NCBI GenBank assembly: GCA_024743215.1
Contig: JANSWZ010000001.1
Location: forward strand, 1-64,000
DNA from: Alphaproteobacteria bacterium
Lineage (GTDB): Bacteria > Pseudomonadota > Alphaproteobacteria > Rhizobiales > GCA-2746425
Length of the DNA: 64,000 nt
Direction of reading: 5' to 3'
Shown here: positions 1-64,000 of the stretch, in pieces
Layout: every line of letters starts with the position of its first letter
Numbering within the stretch: position 1 is the first letter of the stretch
Translations under genes and position numbers: made by a program
The notes under the pieces: model-generated
Databases searched by the model: none
The model's input: only the letters and a program-made list of their open reading frames with translations
Told to the model about the DNA's origin: nothing

Positions 1-141
1 GAAATGGTTATGCCCGGCGACAACATCGAAATGGATGTCGAGCTGATCGTGCCAATCGCAATGGAAGAGCGCCTGCGCTTCGCCATTCGTGAAGGCGGAC
101 GTACCGTCGGTGCCGGCATCGTAGCAACCATCATCGAATAA
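1..141 (+). CDS. tuf: Elongation factor Tu, C-terminal end (partial)
   Basis: The window opens inside a reading frame whose last 46 residues end in [14 protein letters not shown], the standard C-terminus of bacterial EF-Tu domain 3 (the beta-barrel that helps hold aminoacyl-tRNA and contacts EF-Ts). The start lies outside the window. EF-Tu is the GTPase that delivers aminoacyl-tRNA to the ribosome. Its position 67 bases before rpsJ is the usual str-S10 junction. Only the 3' end is visible, so which of possibly two tuf copies this is cannot be told. Confidence 0.96.
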
Positions 142-158
142 AATTTAAGAGCCATTCG

Positions 159-192
159 GACCTGCCCGGCATCTACGGCCAAGGGGCAGGTC
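159..192 (+). promoter_or_regulatory. Leader or attenuator-type hairpin between tuf and rpsJ
   Basis: A perfect 9-bp inverted repeat, GACCTGCCC (159-167) and GGGCAGGTC (184-192), encloses a 16-base loop and is followed by TTTAAAGG, where the TTT precedes the rpsJ ribosome binding site. The U-run is too short for a strong intrinsic terminator. It may be a partial terminator after tuf or a structured S10 leader. In enterobacteria the S10 leader is the site of L4 autoregulation, but whether that applies here is only inference. Confidence 0.5.
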
Positions 193-208
193 TTTAAAGG
201 ACAGATCC

Positions 209-517
209 ATGAACGGTCAAAACATCCGCATTCGCCTAAAGGCGTTCGACCACCGCGTGCTAGACGTGTCGACGAAAGAAATCGTCTCCACTGCAAAGCG
301 CACAGGTGCTCAGGTGCGTGGCCCAGTACCACTGCCGACACGCATAGAAAAATTCACGGTGAACCGTTCACCTCATATCGACAAGAAAAGTCGCGAACAG
401 TTCGAAATCCGGACTCATAAGCGTCTTCTCGACATCATCGACCCGACACCGCAGACAGTGGACGCGCTTATGAAGCTCGACCTTGCGGCTGGTGTCGACG
501 TCGAGATCAAGCTTTAA
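209..517 (+). CDS. rpsJ: 30S ribosomal protein S10
   Basis: 102 residues, close to the family length of about 103. S10 sits in the head of the small subunit and in many bacteria also acts as NusE in antitermination of rRNA operons. The characteristic block [19 protein letters not shown] lies at about residues 38-56, followed by the conserved [13 protein letters not shown] stretch. The start is preceded by AAAGGA. It is the first gene of the S10 operon, with L3 following after a 12-base gap. Confidence 0.98.
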
Positions 518-535
518 AGCGGCGGGGGAATGAAG

Positions 536-1282
536 ATGACCAGGCGCTCTGGTGTTATCGCACAAAAAATGGGTATGACCCGCGTCTACAGCGACGCTGG
601 GGAACACATTCCGGTAACTGTCCTTAAAGTGGACAATTGCCAAGTTGTAGCTCAACGTACAGTGGAGTCGAATGGCTATACGGCCCTTCAGCTCGGCGTT
701 GGTACCCGAAAAGTTAAGAACACGCCGAAAGCTCTGCGGGGGCATTTTGCTGCCTCTAATGTTGAGCCGAAGCGTCGTGTTGCTGAATTCCGCGTAAGCG
801 AAGACAGTTTGGTTGACGTTGGTGCTGAAATCACCGCTGACCATTTTGTCTCCGGACAATATGTGGATGTTGTGGGCACATCGATCGGTAAAGGTTTTGC
901 CGGTGCGATGAAGCGTCACAATTTTGGCGGCATGCGTGCTTCTCACGGTGTATCAGTCTCCCACAGGGCACACGGTTCTACCGGCCAGTGTCAGGATCCG
1001 GGTAAGGTTTTCAAAGGCAAGAAGATGGCTGGCCATCTTGGTGCTGAACGTGTGACCACCCAGAACCTGGTTGTCGTCAAGACAGATGCTGATCGCGGAC
1101 TTATCCTGGTACGGGGCTCTGTTCCCGGTGCCAAGGGCGGCTGGATCATGATTTCTGACGCGATCAAGCGCACACTTCCTGCTGAGGCTCCAATGCCGGC
1201 TGCTATTCGAGCATCCGCTGCGGCTCCTGTTGCTGAAGAAGCGCCTGCAGAAGCGCCAGCTAGCGAAGAGAGTGCAGAATAA
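536..1282 (+). CDS. rplC: 50S ribosomal protein L3
   Basis: L3 nucleates 50S assembly near the peptidyl transferase centre. The frame has ATGs at 530 and 536; I prefer 536 because GGGGG lies 7 bases upstream of it but only 1 base from the first. The protein is about 248 residues. The central loop with [15 protein letters not shown] and [15 protein letters not shown] is intact. After about residue 215 there is an extra tail rich in Ala, Glu and Pro (for example [12 protein letters not shown]), which is absent from the 209-residue Escherichia coli L3 and is probably a disordered lineage-specific extension. The stop overlaps the rplD start (TAATG). Confidence 0.97.
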
Positions 1283-1902
1283 TGAAACTCGCTGTTAAAA
1301 CACTTGATGGCGCCGATGCGGGGTCCGTCTCTGTTGCAGATGACGTGTTTGGTCTTGAGCCACGCACTGACATTCTGCACCGTATGGTCCGCTATCAGCT
1401 GGCTAAACGTCGTGCTGGCACGCATGCGGTGAAGAACCGTGCTGATGTAGTTGGTTCGACACGGAAATTTGTGAAGCAAAAAGGCTCTGGCGGCGCGCGT
1501 CACGGCAATAAAAAAGCACCTCAGTTCCGTTCTGGTGGTCGTGCATTTGGTCCCGTTGTTCGTGACCATGCAACGGACCTCCCAAAAAAGGTTCGGGCGC
1601 TGGCTCTGAAACACGCTTTGTCTACCAAGGCAAAGGCTTCCGAGTTGATCGTGCTGGAAGATGCAAATCTTTCCGACGCAAAGACAAAGGTTCTGACAGC
1701 TAAGCTGAAAGAACTGGGTGTGAGCAATGCTTTGGTGATTGATGGCGCAGAGGTGAATGAGAATTTCGCACGTGCTGCCGGTAACATTGCGCATCTCGAT
1801 GTGCTGCCAATACAGGGCATCAATGTTTACGACATTCTGCGTCGTGACGTTCTTGTTCTGACCAAGGCTGCACTTGGTGCACTTGAGGAGCGTTTCAAAT
1901 GA
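1282..1902 (+). CDS. rplD: 50S ribosomal protein L4
   Basis: 206 residues. L4 is an early-assembly 23S rRNA binding protein whose extended loop lines the nascent peptide exit tunnel. That loop is visible at about residues 60-98, with [20 protein letters not shown]. In enterobacteria L4 also represses its own operon; that cannot be judged from this sequence. It overlaps rplC by one base and rplW by four (ATGA), indicating tight translational coupling. Confidence 0.98.
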
Positions 1903-2192
1903 TCAAGCTGTCCGCATATGACGTTATCGTCAGCCCGGTTATTACCGAGAAATCAACCAATGCTTCCGAGCATAATCAAGTTGTTTTCAACGTTGCACCG
2001 ACAGCGACGAAACCGGAAATCAAATCTGCAGTCGAAAAACTGTTTGGTGTGAAGGTCGAGAAGGTCAACACACTTGTTCGTAAGGGCAAGGTCAAACGCT
2101 TTCGCGGTATTAAAGGTCGCCAGTCTGACGTGAAAAAAGCAGTCGTCACGTTGAAAGACGGTGAGACCATCGACGTAACGACCGGTCTTTAG
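1899..2192 (+). CDS. rplW: 50S ribosomal protein L23
   Basis: 97 residues, the normal length. L23 lies at the tunnel exit and is the docking site for trigger factor and the signal recognition particle. The N-terminal [14 protein letters not shown] block and the central [18 protein letters not shown] block are typical. Its start overlaps the rplD stop as ATGA. Confidence 0.98.
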
Positions 2193-2224
2193 GCCGGGTT
2201 GCGACAAGGGAATAGGCAAGAACA

Positions 2225-3061
2225 ATGGCATTGAAAAAGTTCAAACCGAATACACCGGGCCAGCGCCAGCTGGTGATTGTGGATCGGTCCGGCCTTTGGA
2301 AGGGCAAACCGGTCAAGACTTTGACCGAGGGGCTCTCCAAATCCGGTGGTCGTAACAATACAGGGCGCATCACAGCACGCCGTCGTGGTGGTGGTCACAA
2401 GCGTACTTATCGTGTGATTGATTTCAAACGCACGAAGTTGAACGTTGAAGCGACTGTAGAGCGTCTGGAGTATGATCCAAACCGGACCGCTTTCATCGCG
2501 CTGATCAAATACAGCGATGGTGAGCAGGCCTATATTTTGGCACCGCAGCGTTTGCAGGTTGGTGACAAGGTTATTGCCAGCGAAAAAGCAGACGTGAAGC
2601 CTGGCAATGCAATGCCATTGGGTGCAATGCCTGTTGGAACCATTATCCACAATGTGGAAATGAAGCCAGGCAAGGGCGGTCAGATTGCTCGCTCAGCCGG
2701 TGCCTATGCGCAGTTGGTTGGTCGTGATGCCGGTTATGCCGTTATTCGTCTGAATTCTGGCGAACAGCGCCGTGTACCATCTGCCTGTATCGCTTCGGTT
2801 GGCGCGGTTTCAAATCCGGATCACAGCAATATCAGCCTTGGTAAAGCCGGCCGATCCCGCTGGTTGGGCCGTCGTCCAAGTGTTCGTGGTGTTGCCATGA
2901 ACCCGGTCGATCACCCACATGGTGGTGGTGAGGGTCGTACATCGGGTGGTCGTCATCCGGTTACGCCTTGGGGCAAGCCGACAAAAGGCAAGAAGACACG
3001 TCGCAACAAAGCGACTGATAAATTCATTCTGCGCTCGCGTCATGCGCGCAAAGGTCGTTAG
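2225..3061 (+). CDS. rplB: 50S ribosomal protein L2
   Basis: 278 residues, near the family norm of 273-280. L2 is a primary 23S rRNA binding protein needed for subunit association and peptidyl transfer. The conserved C-terminal loop [20 protein letters not shown], containing the histidine close to the peptidyl transferase centre, is intact at about residues 222-241. The start at 2225 follows a purine-rich AAGGGAATAGGCAAGA stretch. Confidence 0.98.
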
Positions 3062-3070
3062 AGGTTCATA

Positions 3071-3349
3071 GTGGCACGTTCTGTTTGGAAAGGTCCGTTT
3101 GTCGACGGATATCTGTTGAAAAAGGCCGAGAAAGCTCAGGCTTCGGGTCGCAACGACGTGATCAAGATCTGGAGCCGTCGCTCCACTGTCTTGCCTCAGT
3201 TCGTTGGTCTGACCTTTGGCGTTTACAACGGTCATAAGCACATTCCGGTGCAGGTTTCGGAAGATATGATTGGCCATAAGTTTGGCGAATTTGCTCCGTC
3301 CCGCACTTATTACGGTCACGGCGCCGATAAGAAGGCGAAGAGGAAGTAA
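3071..3349 (+). CDS. rpsS: 30S ribosomal protein S19
   Basis: 92 residues, standard length. S19 forms a head complex with S13 near the A and P sites. It begins [20 protein letters not shown] and contains [23 protein letters not shown]. The start codon is GTG at 3071 with AGAGG just upstream. There are 9 bases after rplB and 2 bases before rplV. Confidence 0.98.
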
Positions 3350-3351
3350 TC

Positions 3352-3732
3352 ATGGGTAAGGCAAAACGCGAACGCGTATTGGGTGACAGCGAGGCCAAAG
3401 CGGTCGTTCGCAATCTGCGCGTCAGCCCACAGAAACTGAACCTGGTTGCGGCAACGATCCGTGGCAAGAAAGTTGAAAAGGCACTGGCCGAACTTTCTTT
3501 CTCGCCTCGTCGTATCGCTACCAGTGTTAAGGCAGGGCTGGAATCGGCAATCGCAAACGCTGAAAACAATCACGATCTTGATGTGGATGCGCTGGTTGTT
3601 TCTGAAGCTTATGTCGGTAAAAGCATCGTTATGAAGCGCTGGCAGCCACGTGCTCGTGGTCGTGTTGGCCGCATCATAAAGCCATTTGCAAATCTGACGA
3701 TTGTTGTTCGTGAAGTTGAGGAGACAGCTTAA
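3352..3732 (+). CDS. rplV: 50S ribosomal protein L22
   Basis: 126 residues. L22 binds all domains of 23S rRNA, and its beta-hairpin reaches into the exit tunnel, where macrolide-resistance changes arise. The hairpin region [17 protein letters not shown] lies at about residues 93-109. The N-terminus carries a short lineage-specific [11 protein letters not shown] segment before the conserved [15 protein letters not shown] block. It overlaps rpsC by one base (TAATG). Confidence 0.98.
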
Positions 3733-4430
3733 TGGGAAATAAAGTAAGCCCGATTGGCCTCCGCCTCGGCATCAACCGGACATGGGATTCACGCTGGTTC
3801 GCCAACACTGGTGAATATGGTGTGCTGCTTCATGAAGACATGCGCATTCGCACGTTTTTGGAAGCTGAACTGAAACAGGCTGCTGTTTCGAAAATCGTCA
3901 TTGAGCGTCCGCACAAAAAGTGCCGTGTCACCATCTACAGCGCCCGTCCAGGCATTGTGATTGGCAAGAAGGGTGCAGACATCGAAAAACTGCGCAAGAA
4001 GATCGGCGCAATGACCACTTCTGACGTGCATCTCAACATCGTTGAAGTGCGCAAGCCTGAGGTTGATGCGAATTTGATCGCTCAGTCGATTGCTCAGCAG
4101 TTGGAGCGCCGTGCTTCTTTCCGTCGTGTTATGAAGCGTGCTGTTCAAAATGCCATGCGTCTTGGCGCTGAGGGCATTCGGATCAATTGTGGTGGCCGTC
4201 TTGGCGGTGCTGAAATTGCTCGTGTCGAATGGTATCGTGAGGGGCGTGTCCCGCTTCATACGCTGCGTGCTGACATCGATTATGGAACCTACGAAGCCGC
4301 TACGGCCTACGGTATCATTGGAATTAAGGTTTGGGTCTTCAAGGGCGAAATCATGGAACACGATCCCATGGCGTCCGAGCGTCGTATGAACGAAGGTCCT
4401 GAAGCAAATCGTCGTCGACCATCAGCGTAA
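3732..4430 (+). CDS. rpsC: 30S ribosomal protein S3
   Basis: 232 residues. S3 guards the mRNA entry channel and contributes to helicase activity. It has a type II KH domain with [14 protein letters not shown] at about residues 75-88 and the C-terminal [20 protein letters not shown] block. The tail ends in a polar [16 protein letters not shown] segment. A 44-base gap separates it from rplP. Confidence 0.98.
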
Positions 4431-4474
4431 TCGCTGAGTCGAAGATACAGAAATAAGAGCGAGGGCAGGCAATT

Positions 4475-4888
4475 ATGCTGCAACCGAAGCGAACAAAATT
4501 CCGCAAAGCGCATAAAGGCCGTATCCACGGTCTTGCAAAAGGCGGAACAGATCTGAATTTTGGTGCTTTTGGCTTGAAAGCTTTGGAACCAGAGCGTATT
4601 ACAGCGCGACAGATCGAAGCTGCTCGTCGTGCAATGACACGTCACATGAAGCGTGCAGGCCGTGTCTGGATCCGTATTTTCCCGGATGTTCCAGTATCCA
4701 GCAAACCTACCGAAGTCCGTATGGGTAAAGGTAAAGGTTCGCCGGACTATTGGGCCGCCCGCGTAAAGCCGGGTCGGATCATGTTTGAAATTGACGGTGT
4801 AACACCGGAAGTAGCGCGCGAAGCGTTTCGTCTGGCGGCAGCAAAATTGCCGATCAAGACCCGTTTTGTGCAGCGTATCGGCGAGTAG
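4475..4888 (+). CDS. rplP: 50S ribosomal protein L16
   Basis: 137 residues, standard. L16 helps position the A-site tRNA acceptor arm and is added late in 50S assembly. Recognised from [16 protein letters not shown] at the start, [20 protein letters not shown] in the middle and the [19 protein letters not shown] block. Start ATG follows GAGGGCAGGC. Confidence 0.98.
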
Positions 4889-4918
4889 CCGAGACTAGAG
4901 AATTTGAAGGTTTGAGCC

Positions 4919-5122
4919 ATGAAGGCAGATGATTTGGCAACCAAGACCATCGACGAGCTCGATGATGAGCTGGTTAAGTTGAAAAAAGAGCAGTTCAATC
5001 TGCGTTTTCAACGGGCGACGGGTCAGTTGGAGAACACAGCACGGTTTCGGCAGTTACGCCGGGATATCGCGCGTATTAATACAGTAGCTACGCAAAAGCG
5101 TGTAGCTGCTGCTGTAGGCTAA
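4919..5122 (+). CDS. rpmC: 50S ribosomal protein L29
   Basis: 67 residues forming the usual two-helix coiled coil at the tunnel exit next to L23. It begins [20 protein letters not shown] and contains the conserved [18 protein letters not shown] signature at about residues 23-40. It is followed 10 bases later by rpsQ. Confidence 0.97.
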
Positions 5123-5132
5123 GGAGGCCTCG

Positions 5133-5366
5133 ATGCCAAAACGTATTTTGCAGGGCGTCGTTGTCAGCGACAAAAGCGATAAAACAGTGGTTGTCAAAGT
5201 GGAGCGTCGTTTTACGCATCCTCTTTTGAAGAAGACTGTTCGTCGGTCCAAAAAGTATAAAGCGCATGATGAGACTAATCAGCGCAAAACCGGTGAATTG
5301 GTGTCCATTGAGGAAACCAAGCCGATTTCGAAGGACAAGACCTGGATTGTTGTCGAAAACGCTTAA
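5133..5366 (+). CDS. rpsQ: 30S ribosomal protein S17
   Basis: 77 residues; an OB-fold primary 16S rRNA binding protein. It starts [20 protein letters not shown] and has [24 protein letters not shown], the family signature. A near-consensus Shine-Dalgarno AAGGAGG stands 7 bases before the ATG. An 87-base gap to rplN follows. Confidence 0.98.
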
Positions 5367-5453
5367 GCAAGCGAATTTGATTACACCGGGAGCAAACAAC
5401 TGGAACGTTCAGCAGTCGGAAATTGCTGTTCAACAACATAAAGGCAGCCAGTT

Positions 5454-5822
5454 ATGATTCAGATGCAAACCAACCTCGAGGTGGCCGATAATTCCGGCGC
5501 ACGTCGTGTGCAGTGCATCAAGGTGCTTGGTGGTTCCAAGCGCAAATATGCATCCGTTGGCGACATTATTGTCGTCAGCGTTAAAGAGGCGATTCCACGG
5601 GGCCGTGTTAAAAAAGGCGACGTGCTGAAGGCCGTTGTTGTGCGGACCCGCAAGGATTTGCGCCGTGCCGATGGCAGCGTGATCCGTTTTGACGGAAATG
5701 CAGCTGTGATCGTGAACAACAACAAGGAGCCAATTGGCACCCGTGTTTTTGGTCCGATCCCACGCGAATTGCGCGCCAAGAACCACATGAAAATCATTCA
5801 GCTCGCGCCAGAGGTGCTCTAA
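5454..5822 (+). CDS. rplN: 50S ribosomal protein L14
   Basis: 122 residues, exactly the family length. L14 forms an intersubunit bridge and is the docking site of the silencing factor RsfS. It starts [20 protein letters not shown] and contains [20 protein letters not shown] and the terminal [18 protein letters not shown]. The stop overlaps the rplX start by one base (TAATG). Confidence 0.98.
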
Positions 5823-6139
5823 TGGCTGCTAAATTGAAAAAAGGTGACCGCGTAGTTGTGCTCACCGGCAAGGATAAGGGTCGCAGCGGCGAAATTATCC
5901 GGGTTGTACCTAAAGATGGTCGTGCCTTCGTAACGGGCATCAATATGGTAAAGCGGCATCAGCGTCAGACGCAGGACACTGAGGGTGGCATTATCAACAA
6001 GGAAGCAGCGATCCAGTTGTCCAATCTTGCATTGGAAGACCCCAAGGATGGCAAGCCGACCCGTGTTGGTTTCAAGACAAATGACGATGGCAAGAAGGTT
6101 CGCTTTGCGAAGCGCTCCGGAGAAATGATCGATGGCTGA
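5822..6139 (+). CDS. rplX: 50S ribosomal protein L24
   Basis: 105 residues. L24 is an assembly initiator carrying a KOW motif, seen at about residues 6-33 ([19 protein letters not shown]). The conserved [13 protein letters not shown] stretch follows. Its last eight bases overlap the start of rplE, which indicates translational coupling. Confidence 0.98.
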
Positions 6140-6689
6140 TGTTGCAACGCAAGCCCGGCTTAAAGGGCATTACGACGACGTTATTCGCGCTCAACTGATT
6201 GAAGAGTTCGGTTACAAGAACCCAATGCAGGTTCCGGCGCTGGATAAGGTCGTGATCAATATGGGCATCGGCGAAGGTGTTGGTGACCAGAAGAAGGTTC
6301 GGGCAGCTGCCGAGGATCTTTCGCTGATCGCTGGTCAGCGGGCCGTTATTACAAAGGCTCGTAAATCTATCGCTGGCTTTAAAGTTCGTGATGGCATGGC
6401 CCTTGGTACGAAGGTAACGCTTCGTAAGACCAGAATGTATGAATTTGTGGATCGGTTGGTAACAATCGCACTGCCACGCGTTCGTGACTTTCGTGGTCTG
6501 AACCCGAAGAGCTTTGATGGAAATGGCAACTTCGCCATGGGGATCAAAGAACATATCGTGTTCCCCGAAATCGAATACGACAAGGTGGAGCAGGTTTGGG
6601 GCATGGACGTTATTGTCTGCACAACTGCAGATAATGATGATGAAGCACGAGCATTGCTCAAGGCATTGAACTTTCCATTCCCTAAGTAA
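6132..6689 (+). CDS. rplE: 50S ribosomal protein L5
   Basis: 185 residues. L5 binds 5S rRNA with L18 and touches the P-site tRNA. Conserved blocks include [40 protein letters not shown] and [19 protein letters not shown]. It starts within the rplX frame at 6132 ([16 protein letters not shown]). Confidence 0.98.
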
Positions 6690-6724
6690 GGGATCTGGAA
6701 ACTAGTCGCTAAGGACTAAGACGC

Positions 6725-7030
6725 ATGGCTAAAAAAAGCGCTGTTGAAAAGAATAATGATCGCCGTAAACTGGTGGACAAGTATGCTGCAAAGCGTGCTG
6801 CCCTCAAGGCGAAGACACGGGATGAGAGTGTTCCTGCTGAGGAACGGTTTCTGGCCCATTTGAAACTGGCTGAGTTGCCCCGCAATTCTTCCAAAATTCG
6901 TGTGCGTAACCGTTGCGAAGTCTCCGGACGTCCGCGTGGTTTCTATCGTAAATTGAAAATGTCGCGTATCGCGCTGCGTGAACTTGGTTCCGCCGGCAAA
7001 GTGCCTGGCCTCGTCAAGTCCAGCTGGTAA
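6725..7030 (+). CDS. rpsN: 30S ribosomal protein S14 (long, zinc-independent form)
   Basis: 101 residues, the long form without the CXXC-X-CXXC zinc site found in the short S14 paralog. Recognised from [36 protein letters not shown] and the end [21 protein letters not shown] single cysteine (RNRCEVSGR) cannot form a zinc ribbon. It assembles late into the 30S head. Confidence 0.98.
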
Positions 7031-7042
7031 GGAGAAACAGTC

Positions 7043-7441
7043 ATGTCAATGTCTGATCCACTCGGCGATATGCTGACCCGTATTCGCAACGCTCTGATGC
7101 GCGGTAAGAGCTCATGCTCAACACCTGCATCCAAGTTGCGTGCACGTGTTCTGGATGTCCTTCAGGCTGAAGGTTACATCCGTGGCTATAGTGAAGTTGA
7201 GTATGACAAGGGTAAATCAGAGTTTCAGATCGAACTGAAATATTTTGATGGCGATCCTGTTATTCAGAAAATCGAACGGGTATCCAAACCTGGCCGTCGT
7301 GTTTACGCCGGTGCAGATGGTATTCCCCGGGTTGCTAATGGACTGGGTGTTTCTATCGTGTCCACGCCACGTGGTGTGATGGCCGATCATGAAGCACGTA
7401 CCCAGAATGTTGGTGGTGAGGTATTGTGCCGCGTCTTCTAG
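7043..7441 (+). CDS. rpsH: 30S ribosomal protein S8
   Basis: 132 residues, standard. S8 binds the central domain of 16S rRNA; in enterobacteria it also represses the spc operon. It starts [20 protein letters not shown] and ends with the conserved [20 protein letters not shown] segment. AAGGAGAAA precedes the ATG. Confidence 0.98.
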
Positions 7442-7490
7442 GACGCTGGCATGGTCGTGAAGTTTAACGGGAATTGGACAGGTAAGTCAG

Positions 7491-8024
7491 ATGTCTCGGA
7501 TTGGTAAAAAAGCAGTGGCGGTCCCTACGGGGGTAACAGCCACGATTGATGGCCAGCAGGTCAGTGTCAAAGGCCCCAAGGGTGAATTGTCAGCCGTATT
7601 GGTTGATCAAGTACTCGCATCCATGGGTGATGAAGGCATTGAAGTGAAGCCAGTTGATAGTTCTAACCAGGCGCGCGCCATGTGGGGTATGTCCCGCACA
7701 ATCATCGAGAATTTGATGATTGGGGTTACAGAGGGCTTCAAAAAAGATTTGCAGATCAACGGTGTTGGTTACCGCGCGGCCGTGCAGGGCAAGAACCTGC
7801 AATTGGCACTCGGCTTCAGCCACGAAGTTCTGTATGAAATTCCTGAAGGCATTCAGATTGCCTGTGCAAAGCCCACTGAAATCAGTGTGTCTGGCATAGA
7901 CAAGCAGAAGGTCGGCCAGGTTGCGGCTGAAATTCGCAAATATCGTCCGCCCGAGCCCTATAAGGGCAAAGGCGTCAAATATGCGGATGAATACATCTTC
8001 CGCAAAGAAGGCAAGAAGAAGTAG
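7491..8024 (+). CDS. rplF: 50S ribosomal protein L6
   Basis: 177 residues, two homologous alpha/beta halves typical of L6, which lies near the factor-binding site. It starts [20 protein letters not shown] and has the C-terminal [18 protein letters not shown] signature at about residues 150-167. Start preceded by GGTAAG after a 49-base gap from rpsH. Confidence 0.98.
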
Positions 8025-8035
8025 CGGCTGATATC

Positions 8036-8398
8036 ATGGCAAAGAATTTGACACTTTTTGAACGTCGTCGCGCCCGTGTTCGTCGTTCGCTTCACAAGAC
8101 TTCAACCGGTCGTCCGCGTTTGAGCGTTCACCGGTCGTCTAAGAACATTTACGCTCAGATCATTGATGATGCGGCTGGCAAGACACTTGCTGCGGCTTCT
8201 TCCCTGGACAAAGAGCTGCGCGCTAGTCTCAAAACCGGCGCTGACAAGGATGCGGCTGAAGCCGTTGGTAAATTGGTTGCAGAACGTGCAGCCTCTGCCG
8301 GCGTCAAGCAGGTCGTGTTCGATCGCGGTGGATTTATCTACCACGGTCGCGTGAAAGCGCTTGGTGATGCCGCCCGCGCAGGTGGTCTGGAATTCTAA
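8036..8398 (+). CDS. rplR: 50S ribosomal protein L18
   Basis: 120 residues. L18 carries 5S rRNA into the 50S subunit with L5. It has a basic N-terminus ([20 protein letters not shown]) and the conserved [21 protein letters not shown] block near the C-terminus. The gap to rplF is 11 bases. Confidence 0.98.
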
Positions 8399-8461
8399 GG
8401 CTTTTTAAGGCCTGATTTATACTAACTGGGACTGGTTCCCACAGAATTGGAAAGAGTGAAC

Positions 8462-9010
8462 ATGGCTGGCAGAGATCGTGAAGAGCGCGACAGCGAATTC
8501 GTCGATAAGCTTGTACACATCAACCGTGTGGCCAAAGTGGTCAAGGGTGGCCGTCGTTTCGGCTTTGCCGCTTTGGTGGTTGTCGGTGATCAGAAAGGTC
8601 GTGTTGGCTTTGGTCACGGTAAGGCTCGTGAAGTTCCTGAGGCAATCCGCAAGGCGACTGAAGCTGCAAAACGCGGCATGATCCGTGTGCCGCTGCGCGA
8701 AGGTCGGACATTGCATCATGATGCATCCGGTCGTCACGGAGCAGGGCGTGTCACAATGCGGTCGGCACCTGCGGGTACCGGAATCATTGCTGGCGGTCCA
8801 ATGCGTGCGATTTTCGAAACCCTGGGTGTCCAGGACGTTGTTGCGAAATCTGTTGGAACGTCAAATCCTTACAACATGATCCGGGCAACCTTCGAAGCTC
8901 TCAAGAATGAGAACAGCCCGCGCAGCGTGGCATCTCGTCGTGGGATCAAGGTATCAACATTGCAGTCTCGCCGTACACCGGCTGAAGGCGGCGAAGTGGC
9001 GGAAGCTTAG
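8462..9010 (+). CDS. rpsE: 30S ribosomal protein S5
   Basis: 182 residues from the ATG at 8462, which has GGAAAGAG about 6 bases upstream; an in-frame TTG at 8447 would add only MERVN and lacks a better site. S5 shapes the mRNA entry channel and decoding fidelity. The S5 double-stranded RNA binding fold shows [19 protein letters not shown] at about residues 31-49, and the C-terminal half shows [19 protein letters not shown]. Confidence 0.98.
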
Positions 9011-9040
9011 GCTTCCCAGCAGAATTGAGTGGAGGCCAAC

Positions 9041-9232
9041 ATGGCTGATAGCAAGAAAAATACTGTTACGGTTGTTCAAACGGGAAGCCCATTGCGGCGT
9101 CCTCAGGAGCAGCGCGCAACGCTTGTAGGTCTTGGCCTTAACAAGTTGCAACGCCAGTCTGTACTTGAGGATACACCTGCTGTCCGTGGCATGATCCGCA
9201 AGGTCAGTCACTTGGTTCGTGTGGTCGAATAG
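9041..9232 (+). CDS. rpmD: 50S ribosomal protein L30
   Basis: 63 residues from the ATG at 9041 with GGAGG five bases upstream; the in-frame GTG at 9029 overlaps that site and is unlikely. Typical L30: [38 protein letters not shown] and [14 protein letters not shown] 122-base untranslated gap without a clear hairpin separates it from rplO. Confidence 0.97.
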
Positions 9233-9354
9233 GCCGACGGTTGTAAACAATAATCATGGTCGCCTTGAATTTGGTGGCTTGAACTTCGATATCTGCCACA
9301 CGATATCAGCCGATATGAAGGCGTCAGTGTCGCGGCAAGTCTGGAATTGTAACG

Positions 9355-9849
9355 ATGAAACTCAATGAACTTCAGGACAATGATGGTGCTGTAAAGAACC
9401 GGATGCGCGTCGCACGCGGCATTGGTTCGGGCAAGGGTAAAACCGGTGGACGTGGCGTCAAGGGCCAGAAATCCCGCAGTGGCGTGTCCATCAAGGGCTT
9501 TGAAGGCGGTCAGATGCCCCTTCACAGGCGCTTGCCGAAACGTGGCTTTAACAATATTTTCTCAAAGAATTTCAACGAAGTGTCTTTGGGCCGCATCCAG
9601 ACAGCAATTGATGCTGGCAAGCTGGACGCAGGCAACACAGTAGACGCAACTGCGTTGATCGCAGCAGGCGTGGTACGTCGTGTGAAAGACGGCATTCGTC
9701 TTGTTGGCGGTGGTGAGTTGAAAAGCAAGGTTACGCTTGCAATTGCTGGTGGTTCCAAACCGGCGCTTGCAGCGGTGGAAAAAGCTGGCGGATCTGTCAC
9801 AATCATTGAGACAAAATCCGACGCAAAAGAGACTGGTGGCGACGCCTGA
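9355..9849 (+). CDS. rplO: 50S ribosomal protein L15
   Basis: 164 residues. L15 has the long Gly-rich basic N-terminal arm that threads into 23S rRNA ([20 protein letters not shown] at about residues 22-41), followed by the globular domain with [14 protein letters not shown]. The C-terminus ends with a short polar [10 protein letters not shown] tail. It precedes secY, the standard spc operon order. Confidence 0.98.
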
Positions 9850-9938
9850 TAAGACCCCGTTTGACAGCCAGGCCGAAGGCAATTTTTTCTTCTTGTCGCC
9901 AGCCCGGTATTGTTTAGGCGGTGTTTGGAGAAAAATGA

Positions 9939-11273
9939 ATGGCTTCAGCAGCTGAACAACTCGCGTCAAATATCAATTTTGGCGCATTTTCCAAGGCAAC
10001 TGAACTCAAGAAACGCATCTGGTTTACACTAGGTGCGTTGCTTGTTTATCGGCTTGGAACCTACATCCCATTGCCAGGTATTGATCCTGATGCCTTTGCA
10101 GCGGCCTTTGATCAGGCGCAGCAGGGTGTCATTGGTCTTTTCAACATGTTTTCCGGTGGTGCGGTTGAGCGGATGGCAATTTTCGCCCTCGGCATCATGC
10201 CTTACATTTCCGCTTCCATTATCATTCAGCTGATGACGACAGTTGTTCCCACGCTGGAGCAATTGAAGAAAGAGGGTGAGCAGGGCCGGAAGAAGATCAA
10301 CCAGTATACCCGCTACGGCACGGTTTTCCTGGCAGTGCTTCAATCCTATGGTATTGCAGCGGGGCTTGAGGGTGGTACCAATATTGTTACCGATCCAGGC
10401 TGGTTCTTTAAGCTATCGACGATCATTTCATTGACCGGTGGTACAATGTTCCTGATGTGGCTGGGTGAACAGATCACTGCGCGCGGCATTGGTAACGGCA
10501 TCTCCCTGATCATCTTTGCCGGAATTGTGGCCGGTCTGCCAGGCGCTATTGCTGGTACGCTGGAACTTGGCCGTCAGGGTGCGATTTCAACATTGCTCAT
10601 TCTGATCATTATCGTTTTGGCTATTGCCACAATCATGCTGATTGTCTTTGTAGAGCGGGCGCAGCGGCGTTTGCTGATTCAGTACCCCAAGCGGCAAATG
10701 GGCAATCGTATGTTCCAGGGTGATTCGTCTCACCTGCCACTGAAACTGAACACAGCGGGCGTCATCCCGGCGATTTTTGCCTCATCGCTTCTATTGCTTC
10801 CGACCACGGTTGCAGGGTTTGCAAGTGGCACGGGGCCTGAATGGCTGAATGCTGTAGCTGCCTGGCTTGGCCATGGTCAGCCACTCTACATGATTTTCTA
10901 TGCGTCCATGATTGTGTTCTTCTGCTTCTTCTACACTGCCATTGTGTTCAATCCGGCAGATACAGCGGATAATCTGAAGCGTCATGGTGGGTTTATACCG
11001 GGCATTCGTCCTGGTGAGCGTACGGCGACCTATATCGATTATGTTCTGACCCGTATTACTGTGGTCGGTGCCATCTTCATGGTTGTCGTGTGTCTTCTTC
11101 CTGAATTCTTGATTTCTGCAACCGGCGTGCCCTTCTACCTTGGTGGGACTTCCCTTTTGATCGTGGTCAGCGTAACCATGGATACGGTTTCTCAGGTGCA
11201 GGGCCATTTGCTCGCGCACCAATATGAGGGACTTGTCAAAAAGTCGAAGTTGCGCGGGGGAAAACGTAGATGA
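9939..11273 (+). CDS. secY: Protein translocase subunit SecY
   Basis: 444 residues with ten hydrophobic segments, the channel of the Sec translocon in the inner membrane. Visible hallmarks are [14 protein letters not shown] at about residues 36-49, the plug-region [21 protein letters not shown], the conserved loop [20 protein letters not shown] and a basic C-terminal [11 protein letters not shown]. The stop overlaps the adk start as ATGA, so the two are translationally coupled. Confidence 0.98.
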
Positions 11274-11848
11274 GATTGATTTTGCTGGGGCCTCCTGGGG
11301 CAGGCAAGGGGACCCAGGCACAGTTTTTGGTGGAACAACACGGTATAGCCCAGTTGTCCACCGGAGATATGCTGAGAGCTGCCGTTGCAGCAAAGACCCC
11401 CATTGGCCTTCAGGCCAAGGAAATTATGGACCGTGGCGATCTGGTATCCGATGAAGTTGTCGTCGGCATCGTATCTGACAGGGTTGATGAAGCGGATTGT
11501 GCAAAGGGCTTCATCCTTGATGGATTTCCGCGCACTGTTGCTCAGGCTGAAGCATTGGATGTAATGCTTCAGCAAAAGGGTTTGAGATTGGATACGGTGA
11601 TTGAACTTGCCGTTGACGAAGGAATTCTTCTGGACCGTATAGTTAAGCGGGCTGAAGAAACCGAAGGTGGTCCGCGTGCGGATGACAATGCTGAGGCACT
11701 TACCAAGCGTTTGTCAGTGTATCGTGAGCAGACACAGCCATTGATTGATTATTATAGCGGAACAGGATTGCTTAGTTCCGTCGATGGTATGCAATCCATG
11801 GACGAAGTAAGGGCGTCAATCGAGACGGTCTTAAAAGAGATAGCGTAA
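11270..11848 (+). CDS. adk: Adenylate kinase, short-lid form
   Basis: 192 residues. It catalyses ATP + AMP = 2 ADP. The P-loop [10 protein letters not shown] lies at residues 7-16, the AMP-binding STGDMLRAA at about 31-39, and [10 protein letters not shown] at about 81-90. The LID region is short (between IVKRAEET and GGPRADD), so this is the short form without a zinc-binding LID domain, common in alphaproteobacteria. It follows secY with an ATGA overlap, and its gene ends the secY unit before a 187-base gap. Confidence 0.97.
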
Positions 11849-11873
11849 CGGGTCATCTATTAGGAATTGGCGG

Positions 11874-11901
11874 TTGACGACTCGGTCCCAACTCCTATAG
11901 A
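11874..11901 (+). promoter_or_regulatory. Possible sigma-70-type promoter before rpsM
   Basis: TTGACG (11874-11879) and TATAGA (11896-11901) are separated by 16 bases in the 187-base gap between adk and rpsM. This would allow independent transcription of the alpha operon (rpsM, rpsK, rpoA, rplQ). The match is good at -35 and moderate at -10. No start site data exist in the sequence. Confidence 0.4.
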
Positions 11902-12035
11902 TAACCGCAAATACATTGAATGACTGACCGCATTGGGGCCGGAAAAGCCGGGGCCGAGGTGGTCATGTTCGTTCTAATGGAAGCAGATTTACTTCATCAG
12001 CAACAGTTCTGATGATCCATTAAGGAGAGACGGTT

Positions 12036-12404
12036 TTGGCACGTATTGCTGGCGTCAACATTCCGACCAACAAACGCGTGGTCATAGCCCTGCAGTATAT
12101 TCACGGCATTGGTGCCGCGAAAGCTCAGGAAATTGTGACCAAGGTCAACATTCCGGTGGAACGCCGGGTGAACGAACTGTCCGATTCGGAAGTTCTGCAG
12201 ATTCGCGAATCCATCGACCAGGACTACATGGTTGAGGGCGATCTGCGCCGTGAGCGGGCGATGAATATCAAACGACTGATGGATCTGGGCTGCTATCGCG
12301 GTCTGCGTCATCGTCGTGGATTGCCGACACGTGGTCAGCGGACCCATACCAATGCCCGCACCCGTAAGGGTCCGGCCAAGGCAATTGCCGGCAAAAAGAA
12401 ATAA
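12036..12404 (+). CDS. rpsM: 30S ribosomal protein S13
   Basis: 122 residues, standard. S13 forms the head bridge to the 50S subunit. It begins [20 protein letters not shown] and ends with the conserved [20 protein letters not shown] block and a basic [11 protein letters not shown] tail. The start is a TTG at 12036 with TAAGGAGAG located 9-15 bases upstream; no in-frame ATG is near, so the weak start codon is real. Confidence 0.97.
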
Positions 12405-12480
12405 TCAATTACTGACATTCTTCGGATTGTTCGGTGGAGCCGCTGGTTTACGGCGGTGCTGAGATCGAAAGGACTACCAA

Positions 12481-12867
12481 ATGGCAAAAGAAGCACGCGT
12501 GCGTCGCCGCGAGAAAAAGAATATTATCTCCGGCGTGGCCCACATCAATTCCACGTTCAACAACACGATGATTACCATTACCGATGCGCAGGGCAACACG
12601 ATTTCGTGGTCTTCTGCCGGTACGATGGGTTTCAAGGGGTCTCGTAAGTCAACCCCTTATGCCGCGCAGGTTGCCAGTGAAGATGCTGCCAAGAAGGCGC
12701 AGGAACACGGCATGAAGACCCTTGAGGTTCAAGTGCGCGGACCTGGCTCCGGCCGTGAATCAGCTTTGCGTGCTCTGCAGGCCGCTGGTTTTACTGTAAC
12801 CACAATTCGGGATGTGACTTCTATCCCGCATAATGGTTGCCGTCCTCCTAAACGACGTCGCGTTTAG
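12481..12867 (+). CDS. rpsK: 30S ribosomal protein S11
   Basis: 128 residues. S11 lies on the platform near the Shine-Dalgarno helix. Signature segments are [40 protein letters not shown] and [19 protein letters not shown] at the end. Start ATG follows GAAAGGAC. It is followed by an unusually long 189-base leader before rpoA. Confidence 0.98.
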
Positions 12868-13056
12868 AGTTTACCGCATTGTGGCTGTTGGGCGAGTCCC
12901 TGCAGCCATCTGGTGTTGTCTGGCCGGTTGTTCTGTTCCCACATTTGGAACTGATGCCGTAGTCCAGAAGCGAATTTGCCGAAACCAACCTGTGACGACA
13001 GGATGCTATTTCGGTGCTGAAAAAGGCCTTTGAACTGGCCGAGAAAGGATTGTGAT

Positions 13057-14073
13057 ATGATCCAGAAAAATTGGCAGGAACTTATTAAGCCGACCAAGCT
13101 TGAAGTGAAGCCCGGTGACGAGCCGCTCCGTGTAGCGACCATCGTAGCTGAGCCGCTTGAGCGTGGCTTTGGCATGACACTCGGCAACGCCCTGCGCCGC
13201 ATTCTTCTTTCATCCCTTCAGGGTGCTGCTGTTACGGCTGTCCAAATTGATGGCGTGCTGCATGAGTTTTCATCAATTCCAGGTGTGCGCGAAGACGTGA
13301 CGGATATTGTCCTCAACGTCAAAGCCATTGCCGTGAAGATGGAAGGCGATGGTCCCAAGCGGATGACTGTTCGCAAGCAGGGGCCTGGTGCCGTAACTGC
13401 TGCGGATATTCAGACCGTTGGCGATGTCGAAATTCTGAACCCGGAACTGGTTCTGTGCACTTTGGATGAAGACGCTGAGATCCGCATCGAGTTCACTGTG
13501 AACACCGGTAAAGGCTATGTATCTGCTGAGCGTAACCGCCCTGAAGATGCACCAATTGGTCTTATCCCGGTTGACAGTCTTTATTCTCCTGTTCGCAAAG
13601 TCTCCTACAGGGTCGAGAACACCCGTGAGGGACAGGTTCTGGATTATGACAAGCTGTTGATGACTGTTGAGACTGATGGTTCAATTTCGCCTGAAGATTC
13701 CGTCGCATTTGCGGCTCGTATCCTTCAGGATCAGCTGTCTATCTTTGTGAATTTCGAAGAGCCTCAGAAAGAGGTTGTAGAAGATCAGGCACCGGAACTG
13801 GCTTTCAATCCTGCCTTGTTGAAAAAAGTCGACGAGTTGGAACTGTCTGTCCGTTCCGCAAACTGCCTGAAGAACGACAATATTGTTTATATTGGCGACC
13901 TGATTCAAAAGACCGAGAGCGAAATGCTGCGGACCCCGAATTTTGGTCGTAAGTCGCTGAACGAGATCAAAGAAGTTCTTGCTGGCATGGGCCTCCATCT
14001 TGGTATGGAAGTCGAAAACTGGCCACCTGAGAACATTGATGATCTGGCTAAGCGCTTCGAAGATCAATACTAA
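13057..14073 (+). CDS. rpoA: RNA polymerase subunit alpha
   Basis: 338 residues from the ATG at 13057 ([17 protein letters not shown]), preceded by GAGAAAGGA; the upstream in-frame TTG at 13030 has no support. The N-terminal assembly domain contains [23 protein letters not shown] (positions about 37-59), the C-terminal domain contains [16 protein letters not shown] and [15 protein letters not shown], with which it contacts UP elements and activators. The length matches alphaproteobacterial RpoA. Confidence 0.98.
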
Positions 14074-14180
14074 GAATCAGATGCGGTGAAAGCCGCTTAA
14101 TTTAAGAAGTCCCCGGAAACCAAGTGAGTATCCACAACGGATCCTCATCAAGTCCGGGGCATTAGAAAGAGGAGAGGGCC

Positions 14181-14612
14181 ATGCGCCACCGCAAATCAGG
14201 TCGCAAGCTCAATCGTACATCCAGCCACCGTAAGGCAATGTTCGCAAATATGTCCGCATCGCTCATTACTCATGAGCAGATCGTTACAACTCTGCCAAAG
14301 GCGAAAGAGCTTCGCCCTGTGGTTGAGAAACTGATCACGCTTGCAAAGCGCGGTGATCTGCATGCCCGTCGTCAGGCGATTGCGCAGATCCGTGATTTGG
14401 GCGCTGTTGGCAAATTGTTCGATACATTGGCTGATCGCTATAAAGACCGTCAGGGCGGCTACACCCGCGTTTTGAAGGCTGGTTTCCGCTTTGGTGACAA
14501 CGCACCAGTTGGTGTTATCGAGCTTGTTGACCGCGATGTTGATGCCAAAGGCGCTGAAGATCGTGCGCGCGCTGAGAGCGAAGAAGTTGCGTCTGAGACA
14601 GTAGCAGCCTGA
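14181..14612 (+). CDS. rplQ: 50S ribosomal protein L17
   Basis: 143 residues. L17 lies close to the tunnel exit. It begins [20 protein letters not shown] and includes [20 protein letters not shown]. The C-terminus has the acidic/Ala-rich tail [18 protein letters not shown], longer than the E. coli protein end. AGAGGAGAGGG precedes the start. It is the last gene of the alpha operon. Confidence 0.98.
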
Positions 14613-14632
14613 TAAGGCCGGGTCTTGGTTGG

Positions 14633-14665
14633 CCGGGGTCTGCCCCGGCACACTGCTCTTTTTAC
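14633..14665 (+). terminator. Hairpin terminator after rplQ
   Basis: GCCGGGG (14633-14639), loop TCTG, and CCCCGGC (14644-14650), followed after ACACTGC by a short T-run (CTCTTTTT). The GC-rich 7-bp stem lies 20 bases after the rplQ stop. It is a moderately good intrinsic terminator for the ribosomal cluster. Confidence 0.6.
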
Positions 14666-14768
14666 CAAATACAGGCTTGGCGCGACTAAGTGCGCGACTG
14701 CCGCAATAAAAAACCGAAGCCGCTAAACGCAGGTTCGGAAGCCGCATTTGATTTCGGCAAAACTGTGT

Positions 14769-14796
14769 AAAGGCGGCCTTTGTGCCGCCTTTTTCT
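14769..14796 (+). terminator. Intrinsic terminator upstream of the Do-type protease
   Basis: AAAGGCGGC (14769-14777) pairs with GCCGCCTTT (14784-14792) around a six-base loop (CTTTGT) and is followed by TTCTTT. It would back up the first hairpin in ending transcription of the ribosomal cluster. The 14613-14866 gap holds these two hairpins and no gene. Confidence 0.75.
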
Positions 14797-14866
14797 TTGC
14801 CTTGTCTGGCAGTAAAGGACAGACTCACTTCGTCAGGTTTCTTTGACCTCAGTTTGGGAAAACATC

Positions 14867-16306
14867 ATGTCGCTTCTCCACCGCCTCATCAGCAGTATTT
14901 CAGCTTTTGCGGTTCTGGCCGTTATCCATTTGTCTGTATCACCGCTCACGCCGGCCTTTGCGCAGTCTGTACCACAGAATCGGGAACAGATGCGGCTCAG
15001 CTTCTCCCCGATTGTCAAACGTGCAGCGCCCGCTGTGGTCAATGTTTATGCAACCCGAATGATCAGCCAGCGGCCGCGATCGCCGTTTGGTAATGATCCG
15101 TTTTTTCGTCGTTTCTTTGGCGAGCCAGCTCCTGGCTCACGGGCGCCAAGACAGCGGGAGACAAGTTCGCTTGGTTCTGGCGTGATCGTTGATCCGAGTG
15201 GCATTGTTGTTACCAATAATCATGTGATCAAGGATGCGAGCACGATCAAGGTTGTGTTGGCTGACAAGCGGGAATTTGAAGCTGAGATCATGTTGAAGGA
15301 CGAACGGACTGATCTGGCTATCTTGCGGATTGATCTGGACGGACGCCGCGAGATTTTTCCATATCTGGAATTTGCCGATAGTGATGCCGTTGAAGTAGGT
15401 GATCTTGTGTTGGCTATCGGGAATCCGTTTGGTGTGGGGCAGACCGTGACCAGCGGTATTGTGTCAGCATTGGCGCGGACACGCGTCGGTGTCACAGATT
15501 ATCAATTCTTCATCCAGACTGACGCAGCCATCAACCCCGGAAATTCTGGTGGTGCATTGGTGGATGTTGAGGGCGATTTGGTTGGCATCAACACTGCCAT
15601 TTTCTCGCGTTCTGGCGGATCAAACGGGATTGGCTTTGCGATCCCATCAAACATGGTGAATGTCGTCGTAGCCGCATCAGACATGGGCGATATCGTAAAG
15701 CGACCCTGGCTCGGCGCGACATTTCAACCGGTATCGTCGGACATAGCGGATAGTCTGGGGCTGGATTTGCCAAGAGGGGCACTGGTGACCGGGATCTTCG
15801 ATGATGGACCGTTTGACAAGGCGGGTATTCGTGTCGGTGATTTGCTGGTTCGCATGGAAGGCAATCGGTTGTCAGATCCCGATGAGCTGGGATACCGCCT
15901 TGCCACACGGCGTCTTGGTGATGAGGTGTCGTTTGTGGTTCGTCGTGGTAACAAACGTATTCGATTCAATTTGATCATGGAGGCACCACCTGAAACTGTG
16001 CCGCGTGATGAACAATTGTTGAAGGGACGCACGCCGCTTACTGGCGCGACAATTGCCAATTTGTCGCCGGCGCTCGCGCAGGAAATCGGTTCGTTCAAAA
16101 ACTCCGGCGTTATTGTATTGTCCGTAGAACCGGGTTCGCCCGCTGCGCGCTACAGGTTTCGGTCTGGTGATTTGATCCTTGAATTAAATGGTCGTGAAGT
16201 GAAAAGTGCTGACCAGCTTGCCAGGCGCGCGCGCCGTGCCGGTTCTGTCTGGCGTTTCAAGCTTGATCGTGACGGCAGAGTCATTCGCTTCTCTGTTGGC
16301 GGATAG
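14867..16306 (+). CDS. Periplasmic Do/DegP-family serine protease
   Basis: 479 residues from ATG 14867 (an in-frame TTG at 14843 would add 8 residues before the signal peptide). A signal peptide ends near AFA-Q (about residue 32). The trypsin-like domain has the full triad: His119 in VVTNNHVI, Asp149 in ERTDLAIL and Ser227 in NPGNSGGAL. Two PDZ domains follow: the first around residues 285-370, the second (EPGSPAARYRFRSGDLILEL) at the C-terminus. This is the DegP/DegQ architecture used for degrading or refolding damaged envelope proteins. Linker residues RSPFGNDPFFRRFFGE form the LA-loop region. Whether it equals DegP or DegQ cannot be decided. rarA starts 3 bases after its stop. Confidence 0.93.
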   Translation: MSLLHRLISSISAFAVLAVIHLSVSPLTPAFAQSVPQNREQMRLSFSPIVKRAAPAVVNVYATRMISQRPRSPFGNDPFFRRFFGEPAPGSRAPRQRETSSLGSGVIVDPSGIVVTNNHVIKDASTIKVVLADKREFEAEIMLKDERTDLAILRIDLDGRREIFPYLEFADSDAVEVGDLVLAIGNPFGVGQTVTSGIVSALARTRVGVTDYQFFIQTDAAINPGNSGGALVDVEGDLVGINTAIFSRSGGSNGIGFAIPSNMVNVVVAASDMGDIVKRPWLGATFQPVSSDIADSLGLDLPRGALVTGIFDDGPFDKAGIRVGDLLVRMEGNRLSDPDELGYRLATRRLGDEVSFVVRRGNKRIRFNLIMEAPPETVPRDEQLLKGRTPLTGATIANLSPALAQEIGSFKNSGVIVLSVEPGSPAARYRFRSGDLILELNGREVKSADQLARRARRAGSVWRFKLDRDGRVIRFSVGG

Positions 16307-16309
16307 TCC

Positions 16310-17635
16310 GTGTCGTCTTTGTTTGATGCGGCCGGAATGGGAGAGGATGCTCCACGGCCTCTTGCCGACCGGCTGAGACCAGCCACTCTTGGCGAGGTTG
16401 TTGGCCAGGATCACATTGTCGGTTCTGAGGGTACGCTGACACGGATGCTGCGGAGCGGGCGTGTCGGTTCTTTGGTGTTCTGGGGCCCTCCCGGAACTGG
16501 GAAGACAACAGTTGCACGCTTGCTGGCAGATGAAACCGATCTGCATTTTGTGCAGTTGTCGGCGATTTTTTCCGGTGTTGCCGATCTGAAAAAGATTTTT
16601 GAAACAGCAAGGCACAGACGTAGTACCGGTCAAGGCACGCTGCTGTTTGTTGATGAGATCCATCGCTTCAACCGGGCGCAGCAGGATGCGTTCTTGCCGG
16701 TCATGGAAGATGGTACGGTTACGCTGATTGGGGCGACCACTGAAAATCCGTCTTTTGAATTGAATTCGGCTGTTTTGTCACGCGCACAGGTGCTTGTTTT
16801 CAAAGCATTGGACGATGCCGCCATTGGCGCGATGTTGACTCGTGCTGAAGGGTTCCTTGATCAGACATTACCTTTGGATGAGGAGGCCAGATCGTCGCTT
16901 ATACGGATGGCTGATGGTGATGGGCGTGCCGCGCTTAGCCTTGCCGAAGAGGTCTGGCGTGCAGCAGGAGCCGATGAGATATTTGATGCAGCAATGCTGC
17001 AGACGGTGCTTCAGCGCCGCGCGCCGATTTATGACAAGAGCGAAGACGGGCATTACAACCTGATCTCGGCGCTGCATAAATCTGTGCGCGGGTCTGACCC
17101 GCAGGCCGCGCTCTATTATTTGTGCCGTATGCTGGACGCCGGCGAGGCTCCGCTCTTTTTGGCGCGGCGGCTTGTTCGTATGGCATCGGAAGATATAGGG
17201 CTTGCCGATCCTCAGGCTTTGACGCAATGCATTGCAGCGCGAGATTCGTTTGAATTTCTCGGTAGTCCTGAAGGTGAACTGGCTTTGGCTCAGGCTGTGA
17301 TCTATCTTGCAACAGCACCCAAGTCGAATGCGGTCTATACGGCCTATAAACTGGCCTTGAAGACGGCGAAGGCCAATGGCTCGCTCATGCCGCCAAAGCA
17401 AATTCTGAACGCTCCCACCAAGCTGATGAAAGAAGAAGGCTATGGTGGCGGATATCTGTATGATCATGATCAACCCGATGCCTTTTCCGGGCAGGCTTAC
17501 CTTCCTGATGCGTTGCAGGGTGAACAATTTTATCAACCGGTACCGCGCGGTTTTGAAAGAGACCTTCAAAAACGGCTGGACTACTGGAACAAACTGCGGC
17601 AGGACCGCACACAACAGGAAGACGACGAGGACTGA
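16310..17635 (+). CDS. rarA: Replication-associated recombination protein A (RarA/MgsA), AAA+ ATPase
   Basis: 441 residues. RarA acts at stalled replication forks and is related to clamp-loader subunits. Near the N-terminus is the typical [20 protein letters not shown]; Walker [10 protein letters not shown] at residues 59-67, Walker [11 protein letters not shown] around 111-120, and sensor 1 [11 protein letters not shown]. The C-terminal part has the tetramerisation region with [13 protein letters not shown] and [10 protein letters not shown]. The start is GTG at 16310. It abuts the next gene with no gap (TGA then ATG). Confidence 0.95.
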
Positions 17636-18499
17636 ATGAACCGGTTTGACAGGTTTTTGGCAATTGACTGGTCTGGCGCTATGGGTGAGCGCCAGCGTGG
17701 GATTCAGATTGCCTATCTGGATAACCAATCTGATACAGGGCCTGTCCTGATGCGGCTGCCAGACGCCAAGAATTGGGGCCGGGTGGTTATCAAGAACCTC
17801 TTGAGCAAATTGGCACGTGCTGATCAGCGCACTCTGGTTGGAATGGATTTCTGTTTTTCTGTTCCCTGGCCGGATGAAGGGCCTTTGCCGGAAAACCGCC
17901 AACAGGTAGGATCTGTAGAAGAGTTGTGGGCGCAGGTTGAATCGATCTGCTCGGGTGAGGCGCACTATTATGCAGGTCCCGCGATCCGCAATCTGAACTC
18001 CGACTTTGCTCCTTACATTTTGTGCGATCGGTATCGGGGCCCGGAGTTCCGGTTCGATCGTTTTCGCGAGACGGAGCGTCAGTTGTCACCCAAACCGGCA
18101 AGTATCTATCATTGCATGGGTGCCAAGCAGGTCGGGCCTGGATCATTTGCTGGCATGCGCATGTTTCACACTTTGCGCACTGTGAATGACCCCCGCATTG
18201 CAATCTGGCCATTTGATCCGATTGACAACGCAAATGTGGTTCTGTGTGAGATTTATCCAAGTCTGTTCTATCAAATGGCTGGGTTGAAGCGCGCGTATGA
18301 TCATGCAACTATTGCGAACACACTTGCCTATTTTCATTCTGGTAGCCCACCACAGATGAGCATCCAGGACGAGGCTGATGCGGTTATTTCGGCTGCCGCG
18401 CTGCGGGTCTTATCGTATGATCCAAATTTGTTTTCTTACCCGCCCAAGCTGCCAATAGCGCACAAGGAAGGCTGGATTTTCGGCGTTATGCCGTCATGA
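17636..18499 (+). CDS. DUF429-like conserved protein, function unknown
   Basis: 287 residues without signal peptide or membrane segment. The opening FLAIDWSGA (about residues 7-15), the GMDFCFSVP segment (about 68-76), CEIYPSLFY (about 206-214) and DEADAVISAAAL (about 242-253) look like the spaced acidic residues of an RNase H-like fold, as in DUF429 proteins. I base the family suggestion on this pattern alone. Its start directly follows the rarA stop and its stop overlaps crcB (ATGA), so it is cotranscribed with both. No substrate can be named. Confidence 0.7.
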   Translation: MNRFDRFLAIDWSGAMGERQRGIQIAYLDNQSDTGPVLMRLPDAKNWGRVVIKNLLSKLARADQRTLVGMDFCFSVPWPDEGPLPENRQQVGSVEELWAQVESICSGEAHYYAGPAIRNLNSDFAPYILCDRYRGPEFRFDRFRETERQLSPKPASIYHCMGAKQVGPGSFAGMRMFHTLRTVNDPRIAIWPFDPIDNANVVLCEIYPSLFYQMAGLKRAYDHATIANTLAYFHSGSPPQMSIQDEADAVISAAALRVLSYDPNLFSYPPKLPIAHKEGWIFGVMPS

Positions 18500-18870
18500 C
18501 CGGTTTTCTTGCCGTCGCGCTGGGAGGCGCATTGGGGGCGTCCTTGCGCTACGGGGCCGGTTTACTGATTGTCCGAATGGTTGGTGGCATTTATCCGTGG
18601 CCGACCTTGTTTGTGAATGTTGTTGGATCATTTCTTATGGGAGCTATGGCGAGTTTTCTGTTGCTTAAGGGCAGCTCTGATGAAATGCGCCTGTTCCTGC
18701 TGACGGGTCTACTGGGCGGTTTCACAACCTATTCGGCATTTTCACTTGAAACGCTTCATCTTTGGGAACGTGGGGAGGGTGGTATTGCTGCCCTTTATAT
18801 GATCGGCAAGCTGCTTGTGTGTTTCGTAGCGGTGCTTGCGGGCGCCAGGCTGATAAGGGCTTTTGCATGA
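18496..18870 (+). CDS. crcB: Fluoride channel CrcB/Fluc
   Basis: 124 residues with four hydrophobic helices. Fluc proteins form dual-topology dimers that export fluoride ions. Family marks are GALGASLRYGAG near the N-terminus, NVVGSFLMG (about residues 36-44) with the pore asparagine, and GLLGGFTTYSAFSLE (about 71-85) with the conserved central-sodium GGxTTxSTF-like loop. Overlaps both neighbours by four bases. No fluoride riboswitch is expected or seen, since it is inside an operon. Confidence 0.95.
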   Translation: MTGFLAVALGGALGASLRYGAGLLIVRMVGGIYPWPTLFVNVVGSFLMGAMASFLLLKGSSDEMRLFLLTGLLGGFTTYSAFSLETLHLWERGEGGIAALYMIGKLLVCFVAVLAGARLIRAFA

Positions 18871-19874
18871 ACGCTGTTCAGATGAAAAAAGTGGATGCTG
18901 ACGAGGCTGATATGCGTCTCGACCGGTGGTTCAAAGCGCATTTTCCAGGCGTTGGTTTTGGCCAGTTGCAAAAATTGTTGCGTTCGGGCCAGATTCGCGT
19001 TGAAGGTGGAAGGGTCAAGAGCTCTACCCGCTTGTTGGTCGGGCAGATGGTGCGCGTTCCGCCGCTGACAGGGGCTGCTGCTCCCGATCAGGCGTTGGGT
19101 CAATCCAAAGCTGCCTGGCGGGAGGATGATGCCACATTTCTGCGCTCTCTCATTCTGCACGATGACAAGCATGTCATGGTGCTGAACAAGCCATTTGGCC
19201 TTGCGGTGCAGGGCGGTTCCGGCATCAATCGCCACGTTGATGGGATGCTGGAAGCGTTTCGGGATAAAAAGGGACAAAAGCCGCGCCTGGTGCATCGCCT
19301 CGACCGTGACACGACGGGTGTTCTGCTGATTGCAAAGACACGTGCCGCCGCCAAGGCTATGGCAGAGTCCTTCCGTCATCGCGATACCGAGAAAACCTAT
19401 TGGGCCATCGTTAAAGGCGTCCCTCGGCCCAATGAGGCTCGGATTTCCACACATTTGCTGAAAGAGGCGACTGAAGATGGCGACCGGATGCGCATTGCAC
19501 GTCACGGTGAACCTGATGCTGATCACGCCGTAACCAATTATCGCGTGGTTGAGAAGGCGGGTGATCGGCTGTCATGGCTAGAACTGAAGCCGGTGACAGG
19601 CCGGACGCATCAGTTGCGCATTCACACGCAATACATTGGAACGCCTATTATTGGTGATCCGAAATATTTTGATATTGAGAATTGGGAGCTTCCGAACGGA
19701 ATTCAGAAGCGGCTTCATTTGCACGCTCAGCGTCTCATCATTCCGCATCCCGCGCCGCATCTGGGTATTCCAGTCCTCGACATCACAGCGCCGTTGTCTC
19801 CACACATCAAACAAACCTTCAATCTGCTTGGATTTGATGAACAAAACGGAATGCTGGAAGAGGATGAATTCTAA
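18867..19874 (+). CDS. RluA/RluC-family 23S rRNA pseudouridine synthase
   Basis: 335 residues from ATG 18867, which overlaps the crcB stop (ATGA). The N-terminus is an S4 RNA-binding domain (residues about 12-75: RLDRWFKAHFPGVGFGQLQK), followed by the catalytic domain with HRLDRDTTGVLL, where Asp146 is the catalytic residue, and GRTHQLRIHTQYIGTPIIGD. It isomerises uridine in 23S rRNA. The S4 domain plus catalytic domain fits RluC (positions 955/2504/2580 in E. coli), but target sites are not deducible. Confidence 0.9.
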   Translation: MNAVQMKKVDADEADMRLDRWFKAHFPGVGFGQLQKLLRSGQIRVEGGRVKSSTRLLVGQMVRVPPLTGAAAPDQALGQSKAAWREDDATFLRSLILHDDKHVMVLNKPFGLAVQGGSGINRHVDGMLEAFRDKKGQKPRLVHRLDRDTTGVLLIAKTRAAAKAMAESFRHRDTEKTYWAIVKGVPRPNEARISTHLLKEATEDGDRMRIARHGEPDADHAVTNYRVVEKAGDRLSWLELKPVTGRTHQLRIHTQYIGTPIIGDPKYFDIENWELPNGIQKRLHLHAQRLIIPHPAPHLGIPVLDITAPLSPHIKQTFNLLGFDEQNGMLEEDEF

Positions 19875-19877
19875 CAC

Positions 19878-20537
19878 ATGCGGTTGATTTTATTCGATTG
19901 TGACGGAACTCTCGTCGATAGCCAGCACATGATTGTAGCCGCCATGGAGCGCGCGTTTACTGCTGTGAATCTACAGCCACCAACCCGTGAGCGGACCTTG
20001 TCGATCGTCGGGCGCTCACTGCATGAGGCCATGGTGGATCTCACAGATGCAGAGCATCCGATCGAAGACATGGTTGCGGCCTATCGTAAGAGCTTCTTTG
20101 AATTACGCGGTAATCCTGACTATCATGAACCGCTTTATGAAGGTGCCAAGGACTGTATCGACGCCTTGGCTGCGCGCGATGATGTTCTTCTTGGAATCGC
20201 GACGGGCAAGTCCCGACGCGGCGTGGATGCCCTTTTGGAGCTACATGATATGCAGGACCGGTTTGTAACCATACAATCTTCTGACAATGCACCGTCCAAA
20301 CCCAACCCGGCGATGGTTCATCAGGCTTTGAATGAAACTGGGCTGGACGCCAGCGTTACGACACTGATTGGCGATACCAGTTTCGATATGCAAATGGCGC
20401 AGAACGCCTCAATAGCGGCTCTGGGAGTGACCTGGGGCTATCATGATCAACCAGCGTTGAGGCAGGCAGGCGCAAGTCATCTGTTTGACAGTTTTCCTGA
20501 CCTTCGTAGATTTTTGCTGACTGGACTAAATGGCTGA
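19878..20537 (+). CDS. HAD-superfamily phosphatase, phosphoglycolate phosphatase-like
   Basis: 219 residues. Motif I FDCDGTLVDSQ at residues 6-16 holds the nucleophile Asp7 and acid/base Asp9; motif II is in GIATGKSRRG (Thr), motif III Lys in SSDNAPSKPNP, and motif IV in LIGDTSFDMQMA. The helical cap lies between motifs I and II (class C1). Such proteins hydrolyse small phosphate esters; the exact substrate is uncertain. It follows the pseudouridine synthase by 3 bases and overlaps the ATP12 gene by 8. Confidence 0.87.
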   Translation: MRLILFDCDGTLVDSQHMIVAAMERAFTAVNLQPPTRERTLSIVGRSLHEAMVDLTDAEHPIEDMVAAYRKSFFELRGNPDYHEPLYEGAKDCIDALAARDDVLLGIATGKSRRGVDALLELHDMQDRFVTIQSSDNAPSKPNPAMVHQALNETGLDASVTTLIGDTSFDMQMAQNASIAALGVTWGYHDQPALRQAGASHLFDSFPDLRRFLLTGLNG

Positions 20538-21306
20538 TACCTTGGATCCAATGGAAACAGACCCGGTTAAACGTGCTCAAGTGCATTCGGCGCCCAAATT
20601 GCCGAAGCGCTTCTATAAGGAAGCGACAGTGGCGGAGCGCGAGGGAGCGCATCACCTTCTGTTGGACGGCCGTTCGGCGCGAACGCCCGGGAAAAACCCA
20701 CTTGCTGTCAAAAACCAGGCGTTTGCCAAAGGATTGGCAAATGATTGGAACGCTCAAAAGGACGATATCAATCCTGCTACCATGCCCTTCACGCGATTGG
20801 CGAATTCGGCAATTGACGGCGTTTCGGCGGCGCTTGATCCGGTAGCAGAGGAAATTTCCGGCTTTGCGGAAACCGACCTTCTGTTCTACAGGGCTGGGCA
20901 ACCAGAAGAGCTTGTTGCCTTGCAGAGCCAGCACTGGGATCCGCTTCTGGATCATTTCAAGACCCACTATGTGGCCCGGTTTTTGCTAGCTGAAGGGTTG
21001 ATGTATGTGCAACAACCGACAGATAGTGTTGCGCGCATTTCTGAGCTGATCAGCGCCTACAAAAAAGATCCCTTATGTCTGGCCGGTTTGCAGGTCATGA
21101 CCTCCATTGCAGGATCAGTTCTGATTGCACTGGCTACAGCAAAAAATGTTCTTTCGGTTGAGGCGGCCTGGCAGGCCGCTCATGTGGATGAAGACTGGAA
21201 CATTTCCCAGTGGGGCTCCGACGAGGAAGCTCAAGCCAGACGGGTTTACCGCAGAAACGAGTTTGAAGTTGCCCATATGGCGGCGGCGGCCTTATCCGAC
21301 GAATGA
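20530..21306 (+). CDS. ATP12-family F1-ATPase assembly chaperone
   Basis: 258 residues. Recognised from LPKRFYKEATVAEREGAHHL, LLDGRSARTPGKNPLAV, and NDWNAQKDDINPATMPFTRLANSAID, which are typical of ATP12. In mitochondria ATP12 binds the free F1 alpha subunit during assembly; bacterial homologs are largely limited to alphaproteobacteria, which supports the lineage call. The role here is inferred from family. It closes the tightly packed operon begun by rarA. Confidence 0.9.
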   Translation: MADTLDPMETDPVKRAQVHSAPKLPKRFYKEATVAEREGAHHLLLDGRSARTPGKNPLAVKNQAFAKGLANDWNAQKDDINPATMPFTRLANSAIDGVSAALDPVAEEISGFAETDLLFYRAGQPEELVALQSQHWDPLLDHFKTHYVARFLLAEGLMYVQQPTDSVARISELISAYKKDPLCLAGLQVMTSIAGSVLIALATAKNVLSVEAAWQAAHVDEDWNISQWGSDEEAQARRVYRRNEFEVAHMAAAALSDE

Positions 21307-21383
21307 TTATCTTCTCTGACTGTTGTCTTGCATGGTATTGCTTTTGACAATTGGGGCAGGGACGAGACAAGAGCGGGATACTC

Positions 21384-22916
21384 ATGACATCTGTATTGGC
21401 TGAACTGGAAGCCCGTCGCGAAAAAACGCGGCTTGGTGGTGGTCAACGGCGCATCGACGCACAGCACGCCAAAGGAAAACTGACAGCGCGTGAACGTCTT
21501 GAAGTGCTTCTGGATGAGGGATCTTTCGAAGAGTACGACATGTTTGTGCAACACCGATGCACCGATTTTGGCATGGAAGACACCAAGATTGCCGGTGACG
21601 GTGTTGTGACCGGTTGGGGTACGGTCAATGGCCGCCCCATCTTTGTTTTTGCCAAGGATTTTACGGTCTTCGGTGGATCTCTGTCAGAAACCCATGCGCA
21701 GAAAATCACCAAAATTCAGGACATGGCGCTGAAAAATCGAACGCCTATTATCGGGCTGTTTGACGCTGGCGGCGCGCGCATTCAGGAAGGCGTCGCTGCA
21801 CTTGCTGGCTATGGAGAAGTGTTTCAGAGGAATGTGTTGGCGTCTGGCGTTATTCCCCAGATTTCAGTGATCATGGGGCCGTGTGCCGGCGGCGATGTGT
21901 ATTCGCCTGCCATGACCGATTTCATCTATATGGTGCGCGACACCAGCTATATGTTCGTGACCGGTCCCGATGTGGTGAAAACCGTTACCAATGAGACTGT
22001 GAGCGCAGAACAATTGGGTGGCGCATCGATCCACACCACAAAATCATCCATTGCAGATGGTGCCTTTGACAATGATGTGGAAGCCTTGCTTGAAATACGG
22101 CGCCTGGTGGATTTTTTGCCTGCCAGCAACACAGCCGAATTGCCTGAAGTTCCCTTGCAGGATGATCCGAACCGGCTTGAGCCGTCTCTGGACACCCTGA
22201 TCCCGGATAATGCAAACAAGCCCTATGACGTTAAGGAACTTATTGCCAAAACCGTTGATGATGCGGATTTCTTTGAGGTGCAGGAAAAGCACGCTGCCAA
22301 CATTGTTGTCGGATTTGCGCGTATGGAAGGGCGGTCGGTTGGAATTGTGGCCAATCAGCCAATGGTTCTGGCCGGGGTGCTGGACAGTGATGCCAGCCGC
22401 AAAGCCGCGCGGTTCGTGCGGTTCTGTGATTGTTTCAACATTCCCATTGTCACCTTTGTGGACGTGCCAGGCTTTTTGCCGGGAACCGCTCAGGAATATG
22501 GCGGGCTGATCAAGCATGGGGCAAAGCTGCTATTTGCCTATGCCGAGGCCACAGTTCCAAAAATCACGATCATCACGCGCAAGGCCTATGGCGGCGCATA
22601 TGATGTGATGGCTTCCAAACATTTGCGCGGCGATGTGAATTACGCCTGGCCCAGCGCCGAAATCGCTGTCATGGGCGCCAAGGGTGCTGTGGAAATCATC
22701 TTCCGCAAGGATATTGCGGATGCGGAACGTATTGCCGAGCATACCAGTGAATATGAAGACCGTTTTCTATCGCCATTTGTGGCGGCCGAAAGGGGCTACA
22801 TTGATGATGTCATCATGCCGCATTCCACACGGCGGCGCGTGTCACGTGCGTTAAAGCTGTTGCGCGGCAAGCAATTGGAAAATCCGTGGAAAAAGCATGA
22901 CAACATTCCGTTGTAG
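21384..22916 (+). CDS. pccB: Propionyl-CoA carboxylase beta subunit (carboxyltransferase)
   Basis: 510 residues from ATG 21384 ([14 protein letters not shown]), matching the family length; an in-frame upstream start at 21351 would add 11 residues. The carboxyltransferase moves CO2 from biotin to propionyl-CoA to give methylmalonyl-CoA. Crotonase-type oxyanion loops are seen in [20 protein letters not shown] and [17 protein letters not shown] in the N half and [13 protein letters not shown] and [14 protein letters not shown] in the C half. No biotin carboxylase alpha subunit is nearby in the window. Acetyl-CoA could be a second substrate, but the sequence type fits propionyl-CoA. Confidence 0.92.
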
Positions 22917-23049
22917 GCTGGTTGCCGCATTTGGCGCTATCAACAATGGATCGGTTTCGAGTGGGGACAGAACACCCAAAACGCGAGGCATCATTGCAAT
23001 TGAGCGGGTAGCCGGTTAAATACAATTTTTTACCGTTTCGGCTGGCTCA

Positions 23050-23754
23050 ATGCGCACACATCCTTTGAAAATCTCTTTGTTTGTCAGTCTGTTTTACATC
23101 TGGATACCGCTCGTTTCATACCTCGTTATCGTGGTCGTTGCGGCAACCAATCCGTCCTTGTACAGGGCCGTCGCGACTGGCGAAGATGGCCTCGTAGAAT
23201 TGCTGCATATCGTCCTTGGTCTTGTCGGTTTTCTATTGGCATTGCGGCTGCTTTCCTGGTTCTGGAAACAGAGCAACAAATTGGGAATTGCGTTCGCGAT
23301 ATTCTCCGCTCTTGTCTGTCTTTACATTGCGCTGGAAGAAGCCAGTTACGGGCAACATTTGTTTGGCTGGGAAGCCGATGGTGTGTTTCTGGAAGTGAAC
23401 AAGCAGCAAGAGACAAATATGCACAATATCAGCTCCTGGTTTAACGAAAAACCGAGGGTTGTTCTGGAACTTGCTATTATTTTGGGTGGTTTGTTGCTGC
23501 CGATTTTTCCAAACCTCTTCATGCGGTTTGTGCCTGCCGGGCTGCGTGCCTACGCGCCGACAGTCCTGTTCCTTCCAACCAGCATTCTGGTCGTCGTGTC
23601 TCGCTTACCCGAACGGCTCGGTTTGGATAGTCTGGAGACATATATTGGCAGCATTCGCCACAGCGAAGTGCAGGAACTTTATATGTTCCTGTTCATCGGT
23701 CTCTATATCTATTTTGTTTTATGCCTGGAAAGACACAAATACGCTAGCGAGTGA
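23050..23754 (+). CDS. Multi-pass inner membrane protein with EExSxGQ and NxHN motifs, function unknown
   Basis: 234 residues with about six hydrophobic segments (approximately residues 10-32, 53-73, 77-98, 134-152, 164-184, 212-228). Between helices 3 and 4 lies a polar block with EEASYGQHLFGW (97-108) and NKQQETNMHN (117-126). I recognise the pattern E-E-x-S-x-G-Q-x-x-x-G-W followed by N-x-Q-x-E-x-N-x-H-N from unnamed bacterial membrane proteins; its conserved Glu, Gln, Asn and His suggest an active or metal site at the membrane face. No function is known to me. It converges with fghA, overlapping it by 11 bases. Confidence 0.75.
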   Translation: MRTHPLKISLFVSLFYIWIPLVSYLVIVVVAATNPSLYRAVATGEDGLVELLHIVLGLVGFLLALRLLSWFWKQSNKLGIAFAIFSALVCLYIALEEASYGQHLFGWEADGVFLEVNKQQETNMHNISSWFNEKPRVVLELAIILGGLLLPIFPNLFMRFVPAGLRAYAPTVLFLPTSILVVVSRLPERLGLDSLETYIGSIRHSEVQELYMFLFIGLYIYFVLCLERHKYASE

Positions 23755-24589
23755 GCCGCTTGGCATGCCAATCAATGTGGTCTTTCATGAAGCTTGAAAT
23801 GAAATAGTAGGAATGGTCATAACCCTCATGCTGCCGCAATGTGAGGGGAATTCCAGCCGTTGCACAGGCCGTTTGCAAGGCATCGGGCTTTAATTGGTTC
23901 TCCAGAAATTCATCACCCAGACCCTGATCAACCAGGATGTCTTCAACCCGGTAGCCATCCTCTATCAGCGCGACAGTATCTAAAGACCGCCAGCTGTTTC
24001 GGTCCGCGCCAAGGAATTCTGAAAAGGCGTGGGTACCCCATGGGCTGTTCATTGGATTGCATACTGGTGCAAATGCAGAGACTGACCGATAGAGCTCAGG
24101 ATGCTTGAGCGCCAGCGTCAATGCTCCGTGTCCGCCCATTGAATGGCCAAAGATCGAGTCTTTTGAATCTCTTGTGGGGAAATGCTCACAGATGAGATTC
24201 GGCAGCTCATCGGTAATGTAGCGTTCCATATTGTAATGTGTGGCGTAGGGCGGCTGTGTTGCGTTCAAATAGTAGCCCGCACCCTTGCCGGAGTAATAGA
24301 CATCTTCATCCGGCACATCATCACCGCGCGGGCTGGTGTCCGGGCAGATGAAGATTATGCCGTGATGCGCTGCTGCTTCCCGGTATTCACCTTTCTCCAT
24401 TACATTTGCGTGGCTGCAGGTGAGGCCGGACAGATATGTCAGGGTAGGGCATGGATGGCCATCCAGCGCCTGCGGTGGCAAGAACACCGAGAAGGTCATC
24501 GTACATTGGCACGCATCGCTCCAGTGGCTGTAGACGCGCTGAGCGCCGCCATGTGCACGGCGCTCTTCAATCAACTTAATGTCGGGCAT
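23744..24589 (-). CDS. fghA: S-formylglutathione hydrolase
   Basis: 281 residues. It hydrolyses S-formylglutathione to formate and glutathione, the second step in glutathione-dependent formaldehyde oxidation. An esterase D fold with the nucleophile elbow GHSMGG (Ser150), an Asp in DQGLGDEFLENQ and the catalytic His in HEGYDHSYYF. The LSGLTCSHANVMEKG segment (about residues 53-67) contains the cysteine that gives these enzymes thiol sensitivity. It lies 8 bases downstream of the class III alcohol dehydrogenase in the same operon. Confidence 0.96.
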   Translation of the reverse strand: MPDIKLIEERRAHGGAQRVYSHWSDACQCTMTFSVFLPPQALDGHPCPTLTYLSGLTCSHANVMEKGEYREAAAHHGIIFICPDTSPRGDDVPDEDVYYSGKGAGYYLNATQPPYATHYNMERYITDELPNLICEHFPTRDSKDSIFGHSMGGHGALTLALKHPELYRSVSAFAPVCNPMNSPWGTHAFSEFLGADRNSWRSLDTVALIEDGYRVEDILVDQGLGDEFLENQLKPDALQTACATAGIPLTLRQHEGYDHSYYFISSFMKDHIDWHAKRLTR

Positions 24590-24597
24590 GGTGTTTC

Positions 24598-25707
24598 CTA
24601 GTAGAGAACAACGCTGCGGATGGATTCTCCAGAATGCATCAGGTCAAAGCCCTTATTGATGTCTTCCAGGGGCATCGTATGGGTGATCATTGGATCGATC
24701 TGAATTTTGCCATCCATGTACCAGTCGACAATTTTTGGTACATCAGTACGGCCGCGTGCGCCGCCAAATGCGGTGCCTTTCCACGAACGTCCGGTGACCA
24801 GTTGGAAAGGCCGTGTAGAGATTTCCTGTCCGGCACCGGCGACGCCGATGATGATGGATTCGCCCCAACCCTTGTGGCAGCATTCCAGGGCTTGCCGCAT
24901 GACATTGGTGTTGCCGATGCATTCAAATGAATAGTCAGCGCCGCCACCTGTCAGATCCACCAGATGGGATACAAGATCATCTCCGGCTTCTTTGGGATTG
25001 ACGAAATGGGTCATGCCGAATTTCTCGCCCCATTCCTTCTTGCTGTTGTTCATATCTACGCCAACAATCATGTTGGCACCGGCCAGCCTGCATCCCTGAA
25101 TGACGTTCAGGCCAATGCCACCAAGGCCAAAAATAACGCAATTGGAGCCTGGCTCTACCTTGGCCGTGTTGATGACAGCCCCAATACCGGTGGTGACGCC
25201 GCAGCCAATATAGCAAATGGATTCAAATGGGGCGTCTTCACGCACTTTCGCAAGCGCGATTTCGGGCAGCACCGTGTAGTTGGCGAAAGTTGAGGTGCCC
25301 ATATAATGCATGATTGGCGTGCCATCGATGGAGAAACGTGACGTGCCATCCGGCATCAGGCCCTGTCCCTGTGTTGTACGGATGGACTGGCAAAGATTCG
25401 TTTTGGGGTGAAGGCAATACTCGCATTCACGACATTCCGGTGTGTAAAGAGGAATGACATGGTCGCCTGGCTTTAGTGACGTAACACCGGCGCCAACTTC
25501 AACCACCACGCCAGCACCTTCATGCCCCAATATCGCCGGGAAAATCCCTTCTGGATCATCTCCGGATCTTGTAAACTCATCTGTATGGCAGATGCCGGTT
25601 GCTTTGATCTCGACCAGCACTTCGCCGGCCCGCGGCCCTTCCAACTGAACCGTTGTGACTTCCAAAGGTTTGCCTGCTTCAAAGGCGACAGCTGCTTTTA
25701 CATCCAT
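24598..25707 (-). CDS. frmA: S-(hydroxymethyl)glutathione dehydrogenase / class III alcohol dehydrogenase
   Basis: 369 residues. It oxidises S-hydroxymethylglutathione to S-formylglutathione with NAD+; it also reduces S-nitrosoglutathione in related bacteria. Catalytic zinc ligands are Cys40 (GICHTDEFT), His62 (GHEGAG) and Cys168 (IGCGVTTGIGAV); the structural zinc site is Cys92, 95, 98 and 106. The NAD site shows FGLGGIGLNVIQG. The operon frmA-fghA is complete for formaldehyde to formate. No frmR repressor gene is adjacent, so control is not evident. Confidence 0.97.
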   Translation of the reverse strand: MDVKAAVAFEAGKPLEVTTVQLEGPRAGEVLVEIKATGICHTDEFTRSGDDPEGIFPAILGHEGAGVVVEVGAGVTSLKPGDHVIPLYTPECRECEYCLHPKTNLCQSIRTTQGQGLMPDGTSRFSIDGTPIMHYMGTSTFANYTVLPEIALAKVREDAPFESICYIGCGVTTGIGAVINTAKVEPGSNCVIFGLGGIGLNVIQGCRLAGANMIVGVDMNNSKKEWGEKFGMTHFVNPKEAGDDLVSHLVDLTGGGADYSFECIGNTNVMRQALECCHKGWGESIIIGVAGAGQEISTRPFQLVTGRSWKGTAFGGARGRTDVPKIVDWYMDGKIQIDPMITHTMPLEDINKGFDLMHSGESIRSVVLY

Positions 25708-25903
25708 TGTTTCATCCTCAGCGTTATATTTTTCGTAAAACTACACGGCTGGAACGCTGGTGCAACGGTTTTGTAACCTGCATGATGACAAGTTGGTGGT
25801 TTGTTGGCCTGTGGGAGGATTGAGTGATCTTTCACTTGTTTCCACGCCACCCAAGTGCCATATCGGAAAAAACAATTTCCCGGCTTTGAAACGGAACCGC
25901 CAG

Positions 25904-26515
25904 ATGACCCACGCTAAAACACCCGCCCGACTGGATGATGATGACAAGAAGCAGGATGACGACAAGGATAAGTCGCCTTCCGTTGACAAGCACCTGTTTG
26001 AGGCCCGCACAGTTCTGATTACCGGCCAGGTCTCGCAGGAGATGGCGCGGGACGTGTCAGCACGCCTGCTGGCTTTGGCACAGGCATCGGATGATCCAAT
26101 CCTCGTGATCGTCTCTTCGCCCGGTGGGCACGTGGAATCGGGCGACATGATCCATGATATGATCCGTTTCATCAAACCGAAGGTGAACATTCTGGGGACT
26201 GGATGGGTCGCAAGCGCCGGCGCTCTGATTTATGTGTCAGTGCCGAAAGAAAACCGCTTTGCCACAACGAATACGCGCTTCTTGCTGCATCAACCATCCG
26301 GTGGAGCCGGTGGTGCTGCCAGTGACATCGAGATTCAGGCGCGTGAAATCATCAAAATGCGTGACCGACTCAATAAAATGTTTGCGGATGCGACCGGCCA
26401 GAAGATCGAGCAGATCGAAGAAGACACTGATCGGGATTACTGGATGAGCGCGCAAGAAGCGATTGATTACGGCCTTGCGGGTCAAATCGTACAGACTGAA
26501 GCTGATATCAAATAG
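25904..26515 (+). CDS. ClpP-like serine peptidase (accessory paralog)
   Basis: 203 residues from ATG 25904 (the frame is open further upstream, but that part is not ClpP-like). ClpP fold with the triad Ser104 ([10 protein letters not shown]), His129 ([10 protein letters not shown]) and Asp178 (DTDRDYWMS). A housekeeping ClpP has GQAASMGA and RIMIHQP at these places, so this is a divergent second form. The N-terminus is an unusual run of Asp and Lys ([13 protein letters not shown], residues 11-23). It stands alone, without clpX or clpA next to it, downstream of the divergent frmA. Confidence 0.85.
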
Positions 26516-26531
26516 ACATTGAACTGATCCG

Positions 26532-26568
26532 CGCCCAATGAGCGAAACACTGCTTCATTGGGCGTTTT
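26532..26568 (+). terminator. Intrinsic terminator after the ClpP-like gene
   Basis: CGCCCAATGA (26532-26541) pairs perfectly with TCATTGGGCG (26555-26564) around a 13-base loop and is followed by TTTT. It ends plus-strand transcription before the convergent pxpA gene. There is no U-run in the other direction. Confidence 0.8.
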
Positions 26569-26586
26569 GGCGGCTACATTGAGCAT

Positions 26587-27393
26587 CTATGGTCTTGGGG
26601 ATACTCTCGCCATGTCAGCAATCGTGGCGGTTGGGATGTTGTTGTTCTCGCAGCGTTTGCGAATAGCTTTTGCAATTGGCAGCGCTGAACTCTCATCCCC
26701 ATGAATGCAGAACGTCTCAATGGGAGTGGCCAGTTTCGTCCCGTCACAAGCTTCCAATTGCTGTCTCTCCAACATCAAAAAAGTGCGTTCGACGGCAATT
26801 CCGGGATCAGTAATCACAGCATTTTTCATGGTACGGGGCATCAAACAGCCGTTTGGCAGATATTGCCGGTCACAATAGGCCTCATGGATCACGCGCAGGC
26901 CCTGATCTTGCCCCGAGGTGACCATTTCCGAAAGACAGTTCGCGACAAAGATCAGGTTTCGATCGGCAGCACGGATGCCGCGCGCTATTGCTGAAGCTAT
27001 TACCGCATCTTCATGCGCCATACTGTTCAGCGCCCCGTGCGGTTTGACATATTCAACAACTGCACCCATTGCGCCTGCGATAGCCTGCAGTGCGCCAATT
27101 TGATAGGTCACAAGATATTCGATGTCTTTGGGCGACATGGCCATCTGGCGACGACCAAAGCCCCAAATATCATTGAAACCGGGATGGGCGCCGATACATG
27201 CTCCCTGTGCTATGGCCAACTCTACGGTTCGCGCCATAACAGTCGGATCGCCGGCATGCATTCCACAAGCGATATTTGCTGATGTGACCAGCGGAACCAG
27301 CGCTGCATCGTTGCCATGGTTATAAACACCAAAGCTTTCGCCCATGTCTGCATCCAGGCAGATTCTTTTTGTTGAAATGCTCATTGTCGGCAT
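26587..27393 (-). CDS. pxpA: PxpA/LamB-YcsF family protein (5-oxoprolinase subunit A-like)
   Basis: 268 residues. In the known PxpABC system this subunit takes part in ATP-dependent opening of 5-oxoproline (pyroglutamate) to glutamate. Typical blocks are LDADMGESFGVY at about residues 13-24, SANIACGMHAGDP (39-51), GAHPGFNDIWGFGRR (74-88), YVKPHGALN (116-124) and ETFCIHGDESSA near the C-terminus. The partner subunits PxpB and PxpC are absent here. Instead the gene neighbours a LysR regulator and TTT transporter genes and shares their operator, so the real substrate may be an imported lactam or carboxylate. Confidence 0.9.
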   Translation of the reverse strand: MPTMSISTKRICLDADMGESFGVYNHGNDAALVPLVTSANIACGMHAGDPTVMARTVELAIAQGACIGAHPGFNDIWGFGRRQMAMSPKDIEYLVTYQIGALQAIAGAMGAVVEYVKPHGALNSMAHEDAVIASAIARGIRAADRNLIFVANCLSEMVTSGQDQGLRVIHEAYCDRQYLPNGCLMPRTMKNAVITDPGIAVERTFLMLERQQLEACDGTKLATPIETFCIHGDESSALPIAKAIRKRCENNNIPTATIADMARVSPRP

Positions 27394-27415
27394 TCTCTAT
27401 TCCGTTGGCTTGTGT

Positions 27416-27458
27416 GTCCAATGCATCTATGTTCAGTATCTATATGCGATACGTGCAT
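27416..27458. promoter_or_regulatory. Bipartite LysR-type operator in the pxpA/lysR intergenic region
   Basis: GTCCAATGCAT (27416-27426), 15 bases, ATATGCG (27442-27448), 5 bases, TGCAT (27454-27458). The right half contains ATGC-N7-GCAT (27444-27458), which fits the canonical T-N11-A LysR box. The same arrangement with identical spacing occurs upstream of tctC at 31329-31371. Relative to pxpA the full dyad is distal and the half-site proximal, as expected for a LysR recognition site and activation site. Confidence 0.65.
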
Positions 27459-27469
27459 GGATGGTCTTG

Positions 27470-28372
27470 ATGCTTGAACTGAGAGAACTGCGCAATTTTG
27501 TAGTTGTTGCCGCACGCCTGAACATTACAAATGCTGCCCATGAAGTGAACCTCAGCCAGCCAGCGCTTTCACGTCAGATCCAGGCACTGGAACGCAAATT
27601 GGGTGTCGATCTATTTCACCGTGTTGGAAAACGACTGGTACTGACCGCAGAGGGTTCCGATTTTGCCGAGCAGGCAAAAGAGCTTCTGGAGCGAGCATCT
27701 GATTTGACTTACCGTGCATCAAGTCAGGGGGTTCTTGGTGGCGGGACGCTTCGGATCGGGGCATCCCCACAAACAACCGCCTGGTTGCTTTCACCTGCAA
27801 TGGCTCTGTTTCGCAGCAGGAATCCGGATGTGAGATTTGTCATGAACGAAGGTAATAATGACAAGTTGATTGAAATGGTCGAACATGGTGCTGCTCATCT
27901 TGTCGTGGCCAATCTGGGCATCAATCATTTGGTCGCCGGACGGCGGTTGTTTGATGCGCGATTACTTGCCGTGCTGCCTCCAGATCATGATTTGCGGGAT
28001 AGAGAGGCAATCACCATTGAGGACATTGCAGATACGCCTTTGCTGATAATGCGGCGTGGATTTTTGACCCGTCACCTGTTTGAACAGGCCGCACTTGCGC
28101 ATGGGGTCAGACCTGAAATTGTTCTTGAGAGTGACAGCACTTATACGTTGAGGGCGCTTGCCCGTGACGGGCATGGTATTGCAATTGTCTCATCTTCTGC
28201 GCGCGATTTTTCTCCTGGCGAAAATATCGTGCCGATACGGTCCAGCCTGTGTCAAACATCCGCTGAGGTTTCTGCGCTTTGGGACCCGAAACGCTACCAA
28301 CCCAAAAGCTTAAGCAGCTTTGTGAATGTCCTCGCTCAAATCTGCGAGCAGGAATCCAGAGTGATTCCATAG
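27470..28372 (+). CDS. LysR-family transcriptional regulator, divergent from pxpA
   Basis: 300 residues from ATG 27470 (MLELRELRNFVVVAARLN); ATG 27461 would add three residues. The N-terminal winged helix-turn-helix spans about residues 1-60 (NITNAAHEVNLSQPALSRQI), followed by the LysR effector domain (residues about 90-295: GTLRIGASPQTTAWLLSP and so on). It lies between pxpA and the tctCBA genes and, by the shared operator, is the likely regulator of both. The right half of the operator is only 12 bases before its own start codon, so autorepression is also likely. The ligand is unknown. Confidence 0.9.
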   Translation: MLELRELRNFVVVAARLNITNAAHEVNLSQPALSRQIQALERKLGVDLFHRVGKRLVLTAEGSDFAEQAKELLERASDLTYRASSQGVLGGGTLRIGASPQTTAWLLSPAMALFRSRNPDVRFVMNEGNNDKLIEMVEHGAAHLVVANLGINHLVAGRRLFDARLLAVLPPDHDLRDREAITIEDIADTPLLIMRRGFLTRHLFEQAALAHGVRPEIVLESDSTYTLRALARDGHGIAIVSSSARDFSPGENIVPIRSSLCQTSAEVSALWDPKRYQPKSLSSFVNVLAQICEQESRVIP

Positions 28373-28386
28373 AACGCAGTAATGCT

Positions 28387-29865
28387 TCAGGCCTTCCGTC
28401 TGAGAAAGAAAATGACAGCAAAGACGGAGGCCGCGAGAAACACCAGTGCGATTGGATGCTGTGCCACGTCCGAAATTGAATGGTTTGTGACGATTAACGC
28501 CTGTCGCAATGACAGTTCAAACAGCGGTCCAACCACGAATCCGATCAGGAACGTGATGACCGAGTAGCCATAGCGCTGCATTACAAAGCCGACAGCGCCC
28601 AGCGTCAGCATGGCGAGCACAGGGAAAATTGTATCCCTCTGAAGATAGGTCCCGACGACGCAAAACAGTATCACGAACGGAATGATCACTAAAAGTGGCA
28701 AGCGGGTTGCTTTGGCAAACAGGGTCAGACCAAGGCGTCCGACGATAAGCATTACAATGCTGGCTATAATCATCGAGACATAGATGCCATAGATCAGGCG
28801 GGGATGTTGTTCAAAAACCAGTGGCCCAGGCTGAACGCCGTGAAGCATGAACGCCGAGACAAGAATGGCGGCCGAGACGCTTCCGGGCAGGCCGATGGCA
28901 AACAGAGGGATCAGGCTTGCGGGCAGGACGGCATTGTCGGCAGCTTCGGTTGCGGCCACGCCTTTCAGATCACCTTCGCCATAGCAGTCACCTGGCTTGG
29001 CCATCCGCTTGTTGATCGCATAAGATAAAAATGCACCGATGGTTGGGCCCAGGCCCGGTAAAATTCCTGCACCGATTCCGATCCCTGTAGCGCGCAAAGT
29101 CACGGGAAACACACGCAATATGTCAGCTCGGCTCAAGCGTTTGTTGGTCTCAGTGGCAAATCGGGCCGCAGTCACACCAGATTTGCGTTCGGCAAACAGG
29201 GCTTGTGTTTGAACCAACATCTCAGTGAAAGCCAACATGCCGACTGTCGCGGCGATCAATGGGATGCCATCAAACAGTTCGATCATTCCAAACGTCATGC
29301 GCGGGGTCGCGCTTTCCGGATCAAGCCCGATTGTGGCCAGAAACAAGCCGAACACCCCTGAAATGACACCTCGCGTCAGGGATGATCCAGACAACGCTGC
29401 AATGAAGGTGAGGGCAAAGATCATAACCGAAACCATTTCGACCGGCCCCATTTTCAGAGCAAAGCTTGCAAGTGGCGCTGCCAGAAGGATCAGAACTATG
29501 GTGGCGGAGAGATCGCCGAAAACAGAAGCATAAAGTGCGACTTTCAGAGCGCGTGTTGCCTCTCCCTTTTTTGCCAAAGGATGTCCGTCAAATGTGGTGG
29601 CAGCTGAACTTGGCTCTCCCGGTGTGTTCAGCAGGATTGCGCCGGTGGCTCCGCCTGCCGCGCTGGCTTTTGTGACACCGACGAGAAAAGCAATCGCAGC
29701 GATGGGTGACATTGCATAGGTGATCGGAACTGCGACTGACAATGCAGCGGGCCTGCTCAGACCGGGCAGAACACCAACAGCATAGCCGAGAAAGATACCG
29801 CCAATAACCGCAATGATTGATGAAAACTGCAGCGCATCAGCAGCGCCCTGAAGGAACGTGTCCAA
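28387..29865 (-). CDS. tctA: Tripartite tricarboxylate transporter large permease TctA
   Basis: 492 residues with about 12 hydrophobic segments. TctA is the main membrane channel of TTT-type secondary carriers. Conserved TctA segments: GYAVGVLPGLSRPAALSVAV (about residues 27-46), GGATGAILLNTPGEPSSAATTFDGHPLA (about 71-98), and GIGIGAGILPGLGPTIGAFLSYAI in the second half, where the two Gly/Pro-rich repeats mirror each other. It is last in the tctC-tctB-tctA order with 3-base and 1-base gaps, so it is cotranscribed. Confidence 0.95.
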   Translation of the reverse strand: MDTFLQGAADALQFSSIIAVIGGIFLGYAVGVLPGLSRPAALSVAVPITYAMSPIAAIAFLVGVTKASAAGGATGAILLNTPGEPSSAATTFDGHPLAKKGEATRALKVALYASVFGDLSATIVLILLAAPLASFALKMGPVEMVSVMIFALTFIAALSGSSLTRGVISGVFGLFLATIGLDPESATPRMTFGMIELFDGIPLIAATVGMLAFTEMLVQTQALFAERKSGVTAARFATETNKRLSRADILRVFPVTLRATGIGIGAGILPGLGPTIGAFLSYAINKRMAKPGDCYGEGDLKGVAATEAADNAVLPASLIPLFAIGLPGSVSAAILVSAFMLHGVQPGPLVFEQHPRLIYGIYVSMIIASIVMLIVGRLGLTLFAKATRLPLLVIIPFVILFCVVGTYLQRDTIFPVLAMLTLGAVGFVMQRYGYSVITFLIGFVVGPLFELSLRQALIVTNHSISDVAQHPIALVFLAASVFAVIFFLRRKA

Positions 29866-29868
29866 AGT

Positions 29869-30327
29869 TCAGAGCCCCGCCCATTTTATAACAAACAGCA
29901 ACAATAATGCTGCGCCGACCATCAGTGACAAATGCACCGGATTTCGCATCCCAACGGCCAGGGCTGTCAGAAAAATCAGAACTGTGCCGCCGATCAACAG
30001 GTCAAATTGATAAATAGCCCCCGCTCCAACAAGCGTTGCAGCGCAAAGAAAAAGGACACCTGTCAGGCCTTCGCTGGCTGGTAAAGTGGATTTCCTGGGC
30101 TGAACAAGATTGGCGAGCAGTCCTATAACCGCGAAACCAATGATGATGACGATGGTCGCAACGGGAACCATCCTTGGAGACAAACCAAAATTGTCGCTCT
30201 CTTGGGTGCCATTAGGGATTATGATCGTCAGGCAAATCAAACAGAGAGAAAGAACGATTACAAATTCATAAATGGGCCTGAACTTCCGTTCAGGCCCACC
30301 TTGTTCTGAATTGTCGCCAAATTTCAT
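29869..30327 (-). CDS. tctB: Tripartite tricarboxylate transporter small permease TctB
   Basis: 152 residues from ATG 30327 (MKFGDNSEQGG), one base after the tctC stop; a longer frame to 30390 would overlap tctC. It has a soluble N-terminus of about 20 residues and four hydrophobic segments (about residues 22-42, 57-77, 95-116, 118-150 in two parts), the TctB layout. TctB pairs with TctA in the membrane; sequence conservation is always low in this subunit, so the call rests on topology and position. Confidence 0.88.
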   Translation of the reverse strand: MKFGDNSEQGGPERKFRPIYEFVIVLSLCLICLTIIIPNGTQESDNFGLSPRMVPVATIVIIIGFAVIGLLANLVQPRKSTLPASEGLTGVLFLCAATLVGAGAIYQFDLLIGGTVLIFLTALAVGMRNPVHLSLMVGAALLLLFVIKWAGL

Positions 30328-30328
30328 T

Positions 30329-31276
30329 TTAGTCGAGAGCCGCTTTGAATTGTGCGCTCTGCGCTCGGATTTGCGTCTCAAATTCGTCACCGGTCAAAAT
30401 GAAACTACCCATGTTTCTGCCAGCCAGTATGTCAAGGACAGTTTCTGACTCTGCTGCTGCCTTGAATGCATCCACGAGGGCACTTTTGACCTCATCGCTC
30501 AATCCTGCCGGTGCAACATACACGACCATGTTGACGCTTGAAATGTCATAACCCAAACTTGCCAGTGTGGGGGCGCTTTCAAATCCGGGAACCGGTTCCT
30601 TGCCAAGACCTGCCATGACAGCCAGATCACCTGCTTTTGCCTGAGCGTAATAGGTGCCCGAGCTGTACGCAAAATCCACATGGCCACCAAGTGTCTGAGC
30701 AACGGCCTCTGCTCCGCCCTTTGTCGGGACTGGCTTGATTGTAACCCCTTCCTTTTTCGCGATGGATGCCATTATGACGCGATCAAGTGAAGTCGTTGAC
30801 GCGTAGTTCAAGCCGTCAGGGGATTCTTTTGCTGCAGCAATAATGTCTGAGAAATTGTCCCAACCCTTTGAAGGAAGTGCGACAATTGCCTCGGGGAAGA
30901 CGCCGAACGCTCCGATATAGTCGAATGAATCGATGTTATAGGCTCGATCACCCGTGTGCGGATCAAACGAAACCGTTGTTGTAAGTGCTGCCGCCAGTTC
31001 GTATCCGTCAGCTGGCTTGGCAAGGAGAGCTGTCAGAGCAAGTCCGCCACCGGCACCGGGCTGGTTATCGACGACGACCGACTGTCCAAGTGATTCAGAA
31101 ATAGCGTCTGAAGCAGCTCGTGTGATTGTGTCGACGCCGCCGCCTGGTCCAAATCCAACAGTAATTCTGACACTTCGTTCCGGGAACTCAGCGAATGCAG
31201 CGCCAGCTGTCAATGCAATTGCAGCTCCTGCGTAGAGGAGCACACCAAACTTTGAAAAACTTTTGTAACTGTCCAT
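30329..31276 (-). CDS. tctC: Tripartite tricarboxylate transporter substrate-binding protein TctC (Bug family)
   Basis: 315 residues from ATG 31276 (MDSYKSF), with AAAGAGAGA upstream; a GTG-type start at 31312 would add 12 residues. A signal peptide ends near AFA-E (about residue 29). The Bug fold is seen from FPERSVRITVGFGPGGGVDTITRAASDAI and VVDNQPGAGGGLALTALL, with VGFGPGGG and DNQPGAGG being the loops that hold a carboxylate through water molecules. The ligand may be a dicarboxylate or a cyclic amide acid such as 5-oxoproline, since pxpA is in the same regulon; this is inference. Confidence 0.93.
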   Translation of the reverse strand: MDSYKSFSKFGVLLYAGAAIALTAGAAFAEFPERSVRITVGFGPGGGVDTITRAASDAISESLGQSVVVDNQPGAGGGLALTALLAKPADGYELAAALTTTVSFDPHTGDRAYNIDSFDYIGAFGVFPEAIVALPSKGWDNFSDIIAAAKESPDGLNYASTTSLDRVIMASIAKKEGVTIKPVPTKGGAEAVAQTLGGHVDFAYSSGTYYAQAKAGDLAVMAGLGKEPVPGFESAPTLASLGYDISSVNMVVYVAPAGLSDEVKSALVDAFKAAAESETVLDILAGRNMGSFILTGDEFETQIRAQSAQFKAALD

Positions 31277-31328
31277 GATCTCTCTTTCTGTTTGTCCAGA
31301 ATCTACTGTCACTCATGCATTTCATGAC

Positions 31329-31371
31329 GTCCAATGCATATTTATGGGTGGTTCATATGCGTTTTATGCAT
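31329..31371. promoter_or_regulatory. Bipartite LysR-type operator upstream of tctC
   Basis: GTCCAATGCAT (31329-31339), 15 bases, ATATGCG (31355-31361), 5 bases, TGCAT (31367-31371), with ATGC-N7-GCAT at 31357-31371. Matches the pxpA/lysR site (27416-27458) at all 23 fixed positions with identical spacing, while the spacers differ. It is oriented the same way relative to the minus-strand genes it precedes. The rest of 31277-31625 shows no gene I can support. Confidence 0.65.
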
Positions 31372-31625
31372 TTGTCGAATCCTGGAATTGAGAGGCTTTG
31401 GTCGTTCTCCACTGGATTTCTTGTGCCAATTGATGTGTTTTTCTTAAGGCGCCGGGAACTGGAAAAGGTTGTCGTTTTACAAATTTTATCTTGTAGATTG
31501 CATTGCGTCAGGCAGACACTCAGCTGTCTGGGGGGAAACAACGCTGGTCCCATGGATGAAGAGATGTACCCAAACTGCAATCTGACAGGCGTGCATGGGG
31601 CGCGGTGTCATAACAGACAGTCACG

Positions 31626-31886
31626 TCACCTGGAGGGGGTGCCAAGGCGGTAAATGCCTTTGAAGTTCCTTGGATCAATTGTCTTGCCTTTACGGCTGAT
31701 GATTATTTCCTGCTGCTCTGCCAGCACAATGGCTCTTGCTCTTATCGGCTTCATCAGCAGACGCCATTTCTTTTCGTCGCTGCCTGCCAGTGAGCGGGCG
31801 ACTTCCGATGGACAGATGGTTTTCCCCTGTCCCCGTTGGGCAATCAATTCGACGATTTTGGTGTCAATCTGGTCGTTCTGATCCAT
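31626..31886 (-). CDS. DUF3253 small protein
   Basis: 86 residues from ATG 31886 (MDQNDQIDTKIVEL). The conserved segment IAQRGQGKTICPSEVARSLA (about residues 14-33) followed by WRLLMKPIRARAIVLAEQQEIIISRKGKTIDP reads as a small winged helix-turn-helix fold and matches DUF3253 proteins. It lacks effector or enzymatic domains; a nucleic-acid-binding role is plausible but unproven. Its first 23 bases overlap the end of the upstream DUF599 gene, so the two are translationally coupled. Confidence 0.75.
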   Translation of the reverse strand: MDQNDQIDTKIVELIAQRGQGKTICPSEVARSLAGSDEKKWRLLMKPIRARAIVLAEQQEIIISRKGKTIDPRNFKGIYRLGTPSR

Positions 31887-32598
31887 AAAAAGACTCGCTT
31901 GCCTGAAGGCTTCTGAAGGCTGCAGCGCGCGAGGCGGAAAAGAACTGCCTTCGCAACAGGACCAGCAGCACAAGAGTTGTTGAGATCATGAAGACTTCCG
32001 GCCCCAGGAACCAGCCGAGGAAGCCCATGGCAAAAAAGAATGCGCGCAAACCGCGATTGAAGTGAATACCAGCGAGGACCGTCATTTCAGCGGCGCTTTC
32101 GACGGACGTCTTCGCGTAATCCGTTTCAGCATGTTCTTTGGCGGGTACGGTCCCCACCAGCATTGAGGCATAGTTGAACAGTCGGTAGGCCCAGCCAAAT
32201 TTGAAGAAGGCATAGGCATAGACCAACAGCATGCCTAGTATCTTGGTTTCCCATTCCGCTCGGGTCATTTCAATGGCGTAGGGCAGGTGACTGAACACCG
32301 CCAGCACCTCTTCAGCACCATTCAGCAGGGCAAAGGTGCCACCGATGGCAAAAATGGACGTCGAGGCAAAGAAGGCCGTGCCTTGTTGCAACCCGGCCAT
32401 GATAGACGTGTCCACAATGCGCAATTCTCGCAGCATCATTGTCTTCATCCACAATACACGCTGCTTATCCATCGCTGCAGAGAGCGACTTTTCCGCGATC
32501 TTTGAATGGTCAAGCAGATAGGCATAGAGAATCCAGGCTGCTGCAAACCAGGAGATGGCAATGACATCCATAAAGGGGAGTTGAGGCAACATGTTCAT
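31864..32598 (-). CDS. DUF599 membrane protein
   Basis: 244 residues from ATG 32598 with hydrophobic segments at about residues 9-30, 70-90, 105-130 and 190-225. The N-terminal DVIAISWFAAAWILYAYLLD, the LRELRIVDTSIMAGLQQGTAFFASTS loop region and the C-terminal HFNRGLRAFFFAMGFLGWFLGPE are the DUF599 pattern. No biochemical function is established to my knowledge. Its start overlaps the stop of a short upstream frame (32595-32807) as ATGA, and its end overlaps DUF3253. Confidence 0.8.
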   Translation of the reverse strand: MNMLPQLPFMDVIAISWFAAAWILYAYLLDHSKIAEKSLSAAMDKQRVLWMKTMMLRELRIVDTSIMAGLQQGTAFFASTSIFAIGGTFALLNGAEEVLAVFSHLPYAIEMTRAEWETKILGMLLVYAYAFFKFGWAYRLFNYASMLVGTVPAKEHAETDYAKTSVESAAEMTVLAGIHFNRGLRAFFFAMGFLGWFLGPEVFMISTTLVLLVLLRRQFFSASRAAAFRSLQASESFYGSERPD

Positions 32599-32807
32599 TG
32601 GGCGAAGATGCGGCCCGGAGCCACAAAACACAAGCTGTCTTCGCGCGGGCGCAGTGCAATATTCTGTGTGAAACGGTCACTTGGTCCGTTTGAGGGCCAA
32701 TAGCCGGATTTACTGCACACCACATGTTGTCTGCACGATTTCTGAATGACGTAGCAGAAGTCCTTGCTGGTGGGGCTGTGTTTTCCAAATTTGAATTGTG
32801 GTCTCAA
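32595..32807 (-). CDS. Small unrecognised frame coupled to the DUF599 gene
   Basis: Up to 70 residues from a TTG at 32807. No ATG or clear ribosome binding site is present, which is against it. In favour: the stop codon overlaps the DUF599 start as ATGA and the codon choice looks like the neighbouring genes (frequent third-position C). The protein has four cysteines and the segments SPTSKDFCYVIQKSCRQ and SGYWPSNGPSDRFTQNI. It could be a real short gene with a weak start, or the 3' remnant of a longer decayed gene. Confidence 0.35.
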   Translation of the reverse strand: MRPQFKFGKHSPTSKDFCYVIQKSCRQHVVCSKSGYWPSNGPSDRFTQNIALRPREDSLCFVAPGRIFAQ

Positions 32808-33198
32808 CCGGGCCGGATCACTGCTGTTTTAGGAACTTGCCGAGAAAACGAAAAGCCCGGCGCATAATCAGAACGGTTCTGAGGCCGCCTATGCACAGTT
32901 GGTACAGGCCGGATCCGTTTTTCACGCGCTTGATGGTATCTTGTTCAACAGGAATGAGATTGATACAGTCGAAGATTTTGCCGTCGAAAAAATCATGTTC
33001 CAATCCCCGATCACGACTGTTTCGTGCGGACAGCAACAGGCGCTAGACGAAGCTGCAGCTAAGGCCATCACTCAAGACTGACCCATTGGGTAAGATATCG
33101 CGAACCGCTGCAGGCCTTTCAAAAGGCAGTTGGCGGACAACCCCAGTTATCGTTTTGCTATTTCGGCACACGATCACTGCAATTTGGAAGGACAGAAT
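32599..33198. other. Gene-poor stretch with two short coding-like frames
   Basis: Besides the minus-strand frame at 32595-32807, the plus strand is open from 32832 to 33081. Its last 60 codons (from TTG 32899) have balanced composition, with AAYAQLVQAGSVFHALDGIL and EIDTVEDFAVEKIMFQ, but no plausible start codon with a ribosome binding site. I do not recognise the protein; it may be a gene remnant. Nothing else is seen in this stretch. Confidence 0.3.
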
Positions 33199-33480
33199 AT
33201 GGGCAAAGGAAACAATATCCGTGGGAACAAGGAAACCCGAAAACCCAAAGCGGAGAAGCCTAAAGCTTCTGCGACCGCAAATTCCACCGCAGGAAAACCT
33301 GATCTTACGATCGCACGCAAAAAGGTGAAACAGAACAGGCGGATTGATGGCGAGGCATCAACGCTTGCCACCAAACCCATAAACCATCTTGCAGCACCTT
33401 TTATGCGGACGTTGCAATGCACGGCGCTCCCGTGTGCTGCAAAATGGTTTATAACCTTCCAGACAAACGCTCGCTTATGA
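33199..33480 (+). CDS. Small basic conserved protein with GNKE/KPK motif
   Basis: 93 residues from ATG 33199 with GGAAGGACAG upstream. The first 45 residues (MGKGNNIRGNKETRKPKAEK, then TANSTAGKPDLTIARKKVK) match a pattern I recall from short, lysine-rich hypothetical proteins of rhizobia and relatives, which usually end shortly after the terminal KK-x-K. Here the frame continues for about 45 more residues of non-conserved character, so a lost stop codon or frame change near the end is possible. It is probably a cytoplasmic nucleic-acid-associated protein, but that is only inferred from charge. Confidence 0.6.
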   Translation: MGKGNNIRGNKETRKPKAEKPKASATANSTAGKPDLTIARKKVKQNRRIDGEASTLATKPINHLAAPFMRTLQCTALPCAAKWFITFQTNARL

Positions 33481-33633
33481 TTTCATCACTCACACCTGAA
33501 ATGTGGTGTTGAAAAATGTCCCTTGCGCCTAAAGTTAAAAAAGTCTAAAGGACGTGCTGCATCGCAATAATCACTATCCTTGGGGGGCTGGTGCGGACTT
33601 GTGAACATCCTGTTTTCAATAGAAGATTAAAAA

Positions 33634-33777
33634 ATGTATCAACAGAATGGACCGTCCTGTTGGGGCGCCGCACGTTGGACCCTAGGTGTCTCGGCATGCG
33701 TATTGCTGGTATTTTTTCTTGTGAGTAACAACGGCAATCAGTCTGTTTCAGACCCTGCAGCTATTGCAGCCCAATAG
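33634..33777 (+). CDS. Predicted 47-residue single-pass membrane protein
   Basis: A short frame from ATG 33634: a polar N-terminus (MYQQNGPSCWGAARW), one hydrophobic helix (TLGVSACVLLVFFLVS, about residues 16-31) and a polar tail rich in Asn, Ser and Ala. It stands alone in the 365-base space between the basic protein and the rhodanese gene, with only a weak purine stretch (AGAAGATTAAAA) upstream. It may be a small membrane protein or chance; homologs would decide. Confidence 0.4.
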   Translation: MYQQNGPSCWGAARWTLGVSACVLLVFFLVSNNGNQSVSDPAAIAAQ

Positions 33778-33845
33778 GCTCTTACCAAATCTGTCTTTAG
33801 GAACTAGGTTAAGGACTCGAGGAATTTTACCGAGGCCTCTATCGC

Positions 33846-34247
33846 GTGCAGACATTTACCAAATCAGTTGCTGATCTCGTCGCTGAGGCGGAAGCTGAAA
33901 TCACAGCGTTGACCCCGTCACAGGTCCAGGCCCGCATAGCGGGCGAAAATCCGCCAGTTTTAATAGATATCCGTGATGTCAGAGAATTGTCCGCCTCCGG
34001 CAGGATAAATGGCGCCATTCACGCACCACGCGGAATGCTAGAATTCTGGGCTGACCCGGAAAGTCCCTATCATCGCGATGTTTTCAGCCAGAATGACAGC
34101 TTTGTGCTGTTTTGCGCTGCTGGATGGCGCTCCGCGTTGGCCACGAAGACCCTGCAGGATATGGGAATGACTGGGCTGGCTCACATGGATGGCGGCTTTA
34201 CCGCTTGGGCGGAAGCTGGCCTGCCGATTGATACCGAAAAGCGCTGA
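33846..34247 (+). CDS. Rhodanese-domain protein
   Basis: 133 residues, start GTG 33846. A single rhodanese domain: PVLIDIRDVRELSASGRING (about residues 37-56), APRGMLEFW, and the active-site loop with Cys90 in FVLFCAAGWRSALA, then the terminal GGFTAWAEAGLPID. The cysteine is present, so persulfide transfer is possible; the loop CAAGWR is of the type seen in single-domain sulfurtransferases. No signal peptide, so cytoplasmic. Substrate and partner are unknown. Confidence 0.9.
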   Translation: MQTFTKSVADLVAEAEAEITALTPSQVQARIAGENPPVLIDIRDVRELSASGRINGAIHAPRGMLEFWADPESPYHRDVFSQNDSFVLFCAAGWRSALATKTLQDMGMTGLAHMDGGFTAWAEAGLPIDTEKR

Positions 34248-34376
34248 GCGCTGTTTGTAACGCGCAGTGGATAAGTTTTGGCTTCCAACAGGTTCTGTCG
34301 GGACATAGGGACATGTATGTTGCTTCCATGGGAGATTCTCCAATCGCTCCTTACTTGAACGGGTATTAGAGGTCGC

Positions 34377-34814
34377 ATGCCACTCAATCTCATCAAACTG
34401 TGTGTTGGCGCTGAGTCCATTGAAGATCTGGATCGCTGGATCGCGCATCGGGCCATGCTGGCAAAGCAGGCAGGCATTGAACCAGAACATGCGCACACAA
34501 CCCGTATGATGCCCAAGCGGCGCGATGAATTGCTGGATGGTGGATCGCTCTATTGGGTGATCAAGGGCAATGTACAGGCGCGGCAGCGTTTGCTGGATGT
34601 GCGACCCTTCACTGATTCAGCGGGTATCAGCCGATGTGATCTGGTTATGGAGCAAATTGTCAGGCCGACCCAATGGCAACCCAAACGGCCCTTTCAGGGG
34701 TGGCGATATTTTCGTGCGGAAGATGTGCCAGCGGATTTATCGGAAGATGCACAGACGCTGAAGGATATGCCTGACGAGATGCGCAATGAGCTTCTGGAAT
34801 TGGGTTTGCTTTAG
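34377..34814 (+). CDS. DUF1489 family protein
   Basis: 145 residues. It begins MPLNLIKLCVGAESIEDLDR and has TRMMPKRRDELLDGGSLYWVIKG and RPFQGWRYFRAEDVPADL, the DUF1489 pattern, which I know almost only from alphaproteobacteria. The fold of such proteins is thought to be small alpha/beta with no catalytic motif visible. Function unknown. It converges on speB, 23 bases apart. Confidence 0.85.
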   Translation: MPLNLIKLCVGAESIEDLDRWIAHRAMLAKQAGIEPEHAHTTRMMPKRRDELLDGGSLYWVIKGNVQARQRLLDVRPFTDSAGISRCDLVMEQIVRPTQWQPKRPFQGWRYFRAEDVPADLSEDAQTLKDMPDEMRNELLELGLL

Positions 34815-34837
34815 ACAGGGAGCCTAGGGTGCGGACC

Positions 34838-35698
34838 CTAAAGTGTTGCGGCCATCAGTCGATAGACGATCTGTGCAGCTGTGAAATCCCAGGCCGGATT
34901 GCCATCTGGTGCCAGTTCCACCACGTCCAGACCCACGCAATTGCGGCCCTCCAGCGCATGTTCGACCAAATGGAGCGCCTGATAATATCCAAGGCCACCG
35001 GGAACCGGTGTGCCGGTTGCAGGCATCAGGGACGGATCGAGGCCGTCGACATCAAATGAAATGTAGATGTCCTGCGGAAAATCGTCCGGCAGGCTGACCT
35101 CGTGGATGTTACCTGAAACAAGTGCTTCGCCATCCACATGGAATACATTGTTGTCCTGCTGGCTTTGCATTTCTTCACGGCAAAGCGCGCGCACGCCAAA
35201 CTGCGCCAGGCGGACATCTTCTTCTGCCAGCAGGTGCATCACGGATGCATGGGAATGCTTGTTGCCCTGATAGGCGACACGCAGATCGGCATGCGCATCA
35301 ATCTGAACCAGACCAATTGAGCGTCCCAAGGCCTTTTGGACGCCCATCACGGCGCCATATGAAAGGGAATGCTCGCCGCCCAGAACAACAGGTAGCTTAT
35401 TGTTGGCAACTGCATCGCTGGTGCGTCGGCTGATCGCGTCCATGACTTGCGGCAAGGGGGCTGAGCAATCAACAGGCTGTTGGGTATCAATGCCTAGCTG
35501 GCAAGGCTCGAGAACCATATCCCCGATCTGGCAGATACGCTCCAGTTCATTGCTGGCCTCCAGAATGGCGTTTGGTCCCTTGTTCGTGCCAGAGCCATAG
35601 GAAACTGTGCGTTCCAGTGGAACGGGAATGATGGTGAAGCGGGATAATTTCGGATCGCGTTCTTCGCTGGTCAGTTCACTGTCCATAAAGTCGATCAA
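34838..35698 (-). CDS. speB: Agmatinase (arginase/ureohydrolase family)
   Basis: 286 residues. It hydrolyses agmatine to putrescine and urea, using two Mn2+ ions. Metal-ligand motifs are GGEHS (107-111), DAHADLR (134-140) and SFDVDGLDPS (214-223, Asp216 and Asp218). I take the TTG at 35698 as start because GGAG lies 8 bases upstream and it overlaps the nspC stop (TTGA); an ATG at 35686 has no such site. Third-party alternatives (arginase, guanidinobutyrase) are less likely because speA is in the same operon. Confidence 0.9.
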   Translation of the reverse strand: MIDFMDSELTSEERDPKLSRFTIIPVPLERTVSYGSGTNKGPNAILEASNELERICQIGDMVLEPCQLGIDTQQPVDCSAPLPQVMDAISRRTSDAVANNKLPVVLGGEHSLSYGAVMGVQKALGRSIGLVQIDAHADLRVAYQGNKHSHASVMHLLAEEDVRLAQFGVRALCREEMQSQQDNNVFHVDGEALVSGNIHEVSLPDDFPQDIYISFDVDGLDPSLMPATGTPVPGGLGYYQALHLVEHALEGRNCVGLDVVELAPDGNPAWDFTAAQIVYRLMAATL

Positions 35699-36887
35699 GA
35701 CAAACGCTCCAGAAAATCATTGTAACCAAACTGCTTTATGATGCGCAGTTCATCGCTGTTGGAGTTCCATACTGCGATCGAAGGCAGGGGAACACCGTTA
35801 AAGGTATTGGTCTTGACCATCGAGTAATGGGCCTGATCCAGGAAGGCGATGCGGGAGCCGATTTGAAACGGCTCTGCAGGGGTGTAATCACCGATCACGT
35901 CACCCGCCAGACAGGAAGGTCCACCAATGCGGTAGGTTATCCCGGTGTCAGCTTCCACTTCTCCCAACAGCGCGGGACGATAGGGAGCTTCGATGACATC
36001 GGGCATGTGACAGGTTGCGGACAGATCACTGATAGCCAGATTCATGCCGTTTTGCGGCAGGTCCAGAATTTCTCCAACCAGTATGCCAGCATCCAGCGCC
36101 ACAGCTTCGCCGGGTTCCAGATAGACGTCAACGCCATAGCGTGCGCGTATCTTCTGGATGAAACTGATGAGCGCTTCGCGGTCATAATCGGCACGGGTAA
36201 TGTGATGCCCGCCGCCAAAATTTATCCATTTCAAATTAGGTAGCCAGCCGCTGAGTTGGTTTTCAATGGCATCCCATGTGCGCTGCAAAGGCTCAAATCC
36301 CTGTTCGCAGAGCGTGTGCATGTGCAGTCCGTCAATGCCGGAGAGTGCAGCATCATCCAGTTGGGAAACTGGTGTGCCGAGACGCGAGCAGGGCGCGCAG
36401 GGATCGTATTTGGGAATTTCGCCTTCAGAGTGTTCAGGATTAATCCGCAAGCCGATCTGGACAGGCTTTCCGATGGTGCGGATTTGTTCTTCGAACCGAT
36501 TTTTCTGTGCGGGCGAGTTGAAGATTATGTGGTCGGAATAGGTAACGATCTGGTCAAATTCATCTGATTTGTAGCCAGCACAGAAGGTGGCAACTTCGCC
36601 ACCGAATTTTTCGTGTGCAAGACGGGCCTCGTGAACGCCAGAGGCACAGGTGCCAGACAGATATCTGCCAACCAGCGGTGCCAGTTCAAACATCGAGAAT
36701 GCTTTTAATGCCAGAAAGACTCTAGCGCCACTGCGGTCCGCCACATCTTTCAGGATGGTAAGGTTACGCTCAATAGCAACCTCATCCACCACAAAACAGG
36801 GGCTGGGAACGCGGCTCAAATCAAACCGGGCAAAACTGCCCGGATCGCCTGCCTGTGTTTGCATGATTGGCGTCATACTATCTGCCA

Positions 36888-36888
<1 letters not shown>
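35695..36888 (-). CDS. nspC: Carboxynorspermidine/carboxyspermidine decarboxylase
   Basis: 397 residues from ATG 36888, overlapping the upstream stop as TGATG. It is a PLP-dependent alanine-racemase-fold decarboxylase that turns carboxyspermidine into spermidine. The PLP lysine is about residue 62 in VFLALKAFSMFELAP. Other typical parts are GLRINPEHSEGEIPKYDPCAP and WINFGGGHHITRADYD, and ISDLSATCHMPDV with the substrate-contact Cys. Immediately before speB and after the dehydrogenase that makes its substrate. Confidence 0.94.
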
Positions 36889-38105
<1,217 letters not shown>

Positions 38106-38126
38106 GTCTGGTTCTCCAAGCCGGAA

Positions 38127-40046
38127 TTACTCGAAATAGGTATAGCTGTTGATTGCTTCACGGTAAGTGGCAATGAGCAGTTTGCGCTCAGAAGTTTTCA
38201 ACCGGTTTTGTGATGTTGCCCGGTCCAGCAACTTACGAAAATCATCTACGCAGTCTTTCGGATCAAATTCTACATAGGACAGAACCTGTGCAATTGTATC
38301 CCCTTCGACTTCTTGAAGCAGATCAAAATGCCCGTCTTCACGCAACTCAATAGTTGCAACATTTGTGTCGCCGAACAAATTATGCAGATCGCCCAGCGTC
38401 TCCTGATAGGCTCCGACAAAGAATACGCCAAGATAATACGGCTCTCCTTCGGTCAGATCATGGACCGGCAGGGATGGAGACAGGCCATCTGCCAAAATAA
38501 ATTCGTCGATCTTACCATCGGAATCACAGGTGATATCAGACAGGATAGCGCGTCGGTTCGGCTCTTCATTCAGTTTTTGAAGGGGCGCAATTGGGTGTAT
38601 CTGGTCGATCGCCCAAACATCAGGAAGAGACTGAAAAAGCGAGAAATTACAGTGGTAGATGTCTGCAAGTGCGTTCAGTTGCTCATCGATCTCGGGAGAG
38701 TTTTCCGCCTCATGGGCCATTAACTTGATGCGTGACATCAAATACAGATAGATGCGCTCAGCGCGTGCCATCTGGCGCAGATCAACTGCGTTGCGCATGA
38801 ACAGGTTCCGCAGCTCGTTCCGGTAGAAACTTGCATCATTGATGCATTCCTGAAGGCGCTTTGGTTCCAGATAGGTTTCAATCACGGCCATATCATTCAC
38901 ATAATGATGGTCCGTGCTTTCCGCTGCGCTGTTTGTGACGCTGTCATACAAGGTTGCTTCCAGAACGTTGAAAATCAGCATGGAGGATGTCGCCACAATG
39001 GCGCGGCCGCTTTCGGTGGTCAGGGTCGGGTGTTCCAACCCGGCACCATCCATGGCGTAGCGAACCGCTTCAATCACGTTTTCACAATACTCCATGACCG
39101 AGTAGTTGATTGAGCTCTTCGAGGCTCTTTTCTCGCCCGTATAATCCACACCCAGGCCACCGCCCAGATCCAGATGGGTCAAAGGTGCCCCTTCTTTTGT
39201 CAGCTCGACAAAGTAGCGGCATGCTTCAACCACTGCTCGGCGCACATCGTTTACATCGGGGATCTGACTGCCCAGATGTGAGTGCTGAAACTTGAGACAG
39301 TGGAGCAAGCCAACTTCGCGCAAGCGATCAATGACCGACATCAATTGATCGGTGTTCATCCCAAATGTGGAGCGGTCGCCCGAGCTTTCAGCCCAGTCGC
39401 CTCCGATGCGGTTGAAGAGTTTTACCCGCACGCCCAAAAGCGGTTCGACACCAAGCTCTTCATAGGCCTTGATCACCAGCTCCAGCTCTTTGGGGCTTTC
39501 CAGTACGATGGCGGTGTTGAAGCCAAGTTTGCGCGACAGAATTGCAAGCTTGATGAACTTCAGGTCCTTGACGCCATTGCACACGACGAGAGCGTCATTT
39601 TCCAACGACTGGGCCAAGGCTATAACCAGCTCAGGCTTTGATCCGGCCTCCAGGCCGAAGGAATAGGGCCGTCCAAAATCAACGATCTGCTTGATCACCT
39701 GAGCCTGTTGATTGACCTTGATCGGAAAAACGCCGCGATATTTACCGCGATAGCCTGCCTCTTTCATAGCCGTTGCGAATGATTGATTGATGTCCCTGAT
39801 TTCGTTTTCAAGAAAGGAACTGACCCTCAGCAGCATTGGCGCATGGATGCCACGCTGGTCGAGATCACCAATGATGGAGGGCAGGCTGATAGGAGGCGTG
39901 TCAGGCTTGAGCGGATTCCGCAAACCCACATCCCCATTTTCAAGCACGGTCAGCAGATCATGACCCCAGCGCTCAAAACCATAGATTGTGTGTGGCCCAT
40001 CCAGATTATTATCTGTGGTCGTGCCGGAATTTCCAGAAGGTGACAT
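38127..40046 (-). CDS. speA: Biosynthetic arginine decarboxylase
   Basis: 639 residues from ATG 40046, which has GGGGGAAC upstream; a longer frame reaches 40088. It decarboxylates arginine to agmatine with PLP. The PLP lysine is Lys110 in YRGVFPIKVNQ; further signatures are FGLEAGSKPELVIAL, HSHLGSQIPD and LDLGGGLGVDY. The length matches SpeA of E. coli (about 658) and not the shorter PvlArgDC or the lysine-type forms. First gene of the operon speA-dehydrogenase-nspC-speB; the leader 40047-40193 shows no hairpin I can support. Confidence 0.96.
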   Translation of the reverse strand: MSPSGNSGTTTDNNLDGPHTIYGFERWGHDLLTVLENGDVGLRNPLKPDTPPISLPSIIGDLDQRGIHAPMLLRVSSFLENEIRDINQSFATAMKEAGYRGKYRGVFPIKVNQQAQVIKQIVDFGRPYSFGLEAGSKPELVIALAQSLENDALVVCNGVKDLKFIKLAILSRKLGFNTAIVLESPKELELVIKAYEELGVEPLLGVRVKLFNRIGGDWAESSGDRSTFGMNTDQLMSVIDRLREVGLLHCLKFQHSHLGSQIPDVNDVRRAVVEACRYFVELTKEGAPLTHLDLGGGLGVDYTGEKRASKSSINYSVMEYCENVIEAVRYAMDGAGLEHPTLTTESGRAIVATSSMLIFNVLEATLYDSVTNSAAESTDHHYVNDMAVIETYLEPKRLQECINDASFYRNELRNLFMRNAVDLRQMARAERIYLYLMSRIKLMAHEAENSPEIDEQLNALADIYHCNFSLFQSLPDVWAIDQIHPIAPLQKLNEEPNRRAILSDITCDSDGKIDEFILADGLSPSLPVHDLTEGEPYYLGVFFVGAYQETLGDLHNLFGDTNVATIELREDGHFDLLQEVEGDTIAQVLSYVEFDPKDCVDDFRKLLDRATSQNRLKTSERKLLIATYREAINSYTYFE

Positions 40047-40193
40047 GAACAAGTTCCCCCAGCGTACGGTGTTGTTGACTTCGCGCACTTACATCAAAAG
40101 CATGACAGTCGGAAAATGTGCACTACGGAAATCCGTTCTGGAGCGCCAGTCTTTTCTTTCTCAATCTGCATTTTGGAGGCGTTACTTGTGTGC

Positions 40194-40222
40194 AAAAAGC
40201 CCGGACGGTGCCGGGCTTTCAT
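40194..40222 (-). terminator. Terminator of the small gene at 40267
   Basis: AAAGCCCGG (40196-40204) and CCGGGCTTT (40211-40219) form a 9-bp stem with a six-base loop. On the minus strand it continues as TTTTT (complement of 40194-40198), so it ends transcription from the minus-strand gene at 40267-40557 before the speA operon. Confidence 0.75.
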
Positions 40223-40266
40223 ATATTTGCAGGGCGGAACGCCACATGATGTTCGGATTTGAAGCT

Positions 40267-40557
40267 TTAAAAGGAACTGTTGTCGCCGAAACTGATTTCA
40301 ACCGCCATCGACCCGTCGGGCGTATAACATTCCAGAGCCAGGTTTTTGACCGGCATGGTGTGGCGCCTTGCGCGGGCACCGTGGCTGCGTAAGAAATTCA
40401 GCATGTCGCCAGGCTTGCGTCTTAGCCCCGCCAGTTTGAACTTTGGCACTTCAAGTGCGGTGGCCTGATCATAGACTTTCTCGATGCCGGCGCTCAAAGA
40501 CCGCGCTGCTGCATGAGGTTGACTGGACGCCAATGGATAAGTTTCGTCGAGAAGCAT
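40267..40557 (-). CDS. Unrecognised small protein
   Basis: 96 residues from ATG 40557 with AGGG about 8 bases upstream, followed by a good terminator. Central part VYDQATALEVPKFKLAGLRR and RRHTMPVKNLALECY; no signal peptide, membrane segment or known motif. It lies 54 bases downstream of the carboxypeptidase gene on the same strand and may be cotranscribed with it. I do not recognise a family, but the start signal and terminator argue that it is real. Confidence 0.6.
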   Translation of the reverse strand: MLLDETYPLASSQPHAAARSLSAGIEKVYDQATALEVPKFKLAGLRRKPGDMLNFLRSHGARARRHTMPVKNLALECYTPDGSMAVEISFGDNSSF

Positions 40558-40611
40558 CTTTTAATCCCTGTACACAATACACTCAGAGGGAGCCCGCCAA
40601 GGCTATAAATA

Positions 40612-41910
40612 CTAACGTAACGCGAGGCAGGCAAAGTCCTTGGTTTCAAGATAGTTGCAAGCCTTGCGAGCGGCATTCTTATTGGTAAAACCGGCAAAAC
40701 GCGCGCGGTGAAGTGTTTGTCCCCGGCTGATGACCGGCTCGGTAAACGGCACTTTGCCGCGCAGATAGCTGGTGCCAACATTCATGGCATTTCCCAGAAG
40801 AATGTTTGCAGCTTCTTCGCTTGGAACCGCACCGATCTGAATTTGCCAACCGTCAGGTAGATCGGTTTTATCATAATCATCAGCACTGCCAATTTCAGGC
40901 TCATTTGAAGACGCGCTACGCGCCACGCTCGCCGTCACAATTTCATCCGGACGGATTTGCGGGATGCGTTTGCCTTCGGCGGCGGCGGCTGCGACATCAC
41001 GTGCACGGGGCAGTGGTACGTTGCGGCTGGCCACCAGTGGTGTGACGCGACGTCCTTTTGTCGCAGACTTCAGAAAACGTCCGATCAGGTTTTTCATGTG
41101 AGCATCACGGGACTTACCTGTGCGACCACCCATGACCACGGCCACGATGTGGCGGCCATCGCGCTTGACGGAAGTTACCAGGTTGAAGCCTGAGGCGCGG
41201 ATGTAACCGGTTTTGATGCCGTCGACGCCTTTAACTGTGCCAAGCAGCCGATTGTGGTTGCGATACTTCTTGCCCTTGTAGGAGAAAGAACGGGTCGAGA
41301 AATATTTGTAGTATTTCGGGTAGCGGTCCTGGACGGCCATGCCGAGGCGCGCCATGTCGCGTGCCGTTGTGCGTTGTCCGCTGTTTGGGAGGCCAGACGC
41401 ATTTTTGAAGGTTGTCTTTTTCATGCCAATGCTACGGGCTGCCTTGGTCATCTTGATGGCAAATTTGCTTTCAGTGCCGCCAATGTGCTCGGCGATAACA
41501 ACAGCAACATCGTTGGCCGACTTGGTGACCAGCGCGCTGATGGCATCCTTTACCCGGATTGTGCTGCCTGCTTTCAGAGCAAGTTTGGAAGGTGCCTGTC
41601 CTGCCGCACGTTTTGACACTTTCAACCTGGTGTTCAGGCTGACGCGACCGGCCTCCAATTCACCAAACAGCATGTAAAGTGTCATGATCTTGGTCAGGGA
41701 GGCGGGATAGCGAAGATTGTCTGCATTGTCCGAATAAAGCGTCTTGCCGGACTTCACATCAACCACAATTCCAGCATATTTCGAATTGGCATTTGCTGTT
41801 GTGGTGACCGATAGGGAGGCTGTCAGACTGATCAGAAAAGCTGCGAAAACTGCTTTTCCCAGACTTGTGATCCCAAGACCCTTGGTCGCATTGATTAGCC
41901 GGGAGTACAT
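40612..41910 (-). CDS. D-alanyl-D-alanine carboxypeptidase with SPOR domain (DacA/DacF type)
   Basis: 432 residues from ATG 41910 (MYSRLINATKG); the frame extends to 41931. A low-molecular-mass penicillin-binding protein that removes the terminal D-Ala from peptidoglycan stems in the periplasm. Signal segment about residues 15-41, then SLTK (71-74) with the active Ser71, SAN (131-133) and KTG (233-235). After a basic region (about 265-290) and a linker, a C-terminal SPOR domain (about 350-432, WQIQIGAVPSEEAANILLGN) should bind denuded glycan at the septum. Confidence 0.94.
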   Translation of the reverse strand: MYSRLINATKGLGITSLGKAVFAAFLISLTASLSVTTTANANSKYAGIVVDVKSGKTLYSDNADNLRYPASLTKIMTLYMLFGELEAGRVSLNTRLKVSKRAAGQAPSKLALKAGSTIRVKDAISALVTKSANDVAVVIAEHIGGTESKFAIKMTKAARSIGMKKTTFKNASGLPNSGQRTTARDMARLGMAVQDRYPKYYKYFSTRSFSYKGKKYRNHNRLLGTVKGVDGIKTGYIRASGFNLVTSVKRDGRHIVAVVMGGRTGKSRDAHMKNLIGRFLKSATKGRRVTPLVASRNVPLPRARDVAAAAAEGKRIPQIRPDEIVTASVARSASSNEPEIGSADDYDKTDLPDGWQIQIGAVPSEEAANILLGNAMNVGTSYLRGKVPFTEPVISRGQTLHRARFAGFTNKNAARKACNYLETKDFACLALR

Positions 41911-42183
41911 ATACACTTGCACGACTTGCACCCATTTGTTGGCAGTCAGAAATTTGTGTGTTTGCTTAGGCCAGTGTTGGTCCCATCAAAATGGCCCAAT
42001 CATGGCAACACGCCACTTCGCTGCGAGATCGTTCAAATTTTCATCAATTTAAGAAAAACAGGGTTACGAAACCGTAAAGCTTTCAAAACTTTTCTGATTC
42101 AGGTTGCATTCACTCCGGATTGCACCGGGAAATATGAAGTGGAAATGGCTGTTTGATTGACGTGCGAAGGGTGTGGAAAACAA

Positions 42184-42230
42184 TTTTGTGCGCTGCACAA
42201 AAATTACTGGACATTTTATGTTGCACTGCA
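42184..42230. promoter_or_regulatory. Candidate operator upstream of the phasin gene
   Basis: A perfect inverted repeat TTTTGTGC-GCT-GCACAAAA (42184-42202) contains TGCGCTGCA (42189-42197), and a close direct copy TGCACTGCA lies at 42222-42230, 33 bases away (about three helical turns). TGC/GCA-rich repeats are the type of site bound by the polyhydroxybutyrate regulator PhaR in related bacteria. The assignment to PhaR is inference from the phasin downstream. Confidence 0.45.
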
Positions 42231-42283
42231 TATATGTGTGGTCAGGAACGAACATTTGCTGCGCGATAGAAGGACTACTCATT

Positions 42284-42616
42284 ATGATACAGAACATCGA
42301 CGACATTCAGAAACTGGCAAAAGAAAACATGGAACAGGCAACAGAGAACCTGTCGGAAGTTTCCAAATCAGTTCAGGCTATTGCTACCGAGACTGCAGAC
42401 TATGCTAAAAAGTCTTTTGAAGACGGCACACAGGCTGCGGAAAAAGTTTTCGGTGCAAAGAGCTTTGACAAATTTATGGAAGCTCAGGGCGAGTATGCAA
42501 AGAACGCTTACGAAGCTCACATCAGTGAAATGAATAAGCTTGGCGAAATGTTCATGGATTTGTCAAAAACCATGTACAGCCCAGTTGAAACTGCTCTTGC
42601 ACGTATCAACAAGTAA
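42284..42616 (+). CDS. Phasin family protein
   Basis: 110 residues from ATG 42284 (MIQNIDDIQKLAKENMEQAT), with GAAGGAC about 8 bases upstream; the frame extends further upstream, but that part is not phasin-like. It is almost entirely helical, with heptad-like repeats and the typical FDKFMEAQGEYAKNAYEAH and EMFMDLSKTMYSPVE segments. Phasins coat polyhydroxyalkanoate granules; some act on other hydrophobic surfaces. A strong terminator follows. No phaC or phaA lies in the window. Confidence 0.88.
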   Translation: MIQNIDDIQKLAKENMEQATENLSEVSKSVQAIATETADYAKKSFEDGTQAAEKVFGAKSFDKFMEAQGEYAKNAYEAHISEMNKLGEMFMDLSKTMYSPVETALARINK

Positions 42617-42975
42617 GGCGTCTCCCGCTTTATAACGCGATTTGGCCGGCCTTTGGGCTGGTCTGGAAAAGCCAATCCCTCGGGGTTGGCTTTTTGCGTT
42701 AAGGGGGTCCTTTTAATCAGATACCCGACCCCTATATTACTAATCCTGTGAGGCAGGCCGATGCTGTCTGTCAAATTGTCTCAGACAGACCCTTGGCATG
42801 TCTTCATGAAACCATGTACGCTCTCGGTAGCAGAATAACGGATTTAATGCGTTTTGACTCAGACAAGAAAGCTGACCGATGGTATTCTGTCAGCGAACCA
42901 GAAATCCGGAAGCCAATGCATATCCGAAAGCAAGTGCAAATTGTACGACCAACGATAAACAGCAGCGATTTTATT
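42617..42975. other. Intergenic region between phasin and clpS
   Basis: Contains the phasin terminator (42667-42696), followed by about 280 bases upstream of clpS. The clpS frame stays open to 42748, but the extra part does not resemble ClpS and has no good start signal. No other gene is seen. Confidence 0.6.
42667..42696 (+). terminator. Intrinsic terminator after the phasin gene
   Basis: AAAAGCCAA (42667-42675) pairs with TTGGCTTTT (42686-42694), with inner CCC/GGG pairing around a short loop, and is followed by TGCG after a 5-base T-run. A strong, AT-closed hairpin 50 bases after the phasin stop; it can work in both directions. Confidence 0.85.
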
Positions 42976-43317
42976 ATGTCCAACCCCAATCGCGGCAGCT
43001 CAGATGATGATCGTGACAATGACTCCGATACAGTCGTTGTCACAAAAACAAAGCCGAAGGTTAAAAAGCCAAGCCTTTACAGGGTTTTGCTTCTAAACGA
43101 TGATTTTACACCGATGGAATTCGTCGTGCACGTGTTGCAAGGTTTCTTCAATAAAAATCAGGAAGAGGCCACATTGATCATGCTTCATGTGCATCAAAAT
43201 GGCGTCGGCGAATGCGGTGTGTTCACCTTTGAGGTGGCCGAAACCAAGGTGACGCAGGTTATGGACCTTGCAGCCAAGCACCAGCATCCGCTGCAATGTG
43301 TTATGGAAAAGAAGTGA
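42976..43317 (+). CDS. clpS: ClpS adaptor protein
   Basis: 113 residues from ATG 42976. ClpS binds N-degrons (bulky N-terminal residues) and hands them to ClpA. After a polar acidic N-terminal extension ([11 protein letters not shown]), the core begins [20 protein letters not shown], with the two aspartates that bind the alpha-amino group; the pocket His is in [15 protein letters not shown]. It is directly followed by clpA (9 bases), the usual pair. Confidence 0.96.
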
Positions 43318-43326
43318 GGATTTAAC

Positions 43327-45750
43327 TTGCCGTCCTTTTCAAGAAGTCTGGAAAAAGCTCTCCACAACGCTCTGGCTCAGGCCAATGAGCGGCGTCAGGA
43401 ATATGCAACGCTGGAGCATCTGCTTCACGCGCTGACGAATGACGCAGATGCGGCAGCTGTTATGCGTGCCTGCGGGGTGGATCTTGATCTGCTTCGACGC
43501 AATCTTATGGAATATATCGACACCGAACTGAGCAATCTTATTGCCGACGCGGATGTGGATACGAAGCCCACATCGGGTTTCCAGCGTGTCATTCAGCGTG
43601 CTGTCATCCATGTTCAATCCTCCGGTCGCGAAGAAGTGACGGGAGCCAATGTTCTGGTTGCCATTTTTGCCGAGCGGGAAAGCCATGCGGCTTACTTCCT
43701 GCAGGAGCAGGATATGACACGCTATGATGCGGTGAACTATATCAGCCATGGCATCGCCAAACGGCCTGGCATGTCTGAACCCCGGCCGGTTACCGGCACT
43801 GAGGACGAAGATGCGACGACCGTTGAGTCTGAAGAGGCCGACGAGAAAAAAACGCCTGACGCTTTGTCAGCCTATTGTGTCGACCTCAATGAAAAGGCGG
43901 CCAATGGCAAAGTTGATCCGCTGATCGGACGTGACAGCGAAGTGCAACGTGTGGTGCAGGTGCTGTGCCGCCGACAAAAGAACAACCCCCTGTTGGTGGG
44001 CGATCCCGGCGTTGGCAAGACTGCGATTGCTGAGGGGCTTGCCAAGCGCATTGTTGATGGTGATGTGCCAGAAGTTCTGCTGGCTGCCACGGTGTTTTCT
44101 CTTGATATGGGTACGCTGCTGGCGGGAACGCGCTATCGCGGTGACTTTGAAGAGCGCCTCAAGCAGGTGATGAAAGAGATTGAAGAATATGATGGCGCAA
44201 TCCTCTTCATTGACGAAATTCATACGGTTATCGGCGCTGGGGCAACCTCTGGCGGAGCGATGGATGCGTCCAATCTGCTGAAACCGGCTCTGGCGGCTGG
44301 CTCCATGCGGTGCATCGGGTCAACCACCTATAAGGAATATCGCCAATTCTTCGAGAAGGATCGCGCTTTGGTGCGCCGGTTCCAGAAAATCGATGTCAAC
44401 GAGCCGAGTATTTTGGATGCCATTGACATTCTGAAGGGGCTGAAGTCGCGTTACGAGGATCACCACAAGGTTCGTTATACCAATGATGCCCTCAAGGCGG
44501 CGGTAGAACTGTCTGCCCGCTATATCAATGATCGCAAGCTGCCGGACAAGGCAATTGATGTGATTGATGAAACAGGTGCATCGCAAATGCTGGTGCCTCG
44601 GAGCCGTCGTAAGAAAACGATCAATGTCAAACAGATCGAAGACACGATAGCGACCATGGCGCGGATACCGCCGAAATCCGTGTCCAAGGATGATTCAGAA
44701 ACCCTGAAAAGTCTCGATACCAATCTGAAGCGGGTTGTATATGGACAGGATGCGGCGTTAGAAGCGCTTTCCTCGGCCATCAAACTGTCCCGTGCCGGGT
44801 TGCGTGATCCTGAAAAGCCTATTGGCAACTACCTGTTCTCTGGTCCAACCGGTGTCGGTAAGACTGAGGCTGCACGGCAATTGGCATCTTTGATGGGCGT
44901 TGAGTTGCTGCGCTTTGATATGTCGGAATACATGGAACGCCACACTGTTTCGCGGCTGATTGGCGCGCCTCCTGGATATGTCGGGTTTGATCAGGGTGGA
45001 TTGCTGACCGATGGTGTCGATCAGAATCCTCATTGCGTGTTGCTGTTGGATGAAGTGGAAAAAGCGCATCCGGATCTGTTCAATATTTTGCTGCAGGTCA
45101 TGGATCACGGCAAACTGACCGATCACAATGGCAAAAAGATTGATTTCCGCAATGTGGTCATCATCATGACCACCAACGCAGGTGCATCGGAAGCGGCCAA
45201 AAACGCCATCGGATTTGGTTCTACGAAGCGTGAAGGTGATGATGAAGAGGCTATCAACAGGCTCTTCACGCCAGAGTTCCGCAATCGGCTTGATGCGATC
45301 ATTCCGTTTGGCAGCCTGCCGCGTGATGTTGTCTACAAAGTTGTCGACAAATTTGTCATGCAACTGGAAGCTCAACTGGAAGATCGTGGCGTGACGTTTG
45401 AATTGTCGGAAACCGCAACAGCTTGGCTTGCAGATGCCGGCTATGATGGGTTGATGGGTGCAAGACCTTTGGCACGCATTATTCAGGAAAACATCAAGCG
45501 TCCATTGGCTGAGGAAATCCTGTTTGGCGGTTTGCAAAAAGGCGGCACAGTCAAGGTGGATACCAAGACTGATGATGACGGCAAAACTGTCCTTGATCTG
45601 AAAGTTGTTGAGAACGCTCCGGTTAAGCCGAAAAAAGAAGCCGTGCCGACGAAGCCAAAGAAGCGCAGTGCGCCGAAGGCCAAAGCGGCTGGTAAAAAAC
45701 CAGGCGGCGGGGCAGGGTCTGTTCCCAAGGTACCGCTTCCGGCAAAGTAA
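43327..45750 (+). CDS. clpA: ATP-dependent Clp protease ATP-binding subunit ClpA
   Basis: 807 residues with TTG start at 43327 and GAGGA upstream. An N-domain ([20 protein letters not shown]) is followed by two AAA+ modules: first Walker A GDPGVGKT, second GPTGVGKTE; the ClpP-docking loop is IGFGS in the second module. The first 760 residues match the E. coli protein; the C-terminus has an added Lys/Pro/Ala tail of about 40 residues ([20 protein letters not shown], then [13 protein letters not shown]) that is probably disordered. It unfolds substrates for ClpP, with ClpS as adaptor. Confidence 0.97.
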
Positions 45751-45784
45751 GCCGAGGCAGAGACTCTTTTGACACTATCTGGCT

Positions 45785-45816
45785 AAGCCGCATCTGTTGT
45801 GCAGATGCGGCTTTTT
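45785..45816 (+). terminator. Intrinsic terminator after clpA
   Basis: AAGCCGCATCTG (45785-45796) and CAGATGCGGCTT (45802-45813) form a perfect 12-bp stem with a five-base loop, followed by TTT. The strongest terminator in the window. It sits next to the end of the convergent gene at 45822. Confidence 0.9.
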
Positions 45817-45821
45817 CTATT

Positions 45822-47021
45822 CTATGTGGCCGGGAAATCCTGGCCCAGGAATTGCTCAATCGCCTGCAACAGAACTTTCCAGGCTGGGTCTTGTGGCACC
45901 GGAATGTGATTGTTGCTGTCCAGCATCAGGAAACGGGCATTTGGTATTTCACTGGCCAGAATGCGTCCCTGATCGATTGGATGTATGACATCACCACGCG
46001 CGTGTACGACCAATGTGGGCGTCGTGATTTCAGGCAGAAGATCTCGCACCATAAACCGATCAACCAGTTTTCGAAGCCTTACAGCGGTGTCAGGCGAAGC
46101 CGATTCACGTTGCATTCTGGTGAAACTATCAATCTGCTCAGTTGTGCCATCAGGCATGAAGAGCGACGTAAAGGCCTTTGCAAATGTATGCTCTGGCTGA
46201 CCCCATCCCGCTTTTATCAAACTCAATACCGTCTGTTCGTCCACGTCGCATTGGGAGGGTTGGCGAAAGGTTCGTCCTTCTGCATAGCCGCCATACAGGA
46301 TCAGATGGCTGACGCGTTCAGGAAATTTTGCTGCATATTTGATGGCAACGGGTACGGCTTGAGATGCGGCAAATAATGGAAATTTTTCAAGCTGACTTGC
46401 ATCTGCCACTGCTACCAGATCATCAACAAATTCGTCGATTCCCAGCCCTTCAAAGTCACGACTGGAAAGTCCTGTTCCTCTTTGATCATACCGGTACAGC
46501 GTGTGAGTTTTGCCAAGAGCTTCCAAGAATGGGCGCCAGACGGGGCTTTGCCAATCGAGTTCAAGATGTGACAGCCAATGACCCACACGGATCAGGCCGG
46601 GTCCACGTCCCGAGCGTCCATAGGCAATCTTGATCCCGCCCTTGGAATTGACAAATCGAATGTCCTGTTCTGCCTGATCTACCTTCAATTTTGGCGCTTC
46701 GGATTGATTGTGCGACAGACCTAATTCGGCGATAAACTGAAAACCCCGCCTCGGGACAGTTTTTATCATCCATTGATCTTTTCCATTGTCTCCAATGGCT
46801 TTGCGTGCGGCATTCATACGGGCACTGATGGTGGAATCAGAAACCGATAGCCCTTGCCAGACATCTTCAATCAGGCGGTCTTTCGTGATCAGGCGCCCTG
46901 CATTTTCAACGAAAAGAACCAAAACATCAAACACTTGTGGTTCGACGTGAACAATTTCTCCATCCCGAACCAATTCATGGCGAGCCAGATCGAGCGTGCA
47001 ATTTGAAAATTCGTAAATCAT
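45822..47021 (-). CDS. Winged-helix DNA-binding domain fused to an alpha/beta hydrolase
   Basis: 399 residues from ATG 47021 (the frame extends to 47120). Residues about 1-100 form an OmpR/CadC-type winged helix (FSNCTLDLARHELVRDGEIV, GRLITKDRLIEDVWQGLSVSD, TVPRRGFQFIAEL). After a linker of about 25 residues follows an alpha/beta hydrolase (about 125-399) with YRYDQRGTGLSS, a nucleophile elbow AASQA in place of G-x-S-x-G, Asp in HARGDVIHP and His in SNNHIPVPQDPAW. There is no membrane segment. The protein is probably a regulator whose hydrolase part senses or converts a small ligand; target genes are unknown. Confidence 0.85.
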   Translation of the reverse strand: MIYEFSNCTLDLARHELVRDGEIVHVEPQVFDVLVLFVENAGRLITKDRLIEDVWQGLSVSDSTISARMNAARKAIGDNGKDQWMIKTVPRRGFQFIAELGLSHNQSEAPKLKVDQAEQDIRFVNSKGGIKIAYGRSGRGPGLIRVGHWLSHLELDWQSPVWRPFLEALGKTHTLYRYDQRGTGLSSRDFEGLGIDEFVDDLVAVADASQLEKFPLFAASQAVPVAIKYAAKFPERVSHLILYGGYAEGRTFRQPSQCDVDEQTVLSLIKAGWGQPEHTFAKAFTSLFMPDGTTEQIDSFTRMQRESASPDTAVRLRKLVDRFMVRDLLPEITTPTLVVHARGDVIHPIDQGRILASEIPNARFLMLDSNNHIPVPQDPAWKVLLQAIEQFLGQDFPAT

Positions 47022-47175
47022 GGTTTCAATAGACGCCGGATCGTGTCGGTTCTCAAGAGATCGGCTCTTATTGGCGGCAATCAGAGGAAAAAGACAAGGG
47101 TTTCTTAAGGGGCCCTTCAAGCAGAGAAGCTGTGTCTGTGGTGAATTTGAAGCCTCGTAAATGAGGAGAAAAGTG

Positions 47176-47373
47176 ATGTTGGATTCAGGATCGGATACCG
47201 TTCGCAGGCACCATGATGGATCAATTGATACAGCGTTTTACCTTGTGGTTGGTCGTCAGCGGCGGAGTAAACAGACCTATCATCTGATTTTCTGGGCTTG
47301 GCGGGTCCTCAAGAGTTTTTGCCTGGTTTTGTGCCACGAGCCACTTTCCAAAAAATTATCAAGGTCCATTTGA
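47176..47373 (+). CDS. Small protein with DGSIDTxFY motif, function unknown
   Basis: 65 residues from ATG 47176, which has GAGGAG 7-8 bases upstream, a strong signal. The N-terminal half contains RRHHDGSIDTAFYLVVGRQR, a pattern (DGSID followed by FY and basic residues) that I recall from short alphaproteobacterial proteins of unknown role. It is basic, has no signal peptide, and one weak hydrophobic stretch (IFWAWRVLKSFCLVLC). It lies between the divergent hydrolase-regulator and azlC. The remaining bases of 47022-47444 show nothing else. Confidence 0.55.
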   Translation: MLDSGSDTVRRHHDGSIDTAFYLVVGRQRRSKQTYHLIFWAWRVLKSFCLVLCHEPLSKKLSRSI

Positions 47374-47444
47374 CCGCTGCATTTTGAGCGCAATTCCAAC
47401 CGGTTTTCTATGCGCAACAGGTGTTCCCGTGCTATCGCAGGAAA

Positions 47445-48212
47445 ATGGAGTCGTTCGAACAAGAAAATCCAGCCGACAAGCCTGATTCAGCCCCTCAATT
47501 GAGTCGTTTTCATTGGTATTGCCAAGGGTTGAAAGGCATTGCGTCGGTGCCAGCTTTCATCTTGATGATGAGCTATGTCGGCTTTGGAGCGCTTGCCCAG
47601 GAAGCCGGGCTGAGTGTGACACAAGCTGCCTTCAGCACCGCTGTTATCTGGGCGCTGCCCAGTCAGGTGGTTCTGGCCGGGGCTTTGGCGGCTGGTACCA
47701 GTATTGGACTGGTCGCGTTGGCGGTTGCTTTGGCATCTGTACGTTTGACGCCCATGGTGGCGGCCTGGGTGCCAGTGGTTCGGGACCCTCAAAGTACAAA
47801 GCTATCGCTTGTCCTGATGTCTCAATTTGTGGCTATTACCGCCTGGATTGTGACCATGAACCGTATGCCTGATATCCCTCGGGAAGGACGTGGCGCCTTC
47901 TTTGTCGGATTTGCGTCCAGCCTGACCGTTTGCAACACGTTTGTTACGATCCTTAGCTTCATCGTGGCGGGAGAATTGTCTGATAGTTGGCGGGCAGCGT
48001 TGCTGTTTTTGACGCCCATCTATTTTCTCACATCGCTGACAGCCGCCGCAAAGCTGCCATCAGACCGGCTTGCCTTGTTGTTCGGATTGATTTTCGGCCC
48101 GTTGATTTACATGACAGGAATCCAGTTGGACCTGCTGTTCTCGGGTCTGCTGGCAGGTACGCTTGCGTTTTTTGTGGACAAGCAAATCAAGAAGCGGGCA
48201 GCGCGCGGATGA
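47445..48212 (+). CDS. azlC: AzlC family branched-chain amino acid exporter, large subunit
   Basis: 255 residues from ATG 47445; the frame reaches GTG 47421, and neither start has an ideal site. Seven or so hydrophobic segments. AzlC-type blocks: GLKGIASVPAFILMMSYVGFG, AFSTAVIWALPSQVVLAG, LASVRLTPMVAAWVPVVR. AzlC and AzlD together export branched-chain amino acids or analogues (LIV-E family). It overlaps azlD as ATGA. Confidence 0.9.
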   Translation: MESFEQENPADKPDSAPQLSRFHWYCQGLKGIASVPAFILMMSYVGFGALAQEAGLSVTQAAFSTAVIWALPSQVVLAGALAAGTSIGLVALAVALASVRLTPMVAAWVPVVRDPQSTKLSLVLMSQFVAITAWIVTMNRMPDIPREGRGAFFVGFASSLTVCNTFVTILSFIVAGELSDSWRAALLFLTPIYFLTSLTAAAKLPSDRLALLFGLIFGPLIYMTGIQLDLLFSGLLAGTLAFFVDKQIKKRAARG

Positions 48213-48559
48213 ACCAGACATTTTTCAGTGTGGACGCCTGGTGGTGGCCCTATGTTTTTATCTTGCTGGCTGGCTCTTTACCAACAAATATGTGGCGTTG
48301 GCTGGGTGTGTTTGTTGGCGGTGCGCTGCGCGACGATTCCGATCTGTTGCTGTGGGTCAGAGCTGTCGCATCAGCGCTGATTGCAGGTGTTATCTCGAAA
48401 CTTATTCTGTTCCCCAGCGGACCGTTGGGCGATACCTCAATGCTGCTGCGCCTTGGCGCAACAGCCATTGGCATGGCTGCGTTCTGGCTGTGCCGAAAGA
48501 GCATTCTGGCCGGTGTGGTGGCTGCTGAAGCTGTGTTGCTGGTCGCGCTGTTTATCTAG
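48209..48559 (+). CDS. azlD: AzlD family branched-chain amino acid exporter, small subunit
   Basis: 116 residues from ATG 48209, overlapping the azlC stop (ATGA). Four hydrophobic segments; typical small partner with PYVFILLAGSLPTNMWRWLG near the N-terminus and LLRLGATAIGMAAFWL. It ends overlapping the convergent HIT gene by 8 bases. Confidence 0.88.
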   Translation: MNQTFFSVDAWWWPYVFILLAGSLPTNMWRWLGVFVGGALRDDSDLLLWVRAVASALIAGVISKLILFPSGPLGDTSMLLRLGATAIGMAAFWLCRKSILAGVVAAEAVLLVALFI

Positions 48560-48995
48560 GGTCAGAGCTCACTTGCGAGATTGCAGCGCGAATTTTTTCG
48601 GCGTTTTCTGCCAGCAATTCCATGTCTGCCATCTCGCCGGTATGGGCGCGCAGCGCAACGCCCTCAAAACGCGGTATCACATGCACATGAGTATGAAACA
48701 CCACCTGACCGCCCGCGCTTTCCGAGAATTGCTGCAGTGTGATGCCATCGGCTGCAAATGCGATCTTTTGGGCTTTGGCAACTTTCTGTGCCGTGGTCAT
48801 GACAGAAGCCAGATCTGCCACGTCTATGTCCAGTAGATTACGTGATGCCGTCTTTGGCAGTACCAGCGCATGACCGTCACCGCGCGGCATGATGTCCATG
48901 AAAACCAGGGTCTTGTCGTCTTCATAGACTTTCTGGCAGGGCAGTTCGCCGCGCAGAATCTTTGCGAAAATATTGTCCGGGTCGTAGGCAGTCAT
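48552..48995 (-). CDS. HIT-family nucleotide-binding protein
   Basis: 147 residues. Histidine-triad motif HTHVHVIPR (about residues 100-108), the nucleophilic His being the central one, and an N-terminal DNIFAKILRGELPCQKVYED stretch typical of the Hint/HIT hydrolases that cleave AMP from lysine or dinucleotide substrates. It lies next to the FemAB-like gene on the same strand (10-base gap) and is probably cotranscribed with the run from 51456. Confidence 0.92.
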   Translation of the reverse strand: MTAYDPDNIFAKILRGELPCQKVYEDDKTLVFMDIMPRGDGHALVLPKTASRNLLDIDVADLASVMTTAQKVAKAQKIAFAADGITLQQFSESAGGQVVFHTHVHVIPRFEGVALRAHTGEMADMELLAENAEKIRAAISQVSSDPR

Positions 48996-49005
48996 AGGGA
49001 ATTCC

Positions 49006-50226
49006 TCAATCAGACTTTTTGAATGGCGCTCGCGCGGATAGGGCCTGTTGCTCCATTTTCACATGAAGCCGCTCCTGCTCCAGATAATGTTCCACAGCAT
49101 CGCGGAATCCGGCATTGGGAATCCAATGTGCGGAGTAGGTGGTTGTTGGCACATAGCCGCGGGCCAGTTTGTGCGCGCCCTGTGCGCCAGCTTCTACTGT
49201 TTGATAGCCATTGGCGATGGCCCAATCAATGGCCTGATGGTAGCAGAGCTCAAAATGCAGGAATGGATGATCTTCCAGACAGCCCCAATTGCGACCGTAA
49301 ACCGTGTGGGAACCGATGAAGTTCAGTGCCCCTGCAATGTAACGACCGTGGCGTTTTGCCATGATCAGCAACACCCGGTCGGCCATTCGTTCGCCGATCA
49401 GCGAGAAAAATTGCCGGGTCAGATAGGGGGTTCCCCATTTGCGATTGCCCGTATCGAGGTAGAAATCAAAGAAGATGTCCCAATGCTCTTCTTTCAGGTC
49501 TGATCCGGTAAGCCATTCAATCTCTATGTCGTTTTCAAGTGCCCGTCGCCGTTCCTTGCGCAGTGCCTTGCGCTTTGATGAGGACAAGGCAGCCAGAAAA
49601 TCCTCATAGGATGCGTAGCCATTATTCCGCCAGTGAAACTGTTGATCCGTGCGGCGCAGAAAATTCATGTCTGACAAGGCGTCCCATTCCTGTTCTGTCA
49701 GGAAAGTGAGATGCGCTGAAGAGGCTTCAAATTGTACAGTTACTTGTTGAATAGCTGCGGCCAGGAGCGCCGCAATCTGTTTGTGCCTGGACTGATCGGC
49801 GATCAACAGCCGACGGCCTGTGACCGGGGTGAAAGGCACTGACATTTGCAGTTTGGGATAATAGCTGCCGCCAGCGCGTTCATAGGCGTCCGCCCAGCCA
49901 TGATCGAAGACATATTCGCCCTGACTGTGGGTTTTCAGATAGGCGGGCACGACCGCCAGAGGGGCATCGCCAGGCTTTTCCAGAACCAGATGGCGCGCAT
50001 ACCAGCCGGCGCTGTCGGTTGCCGATCCAGACTCTTCCAGTGACGACAGAAAATCGTATGACAAGAAGGGGTTATAGGGAATGTCCTGAGGTTTTGAATC
50101 AAGCGGGTTGGTGCTGGACCAGCCCGGATTTGCGCAGGCATCCCATTCCAACCGATCGATATCCGACAGAGAGGAAAGAAGGCGCACGCTGTTTGGCAGT
50201 TCGGTTTCTTCAGAATTGGAATCCAT
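49006..50226 (-). CDS. FemAB-like/GNAT N-acyltransferase (DUF482, peptidogalycan biosynthesis-like)
   Basis: 406 residues. The N-terminal half (WDACANPG, NPFLSYDFLSSLEESGSA) and the C-terminal block FHFELCYHQAIDWAIANGYQ followed by EAGAQGAHKLARGYVPTTTY form the DUF482 pattern, a double-GNAT fold related to FemAB enzymes. I know it as a conserved protein of unknown acyl acceptor. No signal peptide, so it acts in the cytoplasm. It lies 9 bases downstream of the phosphodiesterase gene. Confidence 0.88.
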   Translation of the reverse strand: MDSNSEETELPNSVRLLSSLSDIDRLEWDACANPGWSSTNPLDSKPQDIPYNPFLSYDFLSSLEESGSATDSAGWYARHLVLEKPGDAPLAVVPAYLKTHSQGEYVFDHGWADAYERAGGSYYPKLQMSVPFTPVTGRRLLIADQSRHKQIAALLAAAIQQVTVQFEASSAHLTFLTEQEWDALSDMNFLRRTDQQFHWRNNGYASYEDFLAALSSSKRKALRKERRRALENDIEIEWLTGSDLKEEHWDIFFDFYLDTGNRKWGTPYLTRQFFSLIGERMADRVLLIMAKRHGRYIAGALNFIGSHTVYGRNWGCLEDHPFLHFELCYHQAIDWAIANGYQTVEAGAQGAHKLARGYVPTTTYSAHWIPNAGFRDAVEHYLEQERLHVKMEQQALSARAPFKKSD

Positions 50227-50235
50227 AGCTCTTAT

Positions 50236-50994
50236 CTATGGCATTGATCGGGGATCAAAACCCTCAAATGTGATTTGATCGCAAATTTTTAAAGCCCTGG
50301 CTGCTTGTTCGGGCGTACGGATCGTCCAGCAGATGACCGGAACACTCATCAGGTTTTCAAACAGAGAGACCGCCCGGCTTGGCAAGTCGTTGATATTGTA
50401 AGAGATAAAGTCGGGTTTGGATTGATGCCAGTGGAGCATGTTGGATAGTTTGAAGCGCTGGAACCGGCTGAGAAAATGCCACTCTTCCGTGTCGCGATAA
50501 TGTTCTGAAACAATACCATTTGGCACATGGGGCAGCCAATTTTGTACGCCTTTCACCAGAACCGGGTCGAAAGACATGGTTGCAACCGGGCCGAAATAGG
50601 TGCCGATGGTTTCAGACACCCGGAGCGCGAGACCTTCATCGCCATCCCACAGGCTTTTCAACTCAATGATGAGTGGAACTTTTTCAGACACTTGTTCAAG
50701 CAATTCCTGCAAGGTCTGAATGCGATCGGGCCCATCATTGAACGGGATTTTTTTCAATTCGGCGACTGACAAATTCCGGACCGATGACTTGTTCTGTGTC
50801 AGGCGGCCCAGAGTATCGTCGTGAAAGACCACAACCTGATTGTCTGCCGACAGGTGTACATCGCATTCGATGGCAAAGCCTGCCTCAATTGCTGCCTGAA
50901 AAGCGCTTTCACAGTTTTCAACCCGACCTTGCGATTTGTCATGCAGGCCGCGATGGGCGATGGGGTCTTTGAAAAGGGAAGCTGCGTCAATCAC
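50236..50994 (-). CDS. Glycerophosphodiester phosphodiesterase
   Basis: 252 residues. GDPD TIM barrel with the catalytic AHRGLHD (about residues 13-19), E/D metal ligands in IECDVHLSADNQVVVFHDDTLGRLT (about residues 38-62) and a conserved Lys in LIIELKSLW. It hydrolyses glycerophosphodiesters to glycerol-3-phosphate and alcohol. There is no signal peptide, so it is the cytoplasmic UgpQ-like type. It begins 6 bases after the RidA stop, so the two are coexpressed. Confidence 0.92.
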   Translation of the reverse strand: MIDAASLFKDPIAHRGLHDKSQGRVENCESAFQAAIEAGFAIECDVHLSADNQVVVFHDDTLGRLTQNKSSVRNLSVAELKKIPFNDGPDRIQTLQELLEQVSEKVPLIIELKSLWDGDEGLALRVSETIGTYFGPVATMSFDPVLVKGVQNWLPHVPNGIVSEHYRDTEEWHFLSRFQRFKLSNMLHWHQSKPDFISYNINDLPSRAVSLFENLMSVPVICWTIRTPEQAARALKICDQITFEGFDPRSMP

Positions 50995-51000
50995 GGTCGG

Positions 51001-51456
51001 CTAAATCTCGATAATGGCTTCAACTTCAACGGCCACGCCGAAAGGCAGGGCCGCGACGCCGACGGCCGAGCGGGCATGGGCACCCCGGTCGCCCAGGGCG
51101 GCGACCATAAAGTCGGAGGCACCGTTGATGATCTTTGGCTGATCCACAAAATCAGGGGCAGAACTTACAAATCCGACCAATTTGACCAGACGCTTGATGT
51201 TCTCCAGATCACCAAGCGCCGATTTTGCCTGCGCCAGAATGTTGATAGCGCACAGTTTTGCAGCTGCCTGGCCATCTTCGATGCTCGCATTTTCGCCAAG
51301 CTTTCCGATATACTCTATGCCATTTGCCCCCATGGGGATCTGGCCGGAAATATAAAGGTGGTTGCCGCTGATGACGAAGGGGACATAGTTTGCAGCGGGG
51401 GCAGCTGCATTTGGCAGGGTGATGTTCATTTCTGCAAGGCGGTCTTCAATCGACAT
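51001..51456 (-). CDS. RidA/YjgF-family protein
   Basis: 151 residues, longer than the typical 128-residue RidA, matching the YjgF-like subgroup with an N-terminal extra helix (SIEDRLAEMNITLP). The key arginine is in ARSAVGVAALPFGVAVEVEAI. RidA members hydrolyse reactive enamine/imine intermediates from PLP enzymes, but this subgroup's activity is not settled. It is first in a minus-strand run with the phosphodiesterase, FemAB-like and HIT genes. Confidence 0.9.
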   Translation of the reverse strand: MSIEDRLAEMNITLPNAAAPAANYVPFVISGNHLYISGQIPMGANGIEYIGKLGENASIEDGQAAAKLCAINILAQAKSALGDLENIKRLVKLVGFVSSAPDFVDQPKIINGASDFMVAALGDRGAHARSAVGVAALPFGVAVEVEAIIEI

Positions 51457-51638
51457 AAATCAATCCGTGGCTCTTTAGAATTGGGGCGTTGGGTCGCCGG
51501 TCCAGACGTGGTGCCTGTTCAGATTTTAACTTGTCACAGGGTGGCAAAGCGATCCACAGTTAATTCGTGGCTGAGTCCTTCTCATTATAAAGGATTGGCG
51601 CGCGCCGCAATATTGAAACAACACAGGATTTTCTTGCG

Positions 51639-52460
51639 ATGAAACGGAATTTCTTCCAGCCGGTGCTCATTTTATCGATCGTCGTTACAGGTGTCCTGCC
51701 AGCGCAAGCCGTATCGCTTGTTTCTCATCGTGCTGTTTACGATATTTCTCTGGTCGAGGCGGAAGACGCCACGTCAATTTCAGATGTGTCTGGGCGCATG
51801 GTGTTTGAACTGACCGGGTCTGAATGCGATGGTTATGCGGTGCAATATCGCTTCGTCACACGACTTGGTGAAAAAGATGGAACATCGGCTGTCACGGATT
51901 TCCGCGTAACGACATTTGAAGAGGCCGATGGAAGCTCTTTCAGCTTCGCATCCTCCAATTTTGTGAACAACAACAAGATCGATGAGGTGAGGGGCGTTGC
52001 CAATCGAAAGGATGATGAGATTACGGTTGGTCTGACAGTCCCGGAAGAGGAAGACATGACATTCCCCGGAAGCGCAGTCTTTCCCAGTCAGCAGTTTGAA
52101 AAACTGATCAATGCGGCTATCGACGGTCAGAAAATTGTCCAGCATCTTGTTTTTGATGGTTCAGAGAAAGGCAAGGAGGTGTTTGACGCGACCAGTCTTA
52201 TTGGCGCGCGCGGCAGTTTGTCAGAGTCCGACAAGGATAGTCTTTTGTCGATTGAGGAACTTGCCAAATCACCGTTCTGGCCTGTTACAATCAGCTATTT
52301 TGATCTGGGTGCAACCGGTGAATTACTGCCGAATTATGTGACCAGTTTTGATATGCATGACAATGGTATCAGCCGGAATATCACCATGGATTATGGTGAC
52401 ATGGTCTTGAAAGCTGACTTGACCCAGCTTGATGTTCTGGATGCAAGTTCGTGTAACTAG
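51639..52460 (+). CDS. eipB: Envelope integrity protein EipB-like (DUF1849)
   Basis: 273 residues with a signal peptide ending near AQA (residue 24). A periplasmic spiral beta-sheet protein (DUF1849); EipB of Brucella maintains cell-envelope integrity. The conserved pair Cys63 (GSECDGYAV) and Cys272 (next to the C-terminus, SSCN) matches the disulfide described for EipB. The TAG stop codon is part of the CTAG duplication flanking the mobile element that follows, so the reading frame ends exactly at the insertion point. Confidence 0.88.
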   Translation: MKRNFFQPVLILSIVVTGVLPAQAVSLVSHRAVYDISLVEAEDATSISDVSGRMVFELTGSECDGYAVQYRFVTRLGEKDGTSAVTDFRVTTFEEADGSSFSFASSNFVNNNKIDEVRGVANRKDDEITVGLTVPEEEDMTFPGSAVFPSQQFEKLINAAIDGQKIVQHLVFDGSEKGKEVFDATSLIGARGSLSESDKDSLLSIEELAKSPFWPVTISYFDLGATGELLPNYVTSFDMHDNGISRNITMDYGDMVLKADLTQLDVLDASSCN

Positions 52461-52490
52461 GGTCTGAACCCAACTGGGAGCTTAAATTGG

Positions 52491-52587
52491 CGTTGTATAG
52501 ACAGCCCAAATGCTATGAACAGATTGTAGGTAAGGCTGGTTGCCTTTTCAAAATCTGTGAAGCGGCAGTTGGGCTGTCTATATAACG
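52491..52587. repeat. First internal palindrome of the mobile element
   Basis: Outer arms of 19 bases (52491-52509 and 52569-52587) match at 18 of 19 positions (core TATAGACAGCCCAA). Nested inside are ACAGATT/AATCTGT arms and a small AAGGC-TGGTT-GCCTT hairpin. It forms one of the two side arms of the predicted three-way junction. Confidence 0.8.
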
Positions 52588-52598
52588 TCCCCTCGGGA

Positions 52599-52692
52599 TG
52601 AGTGTGGTTTTGGGCAGGATGTCGGCGCAAAGGCTTGAAAACCAGACGGTTTCCTGCGTCTTTGCTTCTAACCCTGACCAAAACCACACTCA
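52599..52692. repeat. Second internal palindrome of the mobile element
   Basis: Outer arms of 21 bases (52599-52619 and 52672-52692) match at 19 of 21 positions (core TGAGTGTGGTTTTGG). Nested inside are GCAAAG/CTTTGC and GAAAACC-AGAC-GGTTTCC. It forms the second side arm. Confidence 0.8.
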
Positions 52693-52727
52693 CCAATTCA
52701 ACCTCCCAGTTGAGTCCAGACCCTAGA

Positions 52728-53666
52728 TCACGGATTGATCGGCATTCTCTGCCGGATATCTGGCGTTTGTTGATTTAGTGAGATCAATCTGGCTTGCAGA
52801 TTGAGGATGTATTTCTCGATCAGCGGGCTGGATGAGAAATTCTGTCGCCGCACGATCCCGACATTTCGCTCAAATTCAAAATCGATTGGGTAAAAGCGCG
52901 CCAGATTTTCGAACTGCGTCTCATAGTGGCTGCCCTCCGGCATGACGCTGAGCAGACGGGTTTGCCGCAAGCTCTGATAGACAATTTCGTTTGAATTGGT
53001 GACGATTTTGAAGGTTGGTTTTGGTTTTTTGCGATGTGTGAAATAGGCCTCAAGAGCGGTTCGACCAGCCTCTTCAATTTCCGGGACTATCCAGTCGTAA
53101 AGCAGCAGATCGTCAATGGAAACCGATTTGCCCGCAAATGGATGATCGGCACTGCACAGGCCGACATATTTGTCTGAAAAAATGCTTTCGACCAGACAGG
53201 AAGGGTCATGCATCACCCGGTTGACCATTCCGACATAAAGATCAATCCGATTGCTGAGAAGTGCCTGATGCAGACGATCTGCGTGATCGGTCATCACCGA
53301 GTAATCGATGCCGGGATGCAAGGCATGAAGGTCTAATATGGCATCATTGACACTTCGGATGAAGGATCTGCCGACGCCAATGCGCACCAGACCAAGTGAG
53401 CCTTGTGCCATGATAGACATCTCATAATTTGAGCGCTCAAAATCCAGCAGAATGCGTCTGGCATGTTGCTCCAGGGCGATGGCAAATGTTGTGGGTTCGA
53501 CGCCACGCGGCAAGCGTTTAAAGAGCAGAACGCCGTAGTGCTGCTCCAGAGAGTGAATGCTTTTACTGATGGCAGGTTGGCTGATATTTGCGCTCTGGGA
53601 TGCCTGGAGAAAGCTGCCATGATCGAACACAGTCAGGAAATGCTTGAGTTGCCGCAAATGTATCAC
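52728..53666 (-). CDS. LysR-family transcriptional regulator, divergent from the sugar importer operon
   Basis: 312 residues from GTG 53666, which has AGGGAG 8 bases upstream (revcomp reading); the frame extends to 53714 without a better start. DNA-binding helix-turn-helix within residues about 5-60 (HLRQLKHFLTVFDHGSFLQA, SQPAISKSIHSLEQHYG), effector domain from about residue 90. It is transcribed divergently from the ABC importer genes and is their likely regulator. Its stop codon lies one base beyond the element's CTAG flank. Confidence 0.9.
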   Translation of the reverse strand: MIHLRQLKHFLTVFDHGSFLQASQSANISQPAISKSIHSLEQHYGVLLFKRLPRGVEPTTFAIALEQHARRILLDFERSNYEMSIMAQGSLGLVRIGVGRSFIRSVNDAILDLHALHPGIDYSVMTDHADRLHQALLSNRIDLYVGMVNRVMHDPSCLVESIFSDKYVGLCSADHPFAGKSVSIDDLLLYDWIVPEIEEAGRTALEAYFTHRKKPKPTFKIVTNSNEIVYQSLRQTRLLSVMPEGSHYETQFENLARFYPIDFEFERNVGIVRRQNFSSSPLIEKYILNLQARLISLNQQTPDIRQRMPINP

Positions 53667-53787
53667 AGATAGTCTCCCTGTCTCCTGTCTATTCCTGAAA
53701 GTTATATAAATCAAACATAAAGAAGCTTGTTATTCTAGCTCGTGATGGGAAGATAAGGCCTGAAATTCTTTTTGGGAGGAAATGAGA
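53667..53787. promoter_or_regulatory. Divergent promoter region of lysR and the importer operon
   Basis: 121 bases between the two starts. It is AT-rich and contains ATAA-N9-TTAT (53717-53733) around AAGCTT, which could be part of a LysR site, though the spacing is not the usual N7. GGGAGGA immediately precedes the importer start. No firm -10/-35 is assigned. Confidence 0.35.
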
Positions 53788-55134
53788 ATGGGTATCAGAT
53801 CAGTTTTTGGCAAATCATTTGCCGTAACAACATCCACAGCGGCAGTGCTTGGGATGGGCGTTCTGGCAGCTGCTGCACAATCGCAGCCGCCAATCAATGT
53901 GGTGATCAACCAGTCGCCTTGGCTTGAAGGCTTTGCCTCGATCGTTGAGGAATATGAAGACGCGACCGGCAATACGGTGTCTCTTGACGTCAACCCGTAT
54001 GCTGGCAGTCTTGAAAAACAGCGCAATGCCGTTCGCTCTGACAAAAGTGAATTCGATCTGTTGATCGTGAACGGGATTTTCTATCCCGAAATGTATCATG
54101 GTGGCTTTCTTGAGCCACTGAAGAACATCGATCCGGATTTTGAGCTGGACCCGCAGGTTTACACTTACGGCGATACGCCTTGGTTTGACGCTGAGAACAA
54201 AACCGTGAACCGGGAAACTGGCGATCTTCTGACTGTTCCGGTCAATCCGAATATCACTCTGATGTTCTATCGAAAAGATCTGTATGACGAGAAGGGCCTG
54301 TCCGCTCCCGAAACATTTGATGATTTGCTGGCCAATGCCAAGATGTTCCACAACCCGCCGGAAATGTACGGGATTGTTCAACGTGCCAGCCGCGGAACTG
54401 TCTCCGTCACCTGGGACTTTTTCCCTTACATAAACGGCTATGGCGGTTCTTTCTTCCGTGATGAACCCAATGGCGATTTCTTTGTGACGCTGAACAGCGA
54501 AGCTGGTCGCAATGCATTGGAAATGTATGTGCAGCTTGCCAAAGAGGCTGGACCGCAAAACACAGCCAGCTTGACACAGGGTGATCTGATTCAGTTCCTT
54601 GCAACCGGCAAAGCCGTGCATGCCGTGCTGCCTGTGGCTGCTTGGGCGCAGATGGATGATCCAAACAAATCCATTGTACCTGGCAAGATTGATTTCGCGA
54701 CGTTGCCACATGCAGACGGGTTTGATTCCACACCGGCTTTGGGGCACTGGCTTGCCGGTATTCCAAAGAATTTGGACGACGCACAAAAAGTGGCTGCGCT
54801 GGAGTTCCTGAAATGGTTCCAGAAGCCGGAAACACAGATTGCGTATGCAGAACTTGGCGGCGCCCCTGTGAGCGCTGCTGCCTATGAGTCCGACTTCGCT
54901 GAAAAGCCTGAGAACAGATATATGCTGGCCATGCGGACAGCTTCTCCACAGGCCAAGGGACTTTGGACTATTCCTGAAGGTGCTGAAATTGCAGCTGTTA
55001 TGGAATTGGGATTGAACCGCGCGGTTGCCGGTGAAATCACGGTTGTTGATGCGCTCAATTCCATGGCGAAAGATATGGCAAAAGTCCTGGCAGACGCTGG
55101 TTACAAGACTGGCAATCTGCCCGATCTGAAATAG
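53788..55134 (+). CDS. Sugar ABC transporter substrate-binding protein
   Basis: 448 residues from ATG 53788 (GGAGG 8 bases upstream; ATG 53782 is only 2 bases from it). Signal peptide to about residue 30 (LAAAAQSQ). Family 1 extracellular solute-binding fold: VVINQSPWLEGFASIVEEYE, NGIFYPEMYHGGFLEPL, VPVNPNITLMFYRKDLYDE. Such proteins bind mono- or oligosaccharides; the ligand here may be sulfated, given the sulfatase later in the operon, but no binding residue for sulfate can be assigned. A hairpin follows that could protect its mRNA. Confidence 0.93.
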   Translation: MGIRSVFGKSFAVTTSTAAVLGMGVLAAAAQSQPPINVVINQSPWLEGFASIVEEYEDATGNTVSLDVNPYAGSLEKQRNAVRSDKSEFDLLIVNGIFYPEMYHGGFLEPLKNIDPDFELDPQVYTYGDTPWFDAENKTVNRETGDLLTVPVNPNITLMFYRKDLYDEKGLSAPETFDDLLANAKMFHNPPEMYGIVQRASRGTVSVTWDFFPYINGYGGSFFRDEPNGDFFVTLNSEAGRNALEMYVQLAKEAGPQNTASLTQGDLIQFLATGKAVHAVLPVAAWAQMDDPNKSIVPGKIDFATLPHADGFDSTPALGHWLAGIPKNLDDAQKVAALEFLKWFQKPETQIAYAELGGAPVSAAAYESDFAEKPENRYMLAMRTASPQAKGLWTIPEGAEIAAVMELGLNRAVAGEITVVDALNSMAKDMAKVLADAGYKTGNLPDLK

Positions 55135-55146
55135 CAGATCCTCCCC

Positions 55147-55188
55147 GGGGGCCCCGCTCATTGCATTTATGCAGGGGCGGGGCTCCCC
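55147..55188 (+). terminator. Intra-operon hairpin after the binding-protein gene
   Basis: GGGG-G-CCCCGC (55147-55157) pairs with GCGGGG-CT-CCCC (55177-55188) around a loop of about 19 bases. There is no U-run worth the name. Such hairpins after binding-protein genes slow mRNA decay or partly terminate, giving more binding protein than permease. This reading is by analogy with malE-malF. Confidence 0.55.
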
Positions 55189-55296
55189 GTTTGTACAGCA
55201 CACATTCTTATGCAACACGTGCCTGTGCAACATAGGCTCTAGCAAGGTTGTTGACCTGATGGTGTACTCGCTTCTCAACAAGAAGGCAGGAATGCT

Positions 55297-56181
55297 ATGA
55301 CTTCTGTCCAATTAGGCTGGATGCCCAAATATGGGTCACTGTTCCCAGCAGTTGTCTTTTTCCTGGCTCTGGCTGTGTTGCCGGTCGCGAACCTCATTTT
55401 TCTGAGCTTCATGGACATTTCCTGGTCCGGCGGTGTTGTGCAGCGGGAATTTGTTGGTCTGGAGAATTATGCAGCTCTTGGGGACGATCCGCTTCTGAAG
55501 GCGGGCATTGTCAATACACTCATTCTGGTCGTCGTCGCGACAAGCTGTCAGGTGTTGTTGGGGCTGGCACTGGCGATTGCCTGTTCATCGCTCGGACACA
55601 GTTCCCGGCTTTATCGAACGCTTTTCATTCTGCCCATTCTCATTCCAGGCATCATCATCGGTGCCATATGGCGCCTGATGTATAACTTCCAGTTCGGGAT
55701 TATCAATCAGGGTCTGGATTTGCTGGGTATACCCGCCGTTGACTGGCTGGGCTCGCCGCATTTGGCGCTGGCCTCGGTCATTGTGGTTGATATCTGGCAC
55801 TGGACGCCGTTTTCATTTCTGTTGCTGCTGGCTGCTGTTGAGGGCCTGCCAAAAGATGTTTCGGAAGCCGCCAAGGTTGATGGCGCAACTGCATGGCAGG
55901 AATTCCGCCGTGTCAGCCTGCCGTTGCTCTGGCCGGCGATATTCATGACCTTCATTTTCCGCGCTGTCATTGCCTTCAAAGTGTTTGATGAAGTGTTTTT
56001 GCTGACATCGGGAGGGCCGGGAACCGCGACTGAAGTTATCAGTTTCACCATATATCAGCGCTTCTTTTTGCAGGACAATCCCGGCTATGGCTCTGCCATC
56101 TCGGTTGCCGTGATATTCTCAGTTGCTCTGATCATTGCGATTGCCCTTCAATTGCAGAACCGGAGGGAGGCGACGCGATGA
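55297..56181 (+). CDS. Sugar ABC transporter permease (MalF/UgpA type)
   Basis: 294 residues with six membrane segments. The EAA loop, contact site for the ATPase, is EAAKVDGATAWQEFRRVSLPL (about residues 190-210; the family pattern is EAAxxDGAxxxxxFxxixlP). The N-terminus shows PAVVFFLALAVLPVANLIFL. It overlaps the second permease by four bases (ATGA). Confidence 0.94.
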   Translation: MTSVQLGWMPKYGSLFPAVVFFLALAVLPVANLIFLSFMDISWSGGVVQREFVGLENYAALGDDPLLKAGIVNTLILVVVATSCQVLLGLALAIACSSLGHSSRLYRTLFILPILIPGIIIGAIWRLMYNFQFGIINQGLDLLGIPAVDWLGSPHLALASVIVVDIWHWTPFSFLLLLAAVEGLPKDVSEAAKVDGATAWQEFRRVSLPLLWPAIFMTFIFRAVIAFKVFDEVFLLTSGGPGTATEVISFTIYQRFFLQDNPGYGSAISVAVIFSVALIIAIALQLQNRREATR

Positions 56182-57026
56182 GCGATATTGTCCAAACCAA
56201 ACGGCGCATGCCCACTGACAAAGTCTTGCTGCATGTGGCCATGATCGCGGCGGTTATCATCACGCTCGGGCCGTTTGTGTGGATTGCGTTGTCGGCTTTC
56301 AAGACGCAGATCGTGTTGCTGATGGGCGACATTACGTTTTCGCCGGTTTCCTATAATTTTGACGAAGTGCTGTTTGATCGCAGATCAACCTATCCGCAGA
56401 ACTTTCTCAACAGCCTGATTGTGGCCGGTGTCAGCACTACGCTCGTCATTGTGATTGCGTTTCTTGCAGGATATTCATTGCTGCGGATGAACTGGCCGCG
56501 TTGGATCCTCAATGCGTTTCTTGTCTGGGCCATGCTGTTCAATCTTGTGCCTCCGGTCTCTCTCGCCAGCGCCTGGTATGAGCTGTTCCGGACCGTCAAT
56601 CTGAGTATTGACCTTGTCGCGTTGACGTTGGCTCATACCACTTTGAATTTGCCGTTGGCCTTGTGGCTTCTGATCTCGTTTTTCCGCGAAGTGCCGAGAG
56701 AACTGGAAGAAGCTGCCTTTGTGGATGGCGCGAAGTTTTTGACATTGTTGCGCCGGGTCATCGTGCCCGTGATGATGCCCGGCATTGTTGCCACAGCCGT
56801 TCTGGTGTTCATTTTTAGCTGGAATGAGTTTCCAGTGGCCTTGGCCCTGACGAACAACAAAACTGCCACTGTGCCGGTCGCAATTGCAAAATATGTTCAG
56901 GAAGAAGAGATCAAATATACGCAAATGGCGGCTGCCTCTGTGCTGTCGGCCATTCCGGCGCTGATAGCTCTCATCTTTGGCCAGCGCTTCATTGTCAAAG
57001 GCCTGACAGCCGGTGCCGTCAAATGA
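56178..57026 (+). CDS. Sugar ABC transporter permease (MalG/UgpE type)
   Basis: 282 residues, six membrane segments and the EAA loop EEAAFVDGAKFLTLLRRVIVP (about residues 174-194). Its start overlaps the first permease (ATGA) and its stop overlaps the DUF4432 gene (ATGA), so translation is coupled through the operon. Confidence 0.94.
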   Translation: MSDIVQTKRRMPTDKVLLHVAMIAAVIITLGPFVWIALSAFKTQIVLLMGDITFSPVSYNFDEVLFDRRSTYPQNFLNSLIVAGVSTTLVIVIAFLAGYSLLRMNWPRWILNAFLVWAMLFNLVPPVSLASAWYELFRTVNLSIDLVALTLAHTTLNLPLALWLLISFFREVPRELEEAAFVDGAKFLTLLRRVIVPVMMPGIVATAVLVFIFSWNEFPVALALTNNKTATVPVAIAKYVQEEEIKYTQMAAASVLSAIPALIALIFGQRFIVKGLTAGAVK

Positions 57027-58096
57027 GTGGTGACGGGTTTTCAACCAGCACGCCGGATTTGACACGGCTGCGCACATATCATGCAGATCTGGCAGCTTAT
57101 GCCGATATCCGTCTGGTCACTCTGTCTGATGGTGCAGAACGGGGTGTCCGGGTGCTTGAACTTCGCTCCGGTGGCGGGCTTGAGTTGGAAGTTGTCGTGG
57201 ACCGTGGATTTGATCTGGGGCGTTTGGCAATCAACGGTGTGACCGTCTCATGGCATTGCGCGAATAGTTACAGAGCCCCATGGCTGCTGAACGCGTCCTC
57301 AGACAATGGGCAGGGATTTTTGCGTGCCAATAATGGGTTTTTGAGCACATGTGGTCTTGATCATATTCGTCAGCCCGAAACAGACTTGTTGGCAGATCAG
57401 GGTGTCTATCCGAATGAGGAAATGGATTATCCGCTGCATGGGCATGGCGCGCACCAGCCAGCCCGGTTGATCTCATATGGTTTTGAAGAAGATGCGGAAC
57501 ATCCTTATCTTTGGTGTGAGGGTGAGATTGTTCAGACAATGCAATTTCACGGCACATTGAAAATGCGGCGGCGCATCGAAGTGCCACTGGGCGGCACGGA
57601 GATTTCCATGCAGGACCGCGTGGTCAATCGCGGCCCCACCAAGATGAGCCACATGATGCTGTATCATTTCAACATTGGCCATCCGCTGGTTGCAAAGGGA
57701 TGTCAGATCGATTTGCCAAATGCGCAGCATGTCTGGGGGCAGCCCGATCCGCTGGATGCATTTCCCGAACCGCAATTGGATCAGAAAAACGGCCTGTCCG
57801 TCTTTGCTCTAGATAAGGGCCAGGAGGCTGGCATCTGCACAGTTTCCAATCCTGAAAATGGCCTTGAACTGGCTCTTCGGTTCCAACAGGAGACGCTGCC
57901 GTTCTTTCAATTGCTGCGGATGACGGGGCAAGGCACCTATGGCATCGGGTTGGAGCCATGCACTGCAGGAAAACGCAGCCGCAGCGCTGCGCATGCGGCG
58001 AATGAAATGGGGTTTCTGAAACCCGGCGAACATCGCGATTATCAATTGGATATTTCGCTCAAGTCAAAAGCACTGACCCGAAGTGAGAGCGCATAA
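57023..58096 (+). CDS. DUF4432 protein, aldose 1-epimerase-like
   Basis: 357 residues. The beta-sandwich fold of galactose mutarotases is suggested by ELEVVVDRGFDLGRLAINGV (about residues 53-72), GFLSTCGLDHIRQPETD, and HMMLYHFNIGHPLVAKG. DUF4432 members occur in sugar catabolic operons and probably interconvert anomers or epimers of unusual sugars. The cytoplasmic location (no signal peptide) and position between permease and sulfatase suggest action on the imported sugar. Exact chemistry is unknown. Confidence 0.85.
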   Translation: MSGDGFSTSTPDLTRLRTYHADLAAYADIRLVTLSDGAERGVRVLELRSGGGLELEVVVDRGFDLGRLAINGVTVSWHCANSYRAPWLLNASSDNGQGFLRANNGFLSTCGLDHIRQPETDLLADQGVYPNEEMDYPLHGHGAHQPARLISYGFEEDAEHPYLWCEGEIVQTMQFHGTLKMRRRIEVPLGGTEISMQDRVVNRGPTKMSHMMLYHFNIGHPLVAKGCQIDLPNAQHVWGQPDPLDAFPEPQLDQKNGLSVFALDKGQEAGICTVSNPENGLELALRFQQETLPFFQLLRMTGQGTYGIGLEPCTAGKRSRSAAHAANEMGFLKPGEHRDYQLDISLKSKALTRSESA

Positions 58097-59625
58097 TGAG
58101 GACAGTTTTCATCCTGTTCGATTCCCTAAACCGGCATTTTCTTGAGTGCTATGGCTCGCAATTGTTCAGCACGCCAAATTTCAAGCGACTGGCAGAAAAA
58201 TCAGTGACGTTTGAGCAACACCATGTTGGCAGTCTTCCATGCATGCCTGCGCGCCGCGACATTCAGACGGGACGTCTCAGCTTCATGCATCGAAGCTGGG
58301 GGCCGATGGAGCCGTTTGATCAATCCGTATTTGAGAAACTGCGGGACGCCGGTGTTTATTCGCACCTCATTACCGACCACTACCATTATTTTGAGGAAGG
58401 GGCGGGCAACTATCACACCAAATATTCCAGCTACGAACATTTTCGTGGCCAGGAAGGCGACAAGTGGCAGGGGGAAGCTGCAGCTCCTGTTGAGGAATGG
58501 GAAGCGCGTTATCATGCCGATCAGTTTGATACCAATTCCGACTCACTGCCGTTTCACTATATGGCCAACCGGGCGCATTTGGAGCAGACGGGACAATTCC
58601 CATCGACCCAATGCTTTGATGCAGCCTGCGCCTTTCTGGACAAGAACAGGAATGCGGATAACTGGTTCTTGCAAATCGAGACTTTTGATCCTCATGAGCC
58701 GTTTTTTGCACCTGCGGAACATCGGCAGAAGTTTGAATCTGATTATGACGGTAAAATCAGAGACTGGCCGCCTTATGCACCCTATACGGGCCAGTCGCCT
58801 GAAAATGACGAGATGATGCGCAATTACATGGCGCTGATTTCCCATTGCGATGAGCAACTTGGCCGGGTTCTGGATTTCATGGATGCGCATGATATGTGGC
58901 AAGATACCATGCTGGTGGTTTCCACCGATCACGGTTTCCTTTTGGGAGAGCATGAGTGGTGGGCGAAAAACAAGATGCCTTGTTTTTCCGAGATTGCTCA
59001 TATTCCTCTGTTTGTTCATCATCCTGATCATTCAGAATGCGCCGGTGAACGCCGCAACGCACTGACGCAAACACCTGATTTAGCGGCGACTTTTTGCGAT
59101 GCTCATAAAGCGCCCGGACTTGATGGTGCGACCGGCCAGTCGGTCTTGCCGCTGATCGCAGATGCTGATGCCAACAATCATGACGCACTGATTTTTGGTT
59201 ACTTCGGTGGCGCGATAAATCTGACCGATGGGCGTCATACCTATTTCCGTTATCCGGAAAACATGATGGATCAGCCGCTTTTCCAATACACATTGATGCC
59301 GAACCACATGTTGCATTCATTCTCGCAGGAAGAGTTGCAGGCTGCTGAATTGATTGATGATCTGGAGCTGGCGCAAGGCTGGAAAGTGTTGCGCTTGAAG
59401 GTTCAGGACAGTCCCGGCTGGTATCGCACTCATGGGCCGGGTGCGATGGCAGAGTGTAAAACGGCTCTTTACGATTTGAAGGCTGATCCCGGCCAGACCG
59501 AACCAATTTCGAACGCGGCAGTAGAGCAACAGCTTGTGACTGTCATGGCAAACCTCATGCTGGCTTCCAAGGCACCGCCTGAAGCCTTTGAACGTTTGGC
59601 AATTCCTTGTGGGCAGGACATCTGA
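58096..59625 (+). CDS. Sulfatase, cysteine-type, cytoplasmic
   Basis: 509 residues. The sulfatase signature C-x-P-x-R is CMPAR with Cys49, the residue converted to formylglycine. Metal-binding Asp in FILFDSLNRH (position 9) and STDHGFLLGEHEWW. Unlike secreted sulfatases there is no signal peptide: the chain starts directly with the first beta strand RTVFILFD. Therefore hydrolysis should occur after import. Phosphonate monoester hydrolases share this fold and motif, so phosphate or phosphonate esters cannot be excluded. It overlaps DUF4432 by one base (ATAATG). Confidence 0.9.
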   Translation: MRTVFILFDSLNRHFLECYGSQLFSTPNFKRLAEKSVTFEQHHVGSLPCMPARRDIQTGRLSFMHRSWGPMEPFDQSVFEKLRDAGVYSHLITDHYHYFEEGAGNYHTKYSSYEHFRGQEGDKWQGEAAAPVEEWEARYHADQFDTNSDSLPFHYMANRAHLEQTGQFPSTQCFDAACAFLDKNRNADNWFLQIETFDPHEPFFAPAEHRQKFESDYDGKIRDWPPYAPYTGQSPENDEMMRNYMALISHCDEQLGRVLDFMDAHDMWQDTMLVVSTDHGFLLGEHEWWAKNKMPCFSEIAHIPLFVHHPDHSECAGERRNALTQTPDLAATFCDAHKAPGLDGATGQSVLPLIADADANNHDALIFGYFGGAINLTDGRHTYFRYPENMMDQPLFQYTLMPNHMLHSFSQEELQAAELIDDLELAQGWKVLRLKVQDSPGWYRTHGPGAMAECKTALYDLKADPGQTEPISNAAVEQQLVTVMANLMLASKAPPEAFERLAIPCGQDI

Positions 59626-59626
59626 G

Positions 59627-60691
59627 ATGGCAACACTTGATCTGAAAGACATTCGAAAGTCCTTTGGCGATGTAGAGGTGCTTCACGGCATTGATGCAGC
59701 CATCAAGGACAGCGAATTTGTTGCCATTCTTGGCGAAAGTGGATGCGGCAAATCAACCTTGTTGCGCATCATCGCCGGTCTGGAAACCAGCTCCAGCGGA
59801 CAAATTCTGATTGATGGCAAGGAGGTGAGTGACCGCACGCCACGTGAACGGGATATTGCGATGGTATTTCAGAGCTATGCGCTTTATCCGCATATGACGG
59901 TGACTGAGAATATCCGTTTTCCGCTGGAACTTGCCAATTGGAGCAAGGACGACATAAACGAAGCGGCCGACAAGGCTATTGCCATGTTGAACCTGCAGCC
60001 GGTTGCGGCGCGCAAACCGCGGGAATTATCTGGTGGGCAAAGGCAGCGCGTTGCCATGGGCAGGGCGCTTGTGCGCCAGCCAAAAGTGTTTCTGTTTGAT
60101 GAACCATTGTCCAATCTTGACGCAAAGCTGCGGGTTCAGATGCGCGCTGAAATTCGCGATTTGCAGCGCCAGTTGGGAACCACATCGGTTTACGTGACCC
60201 ATGATCAGATCGAAGCCATGACCATGGCGGACCGGGTGATTGTCATGAACAATGGCAAGGTTGAGCAATTTGGTGCGCCACTTGAGTTATATGACAAACC
60301 GGCAAACCGTTTTGTGGCCTCCTTTATTGGGTCACCACCGATGAATTTTGTCGTAGGCGAGATCAATGCGAGCGAGACTGTCCGTGAATTCATCTTTGAG
60401 GATATGCGTTTGAAGCTTGGGGCAGCACAGTTGCCAGCAGGTCCCGTGATTATGGGGTTTCGTCCGGAACACATTACGCTGAGCCGATCCGGGACAGGTG
60501 GCCTGAAAGGTAGAGTTATCACCGAGGAAAATACCGGAGACCGAACATTTTTGGTTGTTGATGTGAACGGAGCTTCCATGGGCGTAACCTCAAGCACGCG
60601 ACTTGATGTGGGCACAGGCGATCATGTGACACTTGTTCCTGATCTTTCCCGGCTGCATTTCTTTGATCCGGACAGTGAAATGCGTCTCTGA
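59627..60691 (+). CDS. Sugar ABC transporter ATP-binding protein (UgpC/MalK type)
   Basis: 354 residues from ATG 59627, one base after the sulfatase stop. Walker A GESGCGKST (36-44), signature LSGGQ (134-138), Walker B VFLFDEP (154-160), followed by the H-loop in VYVTHDQIEAMTMADRV, and a C-terminal regulatory OB-like domain (about 240-354). Energises the importer. Its place at the operon end, after the sulfatase, supports that sulfatase and importer belong together. Confidence 0.95.
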   Translation: MATLDLKDIRKSFGDVEVLHGIDAAIKDSEFVAILGESGCGKSTLLRIIAGLETSSSGQILIDGKEVSDRTPRERDIAMVFQSYALYPHMTVTENIRFPLELANWSKDDINEAADKAIAMLNLQPVAARKPRELSGGQRQRVAMGRALVRQPKVFLFDEPLSNLDAKLRVQMRAEIRDLQRQLGTTSVYVTHDQIEAMTMADRVIVMNNGKVEQFGAPLELYDKPANRFVASFIGSPPMNFVVGEINASETVREFIFEDMRLKLGAAQLPAGPVIMGFRPEHITLSRSGTGGLKGRVITEENTGDRTFLVVDVNGASMGVTSSTRLDVGTGDHVTLVPDLSRLHFFDPDSEMRL

Positions 60692-60750
60692 CTGGCACCA
60701 ACTTCTCTGGAGAGATCCATGGCTGGAGTGCTTGTCGCAGTGCCAGTTTC
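60691..60750 (+). terminator. Weak terminator-like hairpin at the operon end
   Basis: ACTGGCAC (60691-60698) pairs with GTGCCAGT (60740-60747) around a 41-base loop that has its own small CTCT/AGAG stem. TT follows. It may end the importer operon. Confidence 0.3.
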
Positions 60751-60763
60751 ACGAAAAGTGCGG

Positions 60764-61630
60764 CTATAACGCCTTACGGCTGTGATCTGTGTGGGCTTGC
60801 AGGCACTCGCCGAAGGCTTCCACCTCCATGCGTTTGACGCCAATGCGTTGATAGGCTGCCAAAGGCAATTGGCCGATATCCGGCAAGCCGTCGTCACAAG
60901 ACAGGGTTTTCAGAGGCGGTGTTGCCGCAAGGGTCGGCATAACGGTTAAGGCAAGGTTCGCAGCCACCAGTGCGCGCACGCCAATCGGGTCCGGGCTGGT
61001 GTGTGCGATGTGGCAGTTTTGGCCGGCTTTATCGAGTGCATTCATGGCAAAGCGGCGCAGATCGCGCCCGTCAGTCAGAAAGGCCAGGGGGATGCTTTCA
61101 TTGGGGTCGAACCTGAGGTCAGGGCCCGATACCCACGCCAGGTCAATGTTCTGAACGAACAGGCGACCGGGGCGCTTGCCCTGGTCGACGATGAAGGCAA
61201 GGTCCAACTCGCCATTGTCAAACCGGGCAATTGTCTCCGCACTTCGGCCACAGGATACCTCGACATGAAGCTTTGGAAACTGCCCAGCAATCTCTTCCAG
61301 CACGCCGGGCAGTATAGACACAGCCAGTGTGCTGGTGGTGCCCAGACGGATGACTGAGCGGGTTTGGTCCCGTTTCAGACTGTCTACCGCTTCATCCACC
61401 AGATTGAGGATGCGCCTAGCATAGACAATGAACGCTTCGCCTTCTGCCGTAAGCTGCATGGATTGGCCGCGTTTGCGGTCAAACAGGCGTTGTCCGATCG
61501 TTTCTTCCAATCTGACAATGTGTGTGCTGACCGCTGATTGAACAGTGCCGCGTCTTTTTGCAGTCTCTGAAAAATTCAATGTCTCCGCTGAGACAACGAA
61601 GCTTTCCAGCCAGCCAAAGTCAATAGGCAT
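60764..61630 (-). CDS. LysR-family transcriptional regulator, divergent from tauE-like gene
   Basis: 288 residues from ATG 61630 (MPIDFGWLESFVVSAETLNF; the frame extends by MEIF). Helix-turn-helix with FSETAKRRGTVQSAVSTHIV, effector domain with LGTTSTLAVSILPGVLEEIA. It is divergent from the TauE/SafE gene and convergent to the sulfatase operon. It probably controls the permease and possibly the sulfur-related genes; no operator was identified. Confidence 0.9.
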   Translation of the reverse strand: MPIDFGWLESFVVSAETLNFSETAKRRGTVQSAVSTHIVRLEETIGQRLFDRKRGQSMQLTAEGEAFIVYARRILNLVDEAVDSLKRDQTRSVIRLGTTSTLAVSILPGVLEEIAGQFPKLHVEVSCGRSAETIARFDNGELDLAFIVDQGKRPGRLFVQNIDLAWVSGPDLRFDPNESIPLAFLTDGRDLRRFAMNALDKAGQNCHIAHTSPDPIGVRALVAANLALTVMPTLAATPPLKTLSCDDGLPDIGQLPLAAYQRIGVKRMEVEAFGECLQAHTDHSRKAL

Positions 61631-61736
61631 GAAAATCTCCAAAGCAGTTTTTTATGATCATATATAACTGTTTCCAATATTTATATACAGGGCCTATGGC
61701 AGGCCTGTGATTGTCTCCCGTTTGATTGGTTGATGC

Positions 61737-62486
61737 GTGACTTTTGAATTCTACCTCGTGGCTTCGGCAGCGGTTCTGCTGACTGGCATTTCAAAAAGCG
61801 GGTTTGCCGGCGGGCTGGGCGTTTTGGCCGTTCCCATGATGTCTCTGTTTCACACACCGCAAGTAGCGGTGACCATCATGATGCCGATCCTGTTGATCAT
61901 GGATTGTGCGAATATCTGGAAGTATCGCGCCTCATGGTCGCGCAAAATTGTTTGGTCCATGTTGCCGGGAGCCTTTCTGGGGCTTGCTCTGGGCGCCTTT
62001 AGCTTTCAATGGATGAACCCGTCATTTCTGAAACTCGCGGTTGGTGCGATGGCGCTTTTGTTTGCTGCACAATTTGTTTTGTCAAAATCCAGAGGTGCGG
62101 CGCGGCGGGAAACCAACTCGGCGGCAATTTTCAGCCTTGGGGCTGTCTCGGGGTTTGCCAGTTTTGTCGCGCATGCCGGGGGGCCGCCTGTAAAGGGCTA
62201 TCTGTTGCGGCAGAATATGGAAAAGTCAGAATTTGTCGGCACCAACAGCGTTTTCTTTTTTGCGCTGAATTTTCTGAAGACGCTGTCCTATATGGCAATG
62301 GGCCAATTTACAGCTGATACGCTTCAGACCAGTGCAACGCTGATCCCTTTTCTGATTGCGGGAGTTTTTCTGGGCTTTCGGCTGCATGGTCTGGTCAATC
62401 AACGCGTTTTTGCCAATATTGCCTATGTGTTTCTGGCCTTTGCCGGGGTGAAATTGCTGTGGGATGGGCTTTCCGGCCTTGGCTAA
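61737..62486 (+). CDS. TauE/SafE family sulfite/anion exporter
   Basis: 249 residues, GTG start at 61737, with about eight hydrophobic segments in two repeats. TauE-type segments: GISKSGFAGGLGVLAVPMMS in the first half and FASFVAHAGGPPVKGYLLRQ in the second, the internal repeat typical of this family (G-x-x-x-x-GG and HAGGPP). Members export sulfite, sulfoacetate or related anions. Its location near the sulfatase operon is suggestive, but the direct link is not established. Confidence 0.9.
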   Translation: MTFEFYLVASAAVLLTGISKSGFAGGLGVLAVPMMSLFHTPQVAVTIMMPILLIMDCANIWKYRASWSRKIVWSMLPGAFLGLALGAFSFQWMNPSFLKLAVGAMALLFAAQFVLSKSRGAARRETNSAAIFSLGAVSGFASFVAHAGGPPVKGYLLRQNMEKSEFVGTNSVFFFALNFLKTLSYMAMGQFTADTLQTSATLIPFLIAGVFLGFRLHGLVNQRVFANIAYVFLAFAGVKLLWDGLSGLG

Positions 62487-62505
62487 GGCGCCTCGTTGGC
62501 GGTCT

Positions 62506-63807
62506 TCATGATTTGTCTTTGGATTTGGGGTCTTTAGCCTTGAAGGTCAGGCCTAAATCAACCCCATGTTTTCCAAAGCGGGCACGTATTTCATCCATGG
62601 CAAATTCGGCTGCACGGCGCTTTTTAGCGCCGTGATCGACCAAATCCAAAGGATCCGCCAAGCGGCCATCGACCAGGTCCGAGACCCCGATGCCTATCAG
62701 CCTGAAGCGTGTGCCATCCAGTTCCGGCTTTAACAGGGAAACACCCTCGCTATAAATCCGGTCGGCCAATTGAGTCGGGTCACCCAATGCGCGGTTGCGC
62801 GTTCGTTGCTTGAAGTCAGTGGTTTTCAGCTTGAGAACCAGTGTTCGGCCAGCAATGTTCTTCGCCTTCAAACTGGAGGAGACCCTTTCAGCAAGCCCTC
62901 GCAAAATGGGGTGCAGGTCATCTGTCGTGGCCAGGTCGGTGTTGAAGGTTGTTTCCGAACTGACACTTTTTGCGCTGCCACGCGATTCGATTTTGCGGCT
63001 GTCCTTGCCCTTGGATAGCCGGGCCAAACGCAGTCCCATGGAGCCGTAGCGTTTGCCAAGAGCGGTTTCCTCCATGGTCTGAAGCTGTCCGATTGTGTGG
63101 ATGCCATCGGCTGCCAGCTTCTTCTGCATGGCCTTGCCCACGCCCCAGATGAGGCTGACATTCTGCCGAGCCAGGAAATCCAGTGTTTCGGCCTTGCCGA
63201 TCACCGCAAAGCCCCGTGGCTTATCAAGATCAGAGGCGACTTTGGCCAGAAATTTATTGTGGCTGAGACCAACCGAAATGGTGATCCCGATATCCTGTTC
63301 AATCGTTCGGGCAAAGCGCGCCAGGGTTTCGGCGGCGCTGGCATGGTGTAGCCTTTCTGTGCCGGTGAGATCCAGAAAGGCTTCATCGATGGAAATGGGT
63401 TGCACGGCGGGCGTCAGATCATCCATATGCGCGCGGATCTGACGGCTGACGCGGACGTATTTTTCCATATCGCCGCGAATGATGACCGCGTCAGGGCACA
63501 GTTTCGTTGCCTTGAACATGGGCATGGCCGATCGCACACCAAAGGTACGGGCCATGTAGCAGCAGGTCGACACAACGCCACGCCGACCACCGCCGATGAT
63601 AACGGGTTGATCACGTACCTCTGGGCGGTCACGCTTTTCAACGGACGCATAGAAGGCATCACAATCAACATGAGCAATTGTCAGATCAAGCAATTCTGTG
63701 TGAGCAACCATGCGCGGGCTGCCGCACGCCTTGCAACGCGGCCTTTCGCCTTCGTTTAAAACCGGCTCAACAGCAAAACAGGTCCGACATAGTGCAGCAA
63801 TGGTCAT
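62506..63807 (-). CDS. dinB: DNA polymerase IV with N-terminal zinc-ribbon
   Basis: 433 residues. Y-family lesion bypass polymerase: [15 protein letters not shown] (about residues 46-60), catalytic [11 protein letters not shown] (about 138-148), helix-hairpin-helix region [20 protein letters not shown], and little-finger domain. Unlike E. coli DinB (351 aa), it has an N-terminal extension with C7-x2-C10 and C25-x2-C28 (ribbon CRTC...CKAC), followed by a linker to residue 40. I recall this extended form from other rhizobia-type genomes. The C-terminal end is KDPKSKDKS rather than a recognised beta-clamp motif; no SOS box was identified in the upstream 63808-63900 bases. Confidence 0.93.
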
Positions 63808-64000
63808 TTTAGAACGCAGCTCACCTGATTGGAGGGTTCTGACAATAGCTCCAAATTACGTTAACCCGAATGTTATTTTTCAGCTCACGATCTGTTTGAA
63901 CACTACTGCGCGTCAATCCTTGTCAGGAATGAGGTGATCAAGGTGTGAGCCTCATCCCAAAAGCGCGTTCTCAGATGCGCTGACGGAACATCATCAGCCA
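63808..64000. other. Region upstream of dinB and window end
   Basis: About 190 bases without a supported complete gene. On the minus strand the last nine codons before a TGA at 63971-63973 (WLMMFRQRI) could be the C-terminus of a gene that begins beyond the window. A weak ATGAGG/CCTCAT inverted repeat lies at about 63929-63955, which could be its terminator. Both are tentative. Confidence 0.3.

Follow-up and report, generated by a model that had tools for sequence, protein, structure and literature searches.

A 264-bp non-coding element inserted at a TA target between eipB and lysR belongs to a superfamily of near-constant length and fold with exchanged ends

The common view of MITEs is that of eroded insertion sequences whose interiors carry no meaning. 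The nearest published systems to the element described here are the CIR elements, QMITE2 and the CGTC REPs (PMC2229807, PMC10969869, PMC2873474, PMC2680597, PMC5896051, PMC3733652). CIR elements of Caulobacter and Brucella are described as ~110 bp long, with two arms and a linker, TA termini and a GANTC in the terminal loop (PMC2229807, PMC10969869). QMITE2 of Coxiella is reported as a transcribed hairpin MITE of 150-190 bp with 7-11-nt direct repeats and a GTAG REP inside; its relatives of 83-100 nt in Bradyrhizobium and other alphaproteobacteria are described as partial copies only, with a conserved stem and a divergent tip (PMC5896051). CGTC REPs are given as units of 20-40 bp with 8-9-bp stems that open with A-T pairs, and with CCA tails. 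According to the same account no dedicated transposase was found for them and they are perhaps moved by many; Anabaena GTAG-15 dimers are noted there to lie in a TATAGGA..TCCTATA palindrome (PMC3733652). NEMIS/Correia, ERIC and RUP are summarised as TA-ended hairpin MITEs of ~100-200 bp in narrower host groups (PMC2229807). In the open-licence literature, the field covered by the search (subscription papers fell mostly outside it), no description of a 268-nt length-locked family was found.

The window is a 64,000-nt stretch of an alphaproteobacterial contig. Inverted repeats, an empty site and the length class place the whole element, with its flanking TA copies, at 52458-52725 on the plus strand (268 nt, TA..TA); the element proper is the 264 bp between the two TA copies. 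The outer 33 nt pair together in a closing stem (left arm 52458-52490, right arm 52693-52725) that encloses hairpin A (52491-52587, 97 nt, with internal loops), a small linker hairpin TCCCCTCGGGA assigned from sequence and fold (52588-52598), and hairpin B (52599-52692), which of all modules is found most widely; all these parts are given on the plus strand, and both large hairpins are delimited by arms, fold and covariation. Hairpin B carries CTTGA at 52634-52638 (a stem-closing C and an unpaired TTGA) and CCTGCG at 52653-52658 (an unpaired CCTGC and a closing G), the 5' and 3' sides of an internal loop that is conserved in the consensus of 40 non-redundant hairpins. The inverted arms match at 88% over 34 nt (52457-52490/52693-52726), 91% over 23 nt (52491-52513/52565-52587) and 95% over 20 nt (52599-52618/52673-52692), in agreement with the inverted-repeat ends and two internal palindromes of the original prediction. 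That prediction had also proposed folding of the sequence. Computed as single-stranded DNA on 286 nt (the element and short flanks), the fold has -85.8 kcal/mol versus -34.6 +/- 3.7 for 200 shuffles (z -13.9), none of which is as low. No ORF of at least 80 aa, the range covered by the ORF listing, lies within the element, as expected from the proposed lack of coding content. The only GANTC of the window copy lies at 52712-52716 in the right end of the closing stem, and GACTC/GAGTC are present in the ends of other element copies. GANTC is the CcrM methylation motif, and Dam methylation times IS10 transposition to replication; by analogy, GANTC methylation could couple the timing of element transposition to replication.

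The element lies between a gene for an EipB_like protein (PF08904) and a convergent gene for a LysR regulator. The TAG at 52458-52460 ends eipB, and lysR, read on the minus strand, has its stop at 52728-52730; with the insert left out of account, a single base separates the two stops, as had been claimed. In G002, a genome of the same genus, the site is empty: the joined window flanks align over 335 columns (90%) with no gap. G001 and G003 also have no element at this site, and G004 shows a short partial match only. The insertion was thus precise and probably recent. Conservation of the sequence in eipB/lysR 3' regions of distant species had been named beforehand as evidence against mobility; the related elements that were read sit at other sites. 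In one of these, from Phyllobacterium zundukense (L118, 1499-1766), a gene for an ATP-grasp protein has its annotated start (1751) inside the right end of the element.

CTAG is present at both flanks of the window copy (52457-52460 and 52723-52726), and to this extent the predicted CTAG target stands. TA flanks the element on both sides in 59 of the 77 unique insertion sites, with CTAG (26), CTAA (12), TTAA (11), TTAG (8) and other (2) as inferred targets. The 4-bp flanks of the two ends differ in 33 of the 59 sites; the duplication is therefore TA in a YTAR site, and CTAG as a 4-bp target duplication is rejected. The outer C and G of CTAG are a site preference outside the duplication, whose two copies in the window, both inside CTAG and without assigned strand, are at 52458-52459, overlapping the eipB stop, and at 52724-52725.

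BLAST with the window element gave three full-length places of its subfamily in its own genome, the window included, so further copies exist as predicted; copies are also found in G002, G003 and G004. Some match was obtained in 11 of 101 genomes (own genome included), and in the six outside the genus it was mostly confined to the hairpin B core. A covariance model gave nine matches in the own genome, of which five (L190-L194, 267-269 nt) have other ends and form a second subfamily that is absent from the BLAST matches of the window copy in that genome. The second subfamily, with ends TAGGGTGCGGACCC, coexists with the window subfamily both there (contigs C4, C9, C12 and C3) and in G002 (L183-L189). 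Palindromes of ~30-50 bp that hold little beyond the two ends of the element were seen in the own genome (L011, L048, L051) and in G002 (L080-L084, L087); these are possibly deletion products without both hairpins, or excision scars. A ~240-bp relative was seen in G000, G002 and G001 (L068, L085, L086), and since its flanks are similar in the three species it is apparently an old, vertically inherited insertion.

A candidate mover is present in G002 as two identical 838-nt copies of an insertion sequence (TA..TA), inserted as C|TA..TA|G. Its two ORFs match PF13340, PF01609 and the NCBIfam IS5 model, the second ORF slightly under the cut-off of the NCBIfam model. The ends TAGGGTGTGAACCCAATT/TAGGGTGTGGACTCAATT of this insertion sequence agree with the element ends TAGGGTCTGAACCCAACT/TAGGGTCTGGACTCAACT, the outer 18 nt of the closing stem, at 16/18 each, the end match that marks an IS5-family-dependent MITE, and the differences between left and right end (AACCC vs GACTC) are common to the two. 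Other IS5-type elements of the genus with readable ends have a similar end style and are mostly at C|TA|G. In G002 and the own genome the second subfamily has the ends TAGGGTGCGGACCCTTTA, which resemble those of another G002 insertion sequence (TAGGGTCCGGACTCTTTA, 16/18), and the element of G042 matches one end of a G042 insertion sequence (17/18). The full IS5-type element that had been predicted, with nearly matching ends, is therefore found in G002; the own assembly has none with the ends of the window element, its two hits having TAGGTCATGTTGACAAAC-like ends. On contig C3 of that assembly one IS5-type copy (L105) has a TAG within the first ORF. In 14 further genomes, insertion-sequence ends were readable at 10 of 30 loci, with a clear match to the genome's own element only in G042; the remaining genomes gave no PF13340 match, unreadable ends or non-matching ends. 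An IS630 origin, a first guess from CTAG and TA, was set aside: in a search aimed at IS5-type elements, the matching insertion sequence that was read is of the IS5 family.

The window element is short and non-coding, with terminal inverted repeats, several copies, a precise empty site and a TA duplication, the features of a MITE, and the mobile-element reading of the original prediction is right in the main. The end matches point to an IS5-family transposase that would move the element in trans. A different mover, an IS200/IS605-like tyrosine transposase with the hairpins as its single-stranded DNA substrate in the manner of REPIN/RAYT systems, would suit the conserved hairpin loops and the inverted hairpin pair of some subfamilies: 6 of 43 elements have a hairpin A that is recognisable as hairpin B inverted (rc(A) vs B, z > 3), and 1 of 43 has one that resembles it in direct orientation. 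However, the ends are IS5-like with a TA duplication instead, and PF01797 (REP-type tyrosine transposase) was found in 5 of 20 genomes with the element versus 4 of 20 without, and not in the own genome. This distribution shows no association with a RAYT, and a REPIN/RAYT-like reading as a whole is very improbable.

The wider spread of the element was followed with models R1 (hairpin B, from 22 sequences, threshold E <= 1e-4) and R2 (hairpin A, from 24 sequences). In the order, R1 found hairpin B in 79 of 397 genomes; in the class the count was 15 of 385, with the own genome included, and in the phylum 43 of 398, of which 27 lie outside the class. Up to ten candidates were scored per genome, and a genome therefore holds at least the number of copies counted. 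R2, which played no part in finding the loci, gave a match where hairpin A should lie (8-27 nt upstream of hairpin B) in 50 of 77 loci, and in 41 of 68 once its building sequences were left out (55 of 66 hairpin-A rows were used in this place test, at E <= 1e-5 and with one row omitted). Core matches in other families of the order proved to belong to complete elements, equal in size but with ends of other kinds. Sixteen loci of the phylum search were read, and outside the class they include a complete 266-nt element (L285) and a 158-nt element with hairpin B alone (L283); some hairpin-B matches outside the class may be unrelated hairpins, the reading having covered these 16 loci. Hairpin B alone is also found at two loci of one genome of the class (G613; L157 and L171). 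The first of these directly adjoins a tRNA gene and is a single hairpin with TAGAGC-type ends, which suggest a further insertion-sequence source. Hairpin-B-like hairpins in shorter elements with GTAACTACTCAG/CTGAGCAGTTAC-like ends were seen outside the class in one family of mostly small genomes (L286, L288, L289, L290, L291).

A plasmid search with the G044 element gave eight records in Phyllobacterium, Nitratireductor, Sphingobium, Sphingopyxis and Bartonella, the matches in the last three genera being partial; elements of whole size lie on plasmids of named Phyllobacterium, Nitratireductor, Sphingobium and Sphingopyxis. The window element had no match among plasmids, nor the L022 element among plasmids and phages, and hairpin B was found in none of the 43 viral contig sequences with exact pattern matches (model, E <= 0.001).

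Element ends were called at 84 distinct places. At 77 of these the length is 265-275 nt, and 43 measure exactly 268; seven places were left out by eye as misread or atypical (236, 241, 260, 278, 286, 303 and 319 nt), of which at least L146 and L148 look real. The 84 places come from 76 hairpin-B hits. The ends were unreadable in 11 of these hits, some of which lie on the edge of a contig and some of which have a hairpin A that is reduced or absent; the other 65 were called in a 200-340 nt span; a further 22 rows placed by hand gave 87 rows, with three places doubled. Element length and fold are thus near-constant across the superfamily while the ends vary between subfamilies.

In 43 non-redundant elements, drawn from 80 rows and free of the three doubled places, Watson-Crick cells of the closing stem amount to 90% at positions 1-18, 76% at positions 19-33 and 17% at positions 34-38, with positions 1-20 partly paired by construction (the ends were chosen by their first 20 nt) and positions 21-33 unused in that choice. 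Pairing stops at position 34, and the inner arms have different sequences in 40 of the 43 elements. Standard pairs fill 90.1% of the cells in hairpin B and 88.6% in hairpin A, and 19 of 23 and 20 of 22 pairs, respectively, have changed on both sides; the compensating arm differences foreseen for other copies are therefore present. The covariation score is 0.518 for hairpin B (0.162 shuffled, <=0.108 slid) and 0.780 for hairpin A (0.249 shuffled, <=0.198 slid), in both cases above all 500 shuffles and all slid versions, with counts and shuffles that ignore the kinship of the sequences. For hairpin A, two of five measures lie within the shuffles (double-change pairs, 52/500; pair types, 74/500). 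Conservation within hairpin B is strongest for letters that are mostly in loops (consensus cGTc, TTGA, CCtgC and tCCT). By eye only, a kissing contact was seen between the hairpin tips of A and B; it is seemingly not kept in other genera.

The arms would also seem to co-evolve in an ordinary MITE with an idle fold, if one arm were copied from the other by template switching at replication. Such copying is consistent with the long, near-perfect arms, with the near equality of GT and AC mismatches in hairpin B and the closing stem (see below), and with the eight closest comparisons within the window subfamily (identity 0.91-0.96), which show 8 two-sided versus 48 one-sided changes. Against it, the 12 copies of the second subfamily show 546 one-sided versus 0 two-sided changes, summed over comparisons; the TTGA/CCTGC loop stays unpaired and conserved as the adjoining stems change; and the length is held within the narrow range given above. 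An ordinary MITE of this kind is quite unlikely. One-sided versus two-sided changes number 561 to 379 over all comparisons of the window subfamily, 286 to 205 for G044/G083 and 50 to 25 in the G042 group, in pairwise comparisons that overlap and are not independent. Close copies thus differ mostly on one side and older ones often on both, as if resident copies were free to decay and spreading lineages kept the fold. This pattern suggests selection acting during propagation, and argues against fast copying from arm to arm as well as against a function for the host at every site.

An RNA fold tolerates G-U better than A-C. The ratio of GT to AC mismatches is 26:25 in hairpin B (40 sequences) and 58:62 in the closing stem (43 elements), versus 14:0 in 11 tRNAs of the element loci; in hairpin A it is 31:9 (23 sequences), in the RNA-like direction. 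For the hairpin counts, filtering at 80% identity left 40 sequences out of 89 for hairpin B and 23 out of 66 for hairpin A, and the test is weak because one-sided decay yields GT and AC equally. Since hairpin B and the closing stem, unlike tRNAs, have no G-U excess, a folded DNA is favoured over a transcript, with moderate confidence. At gathering scores, Rfam gave only two tRNAs in the window region and 32 loci; sub-threshold matches to miRNA hairpins occur in the window region. Four terminator-like sites were found in 601 bases versus 0.5 expected, two of them inside the element. Of 64 sites classified with a crude ORF caller, 12 lie between convergent, 32 between tandem and 20 between divergent genes. 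A bidirectional terminator was rejected, as the terminator-like sites are all on the plus strand and the gene context is not biased to convergent genes.

These data bear on a structured RNA that would benefit the host, acting in trans or in cis (mRNA 3' end, processing). The strong covariation and the wobble ratio of hairpin A speak for it, and QMITE2 as a transcribed hairpin MITE is a precedent (PMC5896051). Hairpin B and the closing stem, the lack of a convergent bias, the mostly uncompensated changes between close copies and the Rfam result speak against it, and a structured RNA is unlikely. The more specific proposal of a folded RNA 3' end for eipB and lysR is not supported, given the site contexts and the unbiased wobble counts outside hairpin A.

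The best explanation as a whole, with a probability of about 0.6, is a 264-bp element that depends on IS5-family elements and is mobilised in trans, its fold being kept through propagation and the folded molecule likely being DNA. IS5-family transposases of the two-ORF, TA-duplicating kind would recognise the outer ends and move the element, one such event having probably placed it at the CTAG between eipB and lysR. The window element would represent one subfamily in a wide superfamily whose members take their ends from various insertion sequences and yet keep nearly the same length and fold. Only well-folded copies would beget new copies, so that resident copies decay and propagating lineages do not. 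The folded molecule would more likely be DNA than a transcript, its hairpins forming on a single strand or by cruciform extrusion. A further-reaching reading is offered tentatively: the superfamily may be a phylum-wide selfish DNA defined by its fold, a length-locked folded DNA with conserved internal loops that must form, on single strands or as cruciforms, for the element to spread, and a promiscuous satellite that swaps in the ends of active TA-targeting insertion sequences. Beyond the original prediction lies a superfamily whose interior keeps its shape and length in many genera while its ends are exchanged, and it raises the question at which step of its life cycle a DNA transposon requires a folded strand.

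With MITEs derived from the IS5 family, of the IS427-like group, the element shares its small size, the lack of a long ORF, terminal inverted repeats, TA ends and ends like those of two-ORF IS5-family elements. It differs in an interior without sign of a deleted insertion sequence and in a conserved folded module across subfamilies with different ends. CIR elements, set apart here by their description, are likewise alphaproteobacterial intergenic repeats with two linker-joined arms and TA termini, but they are less than half as long, have no 5'-3' closing stem and carry in the terminal loop the GANTC that the window copy has in the closing stem. NEMIS/Correia, ERIC and RUP resemble it as TA-ended hairpin MITEs; they are shorter, in narrower hosts, and a phylum-wide length-locked fold is not part of their description (PMC2229807). 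QMITE2 is a hairpin MITE with small alphaproteobacterial relatives, which may share hairpin B; as described, it differs in its size, its direct repeats and its GTAG REP. CGTC REPs and REP dimers are alphaproteobacterial hairpins, inverted dimers and TA-ended palindromes without a dedicated transposase. The hairpin B consensus departs from the published description of CGTC REPs (PMC3733652): most hairpin-B sequences have cGTc before a stem opened by G-C and no CCA tail, and the window copy has CGGC at this place. The hairpin-B module occurs in elements whose ends are of several kinds, and for that reason may bear on how CGTC REPs, for which that description reports no transposase of their own, are mobilised (PMC3733652).
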